DNA of 64,000 nt from Cellulomonas sp. JZ18 (GTDB taxonomy: Bacteria > Actinomycetota > Actinomycetes > Actinomycetales > Cellulomonadaceae). The stretch spans positions 3,162,001-3,226,000 of the forward strand of contig NZ_CP045245.1 in NCBI RefSeq assembly GCF_009720485.1, written 5' to 3'. A model generated the notes under the pieces. The model was given only the letters and a program-made list of their open reading frames with translations, ran no database searches and was not told the origin of the DNA. The first letter of the stretch is position 1. The number at the start of each line of letters is the position of its first letter. Shown here piece after piece: positions 1-64,000 of this stretch. Both the position numbers and the translations under genes were made by a program.

Positions 1-636
1 AGCAACGTCGTCATCCGCAACTCCTACATCCGCGGCACGGCGACCCCGCAGGCGGCCGACCTGGTGCGCGTGCAGGGTGACGCCTACTCCCTGACGATCG
101 AGGACTCCACGCTGATCCCGCAGACGATGTCCGCGAACCAGGACGGCGTGAAGGGCTGGAACTTCACCCTGCGGCGCGTCGAGATCGCGAAGGTCATCGA
201 CCCGGTCCACATCCACGGCAGCAACGTGCTCGTCGAGCGGTCGTGGCTGCACGACAACGCGCACTACGAGAAGGACCCGAACTGGAACGGGACGCCGAGC
301 CACGACGACTCGATCCAGCTCCAGAAGGGCAGCAACATCACGATCCGTGACAACACGATCGAGGGCTCGCACAACGCGGCGCTCATGCTGACCCAGGACG
401 CGGGCGCGGTGTCGAAGGTCGCGGTCACGGGCAACTTCATCGACGGCGGCGCGTGCACGATCAACATCAAGAACGCGTCGATCGGCGCCCCCACGGGCGT
501 GACGATCGCCGGCAACACGTTCGGCCGCAACACGCAGTACAAGAACTGCTCGGTGCGCGTCCCGACGAGCTACGCGCTCGACATGCGCGACAACGTCTAC
601 CCCGACGGGGTGGCCGTGAAGCGCACGAACATCTGA
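1..636 (+). CDS. Right-handed parallel beta-helix protein, C-terminal part (5' end outside window)
   Basis: The reading frame is open from the first base to a TGA at 634-636, giving the last 211 residues of a larger protein. It shows successive short strands of the form N-V-x-I/V-R-x-S/N, for example SNVVIRNS, SNVLVERSWLHDN and SNITIRDNTIEG, about 20-25 residues apart. This is the coil pattern of right-handed beta-helix proteins such as pectate lyases and polysaccharide-binding proteins. Such proteins are usually secreted, but the signal peptide would lie off-window. No catalytic residues can be assigned from the C-terminal part, so activity on a polysaccharide is only a family-level guess. 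A strong hairpin follows the stop. Confidence 0.75.
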   Translation, partial: SNVVIRNSYIRGTATPQAADLVRVQGDAYSLTIEDSTLIPQTMSANQDGVKGWNFTLRRVEIAKVIDPVHIHGSNVLVERSWLHDNAHYEKDPNWNGTPSHDDSIQLQKGSNITIRDNTIEGSHNAALMLTQDAGAVSKVAVTGNFIDGGACTINIKNASIGAPTGVTIAGNTFGRNTQYKNCSVRVPTSYALDMRDNVYPDGVAVKRTNI

Positions 637-653
637 GCACCGCTCCACCCACG

Positions 654-695
654 CGCCGCGGGGCGTCGGACCACCCGGTCCGGCGCCCCGCGGCG
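654..695 (+). terminator. Hairpin terminator after the beta-helix gene
   Basis: Twelve-base arms (654-665 and 684-695, CGCCGCGGGGCG and its complement) enclose a second 6-bp stem (67-72 relative, CGGACC/GGTCCG). It starts 17 nt after the stop codon. There is no U-tract, as is usual for actinobacterial hairpin terminators. Confidence 0.6.
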
Positions 696-745
696 TCCGT
701 TGCGCCCGATATGCTCCGCCTGCCGCCGAGGGGGAGGAGCACCGC

Positions 746-1741
746 GTGGCGCTGACCTGGGTGACGCCCGTCTTCGAGGCGGAGGTCCCGCTGCTGCACC
801 TGCAGGCGCGCTCGCTCGCCCGGCACGTGCCGGCGCACGACGTCGCGGACGTGGTGGTGCTGGACAACACGGCGCGCGGGCTGCGGCAACGGGACCGCGC
901 CGCGCTGCTCGACGCCTACGGCGCGCACGCCGCCCGCGTCCGGCTGCTGCGTCCCACCGACGTGTGCCCGGTGCCGCGCGCCTCGGGCTGGCGACGGCAG
1001 CAGGCGCTGAAGCTGGCGGTCGCGCGGTCGGTGGCGACGGCGCACTACGTGGTCCTCGACGCGAAGAACCACCTGGTGGCACCGCCCGCCGCGACGGCGT
1101 TCGTGACCGCCGACGGACGCGCACGCGTGCGCGGCTACGGCTACCGCGACCACCCCCTGCGTCCGGCGTTCACCCACGTGCTGACGCACCTCGGGCTCGA
1201 CCCCGACGCGCACGTCGACCGGTTCGCGGCGACGGTCACGCCGTTCGTGCTCGACACCGCGGTCGTGCGTGCGCTCCTGCACGAGGTCGAGCAGGAGAGC
1301 GGCCGCCCGTTCGCCCACGCCTTCGTCGCGGCGGACCTCACGGAGTTCTTCCTCTACGCGGGGTGGGTCGCCCGGCGCGACGGGACGCTCGCCCGCGTCA
1401 TGGAGCTCACCGACGAGCCGAGCGCGACGGTCTGGCCGCGCGCCGCCACCGCGGACGGCGTGCGGGCCACCCTGGCGACCGTGGCGTCCCACGACCTGCC
1501 GGTGCTCGGGGTGCACCGCAACGCCGTGCCCCGCCTCGACCCGGCGGCGCGGCGCGCGCTCGCGACGTTCTGGGCCGAGCGGGACCTCGTGGACAGCGCC
1601 GCGGACGGTGTCGCGCTGCTCGAGCGCATGGCGCGCCGGCACGCCGTCGAGCGCCGGCGTCAGCAGGTGCGGGACGTGGTGCCGCGTGCGCTCGCGCTCG
1701 CCCGCCGCGCCCGCACGGCGCGGCGCGGCGCCGCCGCCTGA
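746..1741 (+). CDS. DUF6492 family protein (glycosyltransferase-like)
   Basis: A 331-residue protein starting at GTG 746, which sits behind the ribosome-binding site GGGGAGGAG (about 730-738). It resembles the DUF6492 family: an N-terminal beta strand WVTPVFEAE, a DNTARG turn, a conserved W-R-R-Q-Q-A-L-K-L region near residue 90, and a D-A-K-N-H segment near residue 112 where GT-A glycosyltransferases carry their metal-binding acidic motif. The family is usually linked to surface polysaccharide synthesis, but no substrate is known. The C-terminus is Arg/Ala-rich. It is convergent with pth, with only 34 bases between the stops. Confidence 0.7.
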   Translation: MALTWVTPVFEAEVPLLHLQARSLARHVPAHDVADVVVLDNTARGLRQRDRAALLDAYGAHAARVRLLRPTDVCPVPRASGWRRQQALKLAVARSVATAHYVVLDAKNHLVAPPAATAFVTADGRARVRGYGYRDHPLRPAFTHVLTHLGLDPDAHVDRFAATVTPFVLDTAVVRALLHEVEQESGRPFAHAFVAADLTEFFLYAGWVARRDGTLARVMELTDEPSATVWPRAATADGVRATLATVASHDLPVLGVHRNAVPRLDPAARRALATFWAERDLVDSAADGVALLERMARRHAVERRRQQVRDVVPRALALARRARTARRGAAA

Positions 1742-1775
1742 CGACGCGGCGGCACCGCCCCGCCGGCGCGGGAGG

Positions 1776-2392
1776 TCAGGCCTTCGTGTGGAACCGCTGC
1801 TGCGCGGCCTCGAGGCCCTCCAGCACGACGGCCTCGACCGCGTCGGCCGCACGGTCGACGAGCCAGGGCAGGTCCTTGCGCTCCGTCGCGCTGAAGTCGC
1901 GCAGCACGAAGTCCGCGGGGTCCATGCGCCCCGGCGGACGTCCGACACCGACGCGCACGCGGACGTAGTCCTTCGTGCCGAGCGCCTTCGTGGTGTCGCG
2001 CAGCCCGTTGTGGCCGCCCTCGCCGCCGCCCTTCTTCAGGCGCACGTCGGCGAAGGGGATGTCGAGCTCGTCGTGCACGAGCACGACGCGCTCCGGCGGC
2101 ACGCCGAGGTACTTCGCGAGGCCCGCGACGGGCCCCCCGACTCGTTCATGTAGGTGGTCGGCTTGGCGAGCAGCACGCGCGGCCCGGGCACCCCGCCCGG
2201 TCCGGTCCCGAGGCGCACCTCGGCGGTCGTCGCCTGCGGCCGCCGGCCGAGCGAGCCGACGCGGCCGCCGAACGAGGTCCGGGCGCGCGCCGCCAGCTCG
2301 TCGAGCACCATCTGCCCGACGTTGTGCCGGTTGCCGGCGTACCGGTCACCGGGGTTGCCGAGGCCGACGACGAGCCAGGGTCCGTCGGTCAT
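1776..2392 (-). CDS. pth: Peptidyl-tRNA hydrolase (frameshifted in this sequence)
   Basis: Pth releases tRNA from peptidyl-tRNAs that drop off the ribosome and is essential in bacteria. The N-terminal half (ATG 2392) has GLGNPG and the catalytic histidine in NRHNVG. The C-terminal half has HDELD and the glycine-rich stretch before GHNGLRD. The halves lie in different frames: the reading frame breaks after MNESGG at the run of six C at 2133-2138. One added base there restores [16 protein letters not shown] and a normal-length protein of about 205 residues. Because pth is essential, a sequencing error is far likelier than a pseudogene. It follows rplY, separated by a hairpin. Confidence 0.85.
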
Positions 2393-2435
2393 GGGGGTGT
2401 CCTCCGTGGGGTCGTGCAGGGACGCGGACGCGCCG

Positions 2436-2468
2436 ACGCCCGGCACCGTCGGACGGTACCGGGCGTCG
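2436..2468 (-). terminator. Hairpin between rplY and pth
   Basis: Sixteen-base arms (GACGCCCGG.. and ..CCGGGCGTC) with a single mismatch meet almost without a loop. It lies 18 nt downstream of the rplY stop on the minus strand. It may terminate or attenuate transcription before pth. Confidence 0.55.
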
Positions 2469-2486
2469 GGCGGACGGTGCGGGGTC

Positions 2487-3092
2487 TCAGCCCTCGGAGG
2501 CCGACGCGGCCGACTGCTCCGCGGCGGCGGCGTCCGCGGCCAGGTCGTCCGCCGTGGCCTGCGGCTCGGAGATCGCGACGACGACCTGCTCGGCGTCGCT
2601 CATCAGCGTGGAGCCCTCGGGCAGGACGACCTGCCCGGCCGTGACGGACGAGCCGGCGGCGAGACCGTCGATCGTGACCTCGACGGACGACGGCAGCTTC
2701 GTGGCGTCGGCCTCGAGCGACAGCGTCTGGGTCTCCACGACGTGGATGGTGCCCGGGGCGGACTCGCCGGTCACCACGACCGGGACGTCGACCGAGACCA
2801 TCTCGCCGCGGCGGACGACCAGCAGGTCGACGTGCTCGATGACCTGGCGGACGACGTCGCGCTGGACGTCCTTGACGATCGCGAGCGTCGTCTCGCCGTC
2901 GAGGTCGATCTCGAACAGCGCGTTCGTGTGCTTGAGCGCCAGCATCGTGTCGTGGCCCGGGAGGGCGACGTGCACGGGCTGCGTGCCGTGGCCGTAGAGG
3001 ACGGCGGGGATCTGGTGGGCGCGGCGCAGGCGGCGGGCGGCGCCCTTGCCGAACTCCGTGCGGGCGGTGGCGGCGAGCTTGACGTCGGACAC
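2487..3092 (-). CDS. rplY: 50S ribosomal protein L25 / general stress protein Ctc
   Basis: A 201-residue two-domain L25 of the long Ctc/TL5 type, which binds 5S rRNA in the large subunit. The N-terminal domain (about 1-95) carries the typical [13 protein letters not shown] start and I-P-A-V-L-Y-G. The beta-rich TL5-like domain follows (about 96-180), then an acidic Ala/Glu tail. GTG 3092 was chosen because GAGGAG lies 8 nt upstream and the preceding in-frame codons are not protein-like. It sits between prs and pth, the usual actinobacterial order glmU-prs-rplY-pth, and has a roughly 365-base upstream gap from prs, so it probably has its own promoter. Confidence 0.93.
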
Positions 3093-3387
3093 TGCAACTC
3101 CTCGTGCGTGGACGTGGCGCACCACGCCGGGGAGGGCGGGCGCGCGATGTGTACGGGCGGACGGACTGGGGGCCGGCGGAGCCGGCCGGATCGGGCACGG
3201 GGCCCGGTGGCCTCGACGCGGGACGCAGGACGGGCACGCGGAGGCGGGTCCACCCAGTCGATCACGGAGCCGGGGGCCGTTGCGGGAGTGGTGCTTCCGC
3301 CGACCGTCCGTCGTCCCTCGCCGAGGCAACCTGAGGAGTCTACCCGGCCCGACCGGGTGCGCAGGACACGGGCCGGGCCGGACGCGC
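3093..3387 (-). promoter_or_regulatory. Intergenic region upstream of rplY
   Basis: About 295 bases between the prs terminator and rplY with no convincing gene. A TAGACT hexamer on the minus strand (3337-3342) fits the actinobacterial -10 pattern TANNNT and would give a leader of roughly 240 nt. I see no good -35 and no recognisable riboswitch. The GAGGAG ribosome-binding site is at the gene-proximal end. Confidence 0.35.
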
Positions 3388-3433
3388 GACGCCCCGGCAC
3401 CCGCGGTCCGAGGACCGGTGGTGCCGGGGCGTC
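3388..3433 (-). terminator. Terminator after prs
   Basis: Perfect 14-base arms (3388-3401 and 3420-3433, GACGCCCCGGCACC and its complement) flank an inner GGTCC/GGACC stem. It lies 25 nt downstream of the prs stop on the minus strand. Confidence 0.65.
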
Positions 3434-3458
3434 GTGGGGCCCGCGTCGGGGACGGCGG

Positions 3459-4442
3459 TCAGGCGTTGCCGTCGAACAGGGAGGTCACGGAGCCGTCGTC
3501 GAAGACCTCGCGGATGGCGCGCGCCAGCAGCGGCGCGATCGACAGCACCGTGAGCTGCGGGAAGCGGCGCTCCTCCGCGACGGGCAGCGTGTCCGTGATG
3601 ATCACCTCGCGCGCGCCGCACGACTGCAGCCGCTCGATCGCGGGGTCCGAGAGCACGCCGTGGGTCGCCGCCACGATGACGTCCTTCGCGCCCGCCTCGA
3701 GCACGACCCGGACCGCGCCGGCGATGGTGCCCGCCGTGTCGATGAGGTCGTCGACGATGACGCAGGAGCGCCCCTCGACGTCGCCCACGACGCGGTTCGC
3801 GACCGCCTTGTTGGGGCTGTGGATGTCCCGCGTCTTGTGCACGAACGCCAGCGGGCCGCCCCCGAGCTTCGCCGCCCACTGCTCGGCGACGCGGATGCGG
3901 CCGGCGTCCGGCGAGACGACGGTGACGTTCGACGTGTCGACGCGGGTGCGCACGTACTCGACGAGGATCGGCTGCGCCCACAGGTGGTCGACCGGCCCGT
4001 CGAAGAAGCCCTGGGTCTGCGCGGCGTGCAGGTCGACGCTCATGATCCGGTCGGCGCCGGCCGTCAGGAACAGGTCCGCCATGAGGCGGGCCGAGATCGG
4101 CTCGCGGCCGCGGTGCTTCTTGTCCTGCCGGGCGTAGCCGTAGAACGGCGCGATCACGGTGATCGTCTTCGCCGAGGCGCGCTTCATCGCGTCGACCATG
4201 AGCAGCTGCTCCATGATCCACTGGTTGATCGGCGCGCAGTGCGACTGCAGGACGAACGCGTCCGCACCGCGGACGGACTCCCCGAACCGGACGTAGATCT
4301 CGCCGTTGGCGAAGTCGTAGGCCGTGGTCGGCAGGAGCTCGACGCCGAGGTGCTCGGCGACGTCCTGCGCGAGCTCGGGGTGCGCGCGCCCGGACGCGAG
4401 GACCAGGCGCTTCTCGCCGTCCGTGGTGGTGATCCCGGTCAT
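3459..4442 (-). CDS. prs: Ribose-phosphate pyrophosphokinase
   Basis: Makes PRPP from ribose 5-phosphate and ATP for purine, pyrimidine, histidine, tryptophan and NAD synthesis. The 327-residue protein is a full-length class I enzyme: FANGE near residue 45, the flexible-loop segment YGYARQDKK, the [12 protein letters not shown] metal/ATP region, and the PRPP-binding motif [12 protein letters not shown]. The ATG start at 4442 overlaps the glmU stop by four bases (ATGA), so the genes are translationally coupled. GlmU and Prs together feed cell-wall and nucleotide synthesis. Confidence 0.97.
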
Positions 4443-6106
4443 CGCGTCGTTCCCTCGTCCGTCGTCGTGCTGCCCGTCGCAGCGTCGTCCGCGAGCCGGG
4501 CGGGCTGCCCCGGCAGGTCCGGCGGCGGCGTGACGGGCGTACCCGCCGCGGCCGCGCGCTCGCGCTCGGCGCGCGCCTGCGGGGACAGCGCCCCGACGTC
4601 CAGCGTCCCGCGTGCCCGGGCGGCGGCCTCCGCCGCCGGGGTCCCGGCACGCGAGCGCTGCACCCAGCCCTCGATGTTGCGCTGCGAGCCGGCGCTGACG
4701 GCGAGCGCGCCCGGCGGCACGTCGCGCCGGACCACGGTCCCGGCGCCCGTGTAGGCGCCGTCGCCCACGACCACCGGCGCGACGAACATGTTGTCCGAGC
4801 CCGTCCGGGCGTAGGAGCCGATCACCGTGCGGTGCTTGTTCACGCCGTCGTAGTTGACGGTCACGGACGCGGCCCCGATGTTCGAGTGCTCGCCGATCGT
4901 CGCGTCGCCCACGTAGGACAGGTGCGGGATCTTCGACCCCGTGCCGATCTGCGCGTTCTTCGTCTCGACGAAGGTGCCGATCTTGCCGCCGGCACCGAGC
5001 TCCGTGCCCGGCCGCAGGTAGGCGAACGGACCGACCGTCGCCCCCTCGCCGATGACCGCGTGCGAGCCGTGCGTGCGCACGACGGTCGCGCCCGGGCCCA
5101 CCTCGACGTCGGTGAGCGTGGTGTCGGGGCCGACCGTGGCGCCCTCGGCGACGCGCGTCGCGCCGTGCAGCTGCGTGTTGGGCAGCAGGGTCACGTCGCG
5201 CTCGAGCTCGACGTCGACGTCGACCCACGTGGTGCTGGGGTCCACGACCGTCACGCCCGCGCGCATCCAGTCCTCGAGCAGGCGGCGGTTCAGCTCGGCG
5301 CGCAGCACCGCGAGCTGCACGCGGTCGTTGACGCCCTCGACGCTCATCGCGTCGTCCGTGCGCAGTGCGCGCACGTGGCCGCCGTCGGCCCGCGCGATCG
5401 CGAGCACGTCCGTCAGGTAGACCTCGCCCTGCGCGTTGTCGCGGCCCAGGCGCGCGAGCGCGGCCCGCAGCACGGCGGCGTCGAACACGTACACCGAGGT
5501 GTTGATCTCGGTGATCGCGCGCTGCTCGTCGTCGGCGTCCTTCTCCTCGACGATGCCGAGCACGTCGCCCGTGCCCGGCTCGCGCAGGATGCGGCCGTAG
5601 CCCGTGGGCTCGGCGACCTCGGTGGTCAGCACCGTGACGGCGTTGCCGTCGGCGGCGTGCGCCGCGAGCAGCTCGCCGAGCGTGCCGGCGTCCAGCAGCG
5701 GCACGTCGCCCGCGACGACGACGACGGCGCCGTCGAGCACCGAGTCGGCGGCGGACCCGCCGTCCGCGTCCGCGGCCTCCCCCGCGACCTGCGCGACGGC
5801 CGCCTGCGCGGCGGCGTCGAGCGCCGTCATCGCGACCTGGACCGCGCGGCCGGTGCCCGGCACGTCGTCCTGGTCCACGAGCAGCGCCCCGGGGTCGACC
5901 TCGAGCACGTGCGCGGCGACGCGCTCGCGCTCGTGCCGGACGACCACGGCGACCCGCTCGGGCTCGAGGGCCCGCGCCGTGGCGAGCGCGTGGCCCACCA
6001 TGGAGCGGCCGGCGAGCGTGTGCAGGACCTTCGGTGTTGCCGAGCGCATCCGTGTGCCCTCACCCGCTGCGAGGACGATGACGGCTGCGGGGCGGGGGAC
6101 GTCCAC
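4439..6106 (-). CDS. glmU: Bifunctional GlmU: N-acetylglucosamine-1-phosphate uridylyltransferase / glucosamine-1-phosphate acetyltransferase
   Basis: Makes UDP-GlcNAc, the precursor of peptidoglycan and surface glycans. The N-terminal nucleotidyltransferase domain starts with [11 protein letters not shown] and PKVLH, with DVPLL near residue 110. The C-terminal left-handed beta-helix carries many hexapeptide repeats and the acetyltransferase signature [12 protein letters not shown] 6106 is preferred because GAGGAG lies 9 nt upstream; an in-frame ATG at 6160 would add 18 atypical residues. The Glu/Ala-rich C-terminal tail of about 70 residues is poorly conserved. It overlaps prs by four bases. 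Confidence 0.95.
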
Positions 6107-6363
6107 CAGTGGGTGCTCCTCGCGTCGTGCCCGGGAACGGGCCGGGTCGTCGTGCGTCACTGGGACTCTACCGCCGCGCGCGGGGCGCTCCGGCGGCTGC
6201 CGCGCAGGACGCCGCCGGGCCCGTGGGGCGACCGCGTGGGCGCGGTCGCCGCCCCCGAGGAGCCCGCACGCTGCACCGACGCGGCTGACGACGGCAGGAT
6301 CACTGCGCCCGTTGGCACGTCTGCCACTCCCCGGCGGACGGTCCCCCGCACGAGCCTGTGGCC

Positions 6364-6519
6364 ATGCTCACGCTGCTCGCCCTCGCCGTCGTCGCGGCGG
6401 TCGCCGCCGCCGCGGTCCTGGTCCTGGCGTCGGCCGCCGGTGGGCCGCCCGCCGGGCACCGGCGGCACGAGCCGTCGTGCCGCGGAGCGGAGGTCTGCGG
6501 CTGCCGCACCGACGCCTGA
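6364..6519 (+). CDS. Possible small membrane protein (51 aa)
   Basis: A short frame from ATG 6364 to TGA 6517-6519 encodes a hydrophobic Ala/Val/Leu segment at residues 2-25 that could span the membrane, followed by a Cys-containing polar tail with [12 protein letters not shown] see no clear ribosome-binding site. It lies in the roughly 570-base gap between glmU and tRNA-Gln, which otherwise shows no gene. It could be chance in this GC-rich sequence. Confidence 0.3.
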
Positions 6520-6676
6520 CGGGCGGGTCGTGCGGGCGGGTCGTGTGGGCGCGCGGCGGGCGGGACGGACCGACGGGACCCGGCGGACGAGGTGGCGTCA
6601 GGACGGGTCGGGTCCGGGCAGGTCGTCGTGGTCACCGCGCGTCCACGCGGCGTGCCGCTCGCGACGGCCGTCCGGG

Positions 6677-6748
6677 CTCCGCCCCCAGGATTCGAACCTG
6701 GACCGCGAGGCTCCAAAGGCCTGCGTGCTGCCGTTACACCAGGGCGGA
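6677..6748 (-). tRNA. tRNA-Gln(TTG)
   Basis: The 72-nt minus-strand sequence folds as a tRNA: acceptor TCCGCCC/GGGCGGA, D arm GTGT/GCAC, anticodon loop CTTTGGA (anticodon TTG), and a T arm CCAGG-TTCGAAT-CCTGG. The CCA end is not encoded. The anticodon stem has a C27-C43 mismatch at its first pair, the only blemish. It lies upstream of glmU on the same strand, separated by about 570 bases. Confidence 0.93.
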
Positions 6749-6791
6749 CCGGCCGCCCAGTCTGCCAGTGCCGCACGGCACAATGGGCGCC

Positions 6792-7451
6792 ATGGCCTCG
6801 GAGAGCAAGCGCAGCCCCCGCTCGCGGATGACGGGGGTGCAGCGCCGGGCCCAGCTGCTGGACGTCTCGCGCAAGCTCTTCGCCGAGAAGGGCTTCGACA
6901 ACACGAGCGTCGAGGAGATCGCGGCTCGCGCCGAGGTGTCCAAGCCGGTGGTGTACGAGCACTTCGGCGGCAAGGAGGGCGTCTACGCCGTCGTCGTGGA
7001 CCGGGAGATCCAGGCCCTGACGGGGGCGCTCACCGGCGCTCTGGAGGGCGGCGGGCACCCCAAGGTGCTGGTCGAGCGCACCGCGCTCGCGCTGCTGTCG
7101 TACATCGAGACGTCCGAGGACGGCTTCCGCATCCTCGTGCGCGACTCCCCCGTCGCGCAGGCCACGGGCACGTTCTCCAGCCTCATCGGCGACGTCGCGA
7201 CGCAGGTGGAGCACCTGCTCGCCGACCAGTTCACCAAGCAGGGCCTCGACCGGCGGACCGCCCCGATCTACGCGCAGATGCTCGTCGGGATGGTGGCCCT
7301 GACCGGGCAGTGGTGGCTCGACGCGCGCAGCCCCAAGAAGGCCGACGTCGCGGCGCACCTGGTGAACCTCGCCTGGAACGGCCTGTCCGGCCTCGAGCGG
7401 CGGCCGTCGCTCACGAAGCCCACCGACGTGCGCGCCGCCGCGCGACCGTAG
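6792..7451 (+). CDS. TetR/AcrR family transcriptional regulator
   Basis: A 219-residue repressor-type protein. The N-terminal helix-turn-helix (about 15-62) reads RRAQLLDVSRKLFAEKGF, then TSVEEIAARAEVSKPVVYEHFGGKEG, a textbook TetR DNA-binding domain. The C-terminal ligand domain is all-helical. ATG 6792 is used; an in-frame ATG at 6783 is the alternative. No Shine-Dalgarno is visible, but CACAAT ends 7 nt before ATG 6792, so the mRNA may be leaderless. It sits downstream of and divergent from tRNA-Gln/glmU. The ligand is unknown. Confidence 0.9.
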   Translation: MASESKRSPRSRMTGVQRRAQLLDVSRKLFAEKGFDNTSVEEIAARAEVSKPVVYEHFGGKEGVYAVVVDREIQALTGALTGALEGGGHPKVLVERTALALLSYIETSEDGFRILVRDSPVAQATGTFSSLIGDVATQVEHLLADQFTKQGLDRRTAPIYAQMLVGMVALTGQWWLDARSPKKADVAAHLVNLAWNGLSGLERRPSLTKPTDVRAAARP

Positions 7452-7505
7452 GTCGGCCCCCGCGCCCCGGCACGGGCACGCCGCCGCGGCGACTACCCTT
7501 CGTCC

Positions 7506-8024
7506 ATGGCCGAGACCGACCTTGGCCGCGCGCCCCAGGACGAGGTCGACCGCATCGTGCTCGCGTGGGAGCGGGAGCGGCCCGACCTCGACGTGCGACC
7601 CCTCACGGTGCTCTCGCGCGTCAGCCGCCTCGCGCGCCACCTCGACCTCGCCCGCCGCGGCGCGTTCGCCCGGCACGGGCTCGAGACGTGGGAGTTCGAC
7701 GTGCTCGCGGCCCTGCGCCGCGCAGGCGCGCCCTACCGCCTGTCCCCCGGCGCGCTGCTCACGCAGACGCTCGTGACGAGCGGGACGATGACCAACCGCA
7801 TCGACCGGCTCGCCGAGCAGGGCCTGGTCGAGCGCCAGCCGTCGCCCGACGACCGGCGCGGGGTGCTGGTGCAGCTCACGCCCGCAGGCCTGCGGCGCGT
7901 GGACGAGGCCTTCGCCGACCTGCTCGACGTGGAGCGCGACCTGATCGGCGACCTGCCCGAGGCCGACCGGGACCGGCTGGCGGACCTGCTGCGGGACGTG
8001 CTCACGCTCTTCGACCGCTCGTGA
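7506..8024 (+). CDS. MarR family transcriptional regulator
   Basis: A 172-residue winged helix-turn-helix protein. The recognition region LVTSGTMTNRIDRLAEQGLVERQPSPDDRRG (given here only as landmarks: TMTNRIDRL, then the wing DDRRG at about 115-120) is diagnostic for MarR. Flanking helices form the dimer interface. TACCCT at 7494-7499 lies 6 nt before ATG 7506, which suggests a leaderless transcript. The stop codon overlaps a GTG that looks like the original start of the next gene, an MFS exporter, so this regulator probably controls that exporter. Confidence 0.92.
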   Translation: MAETDLGRAPQDEVDRIVLAWERERPDLDVRPLTVLSRVSRLARHLDLARRGAFARHGLETWEFDVLAALRRAGAPYRLSPGALLTQTLVTSGTMTNRIDRLAEQGLVERQPSPDDRRGVLVQLTPAGLRRVDEAFADLLDVERDLIGDLPEADRDRLADLLRDVLTLFDRS

Positions 8025-8055
8025 CCTCCCGGGCGCGGCACGCCGCCGGCGGGCG

Positions 8056-9252
8056 GTGCTCGCCGCGCTGCTGCTCGTCGCGCTGAACATGCGCGGACCC
8101 ATCACGGCGCTCGCGCCGGTCGTCGACCTCGTGAGCGGCGACCTCGCGCTGACCCCGGCCGCCGCGGGGCTGCTCACGGGCGTGCCCGTGCTGTGCTTCG
8201 CGGCCGTGACCCCGCTCGCCGCGGTCGCCCTCTCCCGCGCCGGCACGACGCGCATGCTGGCCGCGGCGCTGCTCGCGATCCTCGCCGGCACGCTGCTGCG
8301 CTCGTTCGGCGGGACGGCCGGTGCCTTCGCCGGCACGGTCGTGCTCGGCGCGGCGATCACCGTGTGCAACGTCGGGGTGCCGCTCGTCATCGGACGCGAC
8401 TTCCCGACCCGGGTCCCGCGCGTCATGGGCCTGTACTCCGCGGTGATGAACGGGGGCGCCGCGCTCACGACGCTCGGCACGGCCCCGCTGGCGGCGCTCG
8501 TGGGGTGGCGCTGGGCGCTGGCCGCCTGGGGCCTGCTCGTCGTCGTCGCGCTCGCCGTGTGGACGCGCGTGCACCTGCGCGCGTCGGCCCCCGCGGCGCG
8601 CGAGCCCCGGGTGCCGGTCGCCGACGAGGCCGTGCCCGACGCCTCCGTACCGGTGACCGCCGCGTCCGCACCCGTCCCCTCCGTGCTGCGCCGCCCCGTC
8701 ACGTGGCTGCTCGTCGTGGCGTTCGCGGGGCAGTCCGCCGGGTACATGGGCCTGACGGCGTGGCTGCCGTCCGTGCTGCGCGACGAGGCCGGCCTGACCC
8801 GGGCGGGCGCGGGCGTGGGGGCGGCGCTGTTCCAGGTGCTCGGCGTCGTCGGCAGTCTCGTCGTCCCGCCGCTGCTGGCGCGCGAGCGGGTCGCACCGCG
8901 CGCCGTCGTCGTCACGATCGCCGCGTGCTGGCTGAGCCTGCCGCTGGGCCTCCTGCTCGCACCCGCCGGCTGGGCCGCGTGGTCGACGCTCGCGGGGCTG
9001 GCGCAGGCCGCGAACTTCGTCGTCGTGTTCACGGTCGTCGCCACGGTCGCGGGCTCCCCCGCCGCGGCGCGGCGCATGTCCGCGACCGTGCAGACCGTCG
9101 GCTACTCCGTGGCCGCCGTCACCCCGAGTGCGCTCGGGGCCGTGCACGACGCCACGGGCGGCTGGGCGGCGCCGCTGCTCGTCGTCGCGGGCCTGCTGAC
9201 CATGATGGCCGTGGCGCACACGACCGCCGTCGGGGCGCTGCGCCGCGGCTGA
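8056..9252 (+). CDS. MFS transporter, CynX/NimT family (5' end probably frameshifted)
   Basis: A 12-TM major facilitator protein of about 400 residues, starting with a hydrophobic segment and the family motif LNMRGPITALAPV. CynX/NimT members export or import small organic anions and drugs such as cyanate or 2-nitroimidazole; the substrate here is unknown. As written the first start is GTG 8056. A better native start is GTG 8021, overlapping the marR stop as GTGA. One missing G at 8055-8056 would join VTSRARHAAGGR to VLAALLLVALN. This agrees with other one-base deletions in the window. It is probably regulated by the adjacent MarR. Confidence 0.88.
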   Translation: MLAALLLVALNMRGPITALAPVVDLVSGDLALTPAAAGLLTGVPVLCFAAVTPLAAVALSRAGTTRMLAAALLAILAGTLLRSFGGTAGAFAGTVVLGAAITVCNVGVPLVIGRDFPTRVPRVMGLYSAVMNGGAALTTLGTAPLAALVGWRWALAAWGLLVVVALAVWTRVHLRASAPAAREPRVPVADEAVPDASVPVTAASAPVPSVLRRPVTWLLVVAFAGQSAGYMGLTAWLPSVLRDEAGLTRAGAGVGAALFQVLGVVGSLVVPPLLARERVAPRAVVVTIAACWLSLPLGLLLAPAGWAAWSTLAGLAQAANFVVVFTVVATVAGSPAAARRMSATVQTVGYSVAAVTPSALGAVHDATGGWAAPLLVVAGLLTMMAVAHTTAVGALRRG

Positions 9253-9274
9253 GCCCGTGCCGCCGCGGGAGACG

Positions 9275-9634
9275 TCAGTCGGGCGGCTCGAGCAGGGCGG
9301 CGAGCCGGTCGAGCCGCTGCTCGGCGGGCAGGCGGTGCCGGTCCAGCCAGCGCAGCGCGGGACGGACCGCGTCCGGCACGAGCTGGTACGTGCGCACCCG
9401 CCCCGTCTTCGCCGAGGTGACCACGCCCGCCTGCTCGAGCACGCCGAGGTGCTGGGTGACCGCCGGCAGGGACATGGGCAGGGGCTCGGCGAGCGTGCTC
9501 ACGGACGCGGGACCCTGGGCGAGCCGTTCGACGAGGGCGCGGCGCGTGCCGTCGGACAGCGCCGCGAACAGCCGGTCGAGGTCGCGCCCGGGGTCGTTCG
9601 CGCCGTCCCCGGCGTCGGCCCGCACGGGGCTCAC
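9275..9634 (-). CDS. ArsR family (SdpR-like) transcriptional regulator
   Basis: A 119-residue winged helix-turn-helix protein with the core L-F-A-A-L-S-D-G-T-R-R-A-L-V-E-R-L near residue 20 and the recognition helix SLPAVTQHLGVLEQAGVV. It lacks the CxC metal site of ArsR/SmtB, as do the autorepressors often paired with SRPBCC proteins. GTG 9634 overlaps the ABC-F stop as GTGA, so it is the last gene of the SRPBCC-ABC-F-ArsR operon. The palindrome at 11933-11982, before the first gene of that operon, is the probable operator. Confidence 0.92.
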   Translation of the reverse strand: MSPVRADAGDGANDPGRDLDRLFAALSDGTRRALVERLAQGPASVSTLAEPLPMSLPAVTQHLGVLEQAGVVTSAKTGRVRTYQLVPDAVRPALRWLDRHRLPAEQRLDRLAALLEPPD

Positions 9635-11421
9635 CCCACGACCTCGGCGGCCTCCAGCCACGCCGCCTCGAGCTCCTCGCGCTCGGCGGCGAGGGCGCGC
9701 AGCTCCGCGTCGAGCGCGAGCACGGCCTGGTGGTCGGTCGCCTGGGCGGCCATCCGGTCGTGCAGGTCGGCCTCGAGCGCGGCGATGCGCTCGAGGCGCC
9801 GCTCGATGCGCGTCACCTCCTTGCGCGCGGCGCGCACGTCGGCGGCGGACGGGCCGGACGACGCGTCCGCCGCCGGCTCCGCGGTCGGCCGCGCGTCGCC
9901 GCCGTCCCCCGCGAGCGCCGCGGCACGCCGCTCGAGGTACTCCTCCACGCCGCCCGGCAGGTCCCGCACCTGCCCGTCCCCGAGCAGCGCCACCTGCCGG
10001 TCGCAGACGCGCTCGAGCAGGTAGCGGTCGTGCGAGACGACGACCAGCGTGCCCGGCCAGCCGTCGAGCAGGTCCTCGACGGCCGCGAGCGTGTCGGTGT
10101 CGAGGTCGTTGGTCGGCTCGTCGAGCAGGAGCACGTTCGGCTCGCCGACGAGCAGGCGCAGCAGCTGCAGTCGGCGGCGCTCGCCGCCCGACAGGTCGCG
10201 CACCGGGGTGCGGGCGCGCTCGCGGCTGAACCCGAGCCGCTCGACGAGCTGCGCGGCGGTGAGCTCCTTGCCGCCGACGACGGTGGTGCGGCGCTCGCGC
10301 TCGACCGCCTCGGTCACCCGCAGGTCGGCGACCTCGTCCAGGTCCTCGACGTCCTGGCGCAGCTCGGCGACCTGCACCGTCTTGCCCCGCTTGACGCGGC
10401 CGGACGTCGGCTCGGCGCGGCCGGTCAGCAGACGCAGGAGCGTGGACTTGCCCGCGCCGTTGACGCCGACGACGCCGTACCGGTCGCCCGGGCCGAGCCG
10501 CCACGTGACGTGGTCGAGCAGCACCCGGCCGTCGGGCAGCGCGTACGTGACGTCCTCGAGGTCGAGCACGTCCTTGCCGAGCCGGGCCGTGGCGGTGCGG
10601 GCCAGCTCGAGCGAGTCGCGCGGGGGCGGCTCGTCGGCGATGAGCGCCGCGGCCGCGTCGAGCCGGAACCGGGGCTTCGACGTGCGCGCGGGTGCGCCGC
10701 GGCGCAGCCACGCGAGCTCCTTGCGCAGCAGGTTCTGCCGCTTCGTCTCCGCGGTGGCGGCCTGCTGCGCGCGCTCGGCGCGCGCCAGGACGTACGCGGC
10801 GTACCCGCCCTCGTACTGGTCCACGACGCCGTCGTGCACCTCCCACGTGCGCGTGCAGACCGCGTCGAGGAACCACCGGTCGTGCGTGACGACGACGAGC
10901 GCACCGGAGCCGCGCGCGTACCGCTCGCGCAGGTGCGCGGCGAGCCACGCGACCCCCTCGACGTCGAGGTGGTTCGTCGGCTCGTCGAGCACGAGGACCT
11001 CGTCGTCGCGCACGAGCAGCGCCGCCAGCGCGACGCGGCGGCGCTGCCCGCCGGAGAGCGTGGCCAGGTCGGCCCCCGGGTCGACGTCCGCGAGCAGCCC
11101 CGCGTGCACCGAGCGGATGCGCGGGTCCGACGCCCACTCGTGCGCGTCGGCGGTGCCGTGCACGGCCTGCAGCACCGTGCCGGAACCCAGGTCGTCGCGC
11201 TGGTCGAGCAGGGCGACCCGCGTGCCGCCCGCACGTGTCACGCGCCCGTCGTCGGGGCTCTGGCGCCCCGAGAGGACCCGCAGCAGGGTCGACTTGCCGG
11301 CGCCGTTGGGGCCGACGACCCCGATGCGCTGGCCGTCGTCGACCCCGAGGCTGACGCCGTCGAGGAGGGTGCGGGTGCCGAGCGTGAGGCGGACGCGGTC
11401 CGCGCCGAGCAGATGAGCCAT
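9631..11421 (-). CDS. ABC-F family ATP-binding protein (Uup-like)
   Basis: A 596-residue soluble protein with two ATPase domains and no membrane segments. Walker A motifs are GPNGAGKS (about 36-43) and GVNGAGKS (about 320), with two LSGGQ/LSGGE signatures and two DEPTNHLD/DEPTNDLD Walker B boxes. The linker between the domains matches ABC-F architecture, and the C-terminus is a charged coiled coil with a Uup-like arrangement. ABC-F proteins act on the ribosome, rescuing stalls or protecting against antibiotics. It is the middle gene of an operon with SRPBCC (7-nt gap) and ArsR (4-nt overlap), so it may be inducible. Confidence 0.93.
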   Translation of the reverse strand: MAHLLGADRVRLTLGTRTLLDGVSLGVDDGQRIGVVGPNGAGKSTLLRVLSGRQSPDDGRVTRAGGTRVALLDQRDDLGSGTVLQAVHGTADAHEWASDPRIRSVHAGLLADVDPGADLATLSGGQRRRVALAALLVRDDEVLVLDEPTNHLDVEGVAWLAAHLRERYARGSGALVVVTHDRWFLDAVCTRTWEVHDGVVDQYEGGYAAYVLARAERAQQAATAETKRQNLLRKELAWLRRGAPARTSKPRFRLDAAAALIADEPPPRDSLELARTATARLGKDVLDLEDVTYALPDGRVLLDHVTWRLGPGDRYGVVGVNGAGKSTLLRLLTGRAEPTSGRVKRGKTVQVAELRQDVEDLDEVADLRVTEAVERERRTTVVGGKELTAAQLVERLGFSRERARTPVRDLSGGERRRLQLLRLLVGEPNVLLLDEPTNDLDTDTLAAVEDLLDGWPGTLVVVSHDRYLLERVCDRQVALLGDGQVRDLPGGVEEYLERRAAALAGDGGDARPTAEPAADASSGPSAADVRAARKEVTRIERRLERIAALEADLHDRMAAQATDHQAVLALDAELRALAAEREELEAAWLEAAEVVG

Positions 11422-11428
11422 CGTGGGC

Positions 11429-11905
11429 TCATCCTCCCAGGTGCACCGCCAGCGCGTCGAAGATGCCTCGCGTCCCCTCCTCGCGTCCCTCGGCCGTGTC
11501 GTGCCCGTCCAGGTGGACGCCCTGCTCGGTGTACCGCAGGTGCGTGCGGTCGCCGTCGGCCTCGAGCTCGTACGTCGCGACGGAGGTGGAGATGTGGTGG
11601 CCGTCGAGCCACATGTCGTACGTGAGGACGAACCGCTCGTGCTCGACGACGTCGGTGTAGGTCGCGACGTAGCGGCTGACGGGCCCGCCGTGGAACGCGC
11701 CCTCGTCCACGGCCGTGCCGCCGACCCGGAAGTCGTCGCTCTCCTCCGTCTTCTCCCAGCCGTCGCCCGCGCCGAACCAGGCGCGCTTCTGCTCGAGGTC
11801 GGCGAACGCCTGCCACACGCGCGCGACGGGCGCGTCGAACGTGCGCTCGACGACGAACGTCGCGTGGGCGACGGAACGGGGGCGGGTCTGCGTCGTACCG
11901 GTCAT
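11429..11905 (-). CDS. SRPBCC domain protein (AHSA1-like)
   Basis: A 158-residue START/Bet v1-fold protein. The first strand V-E-R-T-F-D-A-P-V-A-R-V-W-Q-A-F and the W-F-G-A-G segment are typical of the AHSA1 subfamily, which binds hydrophobic ligands. ATG 11905 follows AGGAGG with a five-base spacer. It leads the operon SRPBCC-ABC-F-ArsR. SRPBCC genes paired with SdpR-like ArsR regulators are common in actinobacteria; their ligands are mostly unknown. Confidence 0.9.
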   Translation of the reverse strand: MTGTTQTRPRSVAHATFVVERTFDAPVARVWQAFADLEQKRAWFGAGDGWEKTEESDDFRVGGTAVDEGAFHGGPVSRYVATYTDVVEHERFVLTYDMWLDGHHISTSVATYELEADGDRTHLRYTEQGVHLDGHDTAEGREEGTRGIFDALAVHLGG

Positions 11906-11932
11906 CGCGTCCTCCTGGTCCGGCCCGACGCG

Positions 11933-11982
11933 GACGGCCGGGCCAATACTTAGGCGTTCGCTTAAGTATTGGCCCGGCCGTC
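11933..11982. promoter_or_regulatory. 50-bp inverted repeat: probable ArsR operator, perhaps also a terminator
   Basis: Two 24-base arms with one mismatch meet at a TT centre (11957-11958). The core TACTTAGGCG/CGCTTAAGTA is AT-rich against the background, and the flanks are GC-rich. It lies 28 bases upstream of the SRPBCC start. ACTTAAGCGnnCGCTTAAGT-type palindromes precede many ArsR-SRPBCC operons. The GC arms could also form a hairpin that ends the upstream permease transcript (stop at 11999). Confidence 0.7.
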
Positions 11983-11998
11983 GAGCGCGGTCAAGAGG

Positions 11999-13120
11999 TC
12001 AGGCGTCGACCGAGCGGGCCAGCGCCTCGCGGACCGCGACGCGACCGCCCATGCGCAGCACCGACCGCTCGTACACCCGTGCCGCGAGCGCGGTGATCGC
12101 GGCCGTCGCCGCGACGAGGACCACGAGCGCGACGAGCGGCTCCCACCAGGACGCCTCGTTGAGGAAGAGGCGCACCGGCATGCCCACCGGCGCCGTGAAC
12201 GGCACGTACGACATGATCCGCAGCACCAGCTCGTTGTCGTTGAAGAACACCACGAGGAAGTACGGCACCATCGTCAGCCAGATCGCCGGCTGCAGGACCG
12301 ACCCGGTGTCCTCGACCCGGGAGACGAGCGACGCGCTCGCCGCGAAGATGCCCGCCAGCAGGACGAACCCGATCGCGAAGAAGACGACGAACCACGCCAG
12401 CGGCATCCCGATGAGGGTGAGCACGTCGTCCTGCCCCGTGACCACGAGGCCCAGCACGGCCACCGCCGCGATCGCCGCCGTCTGCCCGAGCGCCACCGCC
12501 GAGTTGCCGAGGATCTTGCCCGCGAGCAGGGCCCGGGCCGGCACGGCGGACAGCAGGATCTCGACGATGCGGGACTGCTTCTCCGTCACCGTGTTCTGCG
12601 CGATCATCGAGCCCGAGCCGATGACGGACGTCATGAACACCAGGCCGAACGCGAACGTGATGATGTAGCGCAGGCCCTCGTCGGCGGGGGCCGGGTCCAG
12701 CAGCTCCACCTCCGGCGTGACCGTCAGCGCCTGGACCACCGCGTCCGGCGCGGAGTCGAGCGCGAGCACCTGGACCCCGAGCGGCTCCGCACCCGGGACG
12801 ACCGCCGCGTCGACGTCACCCGCGCGGACGGCCTCCTCGGCCGCCGCCCGGTCCGTCACCTCCGTGACCTCGAGCCGCTCGGCGCCCGCGACGACGTCGG
12901 CGACCGACGCGACGACGGCGACCGGCGTCGCGCCCGGCTCGCGGTCGCTCATCAGCCCGCTGATGACGATGCCGGCGAGGATCGCGACGAGCAGCACGGC
13001 CGTCGAGATGAGGAACGACTTCGAGCGCACCTGCGACGTGATCTCGCGCTCGGCGACCAGCAGGGTCGCGCGCCCGAGCGACGGCGACTGCGGGGCGGGG
13101 TGCGACCTGGGCGTGCTCAT
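11999..13120 (-). CDS. ABC-2 type transporter permease (NatB-like)
   Basis: A 373-residue membrane protein. One TM helix lies near residues 35-55, then a large extracytoplasmic domain (about 60-190) and at least five more TM helices to the C-terminus, the layout of NatB/ABC-2 sodium or drug exporter permeases. The N-terminus reads T-L-L-V-A-E-R-E-I-T-S-Q-V-R-S-K-S-F, typical of the family. Its ATG overlaps the stop of the ATPase gene by four bases. The substrate is unknown. Confidence 0.9.
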   Translation of the reverse strand: MSTPRSHPAPQSPSLGRATLLVAEREITSQVRSKSFLISTAVLLVAILAGIVISGLMSDREPGATPVAVVASVADVVAGAERLEVTEVTDRAAAEEAVRAGDVDAAVVPGAEPLGVQVLALDSAPDAVVQALTVTPEVELLDPAPADEGLRYIITFAFGLVFMTSVIGSGSMIAQNTVTEKQSRIVEILLSAVPARALLAGKILGNSAVALGQTAAIAAVAVLGLVVTGQDDVLTLIGMPLAWFVVFFAIGFVLLAGIFAASASLVSRVEDTGSVLQPAIWLTMVPYFLVVFFNDNELVLRIMSYVPFTAPVGMPVRLFLNEASWWEPLVALVVLVAATAAITALAARVYERSVLRMGGRVAVREALARSVDA

Positions 13121-14049
13121 CGGACGGCCTCCATGTCCTGCGTGCGGCCGGCGTCCGCCGGCTCCTCGTCGGTGATGACCTCACGGAAGATCTCCGCGAG
13201 GGAGGGGCGCAGCGGCGCGAACGAGTGCACCGGGCCCCGGCTCAGCGCCTCGCGCAGCACGCGCTGCGCCGTGACCTCGTCCGCCTCGAACACCGCCGAC
13301 CCGGCGGCGAGCTCGTCGACGCGGACGCCGGGCTCGTCGCGCAGCCAGCCCATGTCGCCGGCGACGACGATCTCGTGCCGCTCGCTGGCGTGGGCCTGCC
13401 GCAGCTCCTCGCGGGAGCCCGCGGCGCGGATGCGGCCGCCGGCGATGATGACGAGGTCGTCGCACAGGCGCTCCACGACGTCCAGCTGGTGCGAGGAGAA
13501 CAGCACCGGGACGCCGCTGGCGGCACGCTCGGCGAGGACGCCCTGCACGACCTCGACCGCCATCGGGTCGAGCCCGCTGAACGGCTCGTCCAGCACCAGG
13601 ACCTCGGGGTCGTGCACGAGGGCCGCCGCGACCTGGGCGCGCTGCTGGTTGCCCAGCGAGAGGTTCTCGACCGGGTCGTCGGCGCGCTCGGTCAGGCCCA
13701 GCCGGTCGATCAGGTCGTGCGCGCGGTCCGCCGCGGACGCCTTGTCGAACCCGTGCAGCCGCGCCAGGTACGTCAGCTGCTCGGCCAGCTTCATCTTCGG
13801 GTAGAGCCCGCGCTCCTCCGGCATGTACCCGAACCGCGCCCGGCGCGCACCGTCGAGCGGCCGGCCGTCCATCAGGACCGTGCCCGCGTGCGCCGCCAGG
13901 ACGCCGAGGATGATCCGCATCGTCGTCGTCTTGCCGGCGCCGTTGCCGCCCACGAACCCGGTGAGCCGGCCACGACCCACCGTGAAGCTCACGTCGTCGA
14001 GCACGCGCCGGTCCCCGAACGACCTGCTCACGCCCTGCAGCTCGAGCAT
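13117..14049 (-). CDS. ABC transporter ATP-binding protein (NatA-like)
   Basis: A 310-residue ATPase with Walker A GGNGAGKTT, the signature SLGNQQR in place of LSGGQ (usual for NatA relatives), Walker B VLVLDEPFSGLDP and a switch histidine in FSSHQ. ATG 14049 is preferred over ATG 14055 because AGGAGG then has a seven-base spacer. A TAGGTT hexamer on the minus strand (about 14099-14104) is a candidate -10. It is co-transcribed with the NatB-like permease and forms the energising subunit of the exporter. Confidence 0.93.
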   Translation of the reverse strand: MLELQGVSRSFGDRRVLDDVSFTVGRGRLTGFVGGNGAGKTTTMRIILGVLAAHAGTVLMDGRPLDGARRARFGYMPEERGLYPKMKLAEQLTYLARLHGFDKASAADRAHDLIDRLGLTERADDPVENLSLGNQQRAQVAAALVHDPEVLVLDEPFSGLDPMAVEVVQGVLAERAASGVPVLFSSHQLDVVERLCDDLVIIAGGRIRAAGSREELRQAHASERHEIVVAGDMGWLRDEPGVRVDELAAGSAVFEADEVTAQRVLREALSRGPVHSFAPLRPSLAEIFREVITDEEPADAGRTQDMEAVR

Positions 14050-14119
14050 CGCCATCCCTCCTCGCCCGTCCGGCGCCGTGCCGGACCACCTGGTGTCGAA
14101 CCTAGGCGGCGAGGGGGTG

Positions 14120-14138
14120 CGCGGGCCTCGGGCCCGCG
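14120..14138 (-). terminator. Short hairpin after the response-regulator gene
   Basis: Perfect 8-base arms CGCGGGCC/GGCCCGCG with a TCG loop. It lies 57 nt downstream of the response-regulator stop and before the exporter promoter region. It is a plausible but weakly supported terminator. Confidence 0.4.
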
Positions 14139-14194
14139 GCCGATCCTGCGGCTCGTCCCCGGGACGGAGCCGGGACGCGTGAGGAGGGTGCGGC

Positions 14195-14854
14195 TCAGCC
14201 CACGAGGCCGTGCTCGTGCGCGTACACGACCGCCTGGACGCGGTCGCGCAGGCCGAGCTTGGCGAGCACGTTCGAGACGTGGGTCTTGACGGTCGCCCGG
14301 CTCACGACGAGCTCGGCCGCGATCTCGTCGTTGTTCAGGCCGCGGGCGACGAGCACGAGGACCTCGGTCTCCCGCTCGGTCAGCGGGACGAGGGGCGCGG
14401 ACGTCGCCGGTGCGGGCGGCCGCGCGTCCACCGCTCGGGCGATGACCGCGCGCGTGACCTCGGGCGCCAGCAGGCCCTCCCCCGCGGCGGCGCTGAGCAC
14501 CGCCTCGTGCAGCTGCTCCGGCCGCGACGTCTTCAGCAGGTAGCCGACCGCACCGGCACGCAGCGCCTCGAGCAGGTAGTCCTCCCGGTTGAACGTCGTC
14601 AGCACGACCACCGCCGCGTGCACGTCCGGGTCGGCGACGATGCGCCGCGTCGCCTCCAGCCCGTCCATGTCCGGCATCTGCACGTCCATGCACACCACGT
14701 CCGGACGCGTCGCCCGGACGACCTCGAGCGCCTCGGTCCCGGTGCTCGCCTCGCCGACGACCTCCAGGTCCGGGTGGGCCGAGAGGATCGTCCCGATGCC
14801 GGCGCGCAGCAGCGCCTGGTCGTCCACGAGCACGACCCGCACGCGCTCACCCAT
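14195..14854 (-). CDS. NarL/LuxR family response regulator
   Basis: A 219-residue two-domain regulator. The receiver domain (1-120) has the acidic pocket V-D-D-Q, phospho-acceptor Asp in VVCMDVQMPDMDG (about residue 54), the conserved T in VVLTTF, and the K in GYLLKTS. The LuxR-type helix-turn-helix (about 150-215) begins LTERETEVLVLVARGLNN. It overlaps the histidine kinase gene, so the two form an operon. ATG 14854 is chosen; GTG 14857 is possible. Targets are unknown; the adjacent NatAB-like exporter is an obvious candidate. Confidence 0.94.
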   Translation of the reverse strand: MGERVRVVLVDDQALLRAGIGTILSAHPDLEVVGEASTGTEALEVVRATRPDVVCMDVQMPDMDGLEATRRIVADPDVHAAVVVLTTFNREDYLLEALRAGAVGYLLKTSRPEQLHEAVLSAAAGEGLLAPEVTRAVIARAVDARPPAPATSAPLVPLTERETEVLVLVARGLNNDEIAAELVVSRATVKTHVSNVLAKLGLRDRVQAVVYAHEHGLVG

Positions 14855-16298
14855 CACCCGTCACCCGTCCCGTCGTCGTCGTACCCGCCGCCACGCCCGC
14901 CCCTGTGCCACCCGCCTCCGTGCCGGCCACCGGGGCGCCGTCGGACCCGGCGACCGGCACGCGCACCCGCACGAGGAAGCCGCCGCGCCGCAGACGCCCC
15001 ACCTCGAGCGTCCCGCCGTCGGACGCGACGCGTTCCCGCATGCCCACCAGACCCATCCCGGTCGACGGCACGACGCCCGAGCGGCGGCCGGTCCCGCCGT
15101 CGTCGGACACCTCGAGCTCCACCTCGCCCGGGAGCCAGCGCAGCCGCACGTCCACGCGCGCACCCTGCCCGGCGTGCTTGCGCGCGTTCGTCAGCGCCTC
15201 CTGCGCGATGCGGTAGAGGTTGAGCGACGTCAGCGGTGACAGCCGCGCCGCGTCCCCGACCTCCTGGTACGTCACGTGCAGACCCGCCGCGCGCGCCTGC
15301 TCGACCAGCTCGGGCAGCCGGGCGACGTCGAGCGAGGCGAGGGCCTCGGACGGCGCGCTGGCCGGCACCGGCTCGCCCGCGACCGCGGCCGCCCCCTCGC
15401 GCAGCGTGCCCAGCAGGCCCTGCAGCTCGGCGACCGCGTCGCGGGCCGACTCCTCGACGTGCCCCAGCGCGGCCGCGGCGCGCGCGGGGTCCGTGCCGAG
15501 CACCGTCCGGGCGGCGGCCGCCTGCACGCCCATGAGCGACACGTGGTGCGCGACCGCGTCGTGCAGCTCGCGGGCGATGCGCAGCCGCTCGAGCGCGACC
15601 GCCTGCGCCTCGGCGCGCACGCGCTCGACCTGCAGCAGCCGCGTGCGCCACGCGGTCCGCTCGCGCTCGCGCGCCGACGTCCACGCGTGCTCCCCGAACC
15701 ACCAGGAGCCCGCGAAGTACAGCAGGTTCGTGAGCAGCTGGATGAGCATGTACGCGACGAAGGGCGAGAACGCGCCGGCGCGGTCCAGGCCCAGGTCCTC
15801 GTCCGGGTCGGTCGCCGCGAGGAAGATCGACACGAGCAGCCACGTGAACATCGCGACGACGACCACGGCGCGCACCCAGAACGCGCGGGCGCGCGACCGC
15901 TCCCACGCACCGACCGTGTACAGCGCCATGAACAGCGCGATGTTGCTGAAGAGCTGCTCGGGGACCAGCAGGTACTGGGCGACGATGAACGCCGCACCCA
16001 CCGCGACCGCCACGGCGCTCGGCCACCGGCGGCGGACCGTCAGCGGCAGCGTCTGCAGCGCCAGCAGCAGCACGGACAGCCAGCCCGCGGCCGGGTCGGG
16101 CACCAGCCCCGTGACGCGCCACATGACCGAGCTGAGGATCGCCCCGACGAACAGCGCCACGCCGAGCACGACGTCCCAGCGCAGCTCGTCGTCCGTCGGC
16201 GGACGGCGGTGCCAGCCCGGGGTGTCGGGGTCCTGCGCCGCCGCGACGGCGTGCGTCGGCGTGCCCGGCACCCGGGTGCCGGCGGGGACCACGACCAC
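14847..16298 (-). CDS. Sensor histidine kinase (HisKA_3 / HATPase_c)
   Basis: A 483-residue kinase. The N-terminal half holds about six hydrophobic segments between residues 40 and 210. The HisKA_3 dimerisation motif is ARELHDAVAHHVSLMGVQA, with the phospho-accepting His in ELHD. The HATPase domain has the N box L-T-N-A-R-K-H-A and G boxes S-D-D-G and GMGLVGMRER. The GTG start at 16298 lies right behind the ispE stop. It pairs with the LuxR-type regulator, the usual actinobacterial envelope-sensing arrangement. The signal is unknown. Confidence 0.93.
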   Translation of the reverse strand: MVVVPAGTRVPGTPTHAVAAAQDPDTPGWHRRPPTDDELRWDVVLGVALFVGAILSSVMWRVTGLVPDPAAGWLSVLLLALQTLPLTVRRRWPSAVAVAVGAAFIVAQYLLVPEQLFSNIALFMALYTVGAWERSRARAFWVRAVVVVAMFTWLLVSIFLAATDPDEDLGLDRAGAFSPFVAYMLIQLLTNLLYFAGSWWFGEHAWTSARERERTAWRTRLLQVERVRAEAQAVALERLRIARELHDAVAHHVSLMGVQAAAARTVLGTDPARAAAALGHVEESARDAVAELQGLLGTLREGAAAVAGEPVPASAPSEALASLDVARLPELVEQARAAGLHVTYQEVGDAARLSPLTSLNLYRIAQEALTNARKHAGQGARVDVRLRWLPGEVELEVSDDGGTGRRSGVVPSTGMGLVGMRERVASDGGTLEVGRLRRGGFLVRVRVPVAGSDGAPVAGTEAGGTGAGVAAGTTTTGRVTGDG

Positions 16299-16301
16299 CC
16301 G

Positions 16302-17243
16302 TCAGTCACCCGCCCCGACGACGCGGGCGCCGGGCACCGGTCCGGACGCCGTGAGGACCCGGTCGGCCACCCCCGAGGCGGTGAAGGCGGCCGCGATCGC
16401 GAGCGCGTGCTGGCGGCTGCGCGCGAGCGCCGCCACGGTGGGTCCGGAGCCCGAGACGACGACGCCGAGCGCACCCGCGTCGGTCGCCACCGCGAGCGGC
16501 TCGGCGAGGCCCGGGTCGAGCTCGAGGGCGGCCGGCTCCAGGTCGTTGTGCAGCGCGGCCCCGAGCGCGGCGGCGTCGCCGGCCAGCAGCGCCTGCATGA
16601 GCGGCACGTCGTCCTCGTCCGTCAGCGGACCGGCGGCGGGACCGCGCAGCTCGTCGAGCTCGCGGTAGACGTCGGCCGTGGGCAGGCCGCGGTCCTGCAC
16701 CGCGAACGCCCAGTGGAACTCGCCCCGGCTCAGCGCGGGCGTGAGCAGGTGGCCGCGGCCGGTCCCGACGGCGGTGTGGCCGACCAGCGCGAACGGCACG
16801 TCGGAGCCGAGCTCGGCGGCGATCGCCACGAGCTCGTCCCGCGACAGGCCCGTGCCCCACAGCTGGTCGCACGCGAGCAGCGCCGCGGCGGCGTCGGCGG
16901 AGCCGCCGGCCATGCCGCCGGCGACGGGCACGCCCTTGACGAGGTGCAGGTGCGCGGCGTCGTCGACACCGGCGTGCGCCGCCACCGCGCGCGCGGCACG
17001 CAGGGCGAGGTTGGACTCGTCGGTGGGGACGGCACCCGCCTGCGGCCCCTCGGCGCTGACCCGGAAGTCCTCCGCCGGACGGGCGACGACCTCCTCGTAG
17101 ACGCTCACCGCCTGGAAGACCGTCGAGACCGGGTGGTAGCCGTCCGCGCCGAGCGGGCCCACGCGCAGGGAGAGGTTCACCTTCCCGGGCGCGCGCACGC
17201 GCACCGCGCGCTCGGGCAGGTCGTCCACGCCGCTCACCGTCAC
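16302..17243 (-). CDS. ispE: 4-diphosphocytidyl-2-C-methyl-D-erythritol kinase
   Basis: Phosphorylates CDP-ME in the MEP pathway of isoprenoid synthesis. The 313-residue GHMP kinase has the N-terminal [12 protein letters not shown] motif, the ATP-binding glycine-rich loop [15 protein letters not shown] (about 96-110), and the C-terminal GSGPT motif. GTG 17243 overlaps the rsmA stop by four bases; the order rsmA-ispE is conserved across actinobacteria. Confidence 0.95.
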
Positions 17244-18196
17244 GGTGCCACTGTGCCAGGTCGCCCCACGACCGGCCGCTCGGCGGCGAGCGCCTCGGCC
17301 ACGCGGGCGAACGCGGTGACGTCGAGCTGCTCGCCGCGGGCCTGCGGGTCCAGGCCCGCGGCGCGCAGCGCCTGCTCGGCCGCGGCGGACGAGCCCGCGA
17401 GGCCGGCGAGCGCCGAGCGCAGCATCTTGCGCCGCTGCGCGAACGCCGCGTCGACGACGGCGAAGACGTCCCGGCGTGCGACGGTGGTGGTCGGCGGCTC
17501 CCGCCGGTCGAGCCGGACGAGCGCCGAGTCCACGTTCGGCACGGGCCAGAACACCGCGCGTCCCACGGTCGCCGTGCGCCGGGCAGCGGCGTACCAGGCG
17601 GCCTTCACCGACGGCACCCCGTACGTGCGGCTGCCCGGCGGCGCGGCGAGCCGGTCGGCGACCTCGGCCTGCACCATGACGAGGGCGCGCTCGAGCGCGT
17701 CGAAGCGCTCGAGGAACGTGAGCAGCACCGGCACCGAGACGTTGTAGGGCAGGTTCGCCACGAGCGCGGTCGGCGCGGGCGCGGGCAGCGTGGTCACGTC
17801 GAGCGCGTCGGCGGTCAGCACGGTCAGCCGGTCGCGGCCGTCGGCGTCGGTGAGGCGGACCTCGCGCACGGTGCCGTCGTCCCGCACGGGCCCGACCGTG
17901 AGCCCCGGCATGTGCGCGGCCACGGTCGAGGGCAGCAGGCCGGCGAGCACCGGGTCGATCTCGACCGCGACCACGTCCGCACCGGCCTCGAGCAGCCCGA
18001 GCGTGAGCGAGCCCAGGCCGGGACCGACCTCGACGACACGCTCGCCCGGGCGCACGTCCGCCTGCCGCACGATCTTGCGGACGGTGCCCGCGTCGAGCAC
18101 GAAGTTCTGCCCGAGGGTCTTGGTCGGGCGCACACCGGCGCGCTCGGCGAGGGCCCGGATCTCGGCGGGCCCGAGGAGCGCGACGTCGGCTGGCAC
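17240..18196 (-). CDS. rsmA: 16S rRNA (adenine1518-N6/adenine1519-N6)-dimethyltransferase
   Basis: Dimethylates two adjacent adenines near the 3' end of 16S rRNA (KsgA). The 318-residue protein has the KsgA start [11 protein letters not shown], the SAM motif [16 protein letters not shown], the catalytic NLPYNVSVP motif and the C-terminal helical [12 protein letters not shown] segment. GTG 18196 is preceded by TAGGCT with a seven-base gap, so the transcript is probably leaderless. It sits between rpf and ispE as in mycobacteria. Confidence 0.95.
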
Positions 18197-18283
18197 GGGA
18201 CCGAGCCTAACGAGCGCACCGGCCGGCCCCGACCGGGGGCGGGCGGCCGGCCCTCGGTCGGTGCCCGTCGGGGCGCCGACGCA

Positions 18284-18321
18284 CCGCGGCCCCGCCCCCG
18301 GGAACGGGGACGGGGCCGCGG
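18284..18321 (-). terminator. Terminator after the rpf gene
   Basis: Eleven-base perfect arms CCGCGGCCCCG/CGGGGCCGCGG (18284-18294, 18311-18321). It begins 15 nt downstream of the rpf stop on the minus strand. Confidence 0.65.
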
Positions 18322-18336
18322 CGGGACGCGGGGGCG

Positions 18337-19689
18337 TCAGCTGAACAGGTTCTTGCCGCAGTGCGGCCACTGCCCGGCGCCCGAGCGGTTGTAGAGCATC
18401 TTGGCGCGCGCCGTCTGCTCCTCCGCGGACGCCTGCGACGGCAGTCCGGCACCGCCGACCGACTGCCAGGTGGCGACGGAGAACTGGTACAGGCCGTGGT
18501 ACTTGCCGGTCGACGACACGGCGTCGACGCGGCCGCCGGACTCGCACTTCGCCAGCGCGGCCCAGTTGAGCGAGTCGGCGCTGCCGCCGGCCGCGATCGG
18601 GCCGGGCGCGGCGCTCGCGGCGCTCGCGGCGGGGGCCGCGGGACGGGCGGCGGGCTTCGGCGCGGGCCGCGCCTTCGTGCCGACCGCGACGACCTCCTCG
18701 ACGGGCGCCTGCGTGACGCCGTCCGAGACGGGGACGCGGGCCTCCTCGACGCCGTCGACCGTGGTCACGCGCTCGACGACCGTGCGCACGCCCGGCACGC
18801 CGGCCTGGGCCACGGCGCGCTCGCCGGTGTAGCGGGCCGGGTCCTCCTGCGTGCGGGACGTGAACGGCACCTCGTGCGTCGTCGTCACGTCCTGCACGAC
18901 GACGCGCCGGACGAGCACGTCCACGCGGCCGTCGTCGCCGCGCACGACCTGCACGCGGTCGAGCGGCGTGAGCGTGACGCCGAGCTCGGCGAGCACGTCG
19001 GCCACCGTGGCGTCGGCGTCCGGCACGGTGAGCACGGTGCCGTCGACGTGCACCTCGGCCGGGCCGCGCAGGGCCAGGTCGAGGTCCAGCTCGGGACGGC
19101 CGTCCGCGGCCGAGCGCGACGCGACGAGCGCGACGCTCGCCGCGCGGGACTCGAGCGTCTCGAGCGCCTCCTCGGCGGACAGCGCGGTCGTCCACACGAC
19201 CTGCTCCTCGCCGTCCAGCTGCACGGTCACCGAGGTGGCGTGCCGGACGACGACCTCGAGGCCGTCGGTGAGCGCGCCGGATGCCGAGACGGTGTCGCGC
19301 GGGCCGACCGTCACGTCCTGGTCCTCGAGCAGGCCCTCGACGGAGCCGGCGAACGTCGACACCTCACGGGTCGTGCCGTCGACGTCGAGCAGGACGCTCT
19401 TGTGGGCGTGGGCGTACCCGGCGGTGCCGGCACCGACGACGAGCGCGGCGGCCGCACCCGTGACGACGAGCCAGCGCCGGCGGCGCGGGGCTCCCGCGGT
19501 GGCGGTGGTGGTGGCGGTGGGCCGGTCGTCGCCGGCCTCGTCCGCGACGACCGGGGTGGGCGCCGTGGTGGCGGAACGGGCCGTCGGACCCTGCTCCGGT
19601 CCGGGGTCGGGGGCGGTGACCGCCGCGGTGGGGGCGGACTCCTGCGCGCTGCGCGAGGTCGGACCGAGGAAGCGGGTCGAGAACTGCAC
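18337..19689 (-). CDS. rpfB: Resuscitation-promoting factor (DUF348-G5-Rpf)
   Basis: A 450-residue secreted muralytic enzyme that helps growth restart and wall turnover. In order: an Ala/Thr/Pro-rich N-terminus, an arginine stretch and TM anchor/signal (about residues 69-95), two or three DUF348 repeats, a G5 domain near residues 270-345, an Ala/Pro linker, and the C-terminal Rpf lysozyme-like domain with AKCESGGR, containing the catalytic Glu, and [10 protein letters not shown]. The GTG start 19689 is chosen for the upstream GGAG; an in-frame start at 19719 is possible. The order metG-tatD-rpf-rsmA-ispE matches mycobacterial rpfB. A GTCAC-N6-GTTAC repeat lies upstream. Confidence 0.9.
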
Positions 19690-19902
19690 GGTGCTCCAGC
19701 CGTCGTCGTGCCCGGGCACGGGGAGCGGTGCGCCGCAGGCGCCCGGTGGGCGCGCACGTCCGTGCGCCTGGGCAGCACGGGCGGGTCACGACCCCACCGG
19801 CCCGGATCCCCGATCCGGCCGTCAGGCGACCACCGGTGCGGCCGCTCGGTCACGTCGGCGGCCCGCCCTGAGGGCACCGCCGGTCAAACGCGACACGCGA
19901 CC

Positions 19903-19918
19903 GTAACGGAATTGTGAC
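19903..19918 (-). promoter_or_regulatory. GTCAC-N6-GTTAC direct repeat upstream of rpfB
   Basis: On the minus strand GTCACAATTCCGTTAC places two GTYAC pentamers 11 bp apart, one helical turn. The same arrangement, including the trailing GGTCG, occurs upstream of the neighbouring G5 gene (21312-21327). It resembles reported binding sites of the MtrA response regulator, which controls rpf and wall-hydrolase genes. It lies about 215 nt before the start codon. Confidence 0.5.
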
Positions 19919-19938
19919 CCCGGTGCCAACCCCCTGAG

Positions 19939-19955
19939 GCGCACGTCACGTGCGC
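19939..19955 (-). terminator. Small hairpin after the G5/SLT gene
   Basis: Arms GCGCACG/CGTGCGC with a TCA loop, 13 nt downstream of the stop at 19969 on the minus strand. It is a likely terminator. Confidence 0.45.
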
Positions 19956-19968
19956 GCCCCGGCGTGGG

Positions 19969-21171
19969 TCAGTACCAGTTCTTGGCCTGGGAGTGCGCCC
20001 ACGCGGCGCACGGCGTGCCGTACCGGCCCGCGATGTAGCCCAGCCCCCAGGTGATCTGGGTCGCCGGGTTGGTGCGCCAGTCCGCACCCGCGCTGGCCAT
20101 CTTCGAGCCCGGCAGGGCCTGCGGGATCCCGTAGGCGCTGGAGGTCGGGTTGTCGGCGTCGACGCGCCAGCCGCTCTCCTTCTGCCACAGCTTGAGCAGG
20201 CACGCGAACTGGTCGTCACCCCAGCCGCGCTGCGCCACCATCTCCTTCGCGATCGCCTGGGCCGTGCCCGGCTCGACCGCCACCTCGGACGGGTCCGGCA
20301 GCGGGGCGGTGCCCACCTTGATCACCTGGTCGACGGGCGGCACGGTCACGACCGACGCGACCGGGGTGCGCCCCACGACGGCACCGCCGACGACGTCGAG
20401 CGCGTACGTCGTCACGCGCTGGCCCGCCCGCCCCGCCGTCTGGACCTTGCGGGTACCCGTCACGAGCGACGGGTCCTCGACCTCCTGCACGGCGAACGGG
20501 ACCGTCTCCGTCACCGTCTCGCCCGAGCTCGCCGCACGGGTCACGAGCACCACGAGCCCGTCGACCGCCGCCGCGTCGAGCGGCACGGACACGTGGTCGC
20601 CCTCCTCGAGGACGAGCCCGATGTCGCGCAGCGCGTCGCGGACCGTCGCGCCGCTGCTGACGCCGTCGATGACCTGGCCGTCCACCACGAGGTGGACCGT
20701 CTTCTGCGTCGACACCCGCAGCACGTCGCGCCCGACCTCGGCAGACCGGGACGCGGACAGCCGCACGCCGTCCCGCAGGCCCAGCGCGTCCACCGCCTCG
20801 CCGACCGTGAGCGCCGTGGTCCACACGGTCCGCTGCTCGCCGTCGACCTCGACGTCGATCTCGCGCCCGTGCCGGACGACGACCTGACCGCTGCGGCCCA
20901 CCGGGGCGTCGAGGGACGGCGCGACCAGGTCCCGCTCCCCCACCTCGATCTCCGCCGCGGCGAGCACGTCGCCGACCGTGCGCCCGAACGCCTGCACGGC
21001 CACCTCGCGCCCGTCCACGTCCACCGTGACGTCCTTGTGCAGCCCGGCGAACGCGGTCGTGCCGCCCACGACGAGGGCCAGCACGCCCGCCTGCGCGGCG
21101 ACGTGCGAGAACCGGTGCGGGCGCGGCGCGGTGCCGTCGCCACGGCGGCGGGAGCGGTCGGGACCGGTCAC
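19969..21171 (-). CDS. DUF348-G5 protein with C-terminal lytic-transglycosylase-like domain
   Basis: A 400-residue secreted wall protein, paralogous to the adjacent rpfB through its signal/anchor (about residues 25-48), DUF348 repeats and G5 domain (about 225-300). The C-terminal domain differs: it reads LLKLWQKESGWR and SSAYGIPQALPGSKM, like the aggregation-promoting-factor/SLT lysozyme-like domain rather than Rpf. It probably cleaves peptidoglycan glycan strands. GTG 21171 is chosen because AAGGA lies just upstream and it precedes the basic signal region; in-frame starts further up (to 21360) would cross the upstream regulatory repeat. Confidence 0.85.
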   Translation of the reverse strand: MTGPDRSRRRGDGTAPRPHRFSHVAAQAGVLALVVGGTTAFAGLHKDVTVDVDGREVAVQAFGRTVGDVLAAAEIEVGERDLVAPSLDAPVGRSGQVVVRHGREIDVEVDGEQRTVWTTALTVGEAVDALGLRDGVRLSASRSAEVGRDVLRVSTQKTVHLVVDGQVIDGVSSGATVRDALRDIGLVLEEGDHVSVPLDAAAVDGLVVLVTRAASSGETVTETVPFAVQEVEDPSLVTGTRKVQTAGRAGQRVTTYALDVVGGAVVGRTPVASVVTVPPVDQVIKVGTAPLPDPSEVAVEPGTAQAIAKEMVAQRGWGDDQFACLLKLWQKESGWRVDADNPTSSAYGIPQALPGSKMASAGADWRTNPATQITWGLGYIAGRYGTPCAAWAHSQAKNWY

Positions 21172-21311
21172 GGTGTCCTTCGGGTCGGCGGGAGGGTCGC
21201 GTGCCCTGGGTCGTGCGTGGTCGGGTCGTGCTGGTGTCTCGTCGGCACCTGTCTCATCGGCACCGTCGCCGACCACCTTGACGGCCGTCCGGCGCGACGC
21301 CGCCCACGACC

Positions 21312-21327
21312 GTAACCGATCCGTGAC
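21312..21327 (-). promoter_or_regulatory. GTCAC-N6-GTTAC direct repeat upstream of the G5/SLT gene
   Basis: Minus-strand GTCACGGATCGGTTAC followed by GGTCG, with the same spacing and flank as the repeat before rpfB. It lies about 140 nt upstream of GTG 21171. Shared placement before two wall hydrolase genes suggests common control, possibly by MtrA. Confidence 0.5.
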
Positions 21328-21415
21328 CCGACGACCACCGCCCGACCGGCCTCCGGCCACCCGTCCGCCCGCCCGGAGGGCCCGGGGTCGGGCCGCACGC
21401 GCACGGGCGCAGCGC

Positions 21416-22347
21416 TCACCAGGGCCCGTAGACCCGCTCCGCCGCGACCGAGACCTGGGCGCACACGTCCGCGAGCTGCCGGCCCGTGACCTCGGCGACC
21501 GTGCGCACCGTGCCCGGCAGCAGGTAGGGCGCGTTCGGCCGGCCGCGGAACGGGTGGACGGTGAGGTAGGGCGCGTCGGTCTCCACGAGCACCAGCTCGG
21601 GCGGCAGCACGCGCAGCGCGGCGCGCAGGTCCTCGTTCGCGGGGAAGGAGACGGGCCCGGCGAACGAGCAGAACCAGCCGTGCCGTGCGGCGACCTCCGC
21701 CAGGGCGGCGTCGCCGGAGAAGCAGTGGAAGACGGTGCGCTCGGGCGCGCCGTCGCACAGCAGCACGTCGACGACGTCCTCGTGCGCGTCGCGGTCGTGG
21801 ATCTGCAGCGCGAGCCCGAGCTCCTTGGCGAGGGCCACGTGCGCGCGGAACGCCTCCCGCTGCACCGCGCGCCCGGCGTCCCCGGCCCGGAAGAAGTCGA
21901 GACCCGTCTCGCCGACCGCCCGTACGCGCGGGTTGTCCCGGGCCACGGCCGCCACCCGGGCGAGCGCCTCGTCCAGCGGGACGTCGTGGCGCGGCTGCGG
22001 GTCCGGGTCGAGCCCGTCCGGCGCCACCTCGCGGACGCCCGCGTGCAGGACGGCCTCGTTGGGGTGGATCGCGACGGCGCCGAGCAGCGCGTCGTGCGCG
22101 CGCACCACCGCGTCCGTCCACGCGAGCGCGTCCAGGTCGCAGCCGACCTGCACCATCCGCGTCACCCCGACCTGCGCCGCGCGCTCCAGGTGCGCGGCCA
22201 GGTCGGGGTGCACGTCGGGGTCCGCGGGGTCCCAGCCGTCGGCCCGCCAGTCGACGACCGACTCCAGGTGGGTGTGGTCGTCGACGACGGGCAGCGGCAG
22301 CGGGTCGGGAGCGGGGGCCAGCCCCGCTCCCGCTGCTTGCGTGCCAT
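21416..22347 (-). CDS. tatD: TatD family metal-dependent hydrolase (frameshifted near the start)
   Basis: A TIM-barrel amidohydrolase of the TatD DNase family, about 310 residues. Landmarks are VVDDHTHLE (metal-binding HxH), AIHPNEA, GETGLDFF, LQIHDRDAHED, FHCFSG and VETDAPYL. The frame holding these motifs has no start codon. ATG 22347 in another frame encodes MARKQRERGWPP, the expected N-terminus. One additional G in the run of five at 22313-22317 joins the two parts cleanly. ATG 22347 is 12 nt behind the metG stop, so tatD follows metG in one operon. Confidence 0.88.
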
Positions 22348-22359
22348 CAGCCGTGCCCG

Positions 22360-24153
22360 TCAGGCCTTGCGCAGGCGGTCGAGCTCCTCCTCGACGATCG
22401 CGTCGTCGAGCTTGGTGAACACCGGCGTCGGCTTCCCGATCGGCGTGCCGGGCACGACCGCGCGCGGCTCCCAGGCGGCGACGGTCTCGCCGAGGCGGTA
22501 GTCGCCCGTGATGACCGGGTAGTGCCGGGACTCGTCGTCGAGGTCCGTCACCTCGTCGATGCGCGGCGACGGCGAGAACGTGCCCGTGCCGCCGAGGGTC
22601 TCGTGCACCTGCTGCGCCGCGAACGGCAGGAACGGCGCGAGCAGCGTGTTGAGGTCGCTCACGGCCTGCGTCGTCGTGTGCAGCACGGTCGCGAGGCGCT
22701 CCGGGTCCTCCTTGAGCTTCCACGGCTCGGTCTCGGAGACGTACCGGTTCGCCTCGCCGACGACGCGCATCGCCTCGCCGAGCGCCGCCCGCTGCCGGTG
22801 CGTCCCGACGAGCTCGCCGACGCGGCCGAACGCGGTCGTGACCTCGGCGAGCAGCGCCTCGTCGACCGGCTGCCGCGGCCCCGGCTCGGGGATCGCGCCG
22901 AAGTTCTTGTGCACCATGCTCGCGGTGCGGTTGACCAGGTTGCCCCAGCCGGCGACGAGCTCGTCGTTCGTGCGGCGCTTGAACTCCTGCCACGTGAAGT
23001 CGACGTCCTGCGTCTCCGGGCCCGCGACCGAGATGTAGTACCGCAGCGCGTCCGGCTGGTAGCGCGCGAGCATGTCGCGCACGTAGATGACGACCCCGCG
23101 CGAGGACGAGAACTGCTTGCCCTCGACGTTGAGGAACTCGCTGGAGACCACCTCGGTCGGCAGGTTGAGCGAGCCGTACGGTCCCGGCTCGCCGCCCTTC
23201 GCGCCCTTGCCGTCGTAGCCGAGCAGCTCGGCCGGCCAGATCTGGCTGTGGAACGTGATGTTGTCCTTGCCCATGAAGTAGTACGACAGGGCCGACGGGT
23301 CGTTCCACCACCCGCGCCAGGCGTCCGGGTCGCCGCTGCGGCGCGCCCACTCGATCGACGCCGACAGGTACCCGATCACGGCGTCGAACCACACGTACAG
23401 GCGCTTGTTCGGGTTCTGCTCCCAGCCGTCCAGCGGCACGGGGATGCCCCAGTCGATGTCCCGCGTCATGGCGCGCGGGCGCACGTCGTCGAGCAGGTTG
23501 AGCGAGAACTTCAGGACGTTGGGCCGCCAGTTGGTCCGCGTGCGGAGCCAGTCGCCGAGCGCGTCGACGAACGCCGGCAGGTCGAGGAAGAAGTGCTCGG
23601 ACTCGACGAACTTCGGCGTCTCGCCGTTGATGCGGCTGCGCGGGTTCCTCAGCTCGATGGCGTCGAGCTGGTTGCCGCAGTTGTCGCACTGGTCGCCGCG
23701 CGCGCCGTCGTACCCGCAGATCGGGCACGTGCCCTCGATGTACCGGTCGGGCAGGGTGCGGCCGGTCGACGGGCTGACCGCGCCCATCGTGCGCTGCTCG
23801 ACCATGTACCCGTTCTTGTGGACCGTGCGGAACATCTCCTGCACGACCGCGTAGTGGTTGCGCGTCGTGGTGCGCGTGAACAGGTCGTACGACAGGCCGA
23901 GCTGCGTGAGGTCCTCGACGATGACGCGGTTGTAGCGGTCGGCGAGCTCCTGGGCGCTCACGCCCTCCTTGTCGGCCTGCACGAGGATCGGCGTCCCGTG
24001 CTCGTCCGTGCCCGACACCATGAGGACGTCGTGCCCCGCCATGCGCATGTACCGGCTGAACACGTCCGAGGGGACGCCGAACCCGGCGACATGACCGATG
24101 TGACGGGGGCCGTTGGCGTAGGGCCACGCGACGGCCGACAGGATGCGGGACAT
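22360..24153 (-). CDS. metG: Methionyl-tRNA synthetase
   Basis: Charges tRNA-Met. The 597-residue protein has the class I HIGH-like motif PRHIGHVAG (about residue 16), a zinc-binding [18 protein letters not shown] knuckle near residues 144-161, and the KMSKS-equivalent region [10 protein letters not shown] near residue 355. It is the short form without the C-terminal EMAP-like tRNA-binding domain. TAGGAT lies 6 nt before ATG 24153, which points to leaderless transcription. It is followed by tatD, as in most actinobacteria. Confidence 0.96.
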
Positions 24154-24162
24154 GCGCCGATC

Positions 24163-25290
24163 CTAGGCGGGGCCGCTGCCCTGCCCCGCGCCCTTTCCGG
24201 CGTCCGGACCGGCGGACGGCGGGGCGGCGGGGTCGTGGACGACGTCGGCCCGGACCCCTCCGGCCGCCCCCGGCCCCTCGCGCGCGGCCCGAGGCGCACG
24301 AACGTGGCCGTCGGCTCGGAGACGTCCCAGGCACGCTCGTCGGCGTCCTCCTGCGCGGCGCGCAGCGCGTCCTCGCCGGCGATGGCCTCGGCCTCGACCA
24401 CCAGCGGGGACGCCGCCGCCTCGGCGAGCGTGGGCGGCAGCGCCGCGTCGGCGGGCGGCACGGCGGAGGGCACGGGCGGTGCACCGGTGTCCGCGTCCGC
24501 GGCGGCCCGGGGCCGGGCCGGTCGGGACGGGCTGCGTGTCGGCCTCACCGGGACCGGGTGCGCCCGCGGGCCGCGGCACGCGCGCGGGCGGCAGGGCGGG
24601 CGGGCGCGACCCCGTCGTGGTGGGTGCCGTCGTGGTGGGTCCGGTCGTCGAGGGCCAGGTCGTCGCAGGCCAGGTCGTCGGAGGCCAGGTCGTCGGAGGC
24701 CAGGTCGTCGGGAGCGGGAGGCCCGCGGCGGCCGGCCGCACCGGCCCGTCCTCGCCGTCCCGGCGGGGCCCGTCGACCGGCGTGAAGATCAGCGCGCACA
24801 GGTCGCGGTACGTCGCGTCCGGACGCGCGACCCAGTCGATGCTGCGCAGCGCCTGGTCCTGGCCGGCCGACTCGAGCAGGAACTGCCCGTACCCCAGCAG
24901 CTGGCCCAGCACGGACCGCGAGTACCGCATGTCCGTGACCTTCATCAGCGGCATCATGCCGATCTGGTGCGTCACCAGCCCGGTGAGCAGCAGCATCCGC
25001 TTGTCGGTGGCGACGAACCACTCGACCCGCCACACGAGCACGAGCCAGCCGAGCCGCGCGAGGGCCGCGAGCCACAGCCACCACAGCCACAGCGCGCGGT
25101 CGCCGAGCGCCGGCTGGAGCAGCACCGTCAGCCACGCGACGAGCACCAGGACCGCGAGCGCGGTCAGCGCCGGCTCGAGCAGCTTCGCCCAGTGGCGCCG
25201 GGTCGCGAGCACGACGCGCTCCCCCGGGAGGACGTACCGGCGCAGCAGCCGGTGCGCCAGGACGATCCGCGTCGCGCGGTCCGCACCCAC
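24163..25290 (-). CDS. PH domain-containing membrane protein (frameshifted in its C-terminal half)
   Basis: The first 170 residues form a bacterial PH-like (bPH2) membrane protein: R-Y-V-L-P-G-E-R-V, two TM helices (about 38-58 and 66-88), then EWFVATDKRMLLLTG and the MPLMKVTDM motif. GTG 25290 follows GGGGGAGG with good spacing. A PTTWP pentapeptide repeat lies near residues 195-215. After about residue 247 the protein-like signal moves to another frame (DADTGAPPVPS..., ...DVSEPTATFVRLG). One missing C near 24510 would explain it, and a second indel near 24290 is needed to reach the TAG just before metG. Function is unknown. Confidence 0.7.
   Translation of the reverse strand: MGADRATRIVLAHRLLRRYVLPGERVVLATRRHWAKLLEPALTALAVLVLVAWLTVLLQPALGDRALWLWWLWLAALARLGWLVLVWRVEWFVATDKRMLLLTGLVTHQIGMMPLMKVTDMRYSRSVLGQLLGYGQFLLESAGQDQALRSIDWVARPDATYRDLCALIFTPVDGPRRDGEDGPVRPAAAGLPLPTTWPPTTWPPTTWPATTWPSTTGPTTTAPTTTGSRPPALPPARVPRPAGAPGPGEADTQPVPTGPAPGRRGRGHRCTARALRRAARRRGAAAHARRGGGVPAGGRGRGHRRRGRAARRAGGRRRACLGRLRADGHVRAPRAAREGPGAAGGVRADVVHDPAAPPSAGPDAGKGAGQGSGPA
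24644..24710. repeat. 15-bp coding tandem repeat (PTTWP)
   Basis: Four 15-base units (gtcgtcg + rggccag) plus a partial fifth, at 24644-24658, 24659-24673, 24674-24688 and 24689-24703. Units 3 and 4 are identical. In the minus-strand gene they encode tandem TTWPP/TTWPA pentapeptides. Confidence 0.85.
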
Positions 25291-25327
25291 GCCGTCACCT
25301 CCCCCAGGGCCGTGCCGTCACGTCCCG

Positions 25328-25495
25328 CTACTCGGCGAGGTTGCGGAAGAACTCGCCGAACCCCTGGATGGCGCCCCACAGGAAGTCCCAGATCGACCGG
25401 ACGACGTCGGCCGCCCGGTCGGGGTTCGTCACCACCGCGTACACGAGGAAGATGACGACCACCCACATGACGATGCTCTTGGCCCTCGCCGGCAT
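25328..25495 (-). CDS. Small single-TM membrane protein (55 aa)
   Basis: ATG 25495 to TAG at 25328 encodes a 55-residue protein: short basic N-terminus, one hydrophobic helix (about residues 7-22, IVMWVVVIFLVYAVV), and an amphipathic C-terminus with aromatic residues (IWDFLWGAIQGFGEFF). GGAGGGAG sits just upstream of the ATG. It is the first gene before the PH-domain protein on the same strand, 37 nt apart. Similar small hydrophobic proteins are conserved in Micrococcales, but I know no function. Confidence 0.7.
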   Translation of the reverse strand: MPARAKSIVMWVVVIFLVYAVVTNPDRAADVVRSIWDFLWGAIQGFGEFFRNLAE

Positions 25496-25603
25496 GACCG
25501 CTCCCTCCGGGTCCGCGTGATCGGCGCACACAGTACCGATCGGGGCGAACCGGGCGAGGCGGACACGCGGGCGCGGACGGCGCGTCCCTGCGGGTGGCCG
25601 TGC

Positions 25604-26890
25604 TCAGCCGACCTGCACGCGCACCAGGCGGTCGTCACCGGGACGCGGGTCCCCGCGACCGTCGGTGTTGTTCGTCAGCACCCACAGCGAGCCGTCCGGG
25701 GCCGCCTCGACCGCCCGCAGGCGGCCCAGCTCGCCGGCCAGGAGCGGCTGCGGCGTGCCGACGCCCTCGCGGTCGCGCGCGGGGTCGGCGAGCGCGTCCG
25801 GCGGGAGCGGCCGCAGGGGGACGCGCCACAGCGTGCGTCCGCGCAGACCGGCGAGGTAGACGCCCTCGTCGGTGACGGCCAGCCCGCTCGGCGACGCCTC
25901 GTCCGTCGACCACTGGGCGACGGGGTCGACGAGGCCCTGCGCGGCGCCGCCCGTGCCCTCGACCGACGGCCAGCCGTGGTCGGCGCCCGGGCGCAGCACG
26001 TTGAGCTCGTCCCACGTGTCCTGCCCGAACTCCGCGGCGAAGACGCGCCCGTCCGGCGCCCAGCCGATGCCCTGGACGTTGCGGTGCCCGCGGGTCCACA
26101 CCGGGGAGGCGGGGTCGGGGTTGCCCGGTGCGGGCGCACCGTCGGGTGTCAGGCGCAGGACCTTGCCGCCGAGGCTCGCCGGGTCGGGTGCGAGCTCCGT
26201 GACGTACGTGTCGCCGGTCGTCACGTACAGGGCGCCGTCGGGGCCGAACGCGACGCGTCCCCCGTTGTGGTTGGCGCCCTTCGGGATCCCCTCGAGCAGG
26301 ACGCGCGCGGGCCCGAGCGTCGTGCCGTCGAGCGTGGCCCGCAGCACCCGGTTGTCGCGCGCCGCCGTGAGGTAGAGGACGAGGTCGACCGGGCCACCGG
26401 GCGTCGCACCGGGCACGGCGGCGACACCGAGCAGGCCGCCCTCGCCGCGCGGCACGGTCGCGTCGGCGACGGCCTGCGCACCCGGGCCCGTCACCTCGGT
26501 CACGGCACCGTCGGTGCCCACGACGACGACGCGGGCGCGGTCGCGCAGCGTGACGACCGCGCGCCCGTCCGGCAGCAGGGCCAGTCCCCACGGCGCGTCC
26601 AGGCCCGTGGCGACCTCCTCGACCGAGGTGACCGCGACGGTCGGCACGTCGCGCACGGGCGACGTCGGCGTGGGCGCCGGCGTCGCCGCCGGGGACGTGG
26701 TCGTGCCGGGTGTCGTCGTGCCGGTCGTCGTCGGCGCGCCCGGTGCCTGCGGCCCGTCCGCGGTGCAACCGGCGGCGACGAGCCCCGTGACGAGGGCCGC
26801 AGCGACGAGCGCCGCGCGGCGCCGCCGGCCGCGCGGGTCCGCGCCGGCCCGGCCCGCGCGGTGCGCCGACCACGTGCTGCGAGCGTCCAC
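25604..26890 (-). CDS. PQQ-dependent sugar dehydrogenase-like lipoprotein
   Basis: A 428-residue exported protein of the glucose/sorbosone dehydrogenase (GSDH) beta-propeller family. After an Arg-rich start the signal segment ends in the lipobox VAAGC (about residue 42), so it should be a lipoprotein. A Thr/Pro-rich linker follows, then the propeller with GLDAPWGLALLPDG, GGLLGVA, NHNGGR (catalytic His region), TTGDTY, and W-T-R-G-H-R-N-V-Q-G. GTG 26890 follows GAGGAGG. Actinobacterial members may use PQQ or be non-enzymatic; no PQQ synthesis genes are present here. Confidence 0.9.
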   Translation of the reverse strand: MDARSTWSAHRAGRAGADPRGRRRRAALVAAALVTGLVAAGCTADGPQAPGAPTTTGTTTPGTTTSPAATPAPTPTSPVRDVPTVAVTSVEEVATGLDAPWGLALLPDGRAVVTLRDRARVVVVGTDGAVTEVTGPGAQAVADATVPRGEGGLLGVAAVPGATPGGPVDLVLYLTAARDNRVLRATLDGTTLGPARVLLEGIPKGANHNGGRVAFGPDGALYVTTGDTYVTELAPDPASLGGKVLRLTPDGAPAPGNPDPASPVWTRGHRNVQGIGWAPDGRVFAAEFGQDTWDELNVLRPGADHGWPSVEGTGGAAQGLVDPVAQWSTDEASPSGLAVTDEGVYLAGLRGRTLWRVPLRPLPPDALADPARDREGVGTPQPLLAGELGRLRAVEAAPDGSLWVLTNNTDGRGDPRPGDDRLVRVQVG

Positions 26891-27039
26891 CCGGCACCTC
26901 CTCGTCGCACCGCCCGGGTCCCGTCCCCAGCGTCCGCGCCACCGCGCCCGCGCGCAACGGGGGTGTGGGGTCGCCCACTGTGTCCGGACCCACGCGGCGA
27001 GCGCGGGACGCGGCCCGGCGCCGCGCCCAGAATGGACGC

Positions 27040-27633
27040 ATGACCGAGCAGCGGACGCAGGGCCGACGCGCCCTGCTGGTGGTGGACGTGCAGCCGACGT
27101 TCTGCGAGGGCGGCGCGCTCGCCGTCGCGGGCGGGGACGACGTCGCCGGCCGGATCGCCGCGTACGCGGCCGAGCACCGGGCCCGGTACGACCTCGTCGT
27201 CACGACCCAGGACTGGCACGTCGACCCGGGCGCGCACTTCTCGGACACGCCGGACTACGTGGACAGCTGGCCCCCGCACGCGGTGGTGGGCACGCCCGAG
27301 GCCGAGCTGCACCCGGCCCTCGCGGACCTGCGCCCCGACGTGAGCGTCAAGAAGGGCGAGTACGCCGCCGCGTACTCCGGCTTCGAGGGGCACGACCACG
27401 AGGGGCGGGCGCTGGGCGCCATCCTGCGCGAGGCCGGCGTCACGGACGTCGACGTCGTCGGCATCGCCGAGTCCCACTGCGTGTGCGCCACGACGCTCGA
27501 CGCCCTCGCCTTCGGGCTGGGCGCGCGCGTGCTCACCGACCTCACCGTGCCGGTCACCCCCGAGCAGGGCGAGGCGGCGCGCGCCGCGATGCGCGAGGCG
27601 GGCGCGGAGCTCGTCGACTCCGCCTCGCTCTGA
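27040..27633 (+). CDS. pncA: Nicotinamidase / isochorismatase family hydrolase
   Basis: Converts nicotinamide to nicotinate for NAD salvage. The 197-residue protein has the full catalytic set: Asp in LLVVDVQPTF, metal ligands in TTQDWHVDPGAHF, Lys in VKKGEYAAAYSGF, and the nucleophile Cys in ESHCVCATTLDA. ATG 27040 is used; CAGAAT lies six bases upstream, so transcription may be leaderless. It is divergent from the sugar-dehydrogenase gene and convergent with rsmI. Confidence 0.92.
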   Translation: MTEQRTQGRRALLVVDVQPTFCEGGALAVAGGDDVAGRIAAYAAEHRARYDLVVTTQDWHVDPGAHFSDTPDYVDSWPPHAVVGTPEAELHPALADLRPDVSVKKGEYAAAYSGFEGHDHEGRALGAILREAGVTDVDVVGIAESHCVCATTLDALAFGLGARVLTDLTVPVTPEQGEAARAAMREAGAELVDSASL

Positions 27634-27643
27634 GCCCGCGCCC

Positions 27644-27706
27644 GCGCGCGCCGGGGCGTCCTCGGCGCGTGCCGGGGCGTCGTCAGCGCGTGCGGGGGCG
27701 TCGTCA
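27644..27706. repeat. Three 21-bp tandem repeats at the 3' end of rsmI
   Basis: Units 27644-27664, 27665-27685 and 27686-27706 differ by a few bases around GCGCGTGCCGGGGCGTCGTC. On the minus strand the unit contains the rsmI stop codon (TGA at 27704-27706), and unit 2 holds a second in-register TGA copy. This looks like slippage-type duplication of the gene end. Confidence 0.8.
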
Positions 27707-28558
27707 GCGCGTTCGCGCCGCGAGCGCCGCCGCGTAGAGGTCCCGCTTCACCACGCCCGCGGCCTCCGCCACCTCGGCGACGGCCTGCTTGAGCCGTTCG
27801 CCGCCGTCGACGCGGGCCAGCACCTCGGGCACGAGGTCCGCCACGTCCGCGGGGCCGGTGGCCGGGGCGCCGCCGACGACGAGGACGACCTCGCCGCGCA
27901 CCTCGCCGGCGCGGGCCCACGCCGCCAGCTCCGCGAGCGGTCCGCGGCGCACCTCCTCGTACGTCTTGGTGAGCTCGCGGCAGACGGCGCCCGGACGGTC
28001 CGCCCCGAACGCCTCGACCATCGCGTCGAGCGTCTCCGGCACGCGGTGCGGCGCCTCGAACAGCACGAGCGTGCGCCGCTCCGCCGCGAGCGCGGCGAGC
28101 GCGCGGCCGCGCTCGCCCGGGCGGCGCGGCAGGAAGCCCTCGAAGCAGAACCGGTCGGTCGGCAGCCCCGACAGCGCGAGCGCGGTGAGCACCGCGCTGG
28201 GGCCGGGGGCGACGGTGACGGGCAGCCCCGCGGCGACGGCCGCCTGCACGGCGCGGAACCCCGGGTCGGACACCGCCGGCATGCCGGCGTCGCTCACGAC
28301 GAGCACGGTCCCGCCGCCCGCGACGACGTCGAGCAGCTCGGCGACGCGCTCGCCCTCGTTGTGCTCGTGGTGGCTGACCAGCCGGCCGCCGATCGTCACG
28401 CCGAGGCGCGCCGCGAGGGCGCGCGTGCGGCGGGTGTCCTCGGCGGCGACGACGTCGGCCTCGGCCAGCAGGCGGCGCAGCCGGGCGGACGCGTCCTCCG
28501 CGTCCCCGATGGGGGTGGCGGCCAGGACCAGGAGGCCGGTGGGGTGGTCGGTGCTCAC
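27704..28558 (-). CDS. rsmI: 16S rRNA (cytidine1402-2'-O)-methyltransferase
   Basis: Methylates the ribose of C1402 in the ribosomal decoding centre. The 284-residue tetrapyrrole-methylase-fold protein has the start LLVLAATPIGDAEDA, the E-D-T-R-R-T-R motif, HEHNE, VVSDAGMPAVSDPG and the PGPSAVLTALALSGLP segment. The start is GTG 28558. The order rsmI next to divergent pmt is typical of actinobacteria. The 3' end runs into a tandem repeat. Confidence 0.95.
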   Translation of the reverse strand: MSTDHPTGLLVLAATPIGDAEDASARLRRLLAEADVVAAEDTRRTRALAARLGVTIGGRLVSHHEHNEGERVAELLDVVAGGGTVLVVSDAGMPAVSDPGFRAVQAAVAAGLPVTVAPGPSAVLTALALSGLPTDRFCFEGFLPRRPGERGRALAALAAERRTLVLFEAPHRVPETLDAMVEAFGADRPGAVCRELTKTYEEVRRGPLAELAAWARAGEVRGEVVLVVGGAPATGPADVADLVPEVLARVDGGERLKQAVAEVAEAAGVVKRDLYAAALAARTR

Positions 28559-28642
28559 GCCCCCAGCCTCGCACCCGCCCGGCCGTCCACCGGACGGTGA
28601 CCGGCGTCACACGTTCGGCGGCAGGACCTCTACGATGACCGC

Positions 28643-30492
28643 GTGCCGCCCATGGGAGACGACGCCGAGCGCGACGACGCGCCGGGCACCACCGTGCCCG
28701 GCGGGGCGGGGTCGGCCCCGCCCGACGAGGGCGCGGCCGGTCCTGGCACCGGCGAGGCGGGTGCGGCGACGGGCGCACGCGCGACGACGGTCGTCGACGA
28801 CCCCGCCCGGGACCCCGACGAGGGCACGGGCACCGACCCGGACGCCTCGCCCTACGGACCCGCCGACGCCGAGCCCGGCGAGCCGGCCGAGCCGCGCCGT
28901 ACCGCCTTCCTGCGCCGCCTGCTGGGTGACGACGCGCTCGCGCTGGACGCGACGCCGCGCGACCGGCTGCACGGCTGGCTGTGGGCCCTCGCGGTCACCG
29001 CGCTGGGCGGCGTGCTCCGGTTCTGGGACCTGGCACGCCCCCACGCCCTCGTCTTCGACGAGACCTACTACGTCAAGCAGGCGTTCTCGCTGCTCGCGCG
29101 GGGCTACGAGGCGGCGTGGGGCGACGACCCGAACCCCGGGTTCGAGGCCGGCGACACCAGCATGCTCGGCACCGACCCGGAGTACGTGGTCCACCCGCTC
29201 GTCGGCAAGTGGATGATCGCGCTCGGCATGCAGCTCGGCGGCGGCGTCGAGAGCTCCGCCGCGTGGCGGCTGTCGGCCGCGGTGGTCGGCACGCTCGCCG
29301 TGCTCATGGTCGCGCGCATCGGCCGGCGGCTGTTCGCCTCGACGGCGCTCGGGACCGTCGCGGGGCTGTTCCTCGCCGTCGACGGCCTGGCGATCGTGCA
29401 CTCCCGCATCAGCCTGCTCGACCCGTTCCTCATGTTCTTCGCGCTGGCCGCGTTCGGCGCGCTCGTGCTCGACCGCCAGCAGGCGCGGCGTCGGCTCGCG
29501 GACCGCGCCGCCGCGGTGCTCGACGCGGGCGGCACGCTGCGCTGGGGTCCGGGACTCGGGTTCCGGTGGTGGCGCCTGGCGGCGGGCGTGCTGCTGGGCC
29601 TCGCCGTCGGCACCAAGTGGTCGGGGATGTACTTCCTCGCCGTGTTCGGCGTCATGACGGTGCTGTGGGACATGGCGGCCCGGCGGGCGGTGGGCGTGCG
29701 GGCGTGGCACGTCGCCGGCGCGGTCAAGGACGGGCTCGTCGCGTTCGTCGTCCTCGTGGGCTCGGCCGCGCTCACCTACGTCGCCTCGTGGGCGTCCTGG
29801 TTCGCCTCCGACAACGCGTGGAACCGGCACTGGGCGGAGCAGAACCCCGGCCAGGGCGTCGGCTGGCTGCCGCCCGCCCTGCGGTCGTGGTGGCAGTACC
29901 ACGAGGACATGTGGCGCTTCCACAACGGCCTCGAGACGCCGCACTCCTACGCGGCGCACCCGATCGGCTGGATCGTGCAGTGGCGGCCGACCTCGTACTA
30001 CTACCCCTCGGAGATCTCCGGTCTGACGGGACCGCAGGCGCAGGCGGCGTGCGGCGCCGACTCGTGCTCCCAGGCCATCCTCGCCGTCGGCAACCCGGTC
30101 ATCTGGTGGGCGGGCGCCGCCGCAGTGCTCGTCGCGCTGTTCTGGCTGATCCGGTACCGCGACTGGCGGGCGGGGGCGGCGCTGTCCGGCATCGTCGCCG
30201 GCTGGGTGCCGTGGTTCGCCTACGCCCACCGCACGATCTTCACGTTCTACTCGGTGGCGTTCGCGCCGTGGGTCGTGCTGACGCTCGTGTACGTGCTCGG
30301 GCTGCTCGTCGGGCCCGTCAGCCCGGAGGACACCGAGCGGGACCGCCGCGGACGTCGCCGCGCGATCGTCGGCGTGGGGGTCTTCGTCGTCCTCGTGGTG
30401 GCCGCGGGGCCTTCTTCTACCCGGTGTGGGCGGGCTGGGTCGTGCCGTGGCAGCAGTGGCACATCCGCATGTGGCTGCCCACCTGGATCTGA
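28643..30492 (+). CDS. pmt: Dolichyl-phosphate-mannose-protein mannosyltransferase (frameshifted near the 3' end)
   Basis: A GT39 membrane enzyme that O-mannosylates secreted proteins using polyprenyl-phosphate mannose. After a roughly 90-residue acidic cytoplasmic tail come about ten TM helices. The first loop has the catalytic-type motif LVFDETYYVKQAFS with the DE pair. As written, the frame breaks after VVAAG, at the run of four G at 30406-30409. One more G restores AFFYPVWAGWVVPWQQW and the conserved ending MWLPTWI at 30492. TACGAT lies 6 nt before GTG 28643, so it is probably leaderless; ATG 28652 is the alternative. Confidence 0.92.
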
Positions 30493-30538
30493 CCCGGACC
30501 CGGGCGACGACCCGGACCGCGCACCCGCCGGCCGCTGA

Positions 30539-32035
30539 TCAGCCGACGCGCTCCTGCCAGCGCCCCTGCGGCGAGCGGTACCAGGCCAGGCCGAGGCGGT
30601 CCCAGAACGTCCCGTGGACGGTCAGACGGCGCACGAGGTCGTCGACGTCGCGGCGCCCCGGCGCGCTCCACGCGACCTCCGCGACGGCCGCGAGCCGCGG
30701 CAGCAGCATGGTCGTGAGGTCGTCGAGCGTGCGCAGCGTCTCCGTCCACAGGGCGGCCTCGACGCCGAGCAGCGCACCGTCGGGCAGCCCGGGCAGGACG
30801 TCCGCGGGCTCCCAGCAGTAGGCGTCGCGCAGCTCGACGTGGCCCGCCCACTCGAGCCCGAGCGGCGAGTCGGCGTCGTACTTCATGTCGAGGTACACGC
30901 GCGACGCGGGCGACAGCACGATCCGGGCCCCCGCGTGCGCCGCGGCGACCAACGGCGCCGGGTCCTCGCGGTCGTCCCAGAACTGCACGACCGTGCCCGG
31001 CGGCAGGTCGGGCACGTGGGCGAGCTCCTGCCAGCCCACGGGGTCTTGCCCTGCGCCGTGACGGCCTCGAGCGCGACGCGCACCAGGCGCGCGTACTCGT
31101 CGTGGTCCATCGTCAGCACCTCGTCCCCGCCGACGTGCACGTGCTCGCCCGGGGTCATGGCCGCGAGGTCGGCGAACACGTCGTGCAGGAACGGCCGCGT
31201 GGCCGGCAGGTCGTCGTGCAGGCGCGAGAAGCCGACGCCGATCCCGGTGTACTCGTCGGCGGGCGCACCGCTCGGGTGAGCTCGCCGTAGGCGTGCAGGG
31301 CCGCGTTCACGTGCCCGGGGACGTCGACCTCCGGGACGACGCGGACACCGCGGGCGTGGGCGAAGGCCAGGAGCTCCTCCCAGTCGGCCGCGGAGTAGTG
31401 CCCGCCCGGGTCCCCGCCCACGCCGTGCGCACTGGACCGGCGGACCAGCTCCGGGCGCGACGGCAGGTCGATGCGCCACGCCTGGTCGTCCGTGAGGTGC
31501 AGGTGCAGGACGTTGAGCTTGTAGTGGCCCATCAACCCGATGACGACCTTGAGGTCCGGCACGGGCACGAAGTGGCGCGCGACGTCGAGCGTCAGGCCGC
31601 GCCAGCCGAAGCGGGGCGCGTCCTCGACCCGGACGGCGGGCACCTCGACGCCACCGCCGGGCAGCTCGCGCAGCAGCTGGCGCAGCGTCACGACGGCGTG
31701 GACGAGCCCCTCGGGGCGCACGCCTCCAGCCGGACCGCGTCCGGGCCGACGAGCACGCGGTAGGCCTCGTCACCCGCGGGCAGCCCGGCGGACCCGGCGG
31801 GGACCAGGCGCACGTGCACCGCACCGGGCACCCCGGGGTCGTCGAACCGCACCTGCACCGCGTGACCGGCCGCCCGGCCCAGGAGGTCCGCCGCGAGCAC
31901 GGCGGCCGGCACCGCGGGGTCGTCGGCGTCCGCGGCGGGCACGACGACCACGGTGGCCGCCGTGACGACGTAGGGGGCGGCGTCCTCCGGCTCGACCACG
32001 AGGGGCTGGGGCACCACGGCGATGACGTCGGACAC
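30539..32035 (-). CDS. Beta-N-acetylhexosaminidase, GH20 (three frameshifts)
   Basis: Removes terminal GlcNAc/GalNAc from glycans. The assembled protein of about 500 residues has an N-terminal GH20b domain, the barrel with HLHLTDDQAWRI, and the catalytic Asp-Glu pair in HVGGDEVLTMDHDEY. GTG 32035 follows GAGGAG. The coding frame changes three times, near 31722, at GGG 31274-31276 and at GGGG 31040-31043. Each is repaired by inserting a single G/C, joining LEAVRPEGLVHA, GELTPSGAPADE and GKTPVGWQELAH. It looks cytoplasmic, with no signal peptide. It may recycle wall or chitin sugars. Confidence 0.88.
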
Positions 32036-32223
32036 GAGCACTCCTCGCGGGTCGGTGGTCGGCACCGGCAACCTACCGGTCCCGGCCCCCGCGCGCCCGG
32101 ACGCGTGTCCAGGTCCTGCCCGTCTCACACGAGGGTCGGCAGCGTTCGACGCGCGCCGCGGACAGAACTGCCCTAGTTTGCTCACGTCACGGATTGACCC
32201 TTGACTCGACCCGAGGAGTGTGC

Positions 32224-32493
32224 ATGGGCATCGGAGGCATCATCAGTGCGATCGTCATCGGCGCGATCATCGGGGCGCTCGGCCGCCTCGTCGTCCGCGG
32301 CAAGCAGCGGATCTCGATCCTCGCCACGATCGTCATCGGCATCATCGCCGCCCTCATCGGCACCTGGCTCGCGCAGATCGTCGGCGTCGAGACCACGGAC
32401 GGCATCGACTGGATCGAGCTCGTCTTCCAGGTGGGCCTCGCGGCGATCTTCGTGAGCCTGTACGCCGGCTGGGCGGGCAAGCGCCGCGTCTGA
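32224..32493 (+). CDS. GlsB/YeaQ/YmgE family stress-response membrane protein
   Basis: An 89-residue protein with three hydrophobic segments: GGIISAIVIGAIIGALGR (about 3-20), a central ILATIVIGIIAALIGTWLA, and a C-terminal one. This is the transglycosylase-associated/GlsB pattern of small stress-induced membrane proteins. ATG 32224 follows GAGGAG. TAGTTT at about 32174-32179 is a candidate -10. It is divergent from the GH20 gene and ends at a strong terminator. Confidence 0.88.
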   Translation: MGIGGIISAIVIGAIIGALGRLVVRGKQRISILATIVIGIIAALIGTWLAQIVGVETTDGIDWIELVFQVGLAAIFVSLYAGWAGKRRV

Positions 32494-32520
32494 CGCACGC
32501 ACCCGGCCCCCGGCCGCACC

Positions 32521-32558
32521 GACGACGGGCCCCCTCCTGCGGGAGGGGGCCCGTCGTC
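32521..32558 (+). terminator. Terminator after the GlsB-like gene
   Basis: Perfect 17-base arms (32521-32537 and 32542-32558) with a four-base TGCG loop, 28 nt after the stop. It is the strongest hairpin in the window. Confidence 0.8.
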
Positions 32559-32657
32559 GTCCCGGGGCGGTGCGGCCGGCGGCGCCGCGACGAGGCGCCG
32601 GCGTCCGCACACCGCGCGCCGGTACGGCAGCCGCCCTGCGGGCGTCGCCAGCACGAC

Positions 32658-32688
32658 GAAGGGCCCGTCCTGACCGGACGGGCCCTTC
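32658..32688 (-). terminator. Terminator after tRNA-Ala
   Basis: Perfect 13-base arms GAAGGGCCCGTCC/GGACGGGCCCTTC with a five-base loop, immediately 3' of the minus-strand tRNA. Confidence 0.7.
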
Positions 32689-32691
32689 TGC

Positions 32692-32766
<75 letters not shown>

Positions 32767-32960
32767 TTGAGCGAGGAACACGTTAGCACCCTCGCGGCCC
32801 GTGGTGAAAACCGGCTCGGTGTGGCGGCGCTCACGGGTCCGGCGGGCGTCTGACCGGCGCGGACGGTCGGTGCGACGGTCGGCGGGACGGCCGCGACGTG
32901 ACCGCTCCGACGCCGCGCAGGGACCGCCCGCGGGCCGCCGCCCGGAGCCGCCGGCGCCCG

Positions 32961-34172
32961 CTACTGCCCGGCGGCGCGGCGGCGCGCGAGCACCGCGTTC
33001 AGGTCGATGCTGCCCGTCGTCTCCGGGGCGGGCTCGAGCGTCGCGGCCGGCTCCGGGGCGGTCGTGGTCTCGGCCGCGGCCTCGTCCGCCGTCCCCTGGT
33101 CGGCGCGCTCGGCCGGCCGGCGGGTGGTCGACGCCTCGGCGTCCTCCTCCGACAGCGGCGCCGGCGTCCGGCGCGGCGCGGGCGCCTTCATCGTGTACGT
33201 CGGGCGCGGCACCGGGACCGGGGACCACGCCTCGGCGTCCTCGCCCTCGGCCGGCTCCCCCGTGGCCGTGGCAGCCGGCACCGTGGCCGGTGCCGCGCCG
33301 GGCACAGCGGCCGGCACCGCCGCCGTCGGAGCCGTCATCGCCGAGCGGCGGACCACCGGTGTCGCACCCGTCGCGTGACGCGCCGGGCCGCTCGTCTCGC
33401 CCCCGTCGGCGACGATCCGCTCGAAGACCTCCGTGTGCGCGTCGGACGGCCGCACGGCGTGGCCGGTGACGAGCGGCACCGGCACCTGCGCGGGGGCCGC
33501 GCCGGTGCGGACGACCGGCACGGGCGCCGACGACGGCCGCACCACGTGCGTCGCCCCCGTCCGCGGACGCGCCGCCAGGCGCTCCTCGCGCTCGATGGTC
33601 GCCGCCCAGTCCTCGTCGGCGCGACGGCCCGCGACGACCGCCCGGCGGCCGAGCACCGTCACGGTGGCGAGCAGCGCCGTCGGCACCGCGCCGACCGCCC
33701 ACGTCGCCGCGGGCACGACCGCGGTGACGACCCAGCCCACGACCGCGGCGACCAGCAGCAGCGCCGCGAGCAGGCCCCGGCGGCGTGCCGCTGCTCCTCG
33801 CCGTGCCGCCGCGGCCGCACGGGCGGCACGCGCCTGCGCGAGACGGCGCGCCGCCTCGGCCGAGATGCGCTCGGGTGTGGCGTGCGGTCGGTCCACGGTC
33901 GTGCCTCCTGTCGCCGTGCCGGCGCCGACCGCCGGCACACCCGTCCCCGGGGTCAGCAGCGCCGTCGTGCTCGGCCCCGCCGCCGCGGGGGCCGCCGGAC
34001 GCACCGTCCGGCCGACGCCCCGCGCCACCGCGACCACGCGCAGCCTGGCCGAGAACCGGTCGTCCGCGCGTGCCTCCAGCAGCCGCTGACGGTGCCGCAG
34101 GTGGTGCGGCACCAGATACGCCACCCACAGGCCGACGAGCGCGAGCGCCACGAGGCCTGCGAGTCCGTTCAC
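32961..34172 (-). CDS. glpR: GlpR/SepX-like membrane protein (partner of Glp in cell division)
   Basis: A 403-residue protein with one N-terminal TM helix (about residues 3-20, LAGLVALALVGLWVAYLVP), a basic cytoplasmic loop, a central two-TM hairpin (about 132-175), and a long disordered Pro/Ala/Thr-rich C-terminal region ending in IDLNAVLARRRAAG. The gene order glp-rimJ-glpR and this topology match the receptor GlpR of Corynebacterium and SepX of Streptomyces, which anchor the gephyrin-like Glp at the septum. Assignment rests on context and topology. The segment ATGATPVV (33351-33374) recurs as a repeat in the large protein at 42331-46926. Confidence 0.75.
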   Translation of the reverse strand: MNGLAGLVALALVGLWVAYLVPHHLRHRQRLLEARADDRFSARLRVVAVARGVGRTVRPAAPAAAGPSTTALLTPGTGVPAVGAGTATGGTTVDRPHATPERISAEAARRLAQARAARAAAAARRGAAARRRGLLAALLLVAAVVGWVVTAVVPAATWAVGAVPTALLATVTVLGRRAVVAGRRADEDWAATIEREERLAARPRTGATHVVRPSSAPVPVVRTGAAPAQVPVPLVTGHAVRPSDAHTEVFERIVADGGETSGPARHATGATPVVRRSAMTAPTAAVPAAVPGAAPATVPAATATGEPAEGEDAEAWSPVPVPRPTYTMKAPAPRRTPAPLSEEDAEASTTRRPAERADQGTADEAAAETTTAPEPAATLEPAPETTGSIDLNAVLARRRAAGQ

Positions 34173-34199
34173 GGATCGACGGTAGGGGCGCCGCGCCCC

Positions 34200-34254
34200 T
34201 CACCGCCGGAGGGAGGCGGCGTGTCGCGCCACGACACGCCCGAACCGGCGGTGA
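34200..34254 (-). terminator. Nested stem-loop between rimJ and glpR
   Basis: An outer stem TCACCGCCGG/CCGGCGGTGA (34200-34209, 34245-34254) encloses an inner stem GGCGTGTCG/CGACACGCC (34218-34226, 34232-34240). It fills the rimJ-glpR gap. It may attenuate transcription into glpR or protect mRNA rather than fully terminate. Confidence 0.5.
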
Positions 34255-34295
34255 CGCGCGTGGTAGGCCGCCCACGGCCTGCGTCGGGCCTCCCG

Positions 34296-34898
34296 TCAGA
34301 CCCGTCCGCGGCGGGCGTGCCAGCGCGCGACGAGGCCCTCCGGCACGTCCTCGACCGTCAGCGCGAACGACCGGTGGTCGCACCACTGCCCCTGGATGTG
34401 CAGGTACCGCTCGCGCAGCCCCTCGTCGCGGAAGCCGAGCTTCTCCACGACCCGCAGGGACGGCCGGTTCTCCGGGCGGATGTTGATCTCCACCCGGTGC
34501 AGGCGCAGCACGCCGAAGCAGTGGTCGGTGGCCAGCGCGACCGCCGTGGGGATCACGCCCCGGCCCGCCACGTGCTGCGACACCCAGTAGCCGATCGACG
34601 CCGAGCGCAGCGACCCGTACTGGATCGACGACACCGTGAGCTGGCCGACCAGCTCGCCGCCGTAGTCGACCGCGAACGGCAGCGCCGAGCCGTCGCGCGC
34701 CTGCGCGGCGAGGGCCCGCACGAACTGCCCGAACGTGGGCCGCGCACCGCGCACCGGCTCCGGGCTGGTGGCGTCCCACGGCTCCAGCCACCCCGCGTTG
34801 ACCGCGCGCAGCGACATCCACGCGTCCGCGTCGCGCCGGCGCAGCGGGCGCAGGCGCACGTCACCGTCCACGAGCTCGACGGGCCATCCCAGCGCCAC
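34296..34898 (-). CDS. rimJ: GNAT family N-acetyltransferase (RimJ-like)
   Basis: A 200-residue acetyltransferase of the RimJ/RimL type, which acetylates protein N-termini such as ribosomal proteins. It has the start V-E-L-V-D-G-D-V-R-L-R-P-L-R-R-R-D, the acetyl-CoA region GRGVIPTAVALATDHCF, and the C-terminal HRVEINIRPENRPSLRVVEKLGF signature. GTG 34898 has a seven-base spacer to GGAGG; GTG 34904 would have almost none. It sits between glp and glpR, an order conserved in actinobacteria. Confidence 0.92.
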   Translation of the reverse strand: MALGWPVELVDGDVRLRPLRRRDADAWMSLRAVNAGWLEPWDATSPEPVRGARPTFGQFVRALAAQARDGSALPFAVDYGGELVGQLTVSSIQYGSLRSASIGYWVSQHVAGRGVIPTAVALATDHCFGVLRLHRVEINIRPENRPSLRVVEKLGFRDEGLRERYLHIQGQWCDHRSFALTVEDVPEGLVARWHARRGRV

Positions 34899-34953
34899 GC
34901 TCACCCCTCCGTTCCCACGACGGCGGCGCGGTCCTGCTCCACCGGCACGGCGC

Positions 34954-36192
34954 TCACCCCTCGAGCACCAGGCAGTGCACGACCTGCCCGGCGTGCACGC
35001 TCATGTCCGTCTCCCCCACGACCGCCAGGGCGTTCGCCTGCGCCAGCGCCGTCGTCGACGGCGCGGCGGGGTCACCCACGGGTGTCACGCGGTAGCCCTC
35101 CTCGGGGGAGCCGAGGACGGTCGCCGGCACGAACTGGCGCAGCCCCGGCGGGGACGTCCAGCCGTGCGTCGCGGCCGCCGCGACCGAGGGCCTGAACAGC
35201 TCGGCGTGCCCGGCCATCGCCCGCAGGGCCGGCCGCACGAACACCTCGAACGAGACCTGCGCGGCGACCGGGTGCCCCTGCAGCGCGAACACCGGCACGC
35301 CGTGCTCGTCGTCGCGTGCGCCCACCCCGCGCCCGACCGTGCCGAAGCCGTGCCGCAGACCCGGCGTCATCGCGACCTGGTCGAGGCGCACGGTGCCGAG
35401 CGGCGCGAGGACGTCCTTGACGGTGTCGTGCGCGAGCTCGGACAGGCCGCCGGTGAGCACCACGAGGTCCGCGCGCACGAGCTGGTCCTCGAGCGCCTCG
35501 CGCAGCGCGGCCCGCTCGTCCGGCACCACGCCCACGCGCACCGCCGCGGCGCCGGCGTCCCGCACCGCGGCCTCGAGCGCGTGCCCGTCGGCCTCGAAGA
35601 CGGTGCCGGGACGGGCGGGCGTGGTGGGCTCCACGAGCTCGTCGCCCACCGAGAGCAGCACGACGCGCGGCGTCGGGTGCACCGGCAGACGGCCGCGCCC
35701 CATCGCCGCGGCCAGGGCCACCTGGCGCGCCCCCAGGCGCGTGCCCGCGGTGAGCACGACCTCGCCGGCGCGCACGTCGGCGCCCGCCGGGCGCACGTGC
35801 TGCCCCGGCATCGCAGGACGCTGCAGCGCGACGCGGGCCGTCCCCCGGTCCGTCTCCTCGACCGGGACGACGGCGTCGGCGCCGAGCGGCAGCGGCCCGC
35901 CCGAGGCGACGCGCACCGCCGTGCCCGCGACGTGGCGCAGCCCGGCGGGCGACCCCGCGTGCACGTCGTCGACGACGGGCAGGTCGCGCACCCGCCCCGC
36001 GTCGTCCACCGTGTCGTGGGCCGCGACCGCGTAGCCGTCGCGGGCCGCCGCCGGCACGGCCGGGACGTCGACGGGCGCGACGACATCGGCCGCGAGGATG
36101 CAGCCCGTCGCGTCGTGCAGCACGACGTCCAGCGGCGCCACCGGACCCACCGCCGCGAGGACGGCCGCGAGGTGGTCCTGCACCGATCTCAT
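34954..36192 (-). CDS. glp: Gephyrin-like molybdotransferase Glp / MoeA
   Basis: A 412-residue MoeA/gephyrin-fold protein: domain I-II with A-A-D-V-V-A-P-V-D-V-P and DGYAV, PGQHVRPAGADV, the molybdopterin-binding MogA-like domain with VVLTGGLSELAHD, and a C-terminal beta-barrel with a GHPVAAQVSFEVFV motif. MoeA inserts molybdenum into molybdopterin, needed by the NarG enzyme at the window end. In Corynebacterium and Streptomyces the copy next to rimJ and glpR instead acts in cell division, and synteny favours that role. It is divergent from the 5-FCL gene. Confidence 0.88.
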   Translation of the reverse strand: MRSVQDHLAAVLAAVGPVAPLDVVLHDATGCILAADVVAPVDVPAVPAAARDGYAVAAHDTVDDAGRVRDLPVVDDVHAGSPAGLRHVAGTAVRVASGGPLPLGADAVVPVEETDRGTARVALQRPAMPGQHVRPAGADVRAGEVVLTAGTRLGARQVALAAAMGRGRLPVHPTPRVVLLSVGDELVEPTTPARPGTVFEADGHALEAAVRDAGAAAVRVGVVPDERAALREALEDQLVRADLVVLTGGLSELAHDTVKDVLAPLGTVRLDQVAMTPGLRHGFGTVGRGVGARDDEHGVPVFALQGHPVAAQVSFEVFVRPALRAMAGHAELFRPSVAAAATHGWTSPPGLRQFVPATVLGSPEEGYRVTPVGDPAAPSTTALAQANALAVVGETDMSVHAGQVVHCLVLEG

Positions 36193-36327
36193 GCGCGCAT
36201 TCTGCCTGCTGGTGCGCACGCCGCCGACCGAGGGGCGCACCCGGCCGCCCACCCCGCCGGCGCACCGGCCGGCGGCGCGCCGCGCGGCCCGCAGCACGAC
36301 GCGGCCCGGCTGGTCCACACTGGTGCC

Positions 36328-37050
36328 ATGAGCGCCGTCGCCCAGCCGTCCTGGCACAGCCCTGCGCAGGGCCCGGGCCACGGGGGCCGGGCCGGCGGTG
36401 GACGGGTCGAGGAGCGGGTGCCGGTGCGGCGCCCGTCCGCGGCCGAGACCAAGGACGCCCTGCGTCGCGGCGTCCGCGCGCAGCGGGCCCGGCGCTCGCC
36501 GCGGCTCTGCGAGGAGGCCGCGAGCCGGCTCGCCGAGGTCGTGCTGACGATCCCCGCGGTCGCCGACGCCCGCTGCGTCAGCGTGTACGCGTCCCGGCCC
36601 ACCGAGCCCGGCACCGGTCCCCTCGTGGAGGCGCTCGCCGCCCGCGGCGTCCGGCTCCTGCTGCCGGTGCTCGGCACCGGCCTGCAGCGCGACTGGGCGG
36701 AGTACGCGGGGGCCGAGGACCTGCGCGAGCGGGCGCCCGGGCGGCCGCCCGAGCCCGGCGGCCCCGGGCTGGGTGCGCAGGCGCTGGCCGAGGCCGACGT
36801 CGTCCTCGTCCCGGCGCTCGCCGTCGACGCCACCGGCACGCGTCTCGGGCAGGGCGGCGGCTGGTACGACCGGGTCCTCGCGCACGTGCGCCCGGGCGCA
36901 CCCGTCGTCGCGCTCGTGCACGCCGACGAGGTGGTGGACGACCCGCTGCCGCGCGAACCCCACGACCGCCCCGTCACGGCCGTCGCGACGCCCGAGCGGT
37001 GGTGGCTGGTCGGGGCGGACGGCGGGCCGCACGGGCCGGACGCCCGCTGA
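36328..37050 (+). CDS. 5-formyltetrahydrofolate cyclo-ligase
   Basis: Converts 5-formyl-THF to 5,10-methenyl-THF with ATP in folate one-carbon metabolism. The 240-residue protein has the N-terminal basic helix K-D-A-L-R-R-G-V-R-A-Q-R-A-R-R, VSVYASRPTEPGT, and the ligase signature VPALAVDATGTRLGQGGGWYDR. An unusual N-terminal extension of about 38 Gly/Arg-rich residues precedes the core. The position next to glp and the Ruc-like gene is the same as in mycobacteria. Confidence 0.92.
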   Translation: MSAVAQPSWHSPAQGPGHGGRAGGGRVEERVPVRRPSAAETKDALRRGVRAQRARRSPRLCEEAASRLAEVVLTIPAVADARCVSVYASRPTEPGTGPLVEALAARGVRLLLPVLGTGLQRDWAEYAGAEDLRERAPGRPPEPGGPGLGAQALAEADVVLVPALAVDATGTRLGQGGGWYDRVLAHVRPGAPVVALVHADEVVDDPLPREPHDRPVTAVATPERWWLVGADGGPHGPDAR

Positions 37051-37065
37051 CGCCGTCGCGTCCCG

Positions 37066-39657
37066 TCAGTCGTCCGCCGGGACGAGCGTCAACCGGTCGA
37101 CCGCGTCGGCCTCGACCGCCGCCGCCGAGAACGGCCACGGGAACTGCTCGCCGCGCGCCCAGGCCGGCAGCTGGTCGTCGTAGTGCACGCTCGCCGGGTG
37201 CCCGGACGTGCCGGTCAGGTTGACCCACGTCGAGGAGTCGAGGTCGCCGAGGTCGACGACCATGCGCATGGACGGTGCGTTGCGCACCGCGTACGAGCCG
37301 GACGCCGCGTCCCAGCTGGTCGCGTCGACGATCGCGGACCCGCCGCCGACGGCCTGCGGGCGCGGGTTGACGACGCCGCGCACGACGGCGGGCACGCCCT
37401 CGCCGCCGAGCACGGGGTGCCGCGGCGCGGCCACGTGCAGCCGGCCCCACGCCCAGTCCTCGGTGCGGCTGCCCAGCTGTGCGGTCAGCCCGTACCGGGC
37501 CTCGCTGAGCGCGCGCGACAGGATCTCGTCGCGCCCCTCGACGACGCCCAGCGTCGAGCGGTCGTCCCACCACGGCGACGTCGGGTCCTGCAGGATCGTG
37601 CGCACGACCTCCAGCCAGCGCGAGTCCCCGGACGGCGCGTGACCGTCGGGGAGGTCGTCGGCGAACGTGAGCCGCAGCAGGTCGGCCCAGACGGCGGCCA
37701 GGTAGGCGGCGGCCGCCGAGTCGGCGGAGGACACGTGGTCCCAGCGGCGCAGCAGCTCCTGCCCCTCGGCCACGAACGGCTCGTCGACGTCGACCTCGAG
37801 CAGCGCGGGCACCAGCACGTCCGCGTAGGGGTTGTGCTGGTCGGTCTGCATGCGGGCCGTCGTCTCCGCGTCGACGGGCCGGCCGGCCTCGATCTCCGCG
37901 GTCAGCAGGTCGCGGACCCGCTGCGCGCGGTACCCGTAGTCGGTGTCGCGGGCGAGGAAGGGGCCGAGCCCGGCCGGCGTGACGGCCTGGTTGGCCGCGA
38001 CGACGAACCCCTCGGCGGGGTCGAGGACGCGCGGCATGTCCGCGGCGTCGACCCAGCCCTGCCAGTCGTAGCGCGAGTCCCAGCCCGGTCGGGGCCAGGT
38101 GCCGTCGGCGGGGACGGGCGCACCGGGCACGCTCGCGCGCACGGGGATCCGTCCCGGCGCCTGGTACCCGATGTGGCCGTCCGTCGTCGCGAAGACGATG
38201 TTCTGCGACGGCACGTCGAACAGCGCGGCCGCGGCGGCGACGTCCTCGGCGTCGCCGGCGGTCATCATCGCCAGGATCGCCTCGACGGTGCGGCCCGGCT
38301 CCAGGGCCGTCCACGCGAGCGCGACCTCGAACCGTCGGCCCGGCGCCCCCTCCGGGACGGGCGCCCGCGAGGCGGCGCCCACGTCGAGCACGCCCGAGAC
38401 GATCGGGCCGTGCCGCGTGCTGCGCACCGGCAGCTCCACGTCGTCGCCGCCCGCCACCTCGATGGTCTCGGTCCGGACGTCGACGGGCTCGCGGCGGCCG
38501 TCGACGACCACCTCGTCGCCCTCGACCCGCTCGAGGAAGAAGTCGGTGACGTCGGCGCCGAGGTTCGTCAGGCCCCACGCCAGGCGGTCGTTGTGGCCGA
38601 TGACCACGCCGGGGACGCCGGCGAGCGCGAAGCCGCCGACGTCGAACGGGCACGCGTCGTCGACCGTCGCGCAGCGCAGCCCGACCTGCGACCAGATGCC
38701 CGGCGCGGAGATGCCCAGGTGGGGGTCGTTCGCCAGCAGCGGCGCGCCGGACGCCGTGTGCTCGCCCGCCACGACCCAGGAGTTGGACCCGATGCCGTCG
38801 CCCTCCCCCACGAGGTGCGGCACGGCCGCCATCGCGCGGTCCGCGGCCTCGAGTGCCTCCTGCAGGTCGGGACCGGCGAGCAGCGCGCCGAGGTCCGGCT
38901 CCGCGGCCACCGGCACGGGGACCGCGCTGCGGGGCGCGACGGCCGTGGCGTCGAGGACGGGCGCGTTCCTGTCCTGCGGGTACGGCGGGAAGAGCTGCTC
39001 GACCCGGGCCACGTCACCCACGGAGGCGTACGTGAGCGCGCGGGCGAGCTCGGCGTCGTAGTTGGAGCGCAGGTCCCACGCCATCGCCTTGAGCCACGTG
39101 AGGGAGTCGACCGGGTGCCACGGCTCGGGACGCTCGACGGGCACGCGCTGGCCGAGCACCGTGTACTCCATCGCCATGGCGCCGGTGTCGCGTCCGTCGA
39201 GCCAGGCGTTGACGCCGCTCGCGTACGCCTCGAGCCACTCCCGCGCCTGCGCCGGCATCCGGTCCCACTCCTGCTCGGCGACCCGGCGCCAGCCGAGGGT
39301 CCGGACCACCTTGTCGGCGGCGAGCGCGTCCTCCTGGGCCCCGACGAGTTCCGAGAGCCGGCCGGACGCGACGTGCCGGCGGTAGTCCATCTCGAAGAAC
39401 CGGTCCTGCGCCGACACGTAGCCCTGCGCGGCGAAGAGGTCGCTCGCGCTGCGCGCGACGATGGTCGGCACACCGCGCGCGTCACGGGTCACGCGCACCT
39501 CCTCCCCGAGCCCGGGGACGCTCTGCGTGCCGGACGGCTCCGGCAGCGGACGGCGCAGCACGACCGCCCCGACGAGCGTGGTGGCCAGCAGCGCGACCAC
39601 GACGACGGAGGCGGCGACGACGAGCGCGGTGCGCAGGCGAGGGCGGCGGCGGGGCAC
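37066..39657 (-). CDS. Penicillin acylase family protein (Ntn hydrolase)
   Basis: An 863-residue membrane-anchored N-terminal-nucleophile hydrolase that is normally self-cleaved into alpha and beta chains. An N-terminal TM/signal helix (about 10-34) is followed by the alpha region Y-V-S-A-Q-D-R-F-F-E-M-D. The beta chain should begin at Ser in GDGIGSNSWVVAG, with later LLANDPHLG and GHNDRLAWGLTN motifs. Substrates may be acyl-homoserine lactones, penicillins or other amides; this cannot be read here. TACCCT lies 6 nt before GTG 39657, so it is probably leaderless. It is divergent from the CIRCE/Ruc-like gene. Confidence 0.92.
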   Translation of the reverse strand: MPRRRPRLRTALVVAASVVVVALLATTLVGAVVLRRPLPEPSGTQSVPGLGEEVRVTRDARGVPTIVARSASDLFAAQGYVSAQDRFFEMDYRRHVASGRLSELVGAQEDALAADKVVRTLGWRRVAEQEWDRMPAQAREWLEAYASGVNAWLDGRDTGAMAMEYTVLGQRVPVERPEPWHPVDSLTWLKAMAWDLRSNYDAELARALTYASVGDVARVEQLFPPYPQDRNAPVLDATAVAPRSAVPVPVAAEPDLGALLAGPDLQEALEAADRAMAAVPHLVGEGDGIGSNSWVVAGEHTASGAPLLANDPHLGISAPGIWSQVGLRCATVDDACPFDVGGFALAGVPGVVIGHNDRLAWGLTNLGADVTDFFLERVEGDEVVVDGRREPVDVRTETIEVAGGDDVELPVRSTRHGPIVSGVLDVGAASRAPVPEGAPGRRFEVALAWTALEPGRTVEAILAMMTAGDAEDVAAAAALFDVPSQNIVFATTDGHIGYQAPGRIPVRASVPGAPVPADGTWPRPGWDSRYDWQGWVDAADMPRVLDPAEGFVVAANQAVTPAGLGPFLARDTDYGYRAQRVRDLLTAEIEAGRPVDAETTARMQTDQHNPYADVLVPALLEVDVDEPFVAEGQELLRRWDHVSSADSAAAAYLAAVWADLLRLTFADDLPDGHAPSGDSRWLEVVRTILQDPTSPWWDDRSTLGVVEGRDEILSRALSEARYGLTAQLGSRTEDWAWGRLHVAAPRHPVLGGEGVPAVVRGVVNPRPQAVGGGSAIVDATSWDAASGSYAVRNAPSMRMVVDLGDLDSSTWVNLTGTSGHPASVHYDDQLPAWARGEQFPWPFSAAAVEADAVDRLTLVPADD

Positions 39658-39704
39658 GGTCGCAGGGTAGCCCTGCCGGGGTGTGCTTGACGCTCGCGGT
39701 AGAG

Positions 39705-39731
39705 TTGGCACTCGGCCCTCGAGAGTGCCAG
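39705..39731 (+). promoter_or_regulatory. CIRCE element (HrcA operator) upstream of the Ruc-like gene
   Basis: TTGGCACTC-N9-GAGTGCCAG matches the CIRCE consensus TTAGCACTC-N9-GAGTGCTAA with the exact 9-base spacing and an uninterrupted CACTC/GAGTG core. A TAGAGT hexamer (39700-39705) overlaps its left edge, as at actinobacterial groES promoters. It implies heat-inducible, HrcA-repressed expression. Confidence 0.85.
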
Positions 39732-39869
39732 CGCGCCTCGTGCCGGGCCCGGCGGCGTCGTCCTCGTGGGGCGCGCCACCCGCCACCGGCACGCGACCGC
39801 CCCACCGGGGCCACCACACACCACCCGCCGGGCGCAGGTCCGGCGCACGAGTTCCACGGGAGTCGGCCA

Positions 39870-40196
39870 GTGCCCACCTACGCCTACCGGTGCACCGCCT
39901 GCGAGCACGCCTTCGAGGTCCAGCAGTCCTTCTCCGACGACGCCCTGACCGTCTGCCCCGAGTGCGAGGGGCGCCTGCGCAAGGTCTTCTCCGCCGTCGG
40001 CGTCGTCTTCAAGGGCTCGGGCTTCTACCGCACGGACGCGCGCGCGGGCGGGTCGACCACCGCCTCGACGACCGGCAAGACCACGTCGTCCGGCTCGTCC
40101 TCGTCGTCGTCGACCGGCTCGTCCTCCTCCGCCGCGTCGCCGTCGACGGCGGCGTCGGGCGGGTCGTCCTCGGCGCCGAAGGCCGCCTCGGCCTGA
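39870..40196 (+). CDS. ruc: FmdB-type zinc-ribbon protein; Ruc-like redox-regulated chaperone
   Basis: A 108-residue protein with an N-terminal zinc ribbon: PTYAYRCTACEHAF and VCPECEG supply four Cys. The rest is disordered, Ser/Thr/Ala-rich (about 60-108). This matches mycobacterial Rv0991c, named Ruc for redox-regulated chaperone with an unstructured C terminus, which is HrcA-controlled and lies next to 5-FCL. The CIRCE site about 140 nt upstream and the conserved neighbourhood support the same role here. GTG 39870 is the only sensible start. Confidence 0.8.
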   Translation: MPTYAYRCTACEHAFEVQQSFSDDALTVCPECEGRLRKVFSAVGVVFKGSGFYRTDARAGGSTTASTTGKTTSSGSSSSSSTGSSSSAASPSTAASGGSSSAPKAASA

Positions 40197-40348
40197 CGCC
40201 GGTCCGACCTCCGGCCCGACCCGGGGCGGCGGCTCGACCCACCGGCGAGTGCGGCGAGCCGTCCCCAGCCCCGGGCGGAGCGGGCGCACTCCCCCGGCGC
40301 CACCCCGGGCCCGGGGACGGTGCACGTCCCGGCCCTAGCGTCGCCGGC

Positions 40349-41034
40349 GTGCTCCCCCTCGACCCGTCCGCCGACCTGCGTCCTGCACCGCTCGCCCCCG
40401 TGCGCGCGCCGGCCGCCGTCCGGCTGCGCGGCGCGCTCTGGCGCTGGCGCTTCGCGGTCGCCGCCGCCTGCCTCGGCGCCGCGGCCGGCGTGGTCGTCCA
40501 CGCGCTGCGCCCGCCCCCGCCCGTGACCGTGCCCGTGCTCGTGGTCGCCGGGGACGCCCCGGCCGGCGTGCCCCTGACCGCCGCGGGGGTGGTGGTCGCC
40601 CGCGTGGCCCCGGGGCGGTGCCCGCGGGCGCGCTCACCTCGCCGGCCGACGCGACCGGGGCGGCACCCGTGGTCGACCTGCCCGCGCGCCAGGTGCTCAC
40701 GCCCTCGCTGCTCGCCACCGGGACCCCGACGGGCCCGCCGGGCACGGTCGTGGCCGCCGTGCGCCTGGACGACCCGGCCGTCGCGGCCCTGCTCGCCCCC
40801 GGCACGCACGTCGACCTCGTGGCGGCCCGGCCCGAGGGCGGCGCGGGCGACACCGTCGCCCGCCGCGCCCTGGTGCTCCCCGCGCCCGTGCCCTCGCCCG
40901 GCGGAGGCGACGGGCTGCTTCCCGGCGGCGACGACGGCGGTGCGCCCGTGCTCGTCGCCGTCACGCCGGAGGAGGCCGTGCGGATCGCGGCGGCGTCGGC
41001 CTCGGCGCGGCTGGTCGCGGTCGTCGTGCCATGA
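40349..41034 (+). CDS. SAF domain-containing membrane protein (frameshifted)
   Basis: A protein of about 228 residues: cytoplasmic N-terminus, TM helix (about 36-52, FAVAAACLGAAAGVVVHAL), then a SAF domain as in CpaB/RcpC, the periplasmic part of Flp pilus systems, with VPVLVVAGDAPAGVPL. The frame breaks at GGGG 40612-40615. One extra G joins VARVAPG to AVPAGALTSPAD, and the rest runs to TGA 41032-41034. TAGCGT seven bases before GTG 40349 suggests a leaderless start. The stop overlaps the mscL ATG, so they are coupled. No pilus genes are nearby. Confidence 0.8.
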
Positions 41035-41816
41035 TCGCGCCGACGGCAGCACCGGCCACGGACGAGCGGGAGCAGGGGATGACGGACGGGATGCGGGACG
41101 GGCTGCGCGGCGCCGGGGACCGGCTGCGCGCGGTCGGCGGGAGCAGCCAGGTGAAGGGCATGGCGAAGGTCCTCCAGGGGTTCAAGGACTTCGTCTCGCG
41201 CGGCAACGCGGTCGAGCTGGCGGTCGGCGTGGTCGTCGGCGCCGCGTTCACGGCCGTGGTCTCCGCCCTGCAGGAGGCGCTGATCAGCCCGCTCGTCGGG
41301 TGGATCTTCGGCAAGCCGAACCTCGCGGGCGTGTGGGACCTCGGCCCGTACTCCTGGCGCGACGGTGTGGAGCCGATCCGCGTCGGCGTGATCCTCGAGG
41401 CGCTGGTCCAGTTCCTGCTGACGGCCGCCGCGATCTACTTCCTCATCGTCCTGCCGCTGAACGCGCTCGCGGCGCGGCGCAAGCGCGGGCAGGAGGAGGA
41501 GCCGCAGGCCCCGAGCGAGGACGTGCTCCTGCTGCAGGAGATCCGCGACCTGCTCGCGCAGCGCCTCACGCCCGCGGTCGCCCGTGACGTCGGGGCCGGC
41601 GGCGGGACTGGCGGCACCGCGACCGGCGGCACTGCGGTTGGCGGCACTGCGGTTGGCGGCACCGCGACTGGCGGGGCGGGCGGCACCGCCACGACCGGGG
41701 ACGAACACGGAGCGGCCGGTGCGGGAGGCGAGCGCGGCACGCGGGGGACGCCGCCCGTCCCGCCGCCGTCCGGTGGCATGCCCCCGACCATCCCGCCCGG
41801 CAGCGGACCGGCCTGA
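41031..41816 (+). CDS. mscL: Large-conductance mechanosensitive channel MscL
   Basis: A pentameric stretch-activated channel that opens under hypo-osmotic shock. The core reads LQGFKDFVSRGNAVELAVGVVVGAAF (landmarks LQGFKDF and GNAVELAVGV), then TM1, a periplasmic loop, TM2 (about 120-140) and a C-terminal helical bundle. It is longer than usual: about 43 extra residues at the N-terminus if ATG 41031 (ATGA overlap with the SAF gene) is used, and a Gly/Thr/Ala repeat tail (GGTAVGGTAV) at about 188-215. ATG 41160 is an alternative start that fits the usual family length better. Confidence 0.9.
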   Translation: MIAPTAAPATDEREQGMTDGMRDGLRGAGDRLRAVGGSSQVKGMAKVLQGFKDFVSRGNAVELAVGVVVGAAFTAVVSALQEALISPLVGWIFGKPNLAGVWDLGPYSWRDGVEPIRVGVILEALVQFLLTAAAIYFLIVLPLNALAARRKRGQEEEPQAPSEDVLLLQEIRDLLAQRLTPAVARDVGAGGGTGGTATGGTAVGGTAVGGTATGGAGGTATTGDEHGAAGAGGERGTRGTPPVPPPSGGMPPTIPPGSGPA

Positions 41817-41934
41817 CGTCTGGGCGACGGCTGCGCGGCCCCGGCGCCGGTCGTCGAGGCCGGTGCTCCGGACCGCGTCGGGGCACGTCGGGACACATCG
41901 GGGAACGTCGTCAGCGTCGACGCGCCCTGCCGGT

Positions 41935-41986
41935 CACCAGTGCGGCTCACCGGTGCGGCTCACCAGTGCGGCTCACCAGTGCGGCG
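41935..41986. repeat. Four 13-bp tandem repeats at the 3' end of the 41973 gene
   Basis: Units CACCRGTGCGGCT at 41935-41947, 41948-41960, 41961-41973 and 41974-41986. On the minus strand each unit carries a copy of the codons ending in TGG-TGA. The gene at 41973-42302 stops in the first one met, and the others lie downstream. Confidence 0.85.
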
Positions 41987-42302
41987 GTCGCTCGCGGCGC
42001 AGCCGGTCGTCGTTCGAGGCGGGCTCCTCACGTCCCCAGCCACGGTCGCCGTCGTCGGCGGAGCGCAGCGCGGTCCACGGGTCCGGCTCGGCCACCGGCA
42101 CGGGACGCGGCCGCCCGAAGGCGGGGTCGGGGTCGGCGTCGCGCGCCGCGCCGGCGCCGACCTCGGCTGGGGCGCCGCCGGCCGCGGACGCGGCGGGGTG
42201 ACGTGAGCGGAGCACCGACTCGTCGGTGCCGACCGTCCCGGACTGCCGCACCGCGCGGCGCGGCCCGCGACGACGCGGTACGGGCTGCTCGTCGGTGGTC
42301 AT
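41973..42302 (-). CDS. Hypothetical protein (109 aa)
   Basis: ATG 42302 to TGA 41973-41975 encodes a hydrophilic Arg/Pro/Asp-rich protein with no TM segment. The segment FGRPRPVPVAEPDPWTALR and the C-terminal DRLRRERPPHW look conserved rather than random. It follows the large helicase-like gene by 28 bases on the same strand, so the two are probably co-transcribed. The stop codon lies inside a 13-bp tandem repeat. I recognise no family. Confidence 0.6.
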   Translation of the reverse strand: MTTDEQPVPRRRGPRRAVRQSGTVGTDESVLRSRHPAASAAGGAPAEVGAGAARDADPDPAFGRPRPVPVAEPDPWTALRSADDGDRGWGREEPASNDDRLRRERPPHW

Positions 42303-42330
42303 GCCTCGATGGTCGCGCGCCGGACGCCCG

Positions 42331-45300
42331 TCAGGCGAACGCGCGCGCGACGGCGCCCCGCACCACCGTGTCGACGCGGTGGCTCCGGCGGGTGATGCCG
42401 AGCTCGGCGCGCAGGGCGTCGGCGAGCGCCTCGCGCGAGCGCTCCTGCCCGTCGGACCGCAGCCACCGCACCAGGTCGTCGAGCTGGTCGTCGCTGTAGG
42501 CACCGATCGGCAGGCCCGGACGCGCGTCCGGCCGCGGCTGCGTGCGCACCGCGAGCACGAGCTGCTCCCCCGTCGTCGCCCCCGGCTCCGCCGGCGTGCG
42601 TCCCTCGGGAGCCGGCACGCCGGGGACGGCTCCGGTCGAGCCCGTCGCGCCCGCACCCCGGCCTCCCGCCGGCGGCGGCACGGTCGGCTGCACGCCCGTC
42701 GGCGTGCGCACCACCGGCGTCGCACCGGTCGCGGGCCGCACCTCCGGCGTCGCACCCGTCGCAGGCGGCACAGCCGGCACCGCACCGGTCGCGGGCCGCA
42801 CCTCCGGGGTCGCACCCGTCGCGGGCCGCACGACCGGCGTCGCACCCGTCGCCGGCCGCACCACCGGCGTCGCACCCGTCGCCGGCCGCACCACCGGCGT
42901 CGCACCCGTCGCCGGCCGGGCGCTGACGTACGGCCGGACCGGCGCCTCGACGTCGTCCTCCTCCGGCGCCTCCTGCACGACCACGGGCACGGGACGCGAC
43001 GGCGGCGCGGCGGCCTCGGGCCGGCGCTCGACGAGGCGCGCGTGCACGGCCCGGCGGATGCGGTCGACCTCCGCCTGCGGGTCGAGGAACGCGGCGGCCG
43101 ACCAGACGCGCACCACCGACCAGCCGAGCCGCGCGAGGCGGTCCGCCACGAGGCGGTCCCGCACCCGCACGCTGGGCTCGCGGACGTAGTCCTCGTCGTC
43201 GGTGAGCACCGCGACGAGCATCTCGTCGGGCAGGTCGGGGTGACCGACGACCAGCGGGATGCGGGCACCGCCCGGCACGCCGTGGTCGACGTCGACGACG
43301 AGCCCGTGCTGCCACAGGCGCTCGGCCAGGTCCAGCACGAGACGGTCCGGGTCGGCGCCGCCCGTCGGCCGCTCGCGCTGCGGGTCGGCCGCCCGCCCGT
43401 CGGCGGCGCCCCGCTCCGCGGCGAACCGCAGGAGGTCGGCCAGGAGCTGGGGACCGGCGCCGCGCACGCGGTCGGGGTCGAGGTCCTCGGCGCCGAAGCA
43501 CGAGACGACGGTGAGCCGGTGCCGGGTCGAGCCGAGGGCGTCCAGCAGCAGCGCGTCGCCGCCGGCCCGGCTCACGGGTCCGAACGAGTGCAGGACGCGC
43601 CGGTGCGGTGTGCGGCCCAGGCCGAGCGAGACGATGACGGCCTCGCGCCGCAGGCCCGCGACGTTGCCGACGTCGACGACGACGAACGGCTCGCTGCGCC
43701 CCGCGTCGAAGAACGACGCGAGGGCCGGGTTGTCCCGCACCTCGGCGAGCACGACCTCGCGCACGGCGTCCGCGTGCCGCGGCGTCACCGTGACGACCGC
43801 GAGCGACTCGTCCGGGTGGCGCAGCACGTGCTCCACGACGAGCTCGAGGACGCGGTCGACCTCCGCCCGCGTGGAGTCGACCGTGCCGCTGGTGGGGTCG
43901 GGCATGCCGGTGCCGTCGACGACCTCGAGGTGCACGAGCGGCTGCGACGTGGGCAGCGGCGTCGGGACCAGCACGTCGGCGTAGCCGTGCTCGGCGAGGA
44001 ACGCCGTGAGGTACGGGTCGCGGCGGGACGCGTCGGCGTGCAGCGCGACGGACGGCAGGGCGTCGGCGAGCTCGCGCACGGCGGACCCGGAGGCGCACCG
44101 CGCGTCGCCCACGACGACCACCTGGCGGCCCCGCGCGATCGCGGGCAGCGCCGCCTCGACCGGCAGGTGCGCCGCGGCGTCGACGACGACGAGGTCGACC
44201 GTGCGCGACGCGGGCAGCACCTGCGACACGAGCATCGGCCCCGCGACCACGACCGGGCGCAGGCGGCGGGCGACGTCCGGGTAGCGCGCGACGGTCTCGC
44301 GCACGGAGGTCAGCCGCTCCTCGACGAGCTCGGCGAACAGCCCCTCGGCCTGGTCGCGGTGCTGGCGCACGGCCGCGGCCACACGGGCCAGCGCCGACGC
44401 CAGGACGGGCGCCGTCCGGCTCGCGACGTGCGCGCGGTCCAGGTCCGCGTACGTCGCGGACAGCGCGCCGAGCGCCGTCCCGTCGTACCCGGCGAGGGCG
44501 GGGTCCGCGGCGAGCACCTGCTCGAACACCGTGCTCCACCACGCGAGGTCCAGCTCCGCCGGGGCGAGCGCGGGGTCGACACGACGCTCCGTGAGGTCGT
44601 CGACCAGCCGACCGAGGCCCGCGGTCCGCAGCGCGTGCAGCAGCTGCGTGCGCTCCGGCAGCGTGTCGAGGGCGTCGACGGTGTCCCGCAGCCGCCCGAG
44701 CCGCTCCCGCAGCTCGGGGAACGGCGTCGAGGCGAGGGCGCCGCCACCGGGCGTCGCGGCGAGGACGGCGGCGAGCGCCTCCACGTCCTCGCGCACCGCG
44801 CGGTGCTCGTCCTCGATGACCTCGAGGGCGTCCGGCAGGCGCGGCCAGCCACCCGCCGGGCAGTGCGCCTGCCAGACCTCGCGACGCGCCTGCACCGCGA
44901 GCAGGGCGGCGTGCAGGTCCGCGACGGGACGGCCCGGGCGCAGCATGTCCTTGGCCTGCTTGCGCAGCCGGCGCCGCACCCAGAACCCCATTGGCACGTC
45001 GTGCTGCTCGCGCCACTCCTTGGTCGCCGTCGCGGCGACCAGGTCGGCCGCCGTGCGCTCGAAGACCAGCGGCTGGAACACGTCGAGCGACGCGCGCACG
45101 CCGTCCAGCATGCGCAGCTGCTCGGTCCAGCCGTCGAGCGTGGTCGCGGGGGTGAGCCCGGTCTCCGCGGCGACCTGCGCCACACGGTCCACCAGGACCG
45201 GCAGCGACACGTCGAGCAGCCGGTCGAGGCGGCGGCGCACCACCTGCGCGTCGGCGGAGGTGCGCAGGTTCGCGCCGAACCACGGCGTGTCCTGCGGGCG

Positions 45301-46926
45301 CAGCGTGTACGCGCCGAGCTCGCCGGCGCGCACCAGGTCGCGCGCGAGCCGTCCGCGGCGCTCGGCGTCCAGGACGCGCGCGACCTCGGGGTCGAGCCGG
45401 ACCGTCGTGCGCGGCGTGGGGCGCGCGGAGGTCAGGCGCGCGAGCTCCTGCAGGGCGTCGTAGGCGGACACGTCCCAGGGCGCGCGGGCCGTGTGCAGGG
45501 CGTCGACGTAGGCGCGCAGCCGCTCACGGTGGTCGAGCAGCCGGCCGCGCAGCGTGTGCACGGCGGTGGTGTCGACGACGGGCGGCTCGGTCGTCATCGC
45601 CCCGAGCAGGCGACGGCCGACGGCCGTGCGCCACCCCGCGTGCGGCTCGACGTCGAGGACGAGCTCGCCCAGGCCCAGCTCCTCGAGCCGGTCGACGAGG
45701 GCGGTCGCGGCGCGCCGGTGCCCCGGCACGTAGAGGACCGTGCGGCCCTCGGCGGCCGCGTCGGCGACGAGGGCGGCGAGCGTGCCGGTGACGTCGGCGC
45801 CCGTGGGGGCGTCGACGAACACGTGGGCCCCCGACGCGACGACGTCGAGGACGTGCTGCTGCGCGGGGTCGAGGTCCCCCACGCCGCGCTCGGCGGCCGG
45901 GTCGCGGTCGCCGGGCACGGGATCGGGCAGCGCGACGGCGAGCGCGTCGCGCGCGTCGTCCAGGCCGGCGAGCGCGCGGACCACCTCGTGCCGGTCGAGC
46001 GTCCCCGCGAGCTGGTCGAGGTCGTCCACGAGCACCTGACCCGGGTGGACGAACGTGCCGACGACGACCTTCTCCACGAGCGAGAAGCCCTCGAGCACGG
46101 CCTCGCCGAGCGACGCGAGACGCTGCAGCGCGCCACGCGGGTCGAAGCCGGCGGCGGTGAACGTGCCGCGTGCCACGGCGGCCGGGTCGAGCAGGGCACC
46201 GTGCCGGCGCAGGGCGCGCGCGAGCACGGGGTTGACCTCGAGGGACGGCTCGAGCGCGAGCTCGTAGTCGCCCTCGCCGGAGCCGCGGGCGCGCAGGGTG
46301 ACGGGGCGCAGCAGCACGGGCGCCCGGACCGTCCGCACGGCCTCGCCGGACCGGTCGGGGCGGTGCTCGCGCGGGTCGGGGCTGCGGCGGGTGACGTGCG
46401 CGAGGGCACCCACGTCGTCCGACGCCAGGTCGGCGGACGACCGGTCGGTCCACGTCGCCACGCCGATGGCGAGCGACGTCGGTGCGATGCCGTAGCGCTG
46501 GGTGTAGGTGGCGGCGCGCGCGCTGACGGCCCGCGCCCGGCGGCGCGCGCTGGACAGCGCGCCCGCCTCGCGCACGAGGTTGGACAGCCGGGTCGAGCGG
46601 CCGGCGAACAGCTGCGCCATGCCCGACGGGTGCGCGGCCGACAGGTCGAGCGCGGCCTCGCCCAGCTGGTCGACGTCGGAGAGCGTGGAGGCGCCCGCGG
46701 CCTCGACGAGCGCGCCCCGCCAGGTCGCGACCGCGCCCTCGAGGACCTCCGCGGGGGACGGCGGCTCGACGAGGGCCACCGGTGCGGCGTCGGTGCCGTC
46801 GGCGGTGCGGTCGGCGGTGCGGTCGGTGGCGGCGGCGTCCGGCGCGGGCGCGTCGGACGGGGCTGCGGGCTGGGCCGGACCGGCCGGGGTCGGCCCCGGA
46901 GCGGGCGTGCGGGCGGGGACGGTCAC
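42331..46926 (-). CDS. Giant SF1-helicase/Vsr-endonuclease-like protein with eroded catalytic motifs
   Basis: A 1531-residue protein with the architecture of DUF4011-type actinobacterial helicase-nucleases. The N-terminal region (about 200-320) has APVLLRPVTLR and ELALEPSLEVNPVLARAL. The P-loop position (about 372-381) reads APTGADVTGT, without the GKT/S. The Walker B position (about 910) reads DLVVVDAAAHLP where relatives have DEAS. The late motif SFGPVSRAGGD is kept. The Vsr-like domain (about 1195-1290) lacks the expected acidic residues. Eight RPATGATPVV repeats (1337-1416) lead to a helical C-terminal domain. TACCGT six bases before GTG 46926 suggests a leaderless start. Function is unknown. 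Confidence 0.8.
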   Translation of the reverse strand: MTVPARTPAPGPTPAGPAQPAAPSDAPAPDAAATDRTADRTADGTDAAPVALVEPPSPAEVLEGAVATWRGALVEAAGASTLSDVDQLGEAALDLSAAHPSGMAQLFAGRSTRLSNLVREAGALSSARRRARAVSARAATYTQRYGIAPTSLAIGVATWTDRSSADLASDDVGALAHVTRRSPDPREHRPDRSGEAVRTVRAPVLLRPVTLRARGSGEGDYELALEPSLEVNPVLARALRRHGALLDPAAVARGTFTAAGFDPRGALQRLASLGEAVLEGFSLVEKVVVGTFVHPGQVLVDDLDQLAGTLDRHEVVRALAGLDDARDALAVALPDPVPGDRDPAAERGVGDLDPAQQHVLDVVASGAHVFVDAPTGADVTGTLAALVADAAAEGRTVLYVPGHRRAATALVDRLEELGLGELVLDVEPHAGWRTAVGRRLLGAMTTEPPVVDTTAVHTLRGRLLDHRERLRAYVDALHTARAPWDVSAYDALQELARLTSARPTPRTTVRLDPEVARVLDAERRGRLARDLVRAGELGAYTLRPQDTPWFGANLRTSADAQVVRRRLDRLLDVSLPVLVDRVAQVAAETGLTPATTLDGWTEQLRMLDGVRASLDVFQPLVFERTAADLVAATATKEWREQHDVPMGFWVRRRLRKQAKDMLRPGRPVADLHAALLAVQARREVWQAHCPAGGWPRLPDALEVIEDEHRAVREDVEALAAVLAATPGGGALASTPFPELRERLGRLRDTVDALDTLPERTQLLHALRTAGLGRLVDDLTERRVDPALAPAELDLAWWSTVFEQVLAADPALAGYDGTALGALSATYADLDRAHVASRTAPVLASALARVAAAVRQHRDQAEGLFAELVEERLTSVRETVARYPDVARRLRPVVVAGPMLVSQVLPASRTVDLVVVDAAAHLPVEAALPAIARGRQVVVVGDARCASGSAVRELADALPSVALHADASRRDPYLTAFLAEHGYADVLVPTPLPTSQPLVHLEVVDGTGMPDPTSGTVDSTRAEVDRVLELVVEHVLRHPDESLAVVTVTPRHADAVREVVLAEVRDNPALASFFDAGRSEPFVVVDVGNVAGLRREAVIVSLGLGRTPHRRVLHSFGPVSRAGGDALLLDALGSTRHRLTVVSCFGAEDLDPDRVRGAGPQLLADLLRFAAERGAADGRAADPQRERPTGGADPDRLVLDLAERLWQHGLVVDVDHGVPGGARIPLVVGHPDLPDEMLVAVLTDDEDYVREPSVRVRDRLVADRLARLGWSVVRVWSAAAFLDPQAEVDRIRRAVHARLVERRPEAAAPPSRPVPVVVQEAPEEDDVEAPVRPYVSARPATGATPVVRPATGATPVVRPATGATPVVRPATGATPEVRPATGAVPAVPPATGATPEVRPATGATPVVRTPTGVQPTVPPPAGGRGAGATGSTGAVPGVPAPEGRTPAEPGATTGEQLVLAVRTQPRPDARPGLPIGAYSDDQLDDLVRWLRSDGQERSREALADALRAELGITRRSHRVDTVVRGAVARAFA
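42679..42918. repeat. Eight 30-bp in-frame repeats encoding RPATGATPVV
   Basis: Units of 30 bases encode ten-residue repeats, the first three identical in protein. Later units vary (ATGAVPAV, ATGATPEV, PTGVQPTV). They form a flexible linker between the nuclease-like and C-terminal domains of the giant protein. The repeats are coding, not a CRISPR array. Confidence 0.9.
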
Positions 46927-47458
46927 CCTGGAACGGTAGACCGGGCGGGGGCGATCCTCCGGGCGGCCACGCCGAGGGCGGTCGGACCCGTCCGCCGCGT
47001 GATCACGGGCCGCACGGGCGCCTCCCGGCCCGCGCCGGGGTGCTCGCCGTGCCCCGCGCGGACGGGCTCCGTGGCCCTGCGCGACGCTCTCACCAGGCCG
47101 GGGACGTGCACGGCGCGAGCGGTCCGCACGACCGTGGGGCCTCGACCGGAGGCGCGCGCACGCCCTGCCGGTCCCGGGGACGACGAGAGCGGGCCGGTAG
47201 GCACCGACCCGCTCGCGTGACCGCCGGACGGCGGGAGAGTGAGAGACGGTGCGCACCGCGCAGGGGGCAGGCGATGCGCACCGTCGGGTACGAGTGTTGC
47301 TCATCGACGGACGTTGGTCAAACGTCCAGAGCGCCCGCGCGGGTGAAATCGAGCGGTCGTCCAGGACGGTCGCCCATGAGGCGCCGCGGCGGGCACGGCC
47401 GGTGGTGCGCCTACCCTGGGTGGGGCCGGCGCACGACGGCCCGGGAGGGACGGACGCG
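46927..47458. other. Intergenic region with an inverted repeat (47309-47327)
   Basis: About 530 bases between two divergently oriented genes. It holds GGACGTT-GGTCA-AACGTCC (47309-47327), a clean 7-bp dyad in a locally less GC-rich stretch that could be an operator. A TACCCT hexamer lies at about 47412-47417, 40 bases before the MFS start. I find no convincing gene; an in-frame extension of the MFS gene reaches 47249 but is not protein-like. Confidence 0.4.
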
Positions 47459-48757
47459 ATGACCGGCAGGCGCGGGCCCGCGCTGGTGTGGACGGCGGCG
47501 GTCCTCGCCTACCTGGCGGCCGTGGTGCACCGGACCGCCCTCGGTGTGGCGGGCGTCGACGCGATCGAGCGGTTCGGCCTCTCCGCCACCGGCCTCGCGT
47601 CCTTCTCCGTGGTCCAGCTGGGCGTCTACGCGGCGCTGCAGATCCCCGCCGGGCAGCTGCTCGACCGGTTCGGCGCACGCACGCTCATCGCCGGTGGGTC
47701 CCTCGTCATGGCCGTCGGACAGGGGCTGCTGGCGTGGGCCGACGACGTCCCGACCGCGATCGTCGCGCGCGTGCTCGTCGGCGCGGGCGACGCGGGGATC
47801 TTCATCAGCGCGTGCCGGCTGGTCGCGGAGTGGTTCCCGGCCCCGCGCGTGCCCCTGCTCGTGCAGCTCACGGGGATGATCGGGCAGGCGGGGCAGATCG
47901 TCTCCGCCGTGGCCGTCGCTCTCGTGCTGCACGGCGCCGGGTGGGGGACGACGTTCGGCGCGCTCGCGCTGGCCGGCCTGCTCGTCACCGCCGTGGCGTG
48001 GCTCGGCGTGCGGTCCCCCGCGCCGACGCACGCGTCGGTCGTCGCGTCCGCCGTGCGCACCCGGTTCGTGCACGCCGTGCGCGAGGCCGCCCGGCCGGCG
48101 GGCACCCGGCTCGGCTTCTGGTCCCACTTCCTCACCCCGTTCAGCGCGAACGTGGTCGCGATGCTCTGGGGCGTCCCGTTCTTCGTCACCGCGCAGGGCC
48201 GCTCGCCGGCCGAGGCGAGCGCGCTGCTCAGCGCCCTCACCGTCTCGGCGATGGTCAGCGGGCCGATCGTGGGCCGGTGGACGGGCCGGCACCCGCTGCG
48301 GCGCAGCTGGTCGGTGCTCGCGTCGGCGGTCTCGACCCTCGTCGCCTGGGTGTGGCTGCTCGTGCCGGACACGCCGCGGCCGTTCTGGCAGCTCGTGCTG
48401 TTCGTCGTCGTCATCGGCGCCGGGGGCCCCGTCTCGCTCGTCGGCATCGACTTCGCGCGGACGTTCACGGCCGCCGACCGTCTCGGCACGGCCACCGGGT
48501 TCGTCAACACCGGCGGGTTCACGTCGTCGATCGGCGCGATCCTGGCCGTGGGCGTCGTGCTGCAGCTGGCGTCACCGCCCGGGGCGACGACCTACACCCT
48601 CGACGCCTACCGCCTGGCGTTCTCGGCGCTGGCCGTGCTGTGGCTCGTCGGCGTCCTGGGCGTCCTGCGCAACCGGCGGCTCGCACGGGCGGACATGGCC
48701 CGCGCAGGCACGGTGGTGCCGCCGATCCGGGACGTGCTGCGCCGCCGTCGCGCCTGA
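47459..48757 (+). CDS. MFS transporter
   Basis: A 432-residue, 12-TM major facilitator protein. It has an N-terminal V-H-R-T-A-L-G-V-A-G segment, the MFS motif A-like sequence GQLLDRFGARTLIAGG between TM2 and TM3, and a second-half GRWTGRHPLRR loop. ATG 47459 follows GGGAGGGA. The substrate is unknown; nitrate/hexuronate-type and drug transporters share these features. It is convergent with the SpoIIE gene (13-base gap) and divergent from the giant gene. Confidence 0.9.
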   Translation: MTGRRGPALVWTAAVLAYLAAVVHRTALGVAGVDAIERFGLSATGLASFSVVQLGVYAALQIPAGQLLDRFGARTLIAGGSLVMAVGQGLLAWADDVPTAIVARVLVGAGDAGIFISACRLVAEWFPAPRVPLLVQLTGMIGQAGQIVSAVAVALVLHGAGWGTTFGALALAGLLVTAVAWLGVRSPAPTHASVVASAVRTRFVHAVREAARPAGTRLGFWSHFLTPFSANVVAMLWGVPFFVTAQGRSPAEASALLSALTVSAMVSGPIVGRWTGRHPLRRSWSVLASAVSTLVAWVWLLVPDTPRPFWQLVLFVVVIGAGGPVSLVGIDFARTFTAADRLGTATGFVNTGGFTSSIGAILAVGVVLQLASPPGATTYTLDAYRLAFSALAVLWLVGVLGVLRNRRLARADMARAGTVVPPIRDVLRRRRA

Positions 48758-48770
48758 CCGGCGCCCGACG

Positions 48771-50057
48771 TCATCCCTCCGGGGCGTGCGGGTCCTCCAC
48801 GCGCAGCGCCAGGATCGCGACGTCGTCCTCGGCGCCGCACGGGACGAGCGCCGCCAGCACGGCGTCCAGCAGCTCGTCCGCGGTGCACGCGGGCAGTGCC
48901 CCGACCAGGTCCGCGAGACCCGCGAGCGAGGCGCTCAGCGACGTGCCCCGCCGCTCGACCAGGCCGTCGGTGAACAGCAGCATCATGTCCCCGGGGCGCA
49001 GCGTGGCCGCGTGCTCGGGGCGAGGCGCGCCCAGGCCGAGGCCCAGCAGGACGCCGGTGCGGCCGGGCAGCGGCGCGGTGGTCCCGTCGGCGCGGCGCAC
49101 GAGCGGCGGCGGGTGCCCCGCGGACGACCACACGACGGCACGCGACCCGTCGTCCGCGGCGGTGCCGACCCGCGCCACGAGCACGGTCGCCGTGGCGTCG
49201 AGCCCGAGGCCGAGCGCGGTCCGGTCGGTGAGGTCGAGCGCGGGCCCCGGGGACGCGTCGTGCGCGTACGCCACCGCGCGCAGCGTGCCGCGCAGCTGGT
49301 CCATGTGCCCCGCCGCGCGGATGTCGTGCCCGGTGGCGTCGCCCACCACGACGACCGTCGAGCCGTCGGGCGCGCCGAACGCGTCGTACCAGTCGCCGCC
49401 GACCCGCACCTCGCGCGCGGCCGGCCGGTACCGCACCGCCACGGTGAGGCCCGGCGCGTCGGGCGGCGGCGTGAGGATCGACTCCTGCAGCTCGATCGCG
49501 GCCTCCCGCTCGCGCTGGAACGCGGCGGAGAACCGCTCGAGCGTCGAGGTCACCGCCATCGCGTGCTCGACGACCTCCGGGTGGCGCTCCGCGCCGGGCG
49601 CGGGGCGCCCCGCCGTGACGACGATGTCCGTGACGTCCTCGACGCGCTCGAGCAGGTGGGTCACCCGCCCCCCGGCGTCGAGCACCGGGACGTGCGTGGT
49701 GATCCACCACCGCTCCTGCCAGCCACCGGACCCGTCGTCCCGCAGGTCGTAGCGGTGGGGGCCCATGACCTCGGGCCGCCCGGTGCGCGCGACCCGGCGC
49801 AGCGACGCGACGACGGGCGGCTCACCGTCCTCGCCGGGGCCGGAGCCGGCCGTGGGCGGCACGGGGAACGCGTCGAGCACGTGCCGCCCGAGCAGGACGG
49901 ACCCCGGCAGGCCCACCGTCTCGAGGAACGCCTCGTTGGCGTCGAGCACCACCAGGTCGGGCGACAGCACGAGCTTGGCCGAGCTGAGCGCGTCGAACAC
50001 CGCGTGGTAGTCGACGCCCCCGGGTGCCGCGCGGGCACCGCCGTGCACGTCGTCCAT
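48771..50057 (-). CDS. PAS-domain SpoIIE/RsbU-type PP2C phosphatase
   Basis: A 428-residue protein: an N-terminal PAS domain (about 15-140, KLVLSPDLVVLDANEAFLE), a linker coiled coil (about 170-200), and a SpoIIE phosphatase domain. The domain keeps GGDWYDAF, VVVGDATGHD (metal-binding Asp), LLLFTDGLVERR-type segment and CGAEDDVAILALR. Such enzymes dephosphorylate STAS anti-anti-sigma factors and so switch alternative sigma factors. ATG 50057 follows GGGGAGG. It lies downstream of the small peptide gene and HTH-TPR regulator on the same strand but beyond a terminator. No STAS or anti-sigma gene is in the window. Confidence 0.92.
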   Translation of the reverse strand: MDDVHGGARAAPGGVDYHAVFDALSSAKLVLSPDLVVLDANEAFLETVGLPGSVLLGRHVLDAFPVPPTAGSGPGEDGEPPVVASLRRVARTGRPEVMGPHRYDLRDDGSGGWQERWWITTHVPVLDAGGRVTHLLERVEDVTDIVVTAGRPAPGAERHPEVVEHAMAVTSTLERFSAAFQREREAAIELQESILTPPPDAPGLTVAVRYRPAAREVRVGGDWYDAFGAPDGSTVVVVGDATGHDIRAAGHMDQLRGTLRAVAYAHDASPGPALDLTDRTALGLGLDATATVLVARVGTAADDGSRAVVWSSAGHPPPLVRRADGTTAPLPGRTGVLLGLGLGAPRPEHAATLRPGDMMLLFTDGLVERRGTSLSASLAGLADLVGALPACTADELLDAVLAALVPCGAEDDVAILALRVEDPHAPEG

Positions 50058-50241
50058 CGCCCACCTCCCCTGCCGCGCGTGCGCGCCCGGCGCGCGCGAC
50101 CGCTCCGCCTGGATATCACCCGGCGGGTGCCCGCACATCCCGGCACCGTGAGCCGCTGGACGGGCACCGGCCCTCGGGGGGCGACGGAGCCGTCCGGGGG
50201 ACGCCGGACGGCTGGGCCACGTGGCACCGCGGCAACGACGA

Positions 50242-50283
50242 CGCGCCGCCCCGGCCGGGTCTCCCCCGGCCGGGTGCGGCGCG
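50242..50283 (-). terminator. Terminator after the small peptide gene
   Basis: A compound hairpin: two copies of the palindrome CCCGGCCGGG pair across a GGAGA-type loop, extended by CGCGCCGC/GCGGCGCG. It begins 37 nt downstream of the peptide stop, so the peptide gene should be monocistronic. Confidence 0.65.
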
Positions 50284-50320
50284 TTCGGCGCGGCCGGCTG
50301 CGGCGCGCGCGGGTGTGTCG

Positions 50321-50437
50321 TCAGTACTTGCAGCAGGGCGCGGCGATGGTCGAGTCGGCCTGCGCGATGGCCGCACCGGTGACCCCGGTGACGGTCGTGA
50401 GGGCGACGACGACGGCGACGACGAGCTTCTTCTTCAT
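50321..50437 (-). CDS. 38-aa secreted peptide, candidate signalling pro-peptide
   Basis: ATG 50437 to TGA 50321-50323, with an ideal GGAGG ribosome-binding site and a seven-base spacer. The protein starts MKKKLVVAVVVALTTVTGV, a lysine-rich n-region and hydrophobic core of a Sec signal peptide. The AXA-type site is AIAQA, after which cleavage would leave DSTIAAPCCKY, an 11-residue peptide with adjacent cysteines. It stands alone between two terminators and next to an HTH-TPR regulator gene transcribed in the same direction. This is the size and layout of RRNPP-type pheromone precursors, but that role is inferred. A small lipid-free exported peptide of other function is possible. Confidence 0.8.
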   Translation of the reverse strand: MKKKLVVAVVVALTTVTGVTGAAIAQADSTIAAPCCKY

Positions 50438-50529
50438 GGCGAGACCTCCGGCGTGGTGTGCCGGCCCCTCCGGCACAGCGCAGATGTTCCCCAAGCGCGT
50501 GTCGTGCCCGCAATGACTCCGGGAATACT

Positions 50530-50558
50530 GGTATAGACACTCCCTGAAAACCGGTCAC
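50530..50558 (-). promoter_or_regulatory. Candidate promoter of the small peptide gene
   Basis: On the minus strand GTGACC (50558-50553), 17 bases, then TATACC (50535-50530). The region is the most AT-rich stretch nearby and contains the dyad ATAC-CA-GTAT overlapping the -10. The predicted leader is about 85 nt. A regulator such as the adjacent HTH-TPR protein could bind the dyad. Confidence 0.45.
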
Positions 50559-50581
50559 TCGGGCGTGTCGCCCAGACGACG

Positions 50582-50611
50582 GACGGCGGCCCCCCGCAGG
50601 GGACCGCCGTC
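50582..50611 (-). terminator. Terminator after the HTH-TPR regulator
   Basis: GACGGCGG/CCGCCGTC stem extended by CCCC/GGGG pairs, 22 nt downstream of the regulator stop. It separates regulator and peptide transcripts. Confidence 0.6.
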
Positions 50612-50633
50612 GGGTGCGACCGTGCTGTCGCCG

Positions 50634-51944
50634 TCAGCGCGCGGTGGGCAGCCGCAGCGTCGTGCGTGCTCCGAGCGCGGCGAGTGCGCGTCCGTAGGCC
50701 TCGACCACCGCGTCCGTGCTGTCGCCCGCGGCGCGCAGCCGGTCCGCGATGCGCCGCCAGCCCGCCGCGGCCGGACGTCCGGCCGGCATGGACGCCAGCC
50801 GCGCGGCCGCCTCCCGGTAGGCCTTGAGGGCGGCGGCGCGCTCGCCGGACACCAGCAGCGCGTCACCGAGGGCCTCGTGCGCCGCGGCGCCGTCGCGGCG
50901 CTCACCGGGACCGATGAGCTCGACGGCCTTCAGCCCCGACGTCAGCGCGGCGCGGGTCTGCCCGAGCATCAGCTGGGCGCGCGAGCGCACGGTGGCCGCG
51001 CGCGCGAGGTCCACCTGGGACTCGCTGATCTCGAGCGCGAGCCGGGCTGCGTCGAGCTCCGCCAGGGCCTCCCGCGGACGGGGCGGCGTGACCTCGATGA
51101 GCAGCTGCGCCAGGTCCAGGCGCAGGAGCGGGACGTCGTTCTCGCCCTCCTCGCCGCCGACGACCGCGAGCGCCGAGCGCAGGTGGCCGAGGGCCGCCTC
51201 GCCGTTGCCGTGGGCGTCCTCGACGAAGGCCAGGTTCCAGTGCACGGCCGACACGGCGCGCGCCGAGCCCTCGCGCAGCGCCCGGGCCAGCAGGTCCTTG
51301 CCGCGCACGAGCGCGTACGTGATGTCGCCGCGGGCGACGTACGCCCACACGAGCGTCGACTCGAGCCGCAGCAGCTGCTCGGTGCCGCCGGCGACGCCCT
51401 CGAGCGCGGCGAGGTGGTGCTCGCCCGTCCGGACCGCCTCCGTCAGCTCGCCGGCCTCGGTGAGGGCCATGACGAGGCGGGCGGCGGCCTGGGCCGCGCG
51501 CAGCGGGCGGTGCCCCTCGGTGAACCGCCGGGCGGCGTCGGCCAGCAGGCGGCCGGCCTCCTCGAGCTCCCCGACGCGGTCCAGCGCCTCGGCGTGCGCG
51601 AGCAGGACGCGCCCCGCCTGGTCCACGTCGAGCGCGTCCAGGTCGACGGCGGCGAGCTCGGCGGCGGCCGCTCCGGGCCGCCCCGACCGCACGAGCTGGC
51701 GCGCGCGGACGACGGCGGCCTCGGACGCCTGGTACGCCGGGGACCGCTCCCCCTGCTCGAGGTAGGTCACGGTGATGCCGAGCGCGGACGCGAGCCGCTC
51801 CAGCGCGGCGGGCCCGGGACCCCGGATGCCGCGCTCGAGGTGCGACACGTAGCTGGGGTGCATCATCGCCGCCCGGGCGAGGTCGGCCTGGCTCAGTCCG
51901 GACCGCTCACGGGCGTCACGGAGCCTCTCACTGACAGGGTGCAC
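50634..51944 (-). CDS. XRE-family HTH regulator with C-terminal TPR array (RRNPP-like)
   Basis: A 436-residue protein. The N-terminal HTH_3 domain (about 3-60) reads LRDARERSGLSQADLARAA, then YVSHLERGIRGPGPAALERLASALGI. The rest is helical TPR-like repeats (about 75-425) with recurring A-x-x-x-x-x-A-x-A and L-x-x-A-G-x-x-x-E-A patterns. This HTH-plus-TPR layout is that of RRNPP peptide receptors (Rgg, PlcR, PrgX, NprR) and of other TPR regulators. TATCGT lies seven bases before GTG 51944, suggesting a leaderless transcript; upstream GTGs at 51953 and 51962 are possible. A small secreted peptide gene follows on the same strand. Confidence 0.9.
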   Translation of the reverse strand: MHPVSERLRDARERSGLSQADLARAAMMHPSYVSHLERGIRGPGPAALERLASALGITVTYLEQGERSPAYQASEAAVVRARQLVRSGRPGAAAAELAAVDLDALDVDQAGRVLLAHAEALDRVGELEEAGRLLADAARRFTEGHRPLRAAQAAARLVMALTEAGELTEAVRTGEHHLAALEGVAGGTEQLLRLESTLVWAYVARGDITYALVRGKDLLARALREGSARAVSAVHWNLAFVEDAHGNGEAALGHLRSALAVVGGEEGENDVPLLRLDLAQLLIEVTPPRPREALAELDAARLALEISESQVDLARAATVRSRAQLMLGQTRAALTSGLKAVELIGPGERRDGAAAHEALGDALLVSGERAAALKAYREAAARLASMPAGRPAAAGWRRIADRLRAAGDSTDAVVEAYGRALAALGARTTLRLPTAR

Positions 51945-52190
51945 GGCTCTCACGATAGGCACGCATCCGGCCACACGGAAGGGGGACCGGGGGCACCGTC
52001 AGTCACGATCGTGCAGACAGACCGGGCAATCAGGTCACGGAGGACATCTGCGGGGGTGTCAGCACCCCGCCGTGTCGTCCCATGACTGGACGTCCGACCT
52101 GGACGCGCACTGGGACGGCGCGTCCCACGTGGCGGGCGCACGGCGGCAAACCTCGTGCCGCGGGCGGGCGGCGGTCCCTAGGCTCGCCGG

Positions 52191-52580
52191 GTGCTCCCTC
52201 AGGACTGGATCGACCACCGTCGCGCGGGCGACCGCGAGCTCGTGGGCTGGCTGCGCCCGGAGGGCGAGGGCTTCGTCGCGATCGACCGGCTCGGCCGCGC
52301 GCTCACCGACGCCGTCGACTGGGACGTCGCGGAGGCGGCGCTCGACGAGCGCGGCCTGCACTGGCTCGCCGACCTGTGGGAGCTGGAGCTCGAGGACGGC
52401 TCGACGACGCGCGTGCGCCTGGTCGAGGTCAGCCCGGAGCGGGTCGTGGTCAAGCGGGACGACTTCGGCGACGTGAGCGCCGAGCTGCGCACGTGGACGC
52501 TGCCGTTCCCGGCCCCCGCGACGCTGCGCCCGTACGCGAGCGACCCCTCGGTCCTCGACGCGGGGCCCGGCGGGTTCTGA
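52191..52580 (+). CDS. Hypothetical protein (129 aa), actinobacterial type
   Basis: A soluble protein beginning LPQDWIDHRRAGDRELVGWL, followed by two beta-rich halves; acidic, no TM segment. The ending ATLRPYASDPSVLDAG looks conserved. TAGGCT lies exactly six bases before GTG 52191, supporting this start and a leaderless mRNA. It is divergent from the HTH-TPR regulator with a 246-base shared upstream region. I recognise the type as a conserved actinobacterial hypothetical but know no function. Confidence 0.75.
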   Translation: MLPQDWIDHRRAGDRELVGWLRPEGEGFVAIDRLGRALTDAVDWDVAEAALDERGLHWLADLWELELEDGSTTRVRLVEVSPERVVVKRDDFGDVSAELRTWTLPFPAPATLRPYASDPSVLDAGPGGF

Positions 52581-52683
52581 GCCGGCACGGGGCCCGGCCG
52601 GTCGTCGCCGTGCGGGCGCCCCTCGCGGTCAGCGGCCGGTGCGCCCCCGGCACCGACGACCCACCCCCGACGGAGGCAGGACG

Positions 52684-53520
52684 ATGAGCGACCTCGACGA
52701 CGTGCAGCGCTGGGCCGCGTTCGCGGCGGAGCCGGGCGGGGGCAACCCCGCCGGGGTGGTGCTCGACGCGCGGGGCTGGTCCGACGAGCGCATGCGGGCG
52801 GTGGCGGCCGAGGTCGGGTACGCGGAGACGGCGTTCGTCACCGATCCGGGGACACTGACGCTGCGCTACTTCTCCCCCGTGGCCGAGGTGCCGTTCTGCG
52901 GGCACGCGACGGTCGCCACGGCGGTCGCGCTCGCCGCGGCGCGGGGCCCGGGCGACCTGCTGCTGCGCACCCCGGTCGGTCCCGTCGCGGTCACGACCCG
53001 GGACGCGGGCGGGGTGCTCAGCGCGTCGTTCACGAGCGTCGAGCCCCGCGTCGCCGACCTCGACCCGGCGGTCCTCGACGAGCTCCTCGGGCTGCTCGGG
53101 CTGACGCGCGACGACCTCGACCCGACGCACCCGCCCCGCACCGCCGACGCGGGCAACGTGCACCCCGTGGTGGTGCTGCGCGACGCCGCCGCGTTCGACG
53201 CGTTCGGCTTCGACCCCGCGGCCGTGCGGGCGCTCATGGACCGCGAGGGCTGGGCCGGCACGGTGACGGTGCTGCACCGGCGCGGCGACGACGAGTACGA
53301 GGCGCGCAACCTGTTCCCGGTCGGCACCCTCACCGAGGACCCGGCGACCGGCTCGGCGGCCGCCGCGACGGGGGCGTACCTGCGCGCGCTCGGGCTGCTC
53401 GCCCCGCCGGCACGGGTCCGCGTCCACCAGGGCCGGCACGTCGGCCGGCCAAGCGTGCTGGTCGTCGACGTGCCCGAGGCCGGCGGCGTGACGGTGACGG
53501 GCACGGCCGCGCGCATCTGA
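52684..53520 (+). CDS. PhzF family isomerase-like protein
   Basis: A 278-residue protein of the PhzF/DapF-fold family. It has F-A-A-E-P-G-G-G-N-P-A-G-V-V-L near the start, the catalytic-region AEVGYAETAF (Glu), RYFSPVAEVPFCGHATVA, and the C-terminal DPATGSAAAATGAYL. PhzF in pseudomonads isomerises DHHA in phenazine synthesis, but most members sit outside phenazine clusters with unknown substrates, as here. ATG 52684 follows GGAGG. Confidence 0.92.
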   Translation: MSDLDDVQRWAAFAAEPGGGNPAGVVLDARGWSDERMRAVAAEVGYAETAFVTDPGTLTLRYFSPVAEVPFCGHATVATAVALAAARGPGDLLLRTPVGPVAVTTRDAGGVLSASFTSVEPRVADLDPAVLDELLGLLGLTRDDLDPTHPPRTADAGNVHPVVVLRDAAAFDAFGFDPAAVRALMDREGWAGTVTVLHRRGDDEYEARNLFPVGTLTEDPATGSAAAATGAYLRALGLLAPPARVRVHQGRHVGRPSVLVVDVPEAGGVTVTGTAARI

Positions 53521-53527
53521 GCCGCGC

Positions 53528-54598
53528 TCAGGCCGGTGCGGCGCCCGCCCTGCGGCCCGCGGCCAGCCGTGCCGCACCGAGCAGCGCGAGGCTCACCGCC
53601 GCGCCCAGCGCCGTCTCGACGACGCGGTCGACCGCGAGGGCCGTCGGGTCGCCGGGGGCCGACAGGTGCACGGCGAGGAGCGCGACGGGTGTGACGAACG
53701 CGAGGCCGAGCGCGTAGCTGCGGGCCATGACGACCTCCGCGCCCGCCGCGCACACGACGACGACGGCGACGACGACGGCCACCGGCGGTTCGGCCGCGAG
53801 CAGCGCGCCCGCGACGAGCGCACCGGCCACGGTCCCGACGAGCCGCCGCACCGAGCGCCAGGCGTCCGGCGGGCGCCCGTACGCGGGCAGCGTCGCGACG
53901 ACCGCGACGACCGCCCAGGCGACGTGCGGCAGCCGCAGCGCGGTGCCGACCGCACCCGCCGTCAGCGCCCCGAGGACGACGAGCGCCGCGGACCGCCACA
54001 GCGCGGGGTCCCGCAGGACGGCCGCCGTCCGTCCTGCACCGCGGCCCAGCGGTGCGAACAGCCCCGGCAGCCGCGCACCGAGCACGGCCCGCACGACGTA
54101 CCCGACGAGGCTGACACCCCACGCCCACGCGACCGACCCGAGCGTGATCGCCGCGACACGCGGCAGCTCGTGCGGGGCGAGCGGCACCTGCAGCAGCGTC
54201 AGGTAGGCGAACACCGGGAAGATCGGCTGCGGCGGGACGCCCTGCAGCCACCCGATCACGCACACCCCGGCGACCAGGACCACGACGAGCCCGACGGCCG
54301 CCGCCCACACCGGTGCGTCGAGCAGGCCGAGGGCGGTACCGGCGGCCATGGCGGCGGTCATGAGCAGGGCGACCGCGGTGACCGTCACCACGCGGCGGCG
54401 GTACGGCTCCGCACGGCCGTAGATGGCGGTGAACGCGGCGAACATCGCGAACGCCGCGTGCCGGGTCTCGCCCGTCGCGACGACGAGGGCGAGCGGGACG
54501 GCGTTCGCGACCGCGACGCGCAGGGCCGTCTCCACGTCCAGCGAGCGCCACGGGCGGTCGGCGCCGGCGACCCGCTGCACGACGTCGGCGACCCGCAC
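53528..54598 (-). CDS. FUSC family membrane protein
   Basis: A 356-residue protein with about ten TM helices in two similar halves. It has A-L-R-V-A-V-A-N-A-V-P-L-A-L-V near the start and GTVAGALVAGALLA with an adjacent conserved R in RRLVGT. The family (fusaric acid resistance / aromatic efflux-like, YccS/AaeB related) is thought to move aromatic or organic acids. GTG 54598 was chosen for the upstream GGAGGAGG. It is convergent with the PhzF gene, leaving seven bases between stops. Confidence 0.88.
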   Translation of the reverse strand: MRVADVVQRVAGADRPWRSLDVETALRVAVANAVPLALVVATGETRHAAFAMFAAFTAIYGRAEPYRRRVVTVTAVALLMTAAMAAGTALGLLDAPVWAAAVGLVVVLVAGVCVIGWLQGVPPQPIFPVFAYLTLLQVPLAPHELPRVAAITLGSVAWAWGVSLVGYVVRAVLGARLPGLFAPLGRGAGRTAAVLRDPALWRSAALVVLGALTAGAVGTALRLPHVAWAVVAVVATLPAYGRPPDAWRSVRRLVGTVAGALVAGALLAAEPPVAVVVAVVVVCAAGAEVVMARSYALGLAFVTPVALLAVHLSAPGDPTALAVDRVVETALGAAVSLALLGAARLAAGRRAGAAPA

Positions 54599-54752
54599 GA
54601 CCCCCTCCTCCGCTGCCTCCGCGGGCCGCGTGGGCCGGCCGGCGGGACGTCCAGGGTAGGCACGTCGTCCCGAGGTCCCCGCCCGGGTGCGGCCCGTGGT
54701 GGCGCGGGTCACGGTCGACGGGGCCCGTCCCGCGCCCCCGGGCGGCGGTGGC

Positions 54753-55127
54753 TCAGTCGGCGCCGGGGCCGGTGTACTCGAGGCCGGGCCAGTGCGCCCA
54801 CTCCTCGAAGTGCTCGGCGCGCCCGTCGGGGGCGAACCGCACGACCCACAGGTCGCGGAACTCGTGCGGCTCGTCGCCGAGGTAGTGGACCTCGACGCGC
54901 AGCACCGCGGTGGGCGGGTCGACGGCGACGGGCTCGGCCGTCATGGTGAACGGCGTCGGGTCGAGCCAGAAGTCCTCGATCGCGGCGCGCCCGCGCAGCC
55001 CGTCGTCGTAGGCACCGCGCAGGTACAGGGCGTCCTCGGTGAAGAGGCGCTCGACGGCCGCGACGTCCTGCTCGCGCCAGGCCCGCTCGTACTCCCGCAC
55101 CCACGTCATGACGTCGTCGGCGTCCAT
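54753..55127 (-). CDS. SnoaL-like / NTF2-like protein
   Basis: A 124-residue NTF2-fold protein: MTWVREYERAWREQDVAAVERLFTED-type start (landmarks WVREYERAW and LFTEDA), a Y-L-R-G segment, and W-V-V-R-F-A-P-D-G-R-A near the end. ATG 55127 follows GAGGAGG with a six-base spacer. It lies 35 bases downstream of a second NTF2-like gene, probably one operon. Ligand or reaction is unknown. Confidence 0.88.
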   Translation of the reverse strand: MDADDVMTWVREYERAWREQDVAAVERLFTEDALYLRGAYDDGLRGRAAIEDFWLDPTPFTMTAEPVAVDPPTAVLRVEVHYLGDEPHEFRDLWVVRFAPDGRAEHFEEWAHWPGLEYTGPGAD

Positions 55128-55162
55128 GCCCCTCCTCGTCGTCGCGCCGCCCGGGCCGGCAC

Positions 55163-55582
55163 TCATGCCGTGGTCGTCACCTGCGTCAGGAACGCCGGGA
55201 GCTCGAAGTAGAGGCGCGCCTCCACGATCGCGCCGTCGTCGACGTCGTACACGACCGCCAGCGGCACCCGCACGTCCCGACCGGTCGCCGGCACACCCGC
55301 GAACTCGCCCGTGTGCCGGCCGACGAACACGCCCTCGAACACGGCGGTGCCCTCCCCCACGACGAGGCGCCGCCGCTCGGTCCGGGCCTCGAAGGCCTCC
55401 CGGTAGAAGTACCGGAGCATCGCCCGCACCGCCTCCGGGCCGCGGTGCTCGTCCCCCGTGGCCATGAACCGGAAGACCACGTCGGGAGCCAGTGCCGCCG
55501 TCTCGGCACGGCGCTCGCTCGCCAGGTACTCCTCGACCACCGCACGCGTCGCCTCGATGCTGACGCGTCCGTCGCTGGACAT
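55163..55582 (-). CDS. NTF2-like / ketosteroid-isomerase-related protein
   Basis: A 139-residue NTF2-fold protein with E-A-T-R-A-V-V-E-E-Y-L-A-S at the start, LAPDVVFRFMATGDEHRGPEAV, and V-P-L-A-V-V-Y-D-V-D-D-G near residue 110. ATG 55582 follows GGGGAGG. It sits between the TetR gene and the other NTF2-like gene, all on the minus strand, so they may be co-transcribed and regulated by that TetR. Confidence 0.88.
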   Translation of the reverse strand: MSSDGRVSIEATRAVVEEYLASERRAETAALAPDVVFRFMATGDEHRGPEAVRAMLRYFYREAFEARTERRRLVVGEGTAVFEGVFVGRHTGEFAGVPATGRDVRVPLAVVYDVDDGAIVEARLYFELPAFLTQVTTTA

Positions 55583-55637
55583 CGCGGACCTCCCCATGGT
55601 CGTCGACCGCGGCCCCCACCCGGTCGACGCCTCGACG

Positions 55638-56384
55638 CTACCCGGCGTCCGGGACGTCCGGTACGTCCTGTCCGTCCCCGGTCGGACGACCGACCGACGC
55701 CCAGCCCGCGCCGTGCAGACGAGCGGCGCCGTCGAGCAGCAGGTCGAGCGCGAAGACGAACTCGAAGTCCTCGTCGCACCCCTGGCCGGCCCGGGACGGG
55801 TCACCGCCGGTCGCAGCGGTCGCGATCCGGAGGATGTGCGGGAACCGACGCGCCACCTCCGCTGCGACCGCCGCCTGCTCCTCGGGGCTCGGGACGGGCG
55901 CGTCCGCGGGTGGCGCCTCGTCGAACATCTCCGGGCTGAAGCCCCAGATGCGGTTGCCGAGGGCGTGCATGACGTGGTGGACGAGGTCGGGCGACAGGCC
56001 ACCCGCGAGGAACGTGCCCGCGAGCGAGTCCATGTAGCCGAGGACGGCGGGGGTCCGGCGGGTCCGCGTCTCGATCGCCTGGCGGGCCCAGGGGTGGCGC
56101 TGGACGGCCCGCCGCGCGGAGAGCACGCGGCAACGCACGGCCTCCTGCCAGTCGAGGGCGGCGTCGGCGGGCTCGAACTCGCCCACGACGACGTCGACCA
56201 TGCCGTCGACCAGGCGCTCCTTGTCGGCGACGTGCTTGTAGAGGGCCATGGGGACGACCCCGAGCTCCTGCGCCACGTTGCGCATGCTCACGGCCGCGAG
56301 GCCCTGCGCGTCGGCCAGCGCGACCGCGGTCTGCAGCACGCGCGCCGCGGTCAGGGGCTCGCGCCGTCGCTCGTCCGCCCGCAC
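55638..56384 (-). CDS. TetR family regulator (TetR_C tetracycline-repressor-like)
   Basis: A 248-residue protein with the N-terminal HTH VLQTAVALADAQGLAAVS, then MRNVAQELGVVPMALYKHVADKE, characteristic of the TetR/ActII subgroup. The C-terminal domain has the H-P-W and H-H-V-M-H-A-L-G helices of TetR_C_1. GTG 56384 gives a seven-base spacer to GGGGAGG; GTG 56387 is possible. Two near-identical palindromes in the shared upstream region are the probable operators. It should repress itself and the divergent DUF4386 gene. Confidence 0.92.
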   Translation of the reverse strand: MRADERRREPLTAARVLQTAVALADAQGLAAVSMRNVAQELGVVPMALYKHVADKERLVDGMVDVVVGEFEPADAALDWQEAVRCRVLSARRAVQRHPWARQAIETRTRRTPAVLGYMDSLAGTFLAGGLSPDLVHHVMHALGNRIWGFSPEMFDEAPPADAPVPSPEEQAAVAAEVARRFPHILRIATAATGGDPSRAGQGCDEDFEFVFALDLLLDGAARLHGAGWASVGRPTGDGQDVPDVPDAG

Positions 56385-56424
56385 CACGCCGCCTCCCCTG
56401 CTGCCCGCTCCGCCGGTGACGATC

Positions 56425-56453
56425 TTGACAGGTGTACACCGTACACCTAGGTT
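56425..56453 (+). promoter_or_regulatory. Promoter of the DUF4386 gene with TetR operator O1 in its spacer
   Basis: A perfect -35 TTGACA (56425-56430), 17 bases, then -10 TAGGTT (56448-56453). The spacer is occupied by AGGTGTACACCGTACACCT (56430-56448), an 8-bp dyad with a three-base centre. A repressor bound here would block RNA polymerase. Confidence 0.8.
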
Positions 56454-56463
56454 CTCCGACGAG

Positions 56464-56481
56464 AGGTGTACGCCGTACACC
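56464..56481. promoter_or_regulatory. TetR operator O2
   Basis: AGGTGTACGCCGTACACC repeats the O1 dyad GGTGTAC-N3-GTACACC. Its centre is 34 bp from that of O1, about three helical turns, so two dimers could bind on the same DNA face. It lies just downstream of the predicted DUF4386 transcription start. Confidence 0.8.
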
Positions 56482-56500
56482 CTGGTCGGAAGGACCTGCC

Positions 56501-57214
56501 ATGCCCACCCGTCGCACCGCCGCCCTCACGGGCGTGTTCTTCGTCGTCGCGGCGGTCACCGCCGTCGTGGCGCTCGCGCTCTACCAGCCCGCGCTGACCG
56601 ACCCGGGGTACGTCCTCGGTGCGGGCGCCGACGCCGCCGTGCTCACGGGCGTCGCCCTCGAGGTCCTGCTCGCGGCGAGCGTCGTCGGGACGGGCGTCGC
56701 GCTGTACCCGGTGATGGCCCGGTACGGCCGGGCGACCGCGCTCGGGTACGCGCTGGGACGGCTGGCGGAGGCACTCGTCATCCTCGTCGGCGTCGTCGCG
56801 GTGCTCGCCGTCGTGACGCTGCGGCAGGTGCACGCGACGAGCGGCGGCGACGCCGACGCGCTCGTCACGGTGGCCCGGGCGCTGGTCGCCGTGCACGACG
56901 CGACGTTCCTCGTCGGCCCGGGGCTGATCATCGGCGTCAACACGACGCTGCTCGCCTGGCTCGTGCGCCGGTCGGGGCTCGTCGCCGGCTGGATCCCCGT
57001 CGTCGGGCTGGTGGGCGGCCCGCTGGTGCTCGCGTCCTCGACCGCCGTGCTCTTCGGTGCGTACACGCAGGTGTCGGCCTTCGCCGGCCTGGCGGCGCTG
57101 CCCGTGTTCGTGTGGGAGATGAGCCTGGCCGGGTACCTGCTGGTCCGCGGGTTCCGGGCGGCACCGGCGGCGTCCGCGCCCGCCTCCGCCCGACCCGCCG
57201 CGTCCGTGGTCTGA
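56501..57214 (+). CDS. DUF4386 family membrane protein
   Basis: A 237-residue protein with six predicted TM helices, starting TRRTAALTGVFFVVAAVTAVVA, with the family motif LGRLAEALVILVG and VHDATFLVGPGL. ATG 56501 follows GGAAGGA. The molecular function of DUF4386 is unknown. It is divergent from the TetR gene, and its promoter carries two TetR operators, so expression should be inducible. Confidence 0.9.
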   Translation: MPTRRTAALTGVFFVVAAVTAVVALALYQPALTDPGYVLGAGADAAVLTGVALEVLLAASVVGTGVALYPVMARYGRATALGYALGRLAEALVILVGVVAVLAVVTLRQVHATSGGDADALVTVARALVAVHDATFLVGPGLIIGVNTTLLAWLVRRSGLVAGWIPVVGLVGGPLVLASSTAVLFGAYTQVSAFAGLAALPVFVWEMSLAGYLLVRGFRAAPAASAPASARPAASVV

Positions 57215-57382
57215 CCGCCCGTCCGACGCGCGGGGCGGCCGGACGCGCGGCGCCCCGGTCGCAGCCGGACGCGCGGCGGGCCCGGTTGCGACCCCGCGCC
57301 GCCCGGACGAGGCTCGGAGGACGCCGACGACCGGCGCCGGCGCACCCGCGCCCGCCGGCACGGCCCGACGGAAGGGAGCGTC

Positions 57383-57556
57383 ATGAGCCAGAGCCCCGGC
57401 CCGCGTCCGGACGACGAGAGCACGCCCCACGGCCCCGAGGACGAGTCGGCACCGGTCGCCACCGGCACCGGCCCGAACGAGGCCGACGTGAACCAGCAGG
57501 GCGTCGGCACCGCCGCCGAGGACCCCGACGAGGAGGGGCGGTTCGACGCGGGGTGA
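57383..57556 (+). CDS. Small acidic hypothetical protein (57 aa)
   Basis: ATG 57383 follows GAAGGGAG. The 57-residue protein is polar and acidic, rich in Pro, Asp, Glu and Gly (DDESTPHGPEDES near the start, EDPDEEGRFDAG at the end), with no hydrophobic segment, so it is probably disordered. Its stop overlaps the GTG start of the next gene as GTGA, indicating translational coupling. No known family is recognised. Confidence 0.65.
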   Translation: MSQSPGPRPDDESTPHGPEDESAPVATGTGPNEADVNQQGVGTAAEDPDEEGRFDAG

Positions 57557-58074
57557 GCCCGCAGGACCTCGACGGTGGCCCGGCGGACGCCCCCGCCGGG
57601 CCACCGCCCGCACTGCGTCCCGGCGAGGAGATCCACGACGCCGCCGTCGCCGTGGTCGAGGCCGAGCGCGCCGCCCTGCGCGCCCGCGGCGTCCCGGGCG
57701 AGCTCGTGTGGACCGGCGGGTCGAGCGTGCCCGGCGCGCTGACCCGCGGCGACGTGGACCTGCACCTGCGCGTCGCGCCGGAGGAGTTCGCGCGGGCGGT
57801 CGCGCTGCTGCGCGAGGACCACGCGGTCGTCCACCCGGAGATCTGGTGCGCCACGCTCGCGACGTTCGCCGTGGACGCGCCCGTGCCGGCCGGTCTCGCC
57901 GTCACGCCGGTCGGCTCCGAGCACGACGTCCGCTTCACGCGCACGTGGGAGCTCCTGCGCACCGACCCGCGGCTGCTGGCGGCGTACAACGCGATGAAGA
58001 CGAGCGCCGCCGACGCGGACTACGAGGACCGCAAGTCCGTGTTCGTCGACCGCCTCCTCGCGGGCGACGTCTGA
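57553..58074 (+). CDS. GrpB family nucleotidyltransferase-like protein
   Basis: A 173-residue protein with the nucleotidyltransferase core G-G-S-S-V-P-G-A-L-T-R-G-D-V-D-L-H-L near residues 57-74 (GxGS and DxD elements) and the C-terminal helix Y-N-A-M-K-T-S...Y-E-D-R-K-S-V-F-V-D-R of the GrpB/UPF0157 family. The target is unknown. It overlaps the small acidic gene by four bases and is convergent with narI. Confidence 0.85.
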   Translation: MSPQDLDGGPADAPAGPPPALRPGEEIHDAAVAVVEAERAALRARGVPGELVWTGGSSVPGALTRGDVDLHLRVAPEEFARAVALLREDHAVVHPEIWCATLATFAVDAPVPAGLAVTPVGSEHDVRFTRTWELLRTDPRLLAAYNAMKTSAADADYEDRKSVFVDRLLAGDV

Positions 58075-58208
58075 CGAGCTCCCGCGAGTTCGGCACTTTC
58101 GTGGCGACCTCGCGACCTGATGGTGCCGAGCTCGACACGGGAGCGGCGGACTCGGCGGGGTTCGTCGGGGCCGCGGTGTGGGGGCGGGGCGTGGGTGGGA
58201 GGGTCGGG

Positions 58209-58973
58209 TCAGCGGTCGGTCGGGCGGTCGCCGGCGCCCACGCGCTCCCAGCCGCGGCGGTCGGCGCGGGTGCCCAGGCGGTTCGGGCCCTTGGAGCGGT
58301 AGACGACGTACGGGCGCCACAGGTAGCCGACGGGTGCGCTGAACACGTGGACGAGCCGCGTGAACGGCCACAGCGCGAACAGCAGCATCGCCGACATGCC
58401 GTGCAGCTGGAACCCGATCGGCGCCTCGGCCATGAGCTCGGGGTGCAGGTCGAAGCGGAAGATGCCGCGGAACCACACCGAGACGCCGTCGCGGTAGTCG
58501 TAGTGCCCGCCGAGGTTGAGGATCGACCCGGCGATCGTGTTCCACATGCCGAGGGCGATGACGACCGCGAGGACCAGGTACATCACCTTGTCCATGCGCG
58601 TCGTGGCGCTGAAGACCGGCCCGACGGTGCGCCGCCGCCAGATGAGCAGCGCCATGCCGACGACCGTGCAGACCCCCGCCACCGTCCCGATCGAGATCGC
58701 GAGGACGTGGTACAGCTCATCGCTCATGCCCACGGCACGCGTCCAGGACTTCGGGATGCCGAGGCCCATGACGTGGCCGAGGAACACGAACAGGATCCCG
58801 AAGTGGAACATCGGGCTCGCCCAGCGCAGCAGGCGGGACTCGTAGAGCTGCGACGAGCGGGTGGTCCAGCCGAACTTGTCGTACCGGTACCGCCACACGT
58901 GCCCCAGCACGAACACCGCCAGGCACACGTACGGCACGACCACCCACAGCACGACGTCGAGGGTGCTGGTCAT
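58209..58973 (-). CDS. narI: Respiratory nitrate reductase, gamma subunit (cytochrome b)
   Basis: The membrane diheme subunit that oxidises menaquinol and passes electrons to NarH. The 254-residue protein has five TM helices, with heme-ligand histidines in SPMFHFGILFVFLGHVMG and GFQLHGMSAMLLFALWPFTRLVHVFSAP. ATG 58973 overlaps the narJ stop by four bases. It is the last gene of narGHJI. Confidence 0.95.
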   Translation of the reverse strand: MTSTLDVVLWVVVPYVCLAVFVLGHVWRYRYDKFGWTTRSSQLYESRLLRWASPMFHFGILFVFLGHVMGLGIPKSWTRAVGMSDELYHVLAISIGTVAGVCTVVGMALLIWRRRTVGPVFSATTRMDKVMYLVLAVVIALGMWNTIAGSILNLGGHYDYRDGVSVWFRGIFRFDLHPELMAEAPIGFQLHGMSAMLLFALWPFTRLVHVFSAPVGYLWRPYVVYRSKGPNRLGTRADRRGWERVGAGDRPTDR

Positions 58974-59677
58974 CGGCGGACTCCCGGGGTCGGCAGGAAG
59001 ACGGGTCCGGCCGGCTGCGCGGCCTCCATGGTCGTGGGCGGGCCGAACGGCTCGAGGCCGACGTCCTCGCCGGGCGGACCGGCAGCGGCGAGGCGCGCGA
59101 CGGCGGTGGCCTCGTCCGCGCCGAGCGGCGGCAGGGTCGCGCAGACGGCCGCGAGCGCGTCGGCCCACGGGGAGCCGCCGTCGCGCAGGGCCATGCGCAG
59201 CAGCTCGAGCCCGGCGCGGTGGTCGAGCAGCAGGCGCAGGCCCGCCTCCTGCGCCGACCCCTCCGTCGAGGCGAACTCCAGGACGACGGCCACGTGGTCG
59301 GGCAGCTCCTCGCCGACGTGCTCCATGCCGGCGGCCCGGTAGGCCTCCTTGAACTCGACGAGCGCCACGCCGCGCTTCCGGGTGTCGCCGTGCGCGTAGT
59401 ACGTCAGGTACGGCGAGCAGCGGCGGCGCAGGTCGAACGTGGCGACGTAGTCGGCCTGCAGGTCGGGCAGCGGGGTCGCCGCGACGTGGTCGAGCAGGCG
59501 GTCGAGCGGCTCGCGCCCCGGCCCGGCGACCTCGGCGGCCGCGGCGCGCAGCACGGGCAGCATCGCGGCGAGGTCCTCGGACGGGTACTCCAGCAGCAGG
59601 GACGCGATCCGGTGCACGACCGCGGTCTCGCGGCCGGTCGCGGCGTGCGGCGGCCGGGAGCGGGCGAACAGCCTCAC
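58970..59677 (-). CDS. narJ: Nitrate reductase molybdenum cofactor assembly chaperone
   Basis: A 235-residue TorD-like chaperone needed to mature NarG before membrane attachment. It has IASLLLEYPSEDL, LQADYVATFDLRRRCSPYLTYYAHGDTRKRG (landmarks YVATFDLRRR and YLTYYAHGDTRKRG) and LPDHVAVVLEFA. The start is GTG 59677, overlapping the narH stop as GTGA. The C-terminal 30 residues are poorly conserved. Confidence 0.94.
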   Translation of the reverse strand: MRLFARSRPPHAATGRETAVVHRIASLLLEYPSEDLAAMLPVLRAAAAEVAGPGREPLDRLLDHVAATPLPDLQADYVATFDLRRRCSPYLTYYAHGDTRKRGVALVEFKEAYRAAGMEHVGEELPDHVAVVLEFASTEGSAQEAGLRLLLDHRAGLELLRMALRDGGSPWADALAAVCATLPPLGADEATAVARLAAAGPPGEDVGLEPFGPPTTMEAAQPAGPVFLPTPGVRR

Positions 59678-61562
59678 CGTGCGCCTCCCCCGGTGCCGGA
59701 GCCGTCCGCGGGGCCCTCGTCGCCGCCGCGGGACGCGTCGCCGGGTGAGCGCGCCCCGGGCTCCCCTGGCACGACGCCCGGCTCGAGCGGTCCCCCGGCG
59801 GTCCCGGCCCCCGCCGGTCCCCAGGGCTGCCCGCCGGCGGGTCGCGGCTGCACGACCGCGGCGGAGTCGTCCGACGCCGGTTCGCGCAGGTCCGCCCCGT
59901 CAGGCCCCGGCCGGGCGGGAACAGGCCGCCGGGCGTCGACTTGCCGTCCCAGTTCAGGAGGTTCACGCGCGCCTTGCGCGACGCCGGGTCGGCGACCGTG
60001 TCCGTCGTCTGGCGCTGCTGGAGCATGTGGAAGTTCTCGACCGCGATCGGGTCGTTGAGGTACGCGCCGCCCGAGCCCTCGCCGAACGGGCCGGACCCGC
60101 CCATGCCCGGGCCGCCGTCGTAGTCCAGCGCGCACTCCGTGGCCAGCTCCTCCAGGGCGTGCGCCTGCTCGGCGTGCGCGGAGGGGATGACGTACCGCTC
60201 GTCGTACTTCGCCAGCGCGAGCAGCCGGTACATCGCGTCCATCTCGTCGGGGTCCATGCCGACCGATCCCGGGATCGACGGGTCCGCGTCGCGGCCCAGG
60301 TTGATGTCGCGCATGTAGGAGCGCATCGCCGCGAGCCGCTTCAGCACGCCGGTGACGGGCGCCGTGTCGCCGGCCGTGAAGAGGCCGGCCAGGTACTCGA
60401 CCGGGATGCGCAGGTGCTCGATCGCCGCGAACAGGTTGTCGGCGCGCTCCGCGTCCTCGCCCGTCTCGGCGACCACGTCGACCACGGGCGACAGCGGCGG
60501 GACGTACCAGACCATCGGCATCGTCCGGTACTCCGGGTGCAGCGGCAGCGCGATCTCGTACCGGGCGATGAGGTCCCACACGGGCGAGCGCTGCGCGGCC
60601 TCGACCCAGTCGCGCGGGATGCCGGCGCGCTCGGCCTCCCGCTGCACGGCCGGGTCGTGCGGGTCGAGCAGGACGCTGCGCTGGGCCGCGAGCAGCTTCG
60701 TCTCGTCCGGCTCGCTCGCCGCCTCGAGGACCCGGTCGGCGTCGTAGAGGACGAGGCCGATGTACCGCAGCCGGCCGACGCACGTCTCCGAGCAGACCGT
60801 CGGCAGGCCGACCTCGACGCGCGGGAAGCAGAACGTGCACTTCTCGGCCTTGCCGGTGCGGTGGTTGAAGTAGACCTTCTTGTACGGGCAGCCCGTGACG
60901 CACTTGCGCCAGCCGCGGCACGCGTCCTGGTCGACGAGGACGATGCCGTCCTCGGACCGCTTGTAGATGGCCCCCGACGGGCAGGACGCCGCGCACGACG
61001 GGTTGAGGCAGTGCTCGCAGATGCGCGGCAGGTAGAACATGAAGGTCTGCTCGAACTCGAGCTTCACCTTGTCCGACACCTGCGCCAGGACCGGGTCGTC
61101 GCGCAGCAGCTGCGGGCCGCCGCCGAGGTCGTCGTCCCAGTTCGCGCTCCACGAGACCTTCATGTCCTGGCCGCTGAGCAGCGACTTCGGCCGGACGACC
61201 GGGGTGTGCTCCTGCAGCGGGGCGTCCGTGAGGTTCTCGTAGTCGTACGTCCACGGCTCGTAGTACTCGTCGATCGACGGCTGCTTGGGGCTCGCGAAGA
61301 TCGTCATGAGGTTCTTCAGCCGCCCGCCGGCCTTGAGCTGCAGGCGCCCGCGCTTGTTCAGGGTCCAGCCGCCCTCCCACCGGGACTGGTCCTCGTACGT
61401 GCGCGGGTAGCCCTGCCCGGGCCGGGTCTCGACGTTGTTGAACCAGACGTACTCGGTGCCCGTGCGGTTCGTCCACGCCTGCTTGCACGTCACCGAGCAG
61501 GTGTGGCACCCGATGCACTTGTCGAGGTTCATGACCATCGCCATCTGGGCCATCACGCGCAT
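59674..61562 (-). CDS. narH: Nitrate reductase beta subunit (frameshifted near the C-terminus)
   Basis: The iron-sulfur subunit passing electrons from NarI to NarG. Cys clusters are visible in order: CIGCHTCSVTCKQ (about 16), CEHCLNPSCAASCPSGA (about 185), CRGWRKCVTGCPYKK with the Trp that marks the [3Fe-4S] site, and CTFCF...CSETCVGR. All are intact. The frame breaks at the GGG 59917-59919, after STPGGLF. One added base joins GLFPA to RPGPDGADLREP and the stop at 59674. Without that fix the frame runs through to narI, an artefact. ATG 61562 starts 37 nt after the narG stop. Confidence 0.93.
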
Positions 61563-61599
61563 CGCGGACCCCCTGCCGCCGTCGGCGTCGTCGTCGCCA

Positions 61600-64000
61600 T
61601 CAGTACTCGACCTCCTGCGTCCGGCGCCGCACGACCGTGACCTCGTCCCGCTGGTTGCCCGTGGGGCCGAGGTAGTTGAAGGCGTAGGTGAGCTGGGCGT
61701 ACCCGCCGACGAGGTGGGTGGGCTTCATGAGCAGCCGCGTCAGCGAGTTGTGGATGCCGCCGCGCCGGCCGGTGGTGCGCGTGCGCGGCACGTCGATGAG
61801 CCGGTCCTGGGCGTGGTGCATGTAGACCGTCCCGGCGGGCATGCGGTGGGAGACGATCGCGCGGGCGACGACGACGCCGTTGCGGTTGACGGCCTCGACC
61901 CAGTCGTTGTCCGCGACGCCGATGCGCTCGGCGTCGCGGTCGCTCATCCAGATGACGGGCCCGCCGCGGGACAGCGACAGCATGAACAGGTTGTCCTGGT
62001 ACTCGGAGTGGATCGACCACTTGTTGTGCGGGGTCAGGTACCGGACCGTGACGCCGAGGCCGACGCCGTCCTCGTCGGTCGAGCCGAGCGCGTTCTCGCC
62101 GAACAGGGACTGCATGTCCAGCGGCGGGCGGAAGACCGGCAGCCCTTCGCCGATCTCGGTCATCCAGTCGTGGTCCAGGTAGAACTGCTGGCGCCCGCTG
62201 AGCGTGTGCCAGGGCTTGAGCCGCTCGACGTTCACCGTGAAGGGCGAGTAGCGGCGCCCGTGCGCCTCGGTGCCGGACCACTCGGGCGAGGTCAGGACGG
62301 GCACGGGGGCCGCCTGCGTGTCGGCGAACGTGACGCGCTTGCCCTCGTGCTCGGCCGCGAGGTCGGCCATGCGGGTGCCGGTGCGGCGCTCGGCCTTCTG
62401 GAACCCCTGCACGGCGAGGCGTCCGTTCGTCGTGCCGGACAGCGTGAGGATCGCCTCGCACACGTGGACGTCCCGGTCGAGGCGCGGGCGCCCGTCGGCC
62501 GCCGCGCCGGGCCGGCCCGCCGGGACGCGCGCGACGCCGTTGCGCCGCCGCAGGAACTCGATCTCCGGGCCGACGCCGAACGTCACGCCCTTGGTCGTCA
62601 GGCCGGCCGTGTCCGGGACGGGCCCGAGCGTCGCGAGCTGGGCCGCCACCGCCGGGTAGTCGCGCTCGACCGTGACGATCTTCGGCATGGTCTTCCCGGG
62701 GACGGGGTCGCACTCCCCCGCCTTCCAGTCCCGGACCCGCCCGTGCGGGACCGCGAGCTCGTCGGGGGTGTCGTGCAGGAGCGGCACCGCGACGACGTCC
62801 GTGCGCCTGCCGAGGTGCGTCTCCGCGAGCCGGCTGAACGTGCGGGCGAGCGTGTGGAAGATGTCGAAGTCCGTGCGGGTCTGCCACGGCGGCGCGATGG
62901 CCGGGCTGAACGAGTTCACGAACGGGTGCATGTCCGTCGTGTTGAGGTCGTGCTTCTCGTACCAGGTGGCCGCCGGCAGGACGACGTCGGAGTAGACGGT
63001 CGTGCTGGTCATCCGGAAGTCGAGGCTGACGAGCAGGTCGAGCTTCCCCGTCGGCGCCTCGTCCCGCCAGACGACGTCCCGCGGCCGGTGCTCGGGCGGC
63101 GCCTCGGCGGCGCGCAGGTTGGAGTCCGCGCCGAGCAGGTGGTGCAGGAAGTACTCGTTGCCCTTGCCGGACGAGCCGAGCAGGTTGGCCCGCCACACGG
63201 TGAGCACGCGCGGGAAGTTCTCGGGCGCGTCGGGGTCCTCCGCGGCGAAGCGCAGGGTCCCGTCCTGCAGTCGGCGGACGACGTGCTCGCCCGGGGCCTC
63301 GCCGGCGGCTGCGGCGTCGTCGGCCAGGTCGAGGGGGTTGCGGTCGAACGTCGGGTACGACGGCATCCAGCCCGAGCGCGCGGACTGCGCGACGACGTCC
63401 GCGGTGGACTTGCCGGTGAGCTGACCGCTGCCGGTGCGTCCGGCCGAGAGGGTGTCCGCGGAGAACGGGTCGTACCGGAACTGGTCGGTGTGCAGGTACC
63501 AGTACGCGGTCTGGATCATCGTGCGCGCGGGCCGCGCCCAGTCGCTGGCCGTCGCGTACATCTGCTGACCCGTCACCGGGCGCACCTTCTCCTGGCCCAC
63601 GTAGTGCGCCCAGCCGCCGCCGTTGACGCCCTGGCAGCCGGTCAGCGTCGTGAGGGCGAGGAAGGCGCGGTAGATCGTGTCGGAGTGGAACCAGTGGTTG
63701 GTCCCGGCGCCCATGAGGATCATGACGCGGCCGCGGGACTCCTCCGCGGTCTGCGCGAGCTCCCGGCCGATGCGCTCGGCCTTGGCGGCCGGGACGCCCG
63801 TGAACTGCTCCTGCCAGGCGGGGTGCAGGGCTGGGAGGCGTCGTCGTAGCCCGTGGGCCAGGTGCCCGGGAGGCCGGGGCGGGCGACGCCGTACTGGGCG
63901 AGCATGAGGTCGAGGACCGTGGTGACCAGGTGGCCGCCGACCCGGCGAGCGGGGACGCCGCGCACCACGGTGCCGGCCGCGCCGTCGGCGGAGTCGAAGC
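61600..64000 (-). CDS. narG: Nitrate reductase alpha subunit, C-terminal two-thirds (5' end outside window; one frameshift)
   Basis: The catalytic molybdo-bis-MGD subunit that reduces nitrate to nitrite during anaerobic respiration. The window holds about 800 residues, with typical segments FDSADGAAGTVVRGVPARR, MGAGTNHWFHSDTIYR, GWAHYVGQEKVRP, LPAATWYEKHDLNTTDMHPF and the C-terminal LVGGYAQLTYAFNYLGPTGNQRD. The frame changes at GGG 63828-63830. One added base joins GYDDASQ to PLHPAWQEQFTGVP. The N-terminal [4Fe-4S] His-Cys3 motif lies off-window. It is the first gene of narGHJI; no regulator is visible in this window. Confidence 0.94.
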   Translation of the reverse strand, partial: LRLRRRRGRHRGARRPRSPGRRPPGHHGPRPHARPVRRRPPRPPGHLAHGLRRRLPALHPAWQEQFTGVPAAKAERIGRELAQTAEESRGRVMILMGAGTNHWFHSDTIYRAFLALTTLTGCQGVNGGGWAHYVGQEKVRPVTGQQMYATASDWARPARTMIQTAYWYLHTDQFRYDPFSADTLSAGRTGSGQLTGKSTADVVAQSARSGWMPSYPTFDRNPLDLADDAAAAGEAPGEHVVRRLQDGTLRFAAEDPDAPENFPRVLTVWRANLLGSSGKGNEYFLHHLLGADSNLRAAEAPPEHRPRDVVWRDEAPTGKLDLLVSLDFRMTSTTVYSDVVLPAATWYEKHDLNTTDMHPFVNSFSPAIAPPWQTRTDFDIFHTLARTFSRLAETHLGRRTDVVAVPLLHDTPDELAVPHGRVRDWKAGECDPVPGKTMPKIVTVERDYPAVAAQLATLGPVPDTAGLTTKGVTFGVGPEIEFLRRRNGVARVPAGRPGAAADGRPRLDRDVHVCEAILTLSGTTNGRLAVQGFQKAERRTGTRMADLAAEHEGKRVTFADTQAAPVPVLTSPEWSGTEAHGRRYSPFTVNVERLKPWHTLSGRQQFYLDHDWMTEIGEGLPVFRPPLDMQSLFGENALGSTDEDGVGLGVTVRYLTPHNKWSIHSEYQDNLFMLSLSRGGPVIWMSDRDAERIGVADNDWVEAVNRNGVVVARAIVSHRMPAGTVYMHHAQDRLIDVPRTRTTGRRGGIHNSLTRLLMKPTHLVGGYAQLTYAFNYLGPTGNQRDEVTVVRRRTQEVEY

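What the first reader, a model, noticed from the sequence alone, without database searches (positions are those of the whole stretch)
50242..51944. Candidate actinobacterial peptide-pheromone system: HTH-TPR receptor plus 38-aa secreted pro-peptide
The regulator at 50634-51944 has the HTH-TPR layout of RRNPP receptors. Directly downstream, on the same strand, a 38-codon gene has a perfect ribosome-binding site, a lysine-rich signal peptide, an AXA cleavage site and a mature tail DSTIAAPCCKY. Terminators lie on both sides of the peptide gene, and it has its own promoter-like GTGACC-N17-TATACC with an overlapping dyad. RRNPP systems are established in Firmicutes; similar pairs are hardly described in actinobacteria. 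A peptide with vicinal Cys could be disulfide-linked or dimeric. A SpoIIE phosphatase gene follows, so the output could include an alternative sigma factor. Receptor-peptide pairing is inference.
Basis: partly seen in the sequence, partly recalled or inferred. Interest (0 to 1): 0.85.

Follow-up and report, generated by a model that had tools for sequence, protein, structure and literature searches.

The report
Cellulomonas regulator with secreted PCCK peptide
In 27 genomes of the bacterial genus Cellulomonas a DNA-binding regulator gene sits just before one to five tiny genes for secretion-type peptides that share the same four-letter core (Pro-Cys-Cys-Lys), and the two would likely work together as a peptide signalling circuit of a kind mostly described from another bacterial phylum.

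Summary
In detail: at 50321-50437(-) a 38-codon secretion-type ORF lies downstream of an HTH-TPR regulator (50634-51944, -). It is no chance ORF. Among 81 genomes of the genus, 27 carry a close orthologue of the regulator, and all 27 have one to five such ORFs directly downstream (43 in all), each with an invariant PCCK core. Two genomes have the peptide without a detected regulator; in 52 neither was found. None of 23 loci of a regulator paralogue has a PCCK ORF. A further element (GTCTA-N16/17-GTCATTGC, then mostly GACA) precedes the first peptide gene in 27 of 27 loci, is missing before the two regulator-less peptides, and hardly recurs elsewhere in these genomes. So the regulator most likely controls the peptide operon through what looks like a split operator. 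A predicted HTH+TPR fold, tandem propeptides and KK-type signal sequences fit an RRNPP-like pheromone loop in Actinomycetota; peptide binding, re-import and the sign of regulation are inferred. The main rival is that the peptide is a secreted effector rather than a signal. New variant of a known kind.

The parts
50634..51944 (-). HTH-TPR regulator, 436 aa, GTG start; candidate peptide receptor
   Evidence: Pfam HTH_3 1.1e-15; AlphaFold2 model, mean pLDDT 91.2, HTH followed by helix pairs; orthologues of 53% identity or more in 27 of 81 genus genomes, own included
50321..50437 (-). 38-codon propeptide gene; basic N-terminus, hydrophobic core, possible cleavage after AQA, tail DSTIAAPCCKY with invariant PCCK
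   Evidence: family of 43 ORFs at 27 loci
50445..50449 (-). ribosome-binding site GGAGG
   Evidence: purine-rich sites at this place in the relatives
50510..50538 (-). conserved element GTCTA-N16-GTCATTGC (left box and core of the presumed operator/promoter)
   Evidence: invariant columns over 27 loci; one hit in this genome
50500..50503 (-). GACA, right half of the presumed split operator
   Evidence: GACA at this place in 24 of 27 loci
50561..50569 (-). GACACGCCC, extra upstream half-site shared by 14 of 27 loci, the window's included
50484..50494 (-). TTGGGGAACAT, conserved GGGACCAT-like block (possible -10 / transcript start region; role inferred)
50457..50477 (-). GC-rich hairpin/dyad TGTGCCGG-N5-CCGGCACA just upstream of the RBS
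   Evidence: over 27 loci 95.8% of cells paired, 3 of 7 pairs with changes on both sides

Best explanation
The window holds a regulator-propeptide module found in 27 of 81 genomes of its genus (Cellulomonas): an HTH-TPR regulator followed on the same strand by a gene for a secretion-type propeptide with an invariant Pro-Cys-Cys-Lys core, which would likely work as a self-feeding peptide-pheromone circuit. Inferred steps: the propeptide is predicted to leave by the Sec route and be trimmed to a short C-terminal PCCK peptide; this would re-enter through an oligopeptide permease, bind the TPR groove and change how the regulator acts on the element in front of the peptide operon (probably autoinduction; the sign is not known). 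Shown: the co-occurrence, the invariant core, the tandem copies, the conserved element and its near-uniqueness in each genome. Targets other than the peptide operon were not found.
Confidence: 0.6

Rival explanations
1. The PCCK peptide is a secreted effector (for example a thiol- or metal-binding peptide, or an antimicrobial), and the regulator senses something else and controls only this operon.
For: The only strict element hits in regulator-bearing genomes are at the peptide operon (one looser stray in G054); the peptide is kept without a detected regulator in two genomes; copy number rises to five, as for a dosage-dependent product; the invariant vicinal Cys-Cys could be a chemical group rather than a recognition code. 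A gene that looks like an MFS transporter by eye, on the other strand, recurs at 7 of 17 loci (family F3).
Against: No neighbour other than the large downstream gene F0 recurs at most of the 17 loci; small genes under 70 aa were not called, so an immunity peptide could be missed. By eye most tails after the presumed cleavage site are only some 10-15 residues, with variable length and sequence around PCCK, which suits a short recognised peptide. An HTH-TPR regulator with a propeptide directly downstream is the layout of known peptide receptors (PMC9765709, passages).
Confidence: 0.25
2. The peptide acts as a signal, but through another receptor; the HTH-TPR gene is merely its transcriptional regulator.
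For: The two peptide genomes without a detected regulator; weak tail-receptor covariation.
Against: Linkage at 27 of 27 loci, and no other recurrent neighbour that looks like a receptor at the 17 loci compared.
Confidence: 0.1
3. The small frame is a chance ORF in GC-rich DNA.
For: Naive pN/pS median 0.98.
Against: 43 in-frame homologues ending in PCCK plus 0-8 residues; codon-position differences 155/79/226; conserved RBS, leader and upstream element; 62 database hits, 58 with PCCK.
Confidence: 0.02

Closest known systems
RRNPP/RRNPPA receptor-pheromone pairs of Bacillota (PlcR-PapR, NprR-NprX, Rgg-SHP, ComR-ComS)
   Same: HTH plus TPR regulator; secretion-type propeptide gene next to it; lysine-rich start, hydrophobic stretch and a conserved glycine; variable residues around a conserved C-terminal core; several propeptides per receptor in some systems ('chatterers', PMC9765709 passages).
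   Different: Found in Actinomycetota; PCCK core with two adjacent cysteines (I recall no such core among RRNPP pheromones; not searched); no sequence relationship seen beyond the HTH; the strict element hits lie at the peptide operon only.
AimR-AimP arbitrium system of SPbeta-group phages
   Same: AimR binds two 6-bp inverted boxes 25 bp apart (PMC6458997 passages); here the GTCTA and GACA boxes lie 28 or 29 bp apart, as perfect TGTCTA-N28-TAGACA in 3 of 27 loci.
   Different: A recurrent chromosomal neighbour (F0 at 15 of 17 loci), not a phage setting as far as seen; the element lies before the peptide gene; binding is not shown.
The second Cellulomonas HTH-TPR regulator (open frames of about 440 aa, mostly 35-42% identical)
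   Same: Same domain layout and many shared TPR residues.
   Different: No PCCK ORF downstream at 23 of 23 loci; different residues in or next to the presumed recognition helix.

Membership tests
RRNPP/RRNPPA quorum-sensing systems | N-terminal HTH followed by a TPR superhelix in the receptor | tested here: met
   Pfam HTH_3/HTH_31; AlphaFold2 model with helix pairs; TPR structures as best matches, Rap and NprR among them
RRNPP/RRNPPA quorum-sensing systems | Small propeptide gene adjacent to the receptor gene | tested here: met
   27 of 27 orthologues, same strand, directly downstream
RRNPP/RRNPPA quorum-sensing systems | Propeptide exported by a Sec-type signal and cleaved | tested here: inconclusive
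   Basic start, hydrophobic core and small residues seen in the sequences; no signal-peptide program was available and cleavage is untested
RRNPP/RRNPPA quorum-sensing systems | TPR domain related to characterised peptide-binding receptors | tested here: inconclusive
RRNPP/RRNPPA quorum-sensing systems | Mature peptide is re-imported and bound by the TPR domain | not testable with these tools
   Four SBP_bac_5 proteins exist in the genome, which shows only that import is possible
RRNPP/RRNPPA quorum-sensing systems | Receptor regulates the peptide gene | tested here: inconclusive
   Conserved element before the peptide gene in 27 of 27 regulator loci and missing before 2 regulator-less peptides; binding not shown
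AimR arbitrium | Two inverted 6-bp boxes about 25 bp apart | tested here: inconclusive
   Perfect boxes 28 bp apart in 3 of 27 loci, degenerate boxes elsewhere
Rap-Phr phosphatases | TPR protein without an HTH DNA-binding domain | tested here: not met
   HTH present
Bacteriocin operon | Conserved immunity or export gene next to the peptide | tested here: inconclusive
   No immunity-like gene recurs at most of 17 loci, but ORFs under 70 aa were not called and an MFS-like gene (by eye) recurs at 7 of 17

The most novel reading that the evidence does not exclude
An RRNPP-like pheromone circuit native to Actinomycetota whose signal carries an invariant vicinal cysteine pair, so that the message itself could be switched by redox state or metal, and whose receptor has essentially one strict operator per genome: the promoter of its own, often multiplied, peptide genes.
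Probability: 0.35. Interest if true: 0.9.

Novelty: new variant of a known kind. Interest (0 to 1): 0.78.

Why it matters
Linear-peptide signalling through cytoplasmic HTH-TPR receptors is described as a Firmicutes trait in the passages read of PMC10075063 and PMC9765709; PMC10075063 surveyed Firmicutes and viruses and states that signals in Actinomycetota typically are small molecules made by enzymes. A review of Actinobacteria (PMC4748050, passages) speaks of cyclic or modified peptides and gamma-butyrolactones. A native pair in Cellulomonas with a fixed PCCK core, tandem propeptides and one clear regulatory site makes this kind of signalling in the phylum directly testable with a short synthetic peptide, one purified protein and one promoter.

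Tried and rejected
Chance ORF: rejected. SpoIIE as output: beside the pair only in the window genome and L062 (C. telluris) among 17 loci, with a 38% relative in the G031 region. Element in front of the regulator gene: none in 27 loci; a TATCGTGAG-like block near the start codon was seen instead (8-mer TATCGTGA in 20 of 27). A wider regulon: one-mismatch hits fall in genomes with and without the regulator, about a dozen of them in one repeated coding-like stretch; GTCTA-N14..18-GTCATT gave 33 hits, 27 at the peptide loci and 6 strays, one of these in a regulator-bearing genome. Rfam: two matches far below their gathering scores on 50300-50640. An outer leader stem that would hide the RBS appears in many single folds but not in the consensus fold, and the part of the window's own leader that was tested (50438-50490) folds no better than shuffles (z -0.27). 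pN/pS: no support. PCCK outside the genus: in 396 genomes of the order (18 candidates scored per genome), 40 other-genus genomes gave hits at E <= 0.01; 24 of these loci were looked at and hold no PCCK in any frame within the fetched stretch; the other 16 were not looked at. A scan of 396 phylum genomes (4 candidates scored per genome) gave 9 other genomes with remote or partial regulator relatives at E <= 1e-25; their neighbourhoods were not examined.

Rows dropped and limits: one search scored 11 candidates per genome. A1 holds 25 of 27 receptors (L034 and L039 run past a stop at the end of the match). A4 leaves out P0064, P0095, P0096. One search uses 17 of the 20 fetched paralogue loci (L205, L206, L207 left out). 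The 23 paralogue loci are these 20 plus L059-L061; two (L206, L207) are from other genera and L205 is a partial match. The first paralogue scan (0 of 20) used a filter that, as one search shows, would find only 22 of 27 true loci, so the calibrated one search replaces it. The crude ORF caller missed the regulator at 3 of 17 loci. The script picked the wrong right box in L039 and L051; the alignment shows GAGACA and CAGACA there. Searches had strand errors for minus-strand loci and were redone. In one search the first peptide of L058 was given a too-early start, corrected in later scripts. The downstream comparison is ungapped, which favours the ORF.

Full report
What is there. On the minus strand the window carries a 436-aa regulator (50634-51944) and, 199 bases after the end of the regulator match, a 38-codon ORF (50321-50437) with a GGAGG ribosome site. 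The regulator has a clear HTH domain and a confidently predicted HTH plus TPR-like superhelix (mean pLDDT 91.2). The peptide has a basic start, a hydrophobic core, a possible cleavage site after AQA and the tail DSTIAAPCCKY. The window lies in a 4.04 Mb single-contig genome; the named close relatives are Cellulomonas, the nearest listed being C. telluris with a 91% identical regulator.

Conservation of the pair. Among the 81 genomes searched for the genus, own genome included, close regulator orthologues (53% identity or more) are found in 27 (11 candidates scored per genome). At all 27 loci one to five ORFs ending in PCCK plus 0-8 residues lie directly downstream on the same strand, 43 in total: 18 loci with one, 6 with two, 2 with four and 1 with five. 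A profile of the peptides finds full-length members in 29 genomes: these 27, plus G031 and G056, in which no regulator was found. In the remaining 52 neither was found. All 16 named Cellulomonas loci with the regulator also show element and peptide; 15 of them have the contig lengths of loci among the 27, and C. telluris (L062) is an extra case. In the protein database 62 hits were found; 58 carry PCCK, and those for which a source names a species are Cellulomonas. In 396 genomes of the order, 40 other-genus genomes gave hits; the 24 loci looked at hold no PCCK.

It is a gene. Over 26 close pairs, which are not independent, differences fall 155, 79 and 226 on codon positions 1, 2 and 3, and the ORF is better conserved than the 60 bases after it, compared without gaps. 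Naive pN/pS over all 351 pairs has median 0.98 and gives no support. P, C, C and K are invariant in 32 aligned peptides, as are M1 and G18. The stretch between signal and PCCK varies in length even where the signal part is the same (L038 against L040), which suggests that the active piece is short and C-terminal (inference).

Control. A second HTH-TPR regulator, mostly 35-42% identical and widespread in the genus, was examined at 23 loci with a filter that recovers the PCCK ORF at 27 of 27 true loci: none has a PCCK ORF, and two have some other ORF that passes. H29 and H35, in or next to the presumed recognition helix, are invariant in 25 aligned regulators and different in 17 paralogues. Invariant residues are commoner in the first helices of the TPR-like pairs (52 of 133) than in the second (32 of 131), p 0.012 without correction for relatedness and with my own assignment of pairs.

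The regulatory element. Upstream of the first peptide gene, 27 of 27 loci share GTCTA, 16 or 17 bases, GTCATTGC, then GACA in 24 of 27, then a GGGACCAT-like block, a GC hairpin and the ribosome site. In the window: 50510-50538 and 50500-50503. The strict element occurs once per regulator-bearing genome, so tandem copies further downstream have none of their own and probably share one transcript. The two regulator-less peptide genes lack it. GTCTA-N16-GTCATTGC is found once in each of 24 regulator-bearing genomes and in none of the 54 others; the other three have N17. GTCTA-N14..18-GTCATT finds all 27 plus six strays. GTCATTGCR-N5-GACA gives one hit in each of 24 of the 27 and none elsewhere. 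The boxes form a perfect inverted repeat, TGTCTA-N28-TAGACA, in three loci and are degenerate elsewhere. AimR binds two inverted 6-bp boxes 25 bp apart (PMC6458997, passages), so a split operator for an HTH-TPR protein has a precedent. That the regulator binds here is inference from co-occurrence. The leader hairpin is 95.8% paired over 27 sequences, with changes on both sides at three of seven pairs, against 1.2 on average in shuffles (16 of 500 shuffles reach three); it could be an RNA element or a DNA dyad.

How it most likely works. The propeptide is predicted to be secreted and trimmed to a PCCK peptide, re-imported and bound by the regulator, which acts at the element before the peptide operon. 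Autoinduction is my choice for the sign, from analogy only. The genome has four SBP_bac_5 import proteins. Ten of the 25 aligned regulators, the window's included, have no cysteine and the other 15 one each, so disulfide exchange with the regulator is unlikely to be a general mechanism; redox or metal control of the peptide itself stays open.

Neighbours. The SpoIIE gene adjoins the pair only here and in C. telluris among the 17 loci compared; upstream genes differ between groups of loci, while a large downstream gene (family F0) recurs at 15 of 17, so the pair sits mostly at one chromosomal place; an MFS-like gene (by eye, F3) recurs at 7 of 17. The ORF caller used there is crude.

Literature. 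In the listings (open-licence papers only; the longer lists were cut at 15-25 rows) I saw no report of an RRNPP-type pair in Actinomycetota or of this Cellulomonas pair. Of PMC10075063, PMC9765709, PMC11343458, PMC4748050 and PMC6458997 I saw passages only.

Verdict. A real, conserved module; most likely an RRNPP-like signalling pair in a new phylum with a new peptide core. Not filed as an RRNPP member, because peptide binding is untested and the TPR relationship inconclusive.

Noticed in passing
L015 (G031) and L008 (G056): PCCK propeptide genes without a detected regulator and without the upstream element; in G031 the gene lies between an HNH-type and an HxlR-like gene (named by eye).
   Followed up: partly
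window 51937-51957: TATCGTGAG-like block ending a few bases before the regulator's GTG start, shared by most relatives, suggesting a leaderless transcript.
   Followed up: partly
L205 (G000:C1:1505598-1506590): The window genome's own copy of the paralogue matches only residues 2-332 and may be truncated or shifted.
   Followed up: no
window 42331-47304: Large minus-strand ORF (family F0) with repeated VRPATGATP-type units near its C-terminal part; it recurs beside the pair at 15 of 17 loci.
   Followed up: no
P0057, P0058, P0059, P0061: Short secretion-type peptides starting MKKLSIALVLALAAL and ending QAP, without PCCK, with no species named; possibly another small secreted peptide family.
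   Followed up: no
L047 and L077 (C. massiliensis): Five tandem PCCK propeptide genes with different tails behind one upstream element.
   Followed up: partly
L201 and L206, downstream of the paralogue: Similar short ORFs starting MRLIWDLM pass the secretion-type filter beside two paralogue copies; may be a chance frame over a conserved opposite-strand gene.
   Followed up: no
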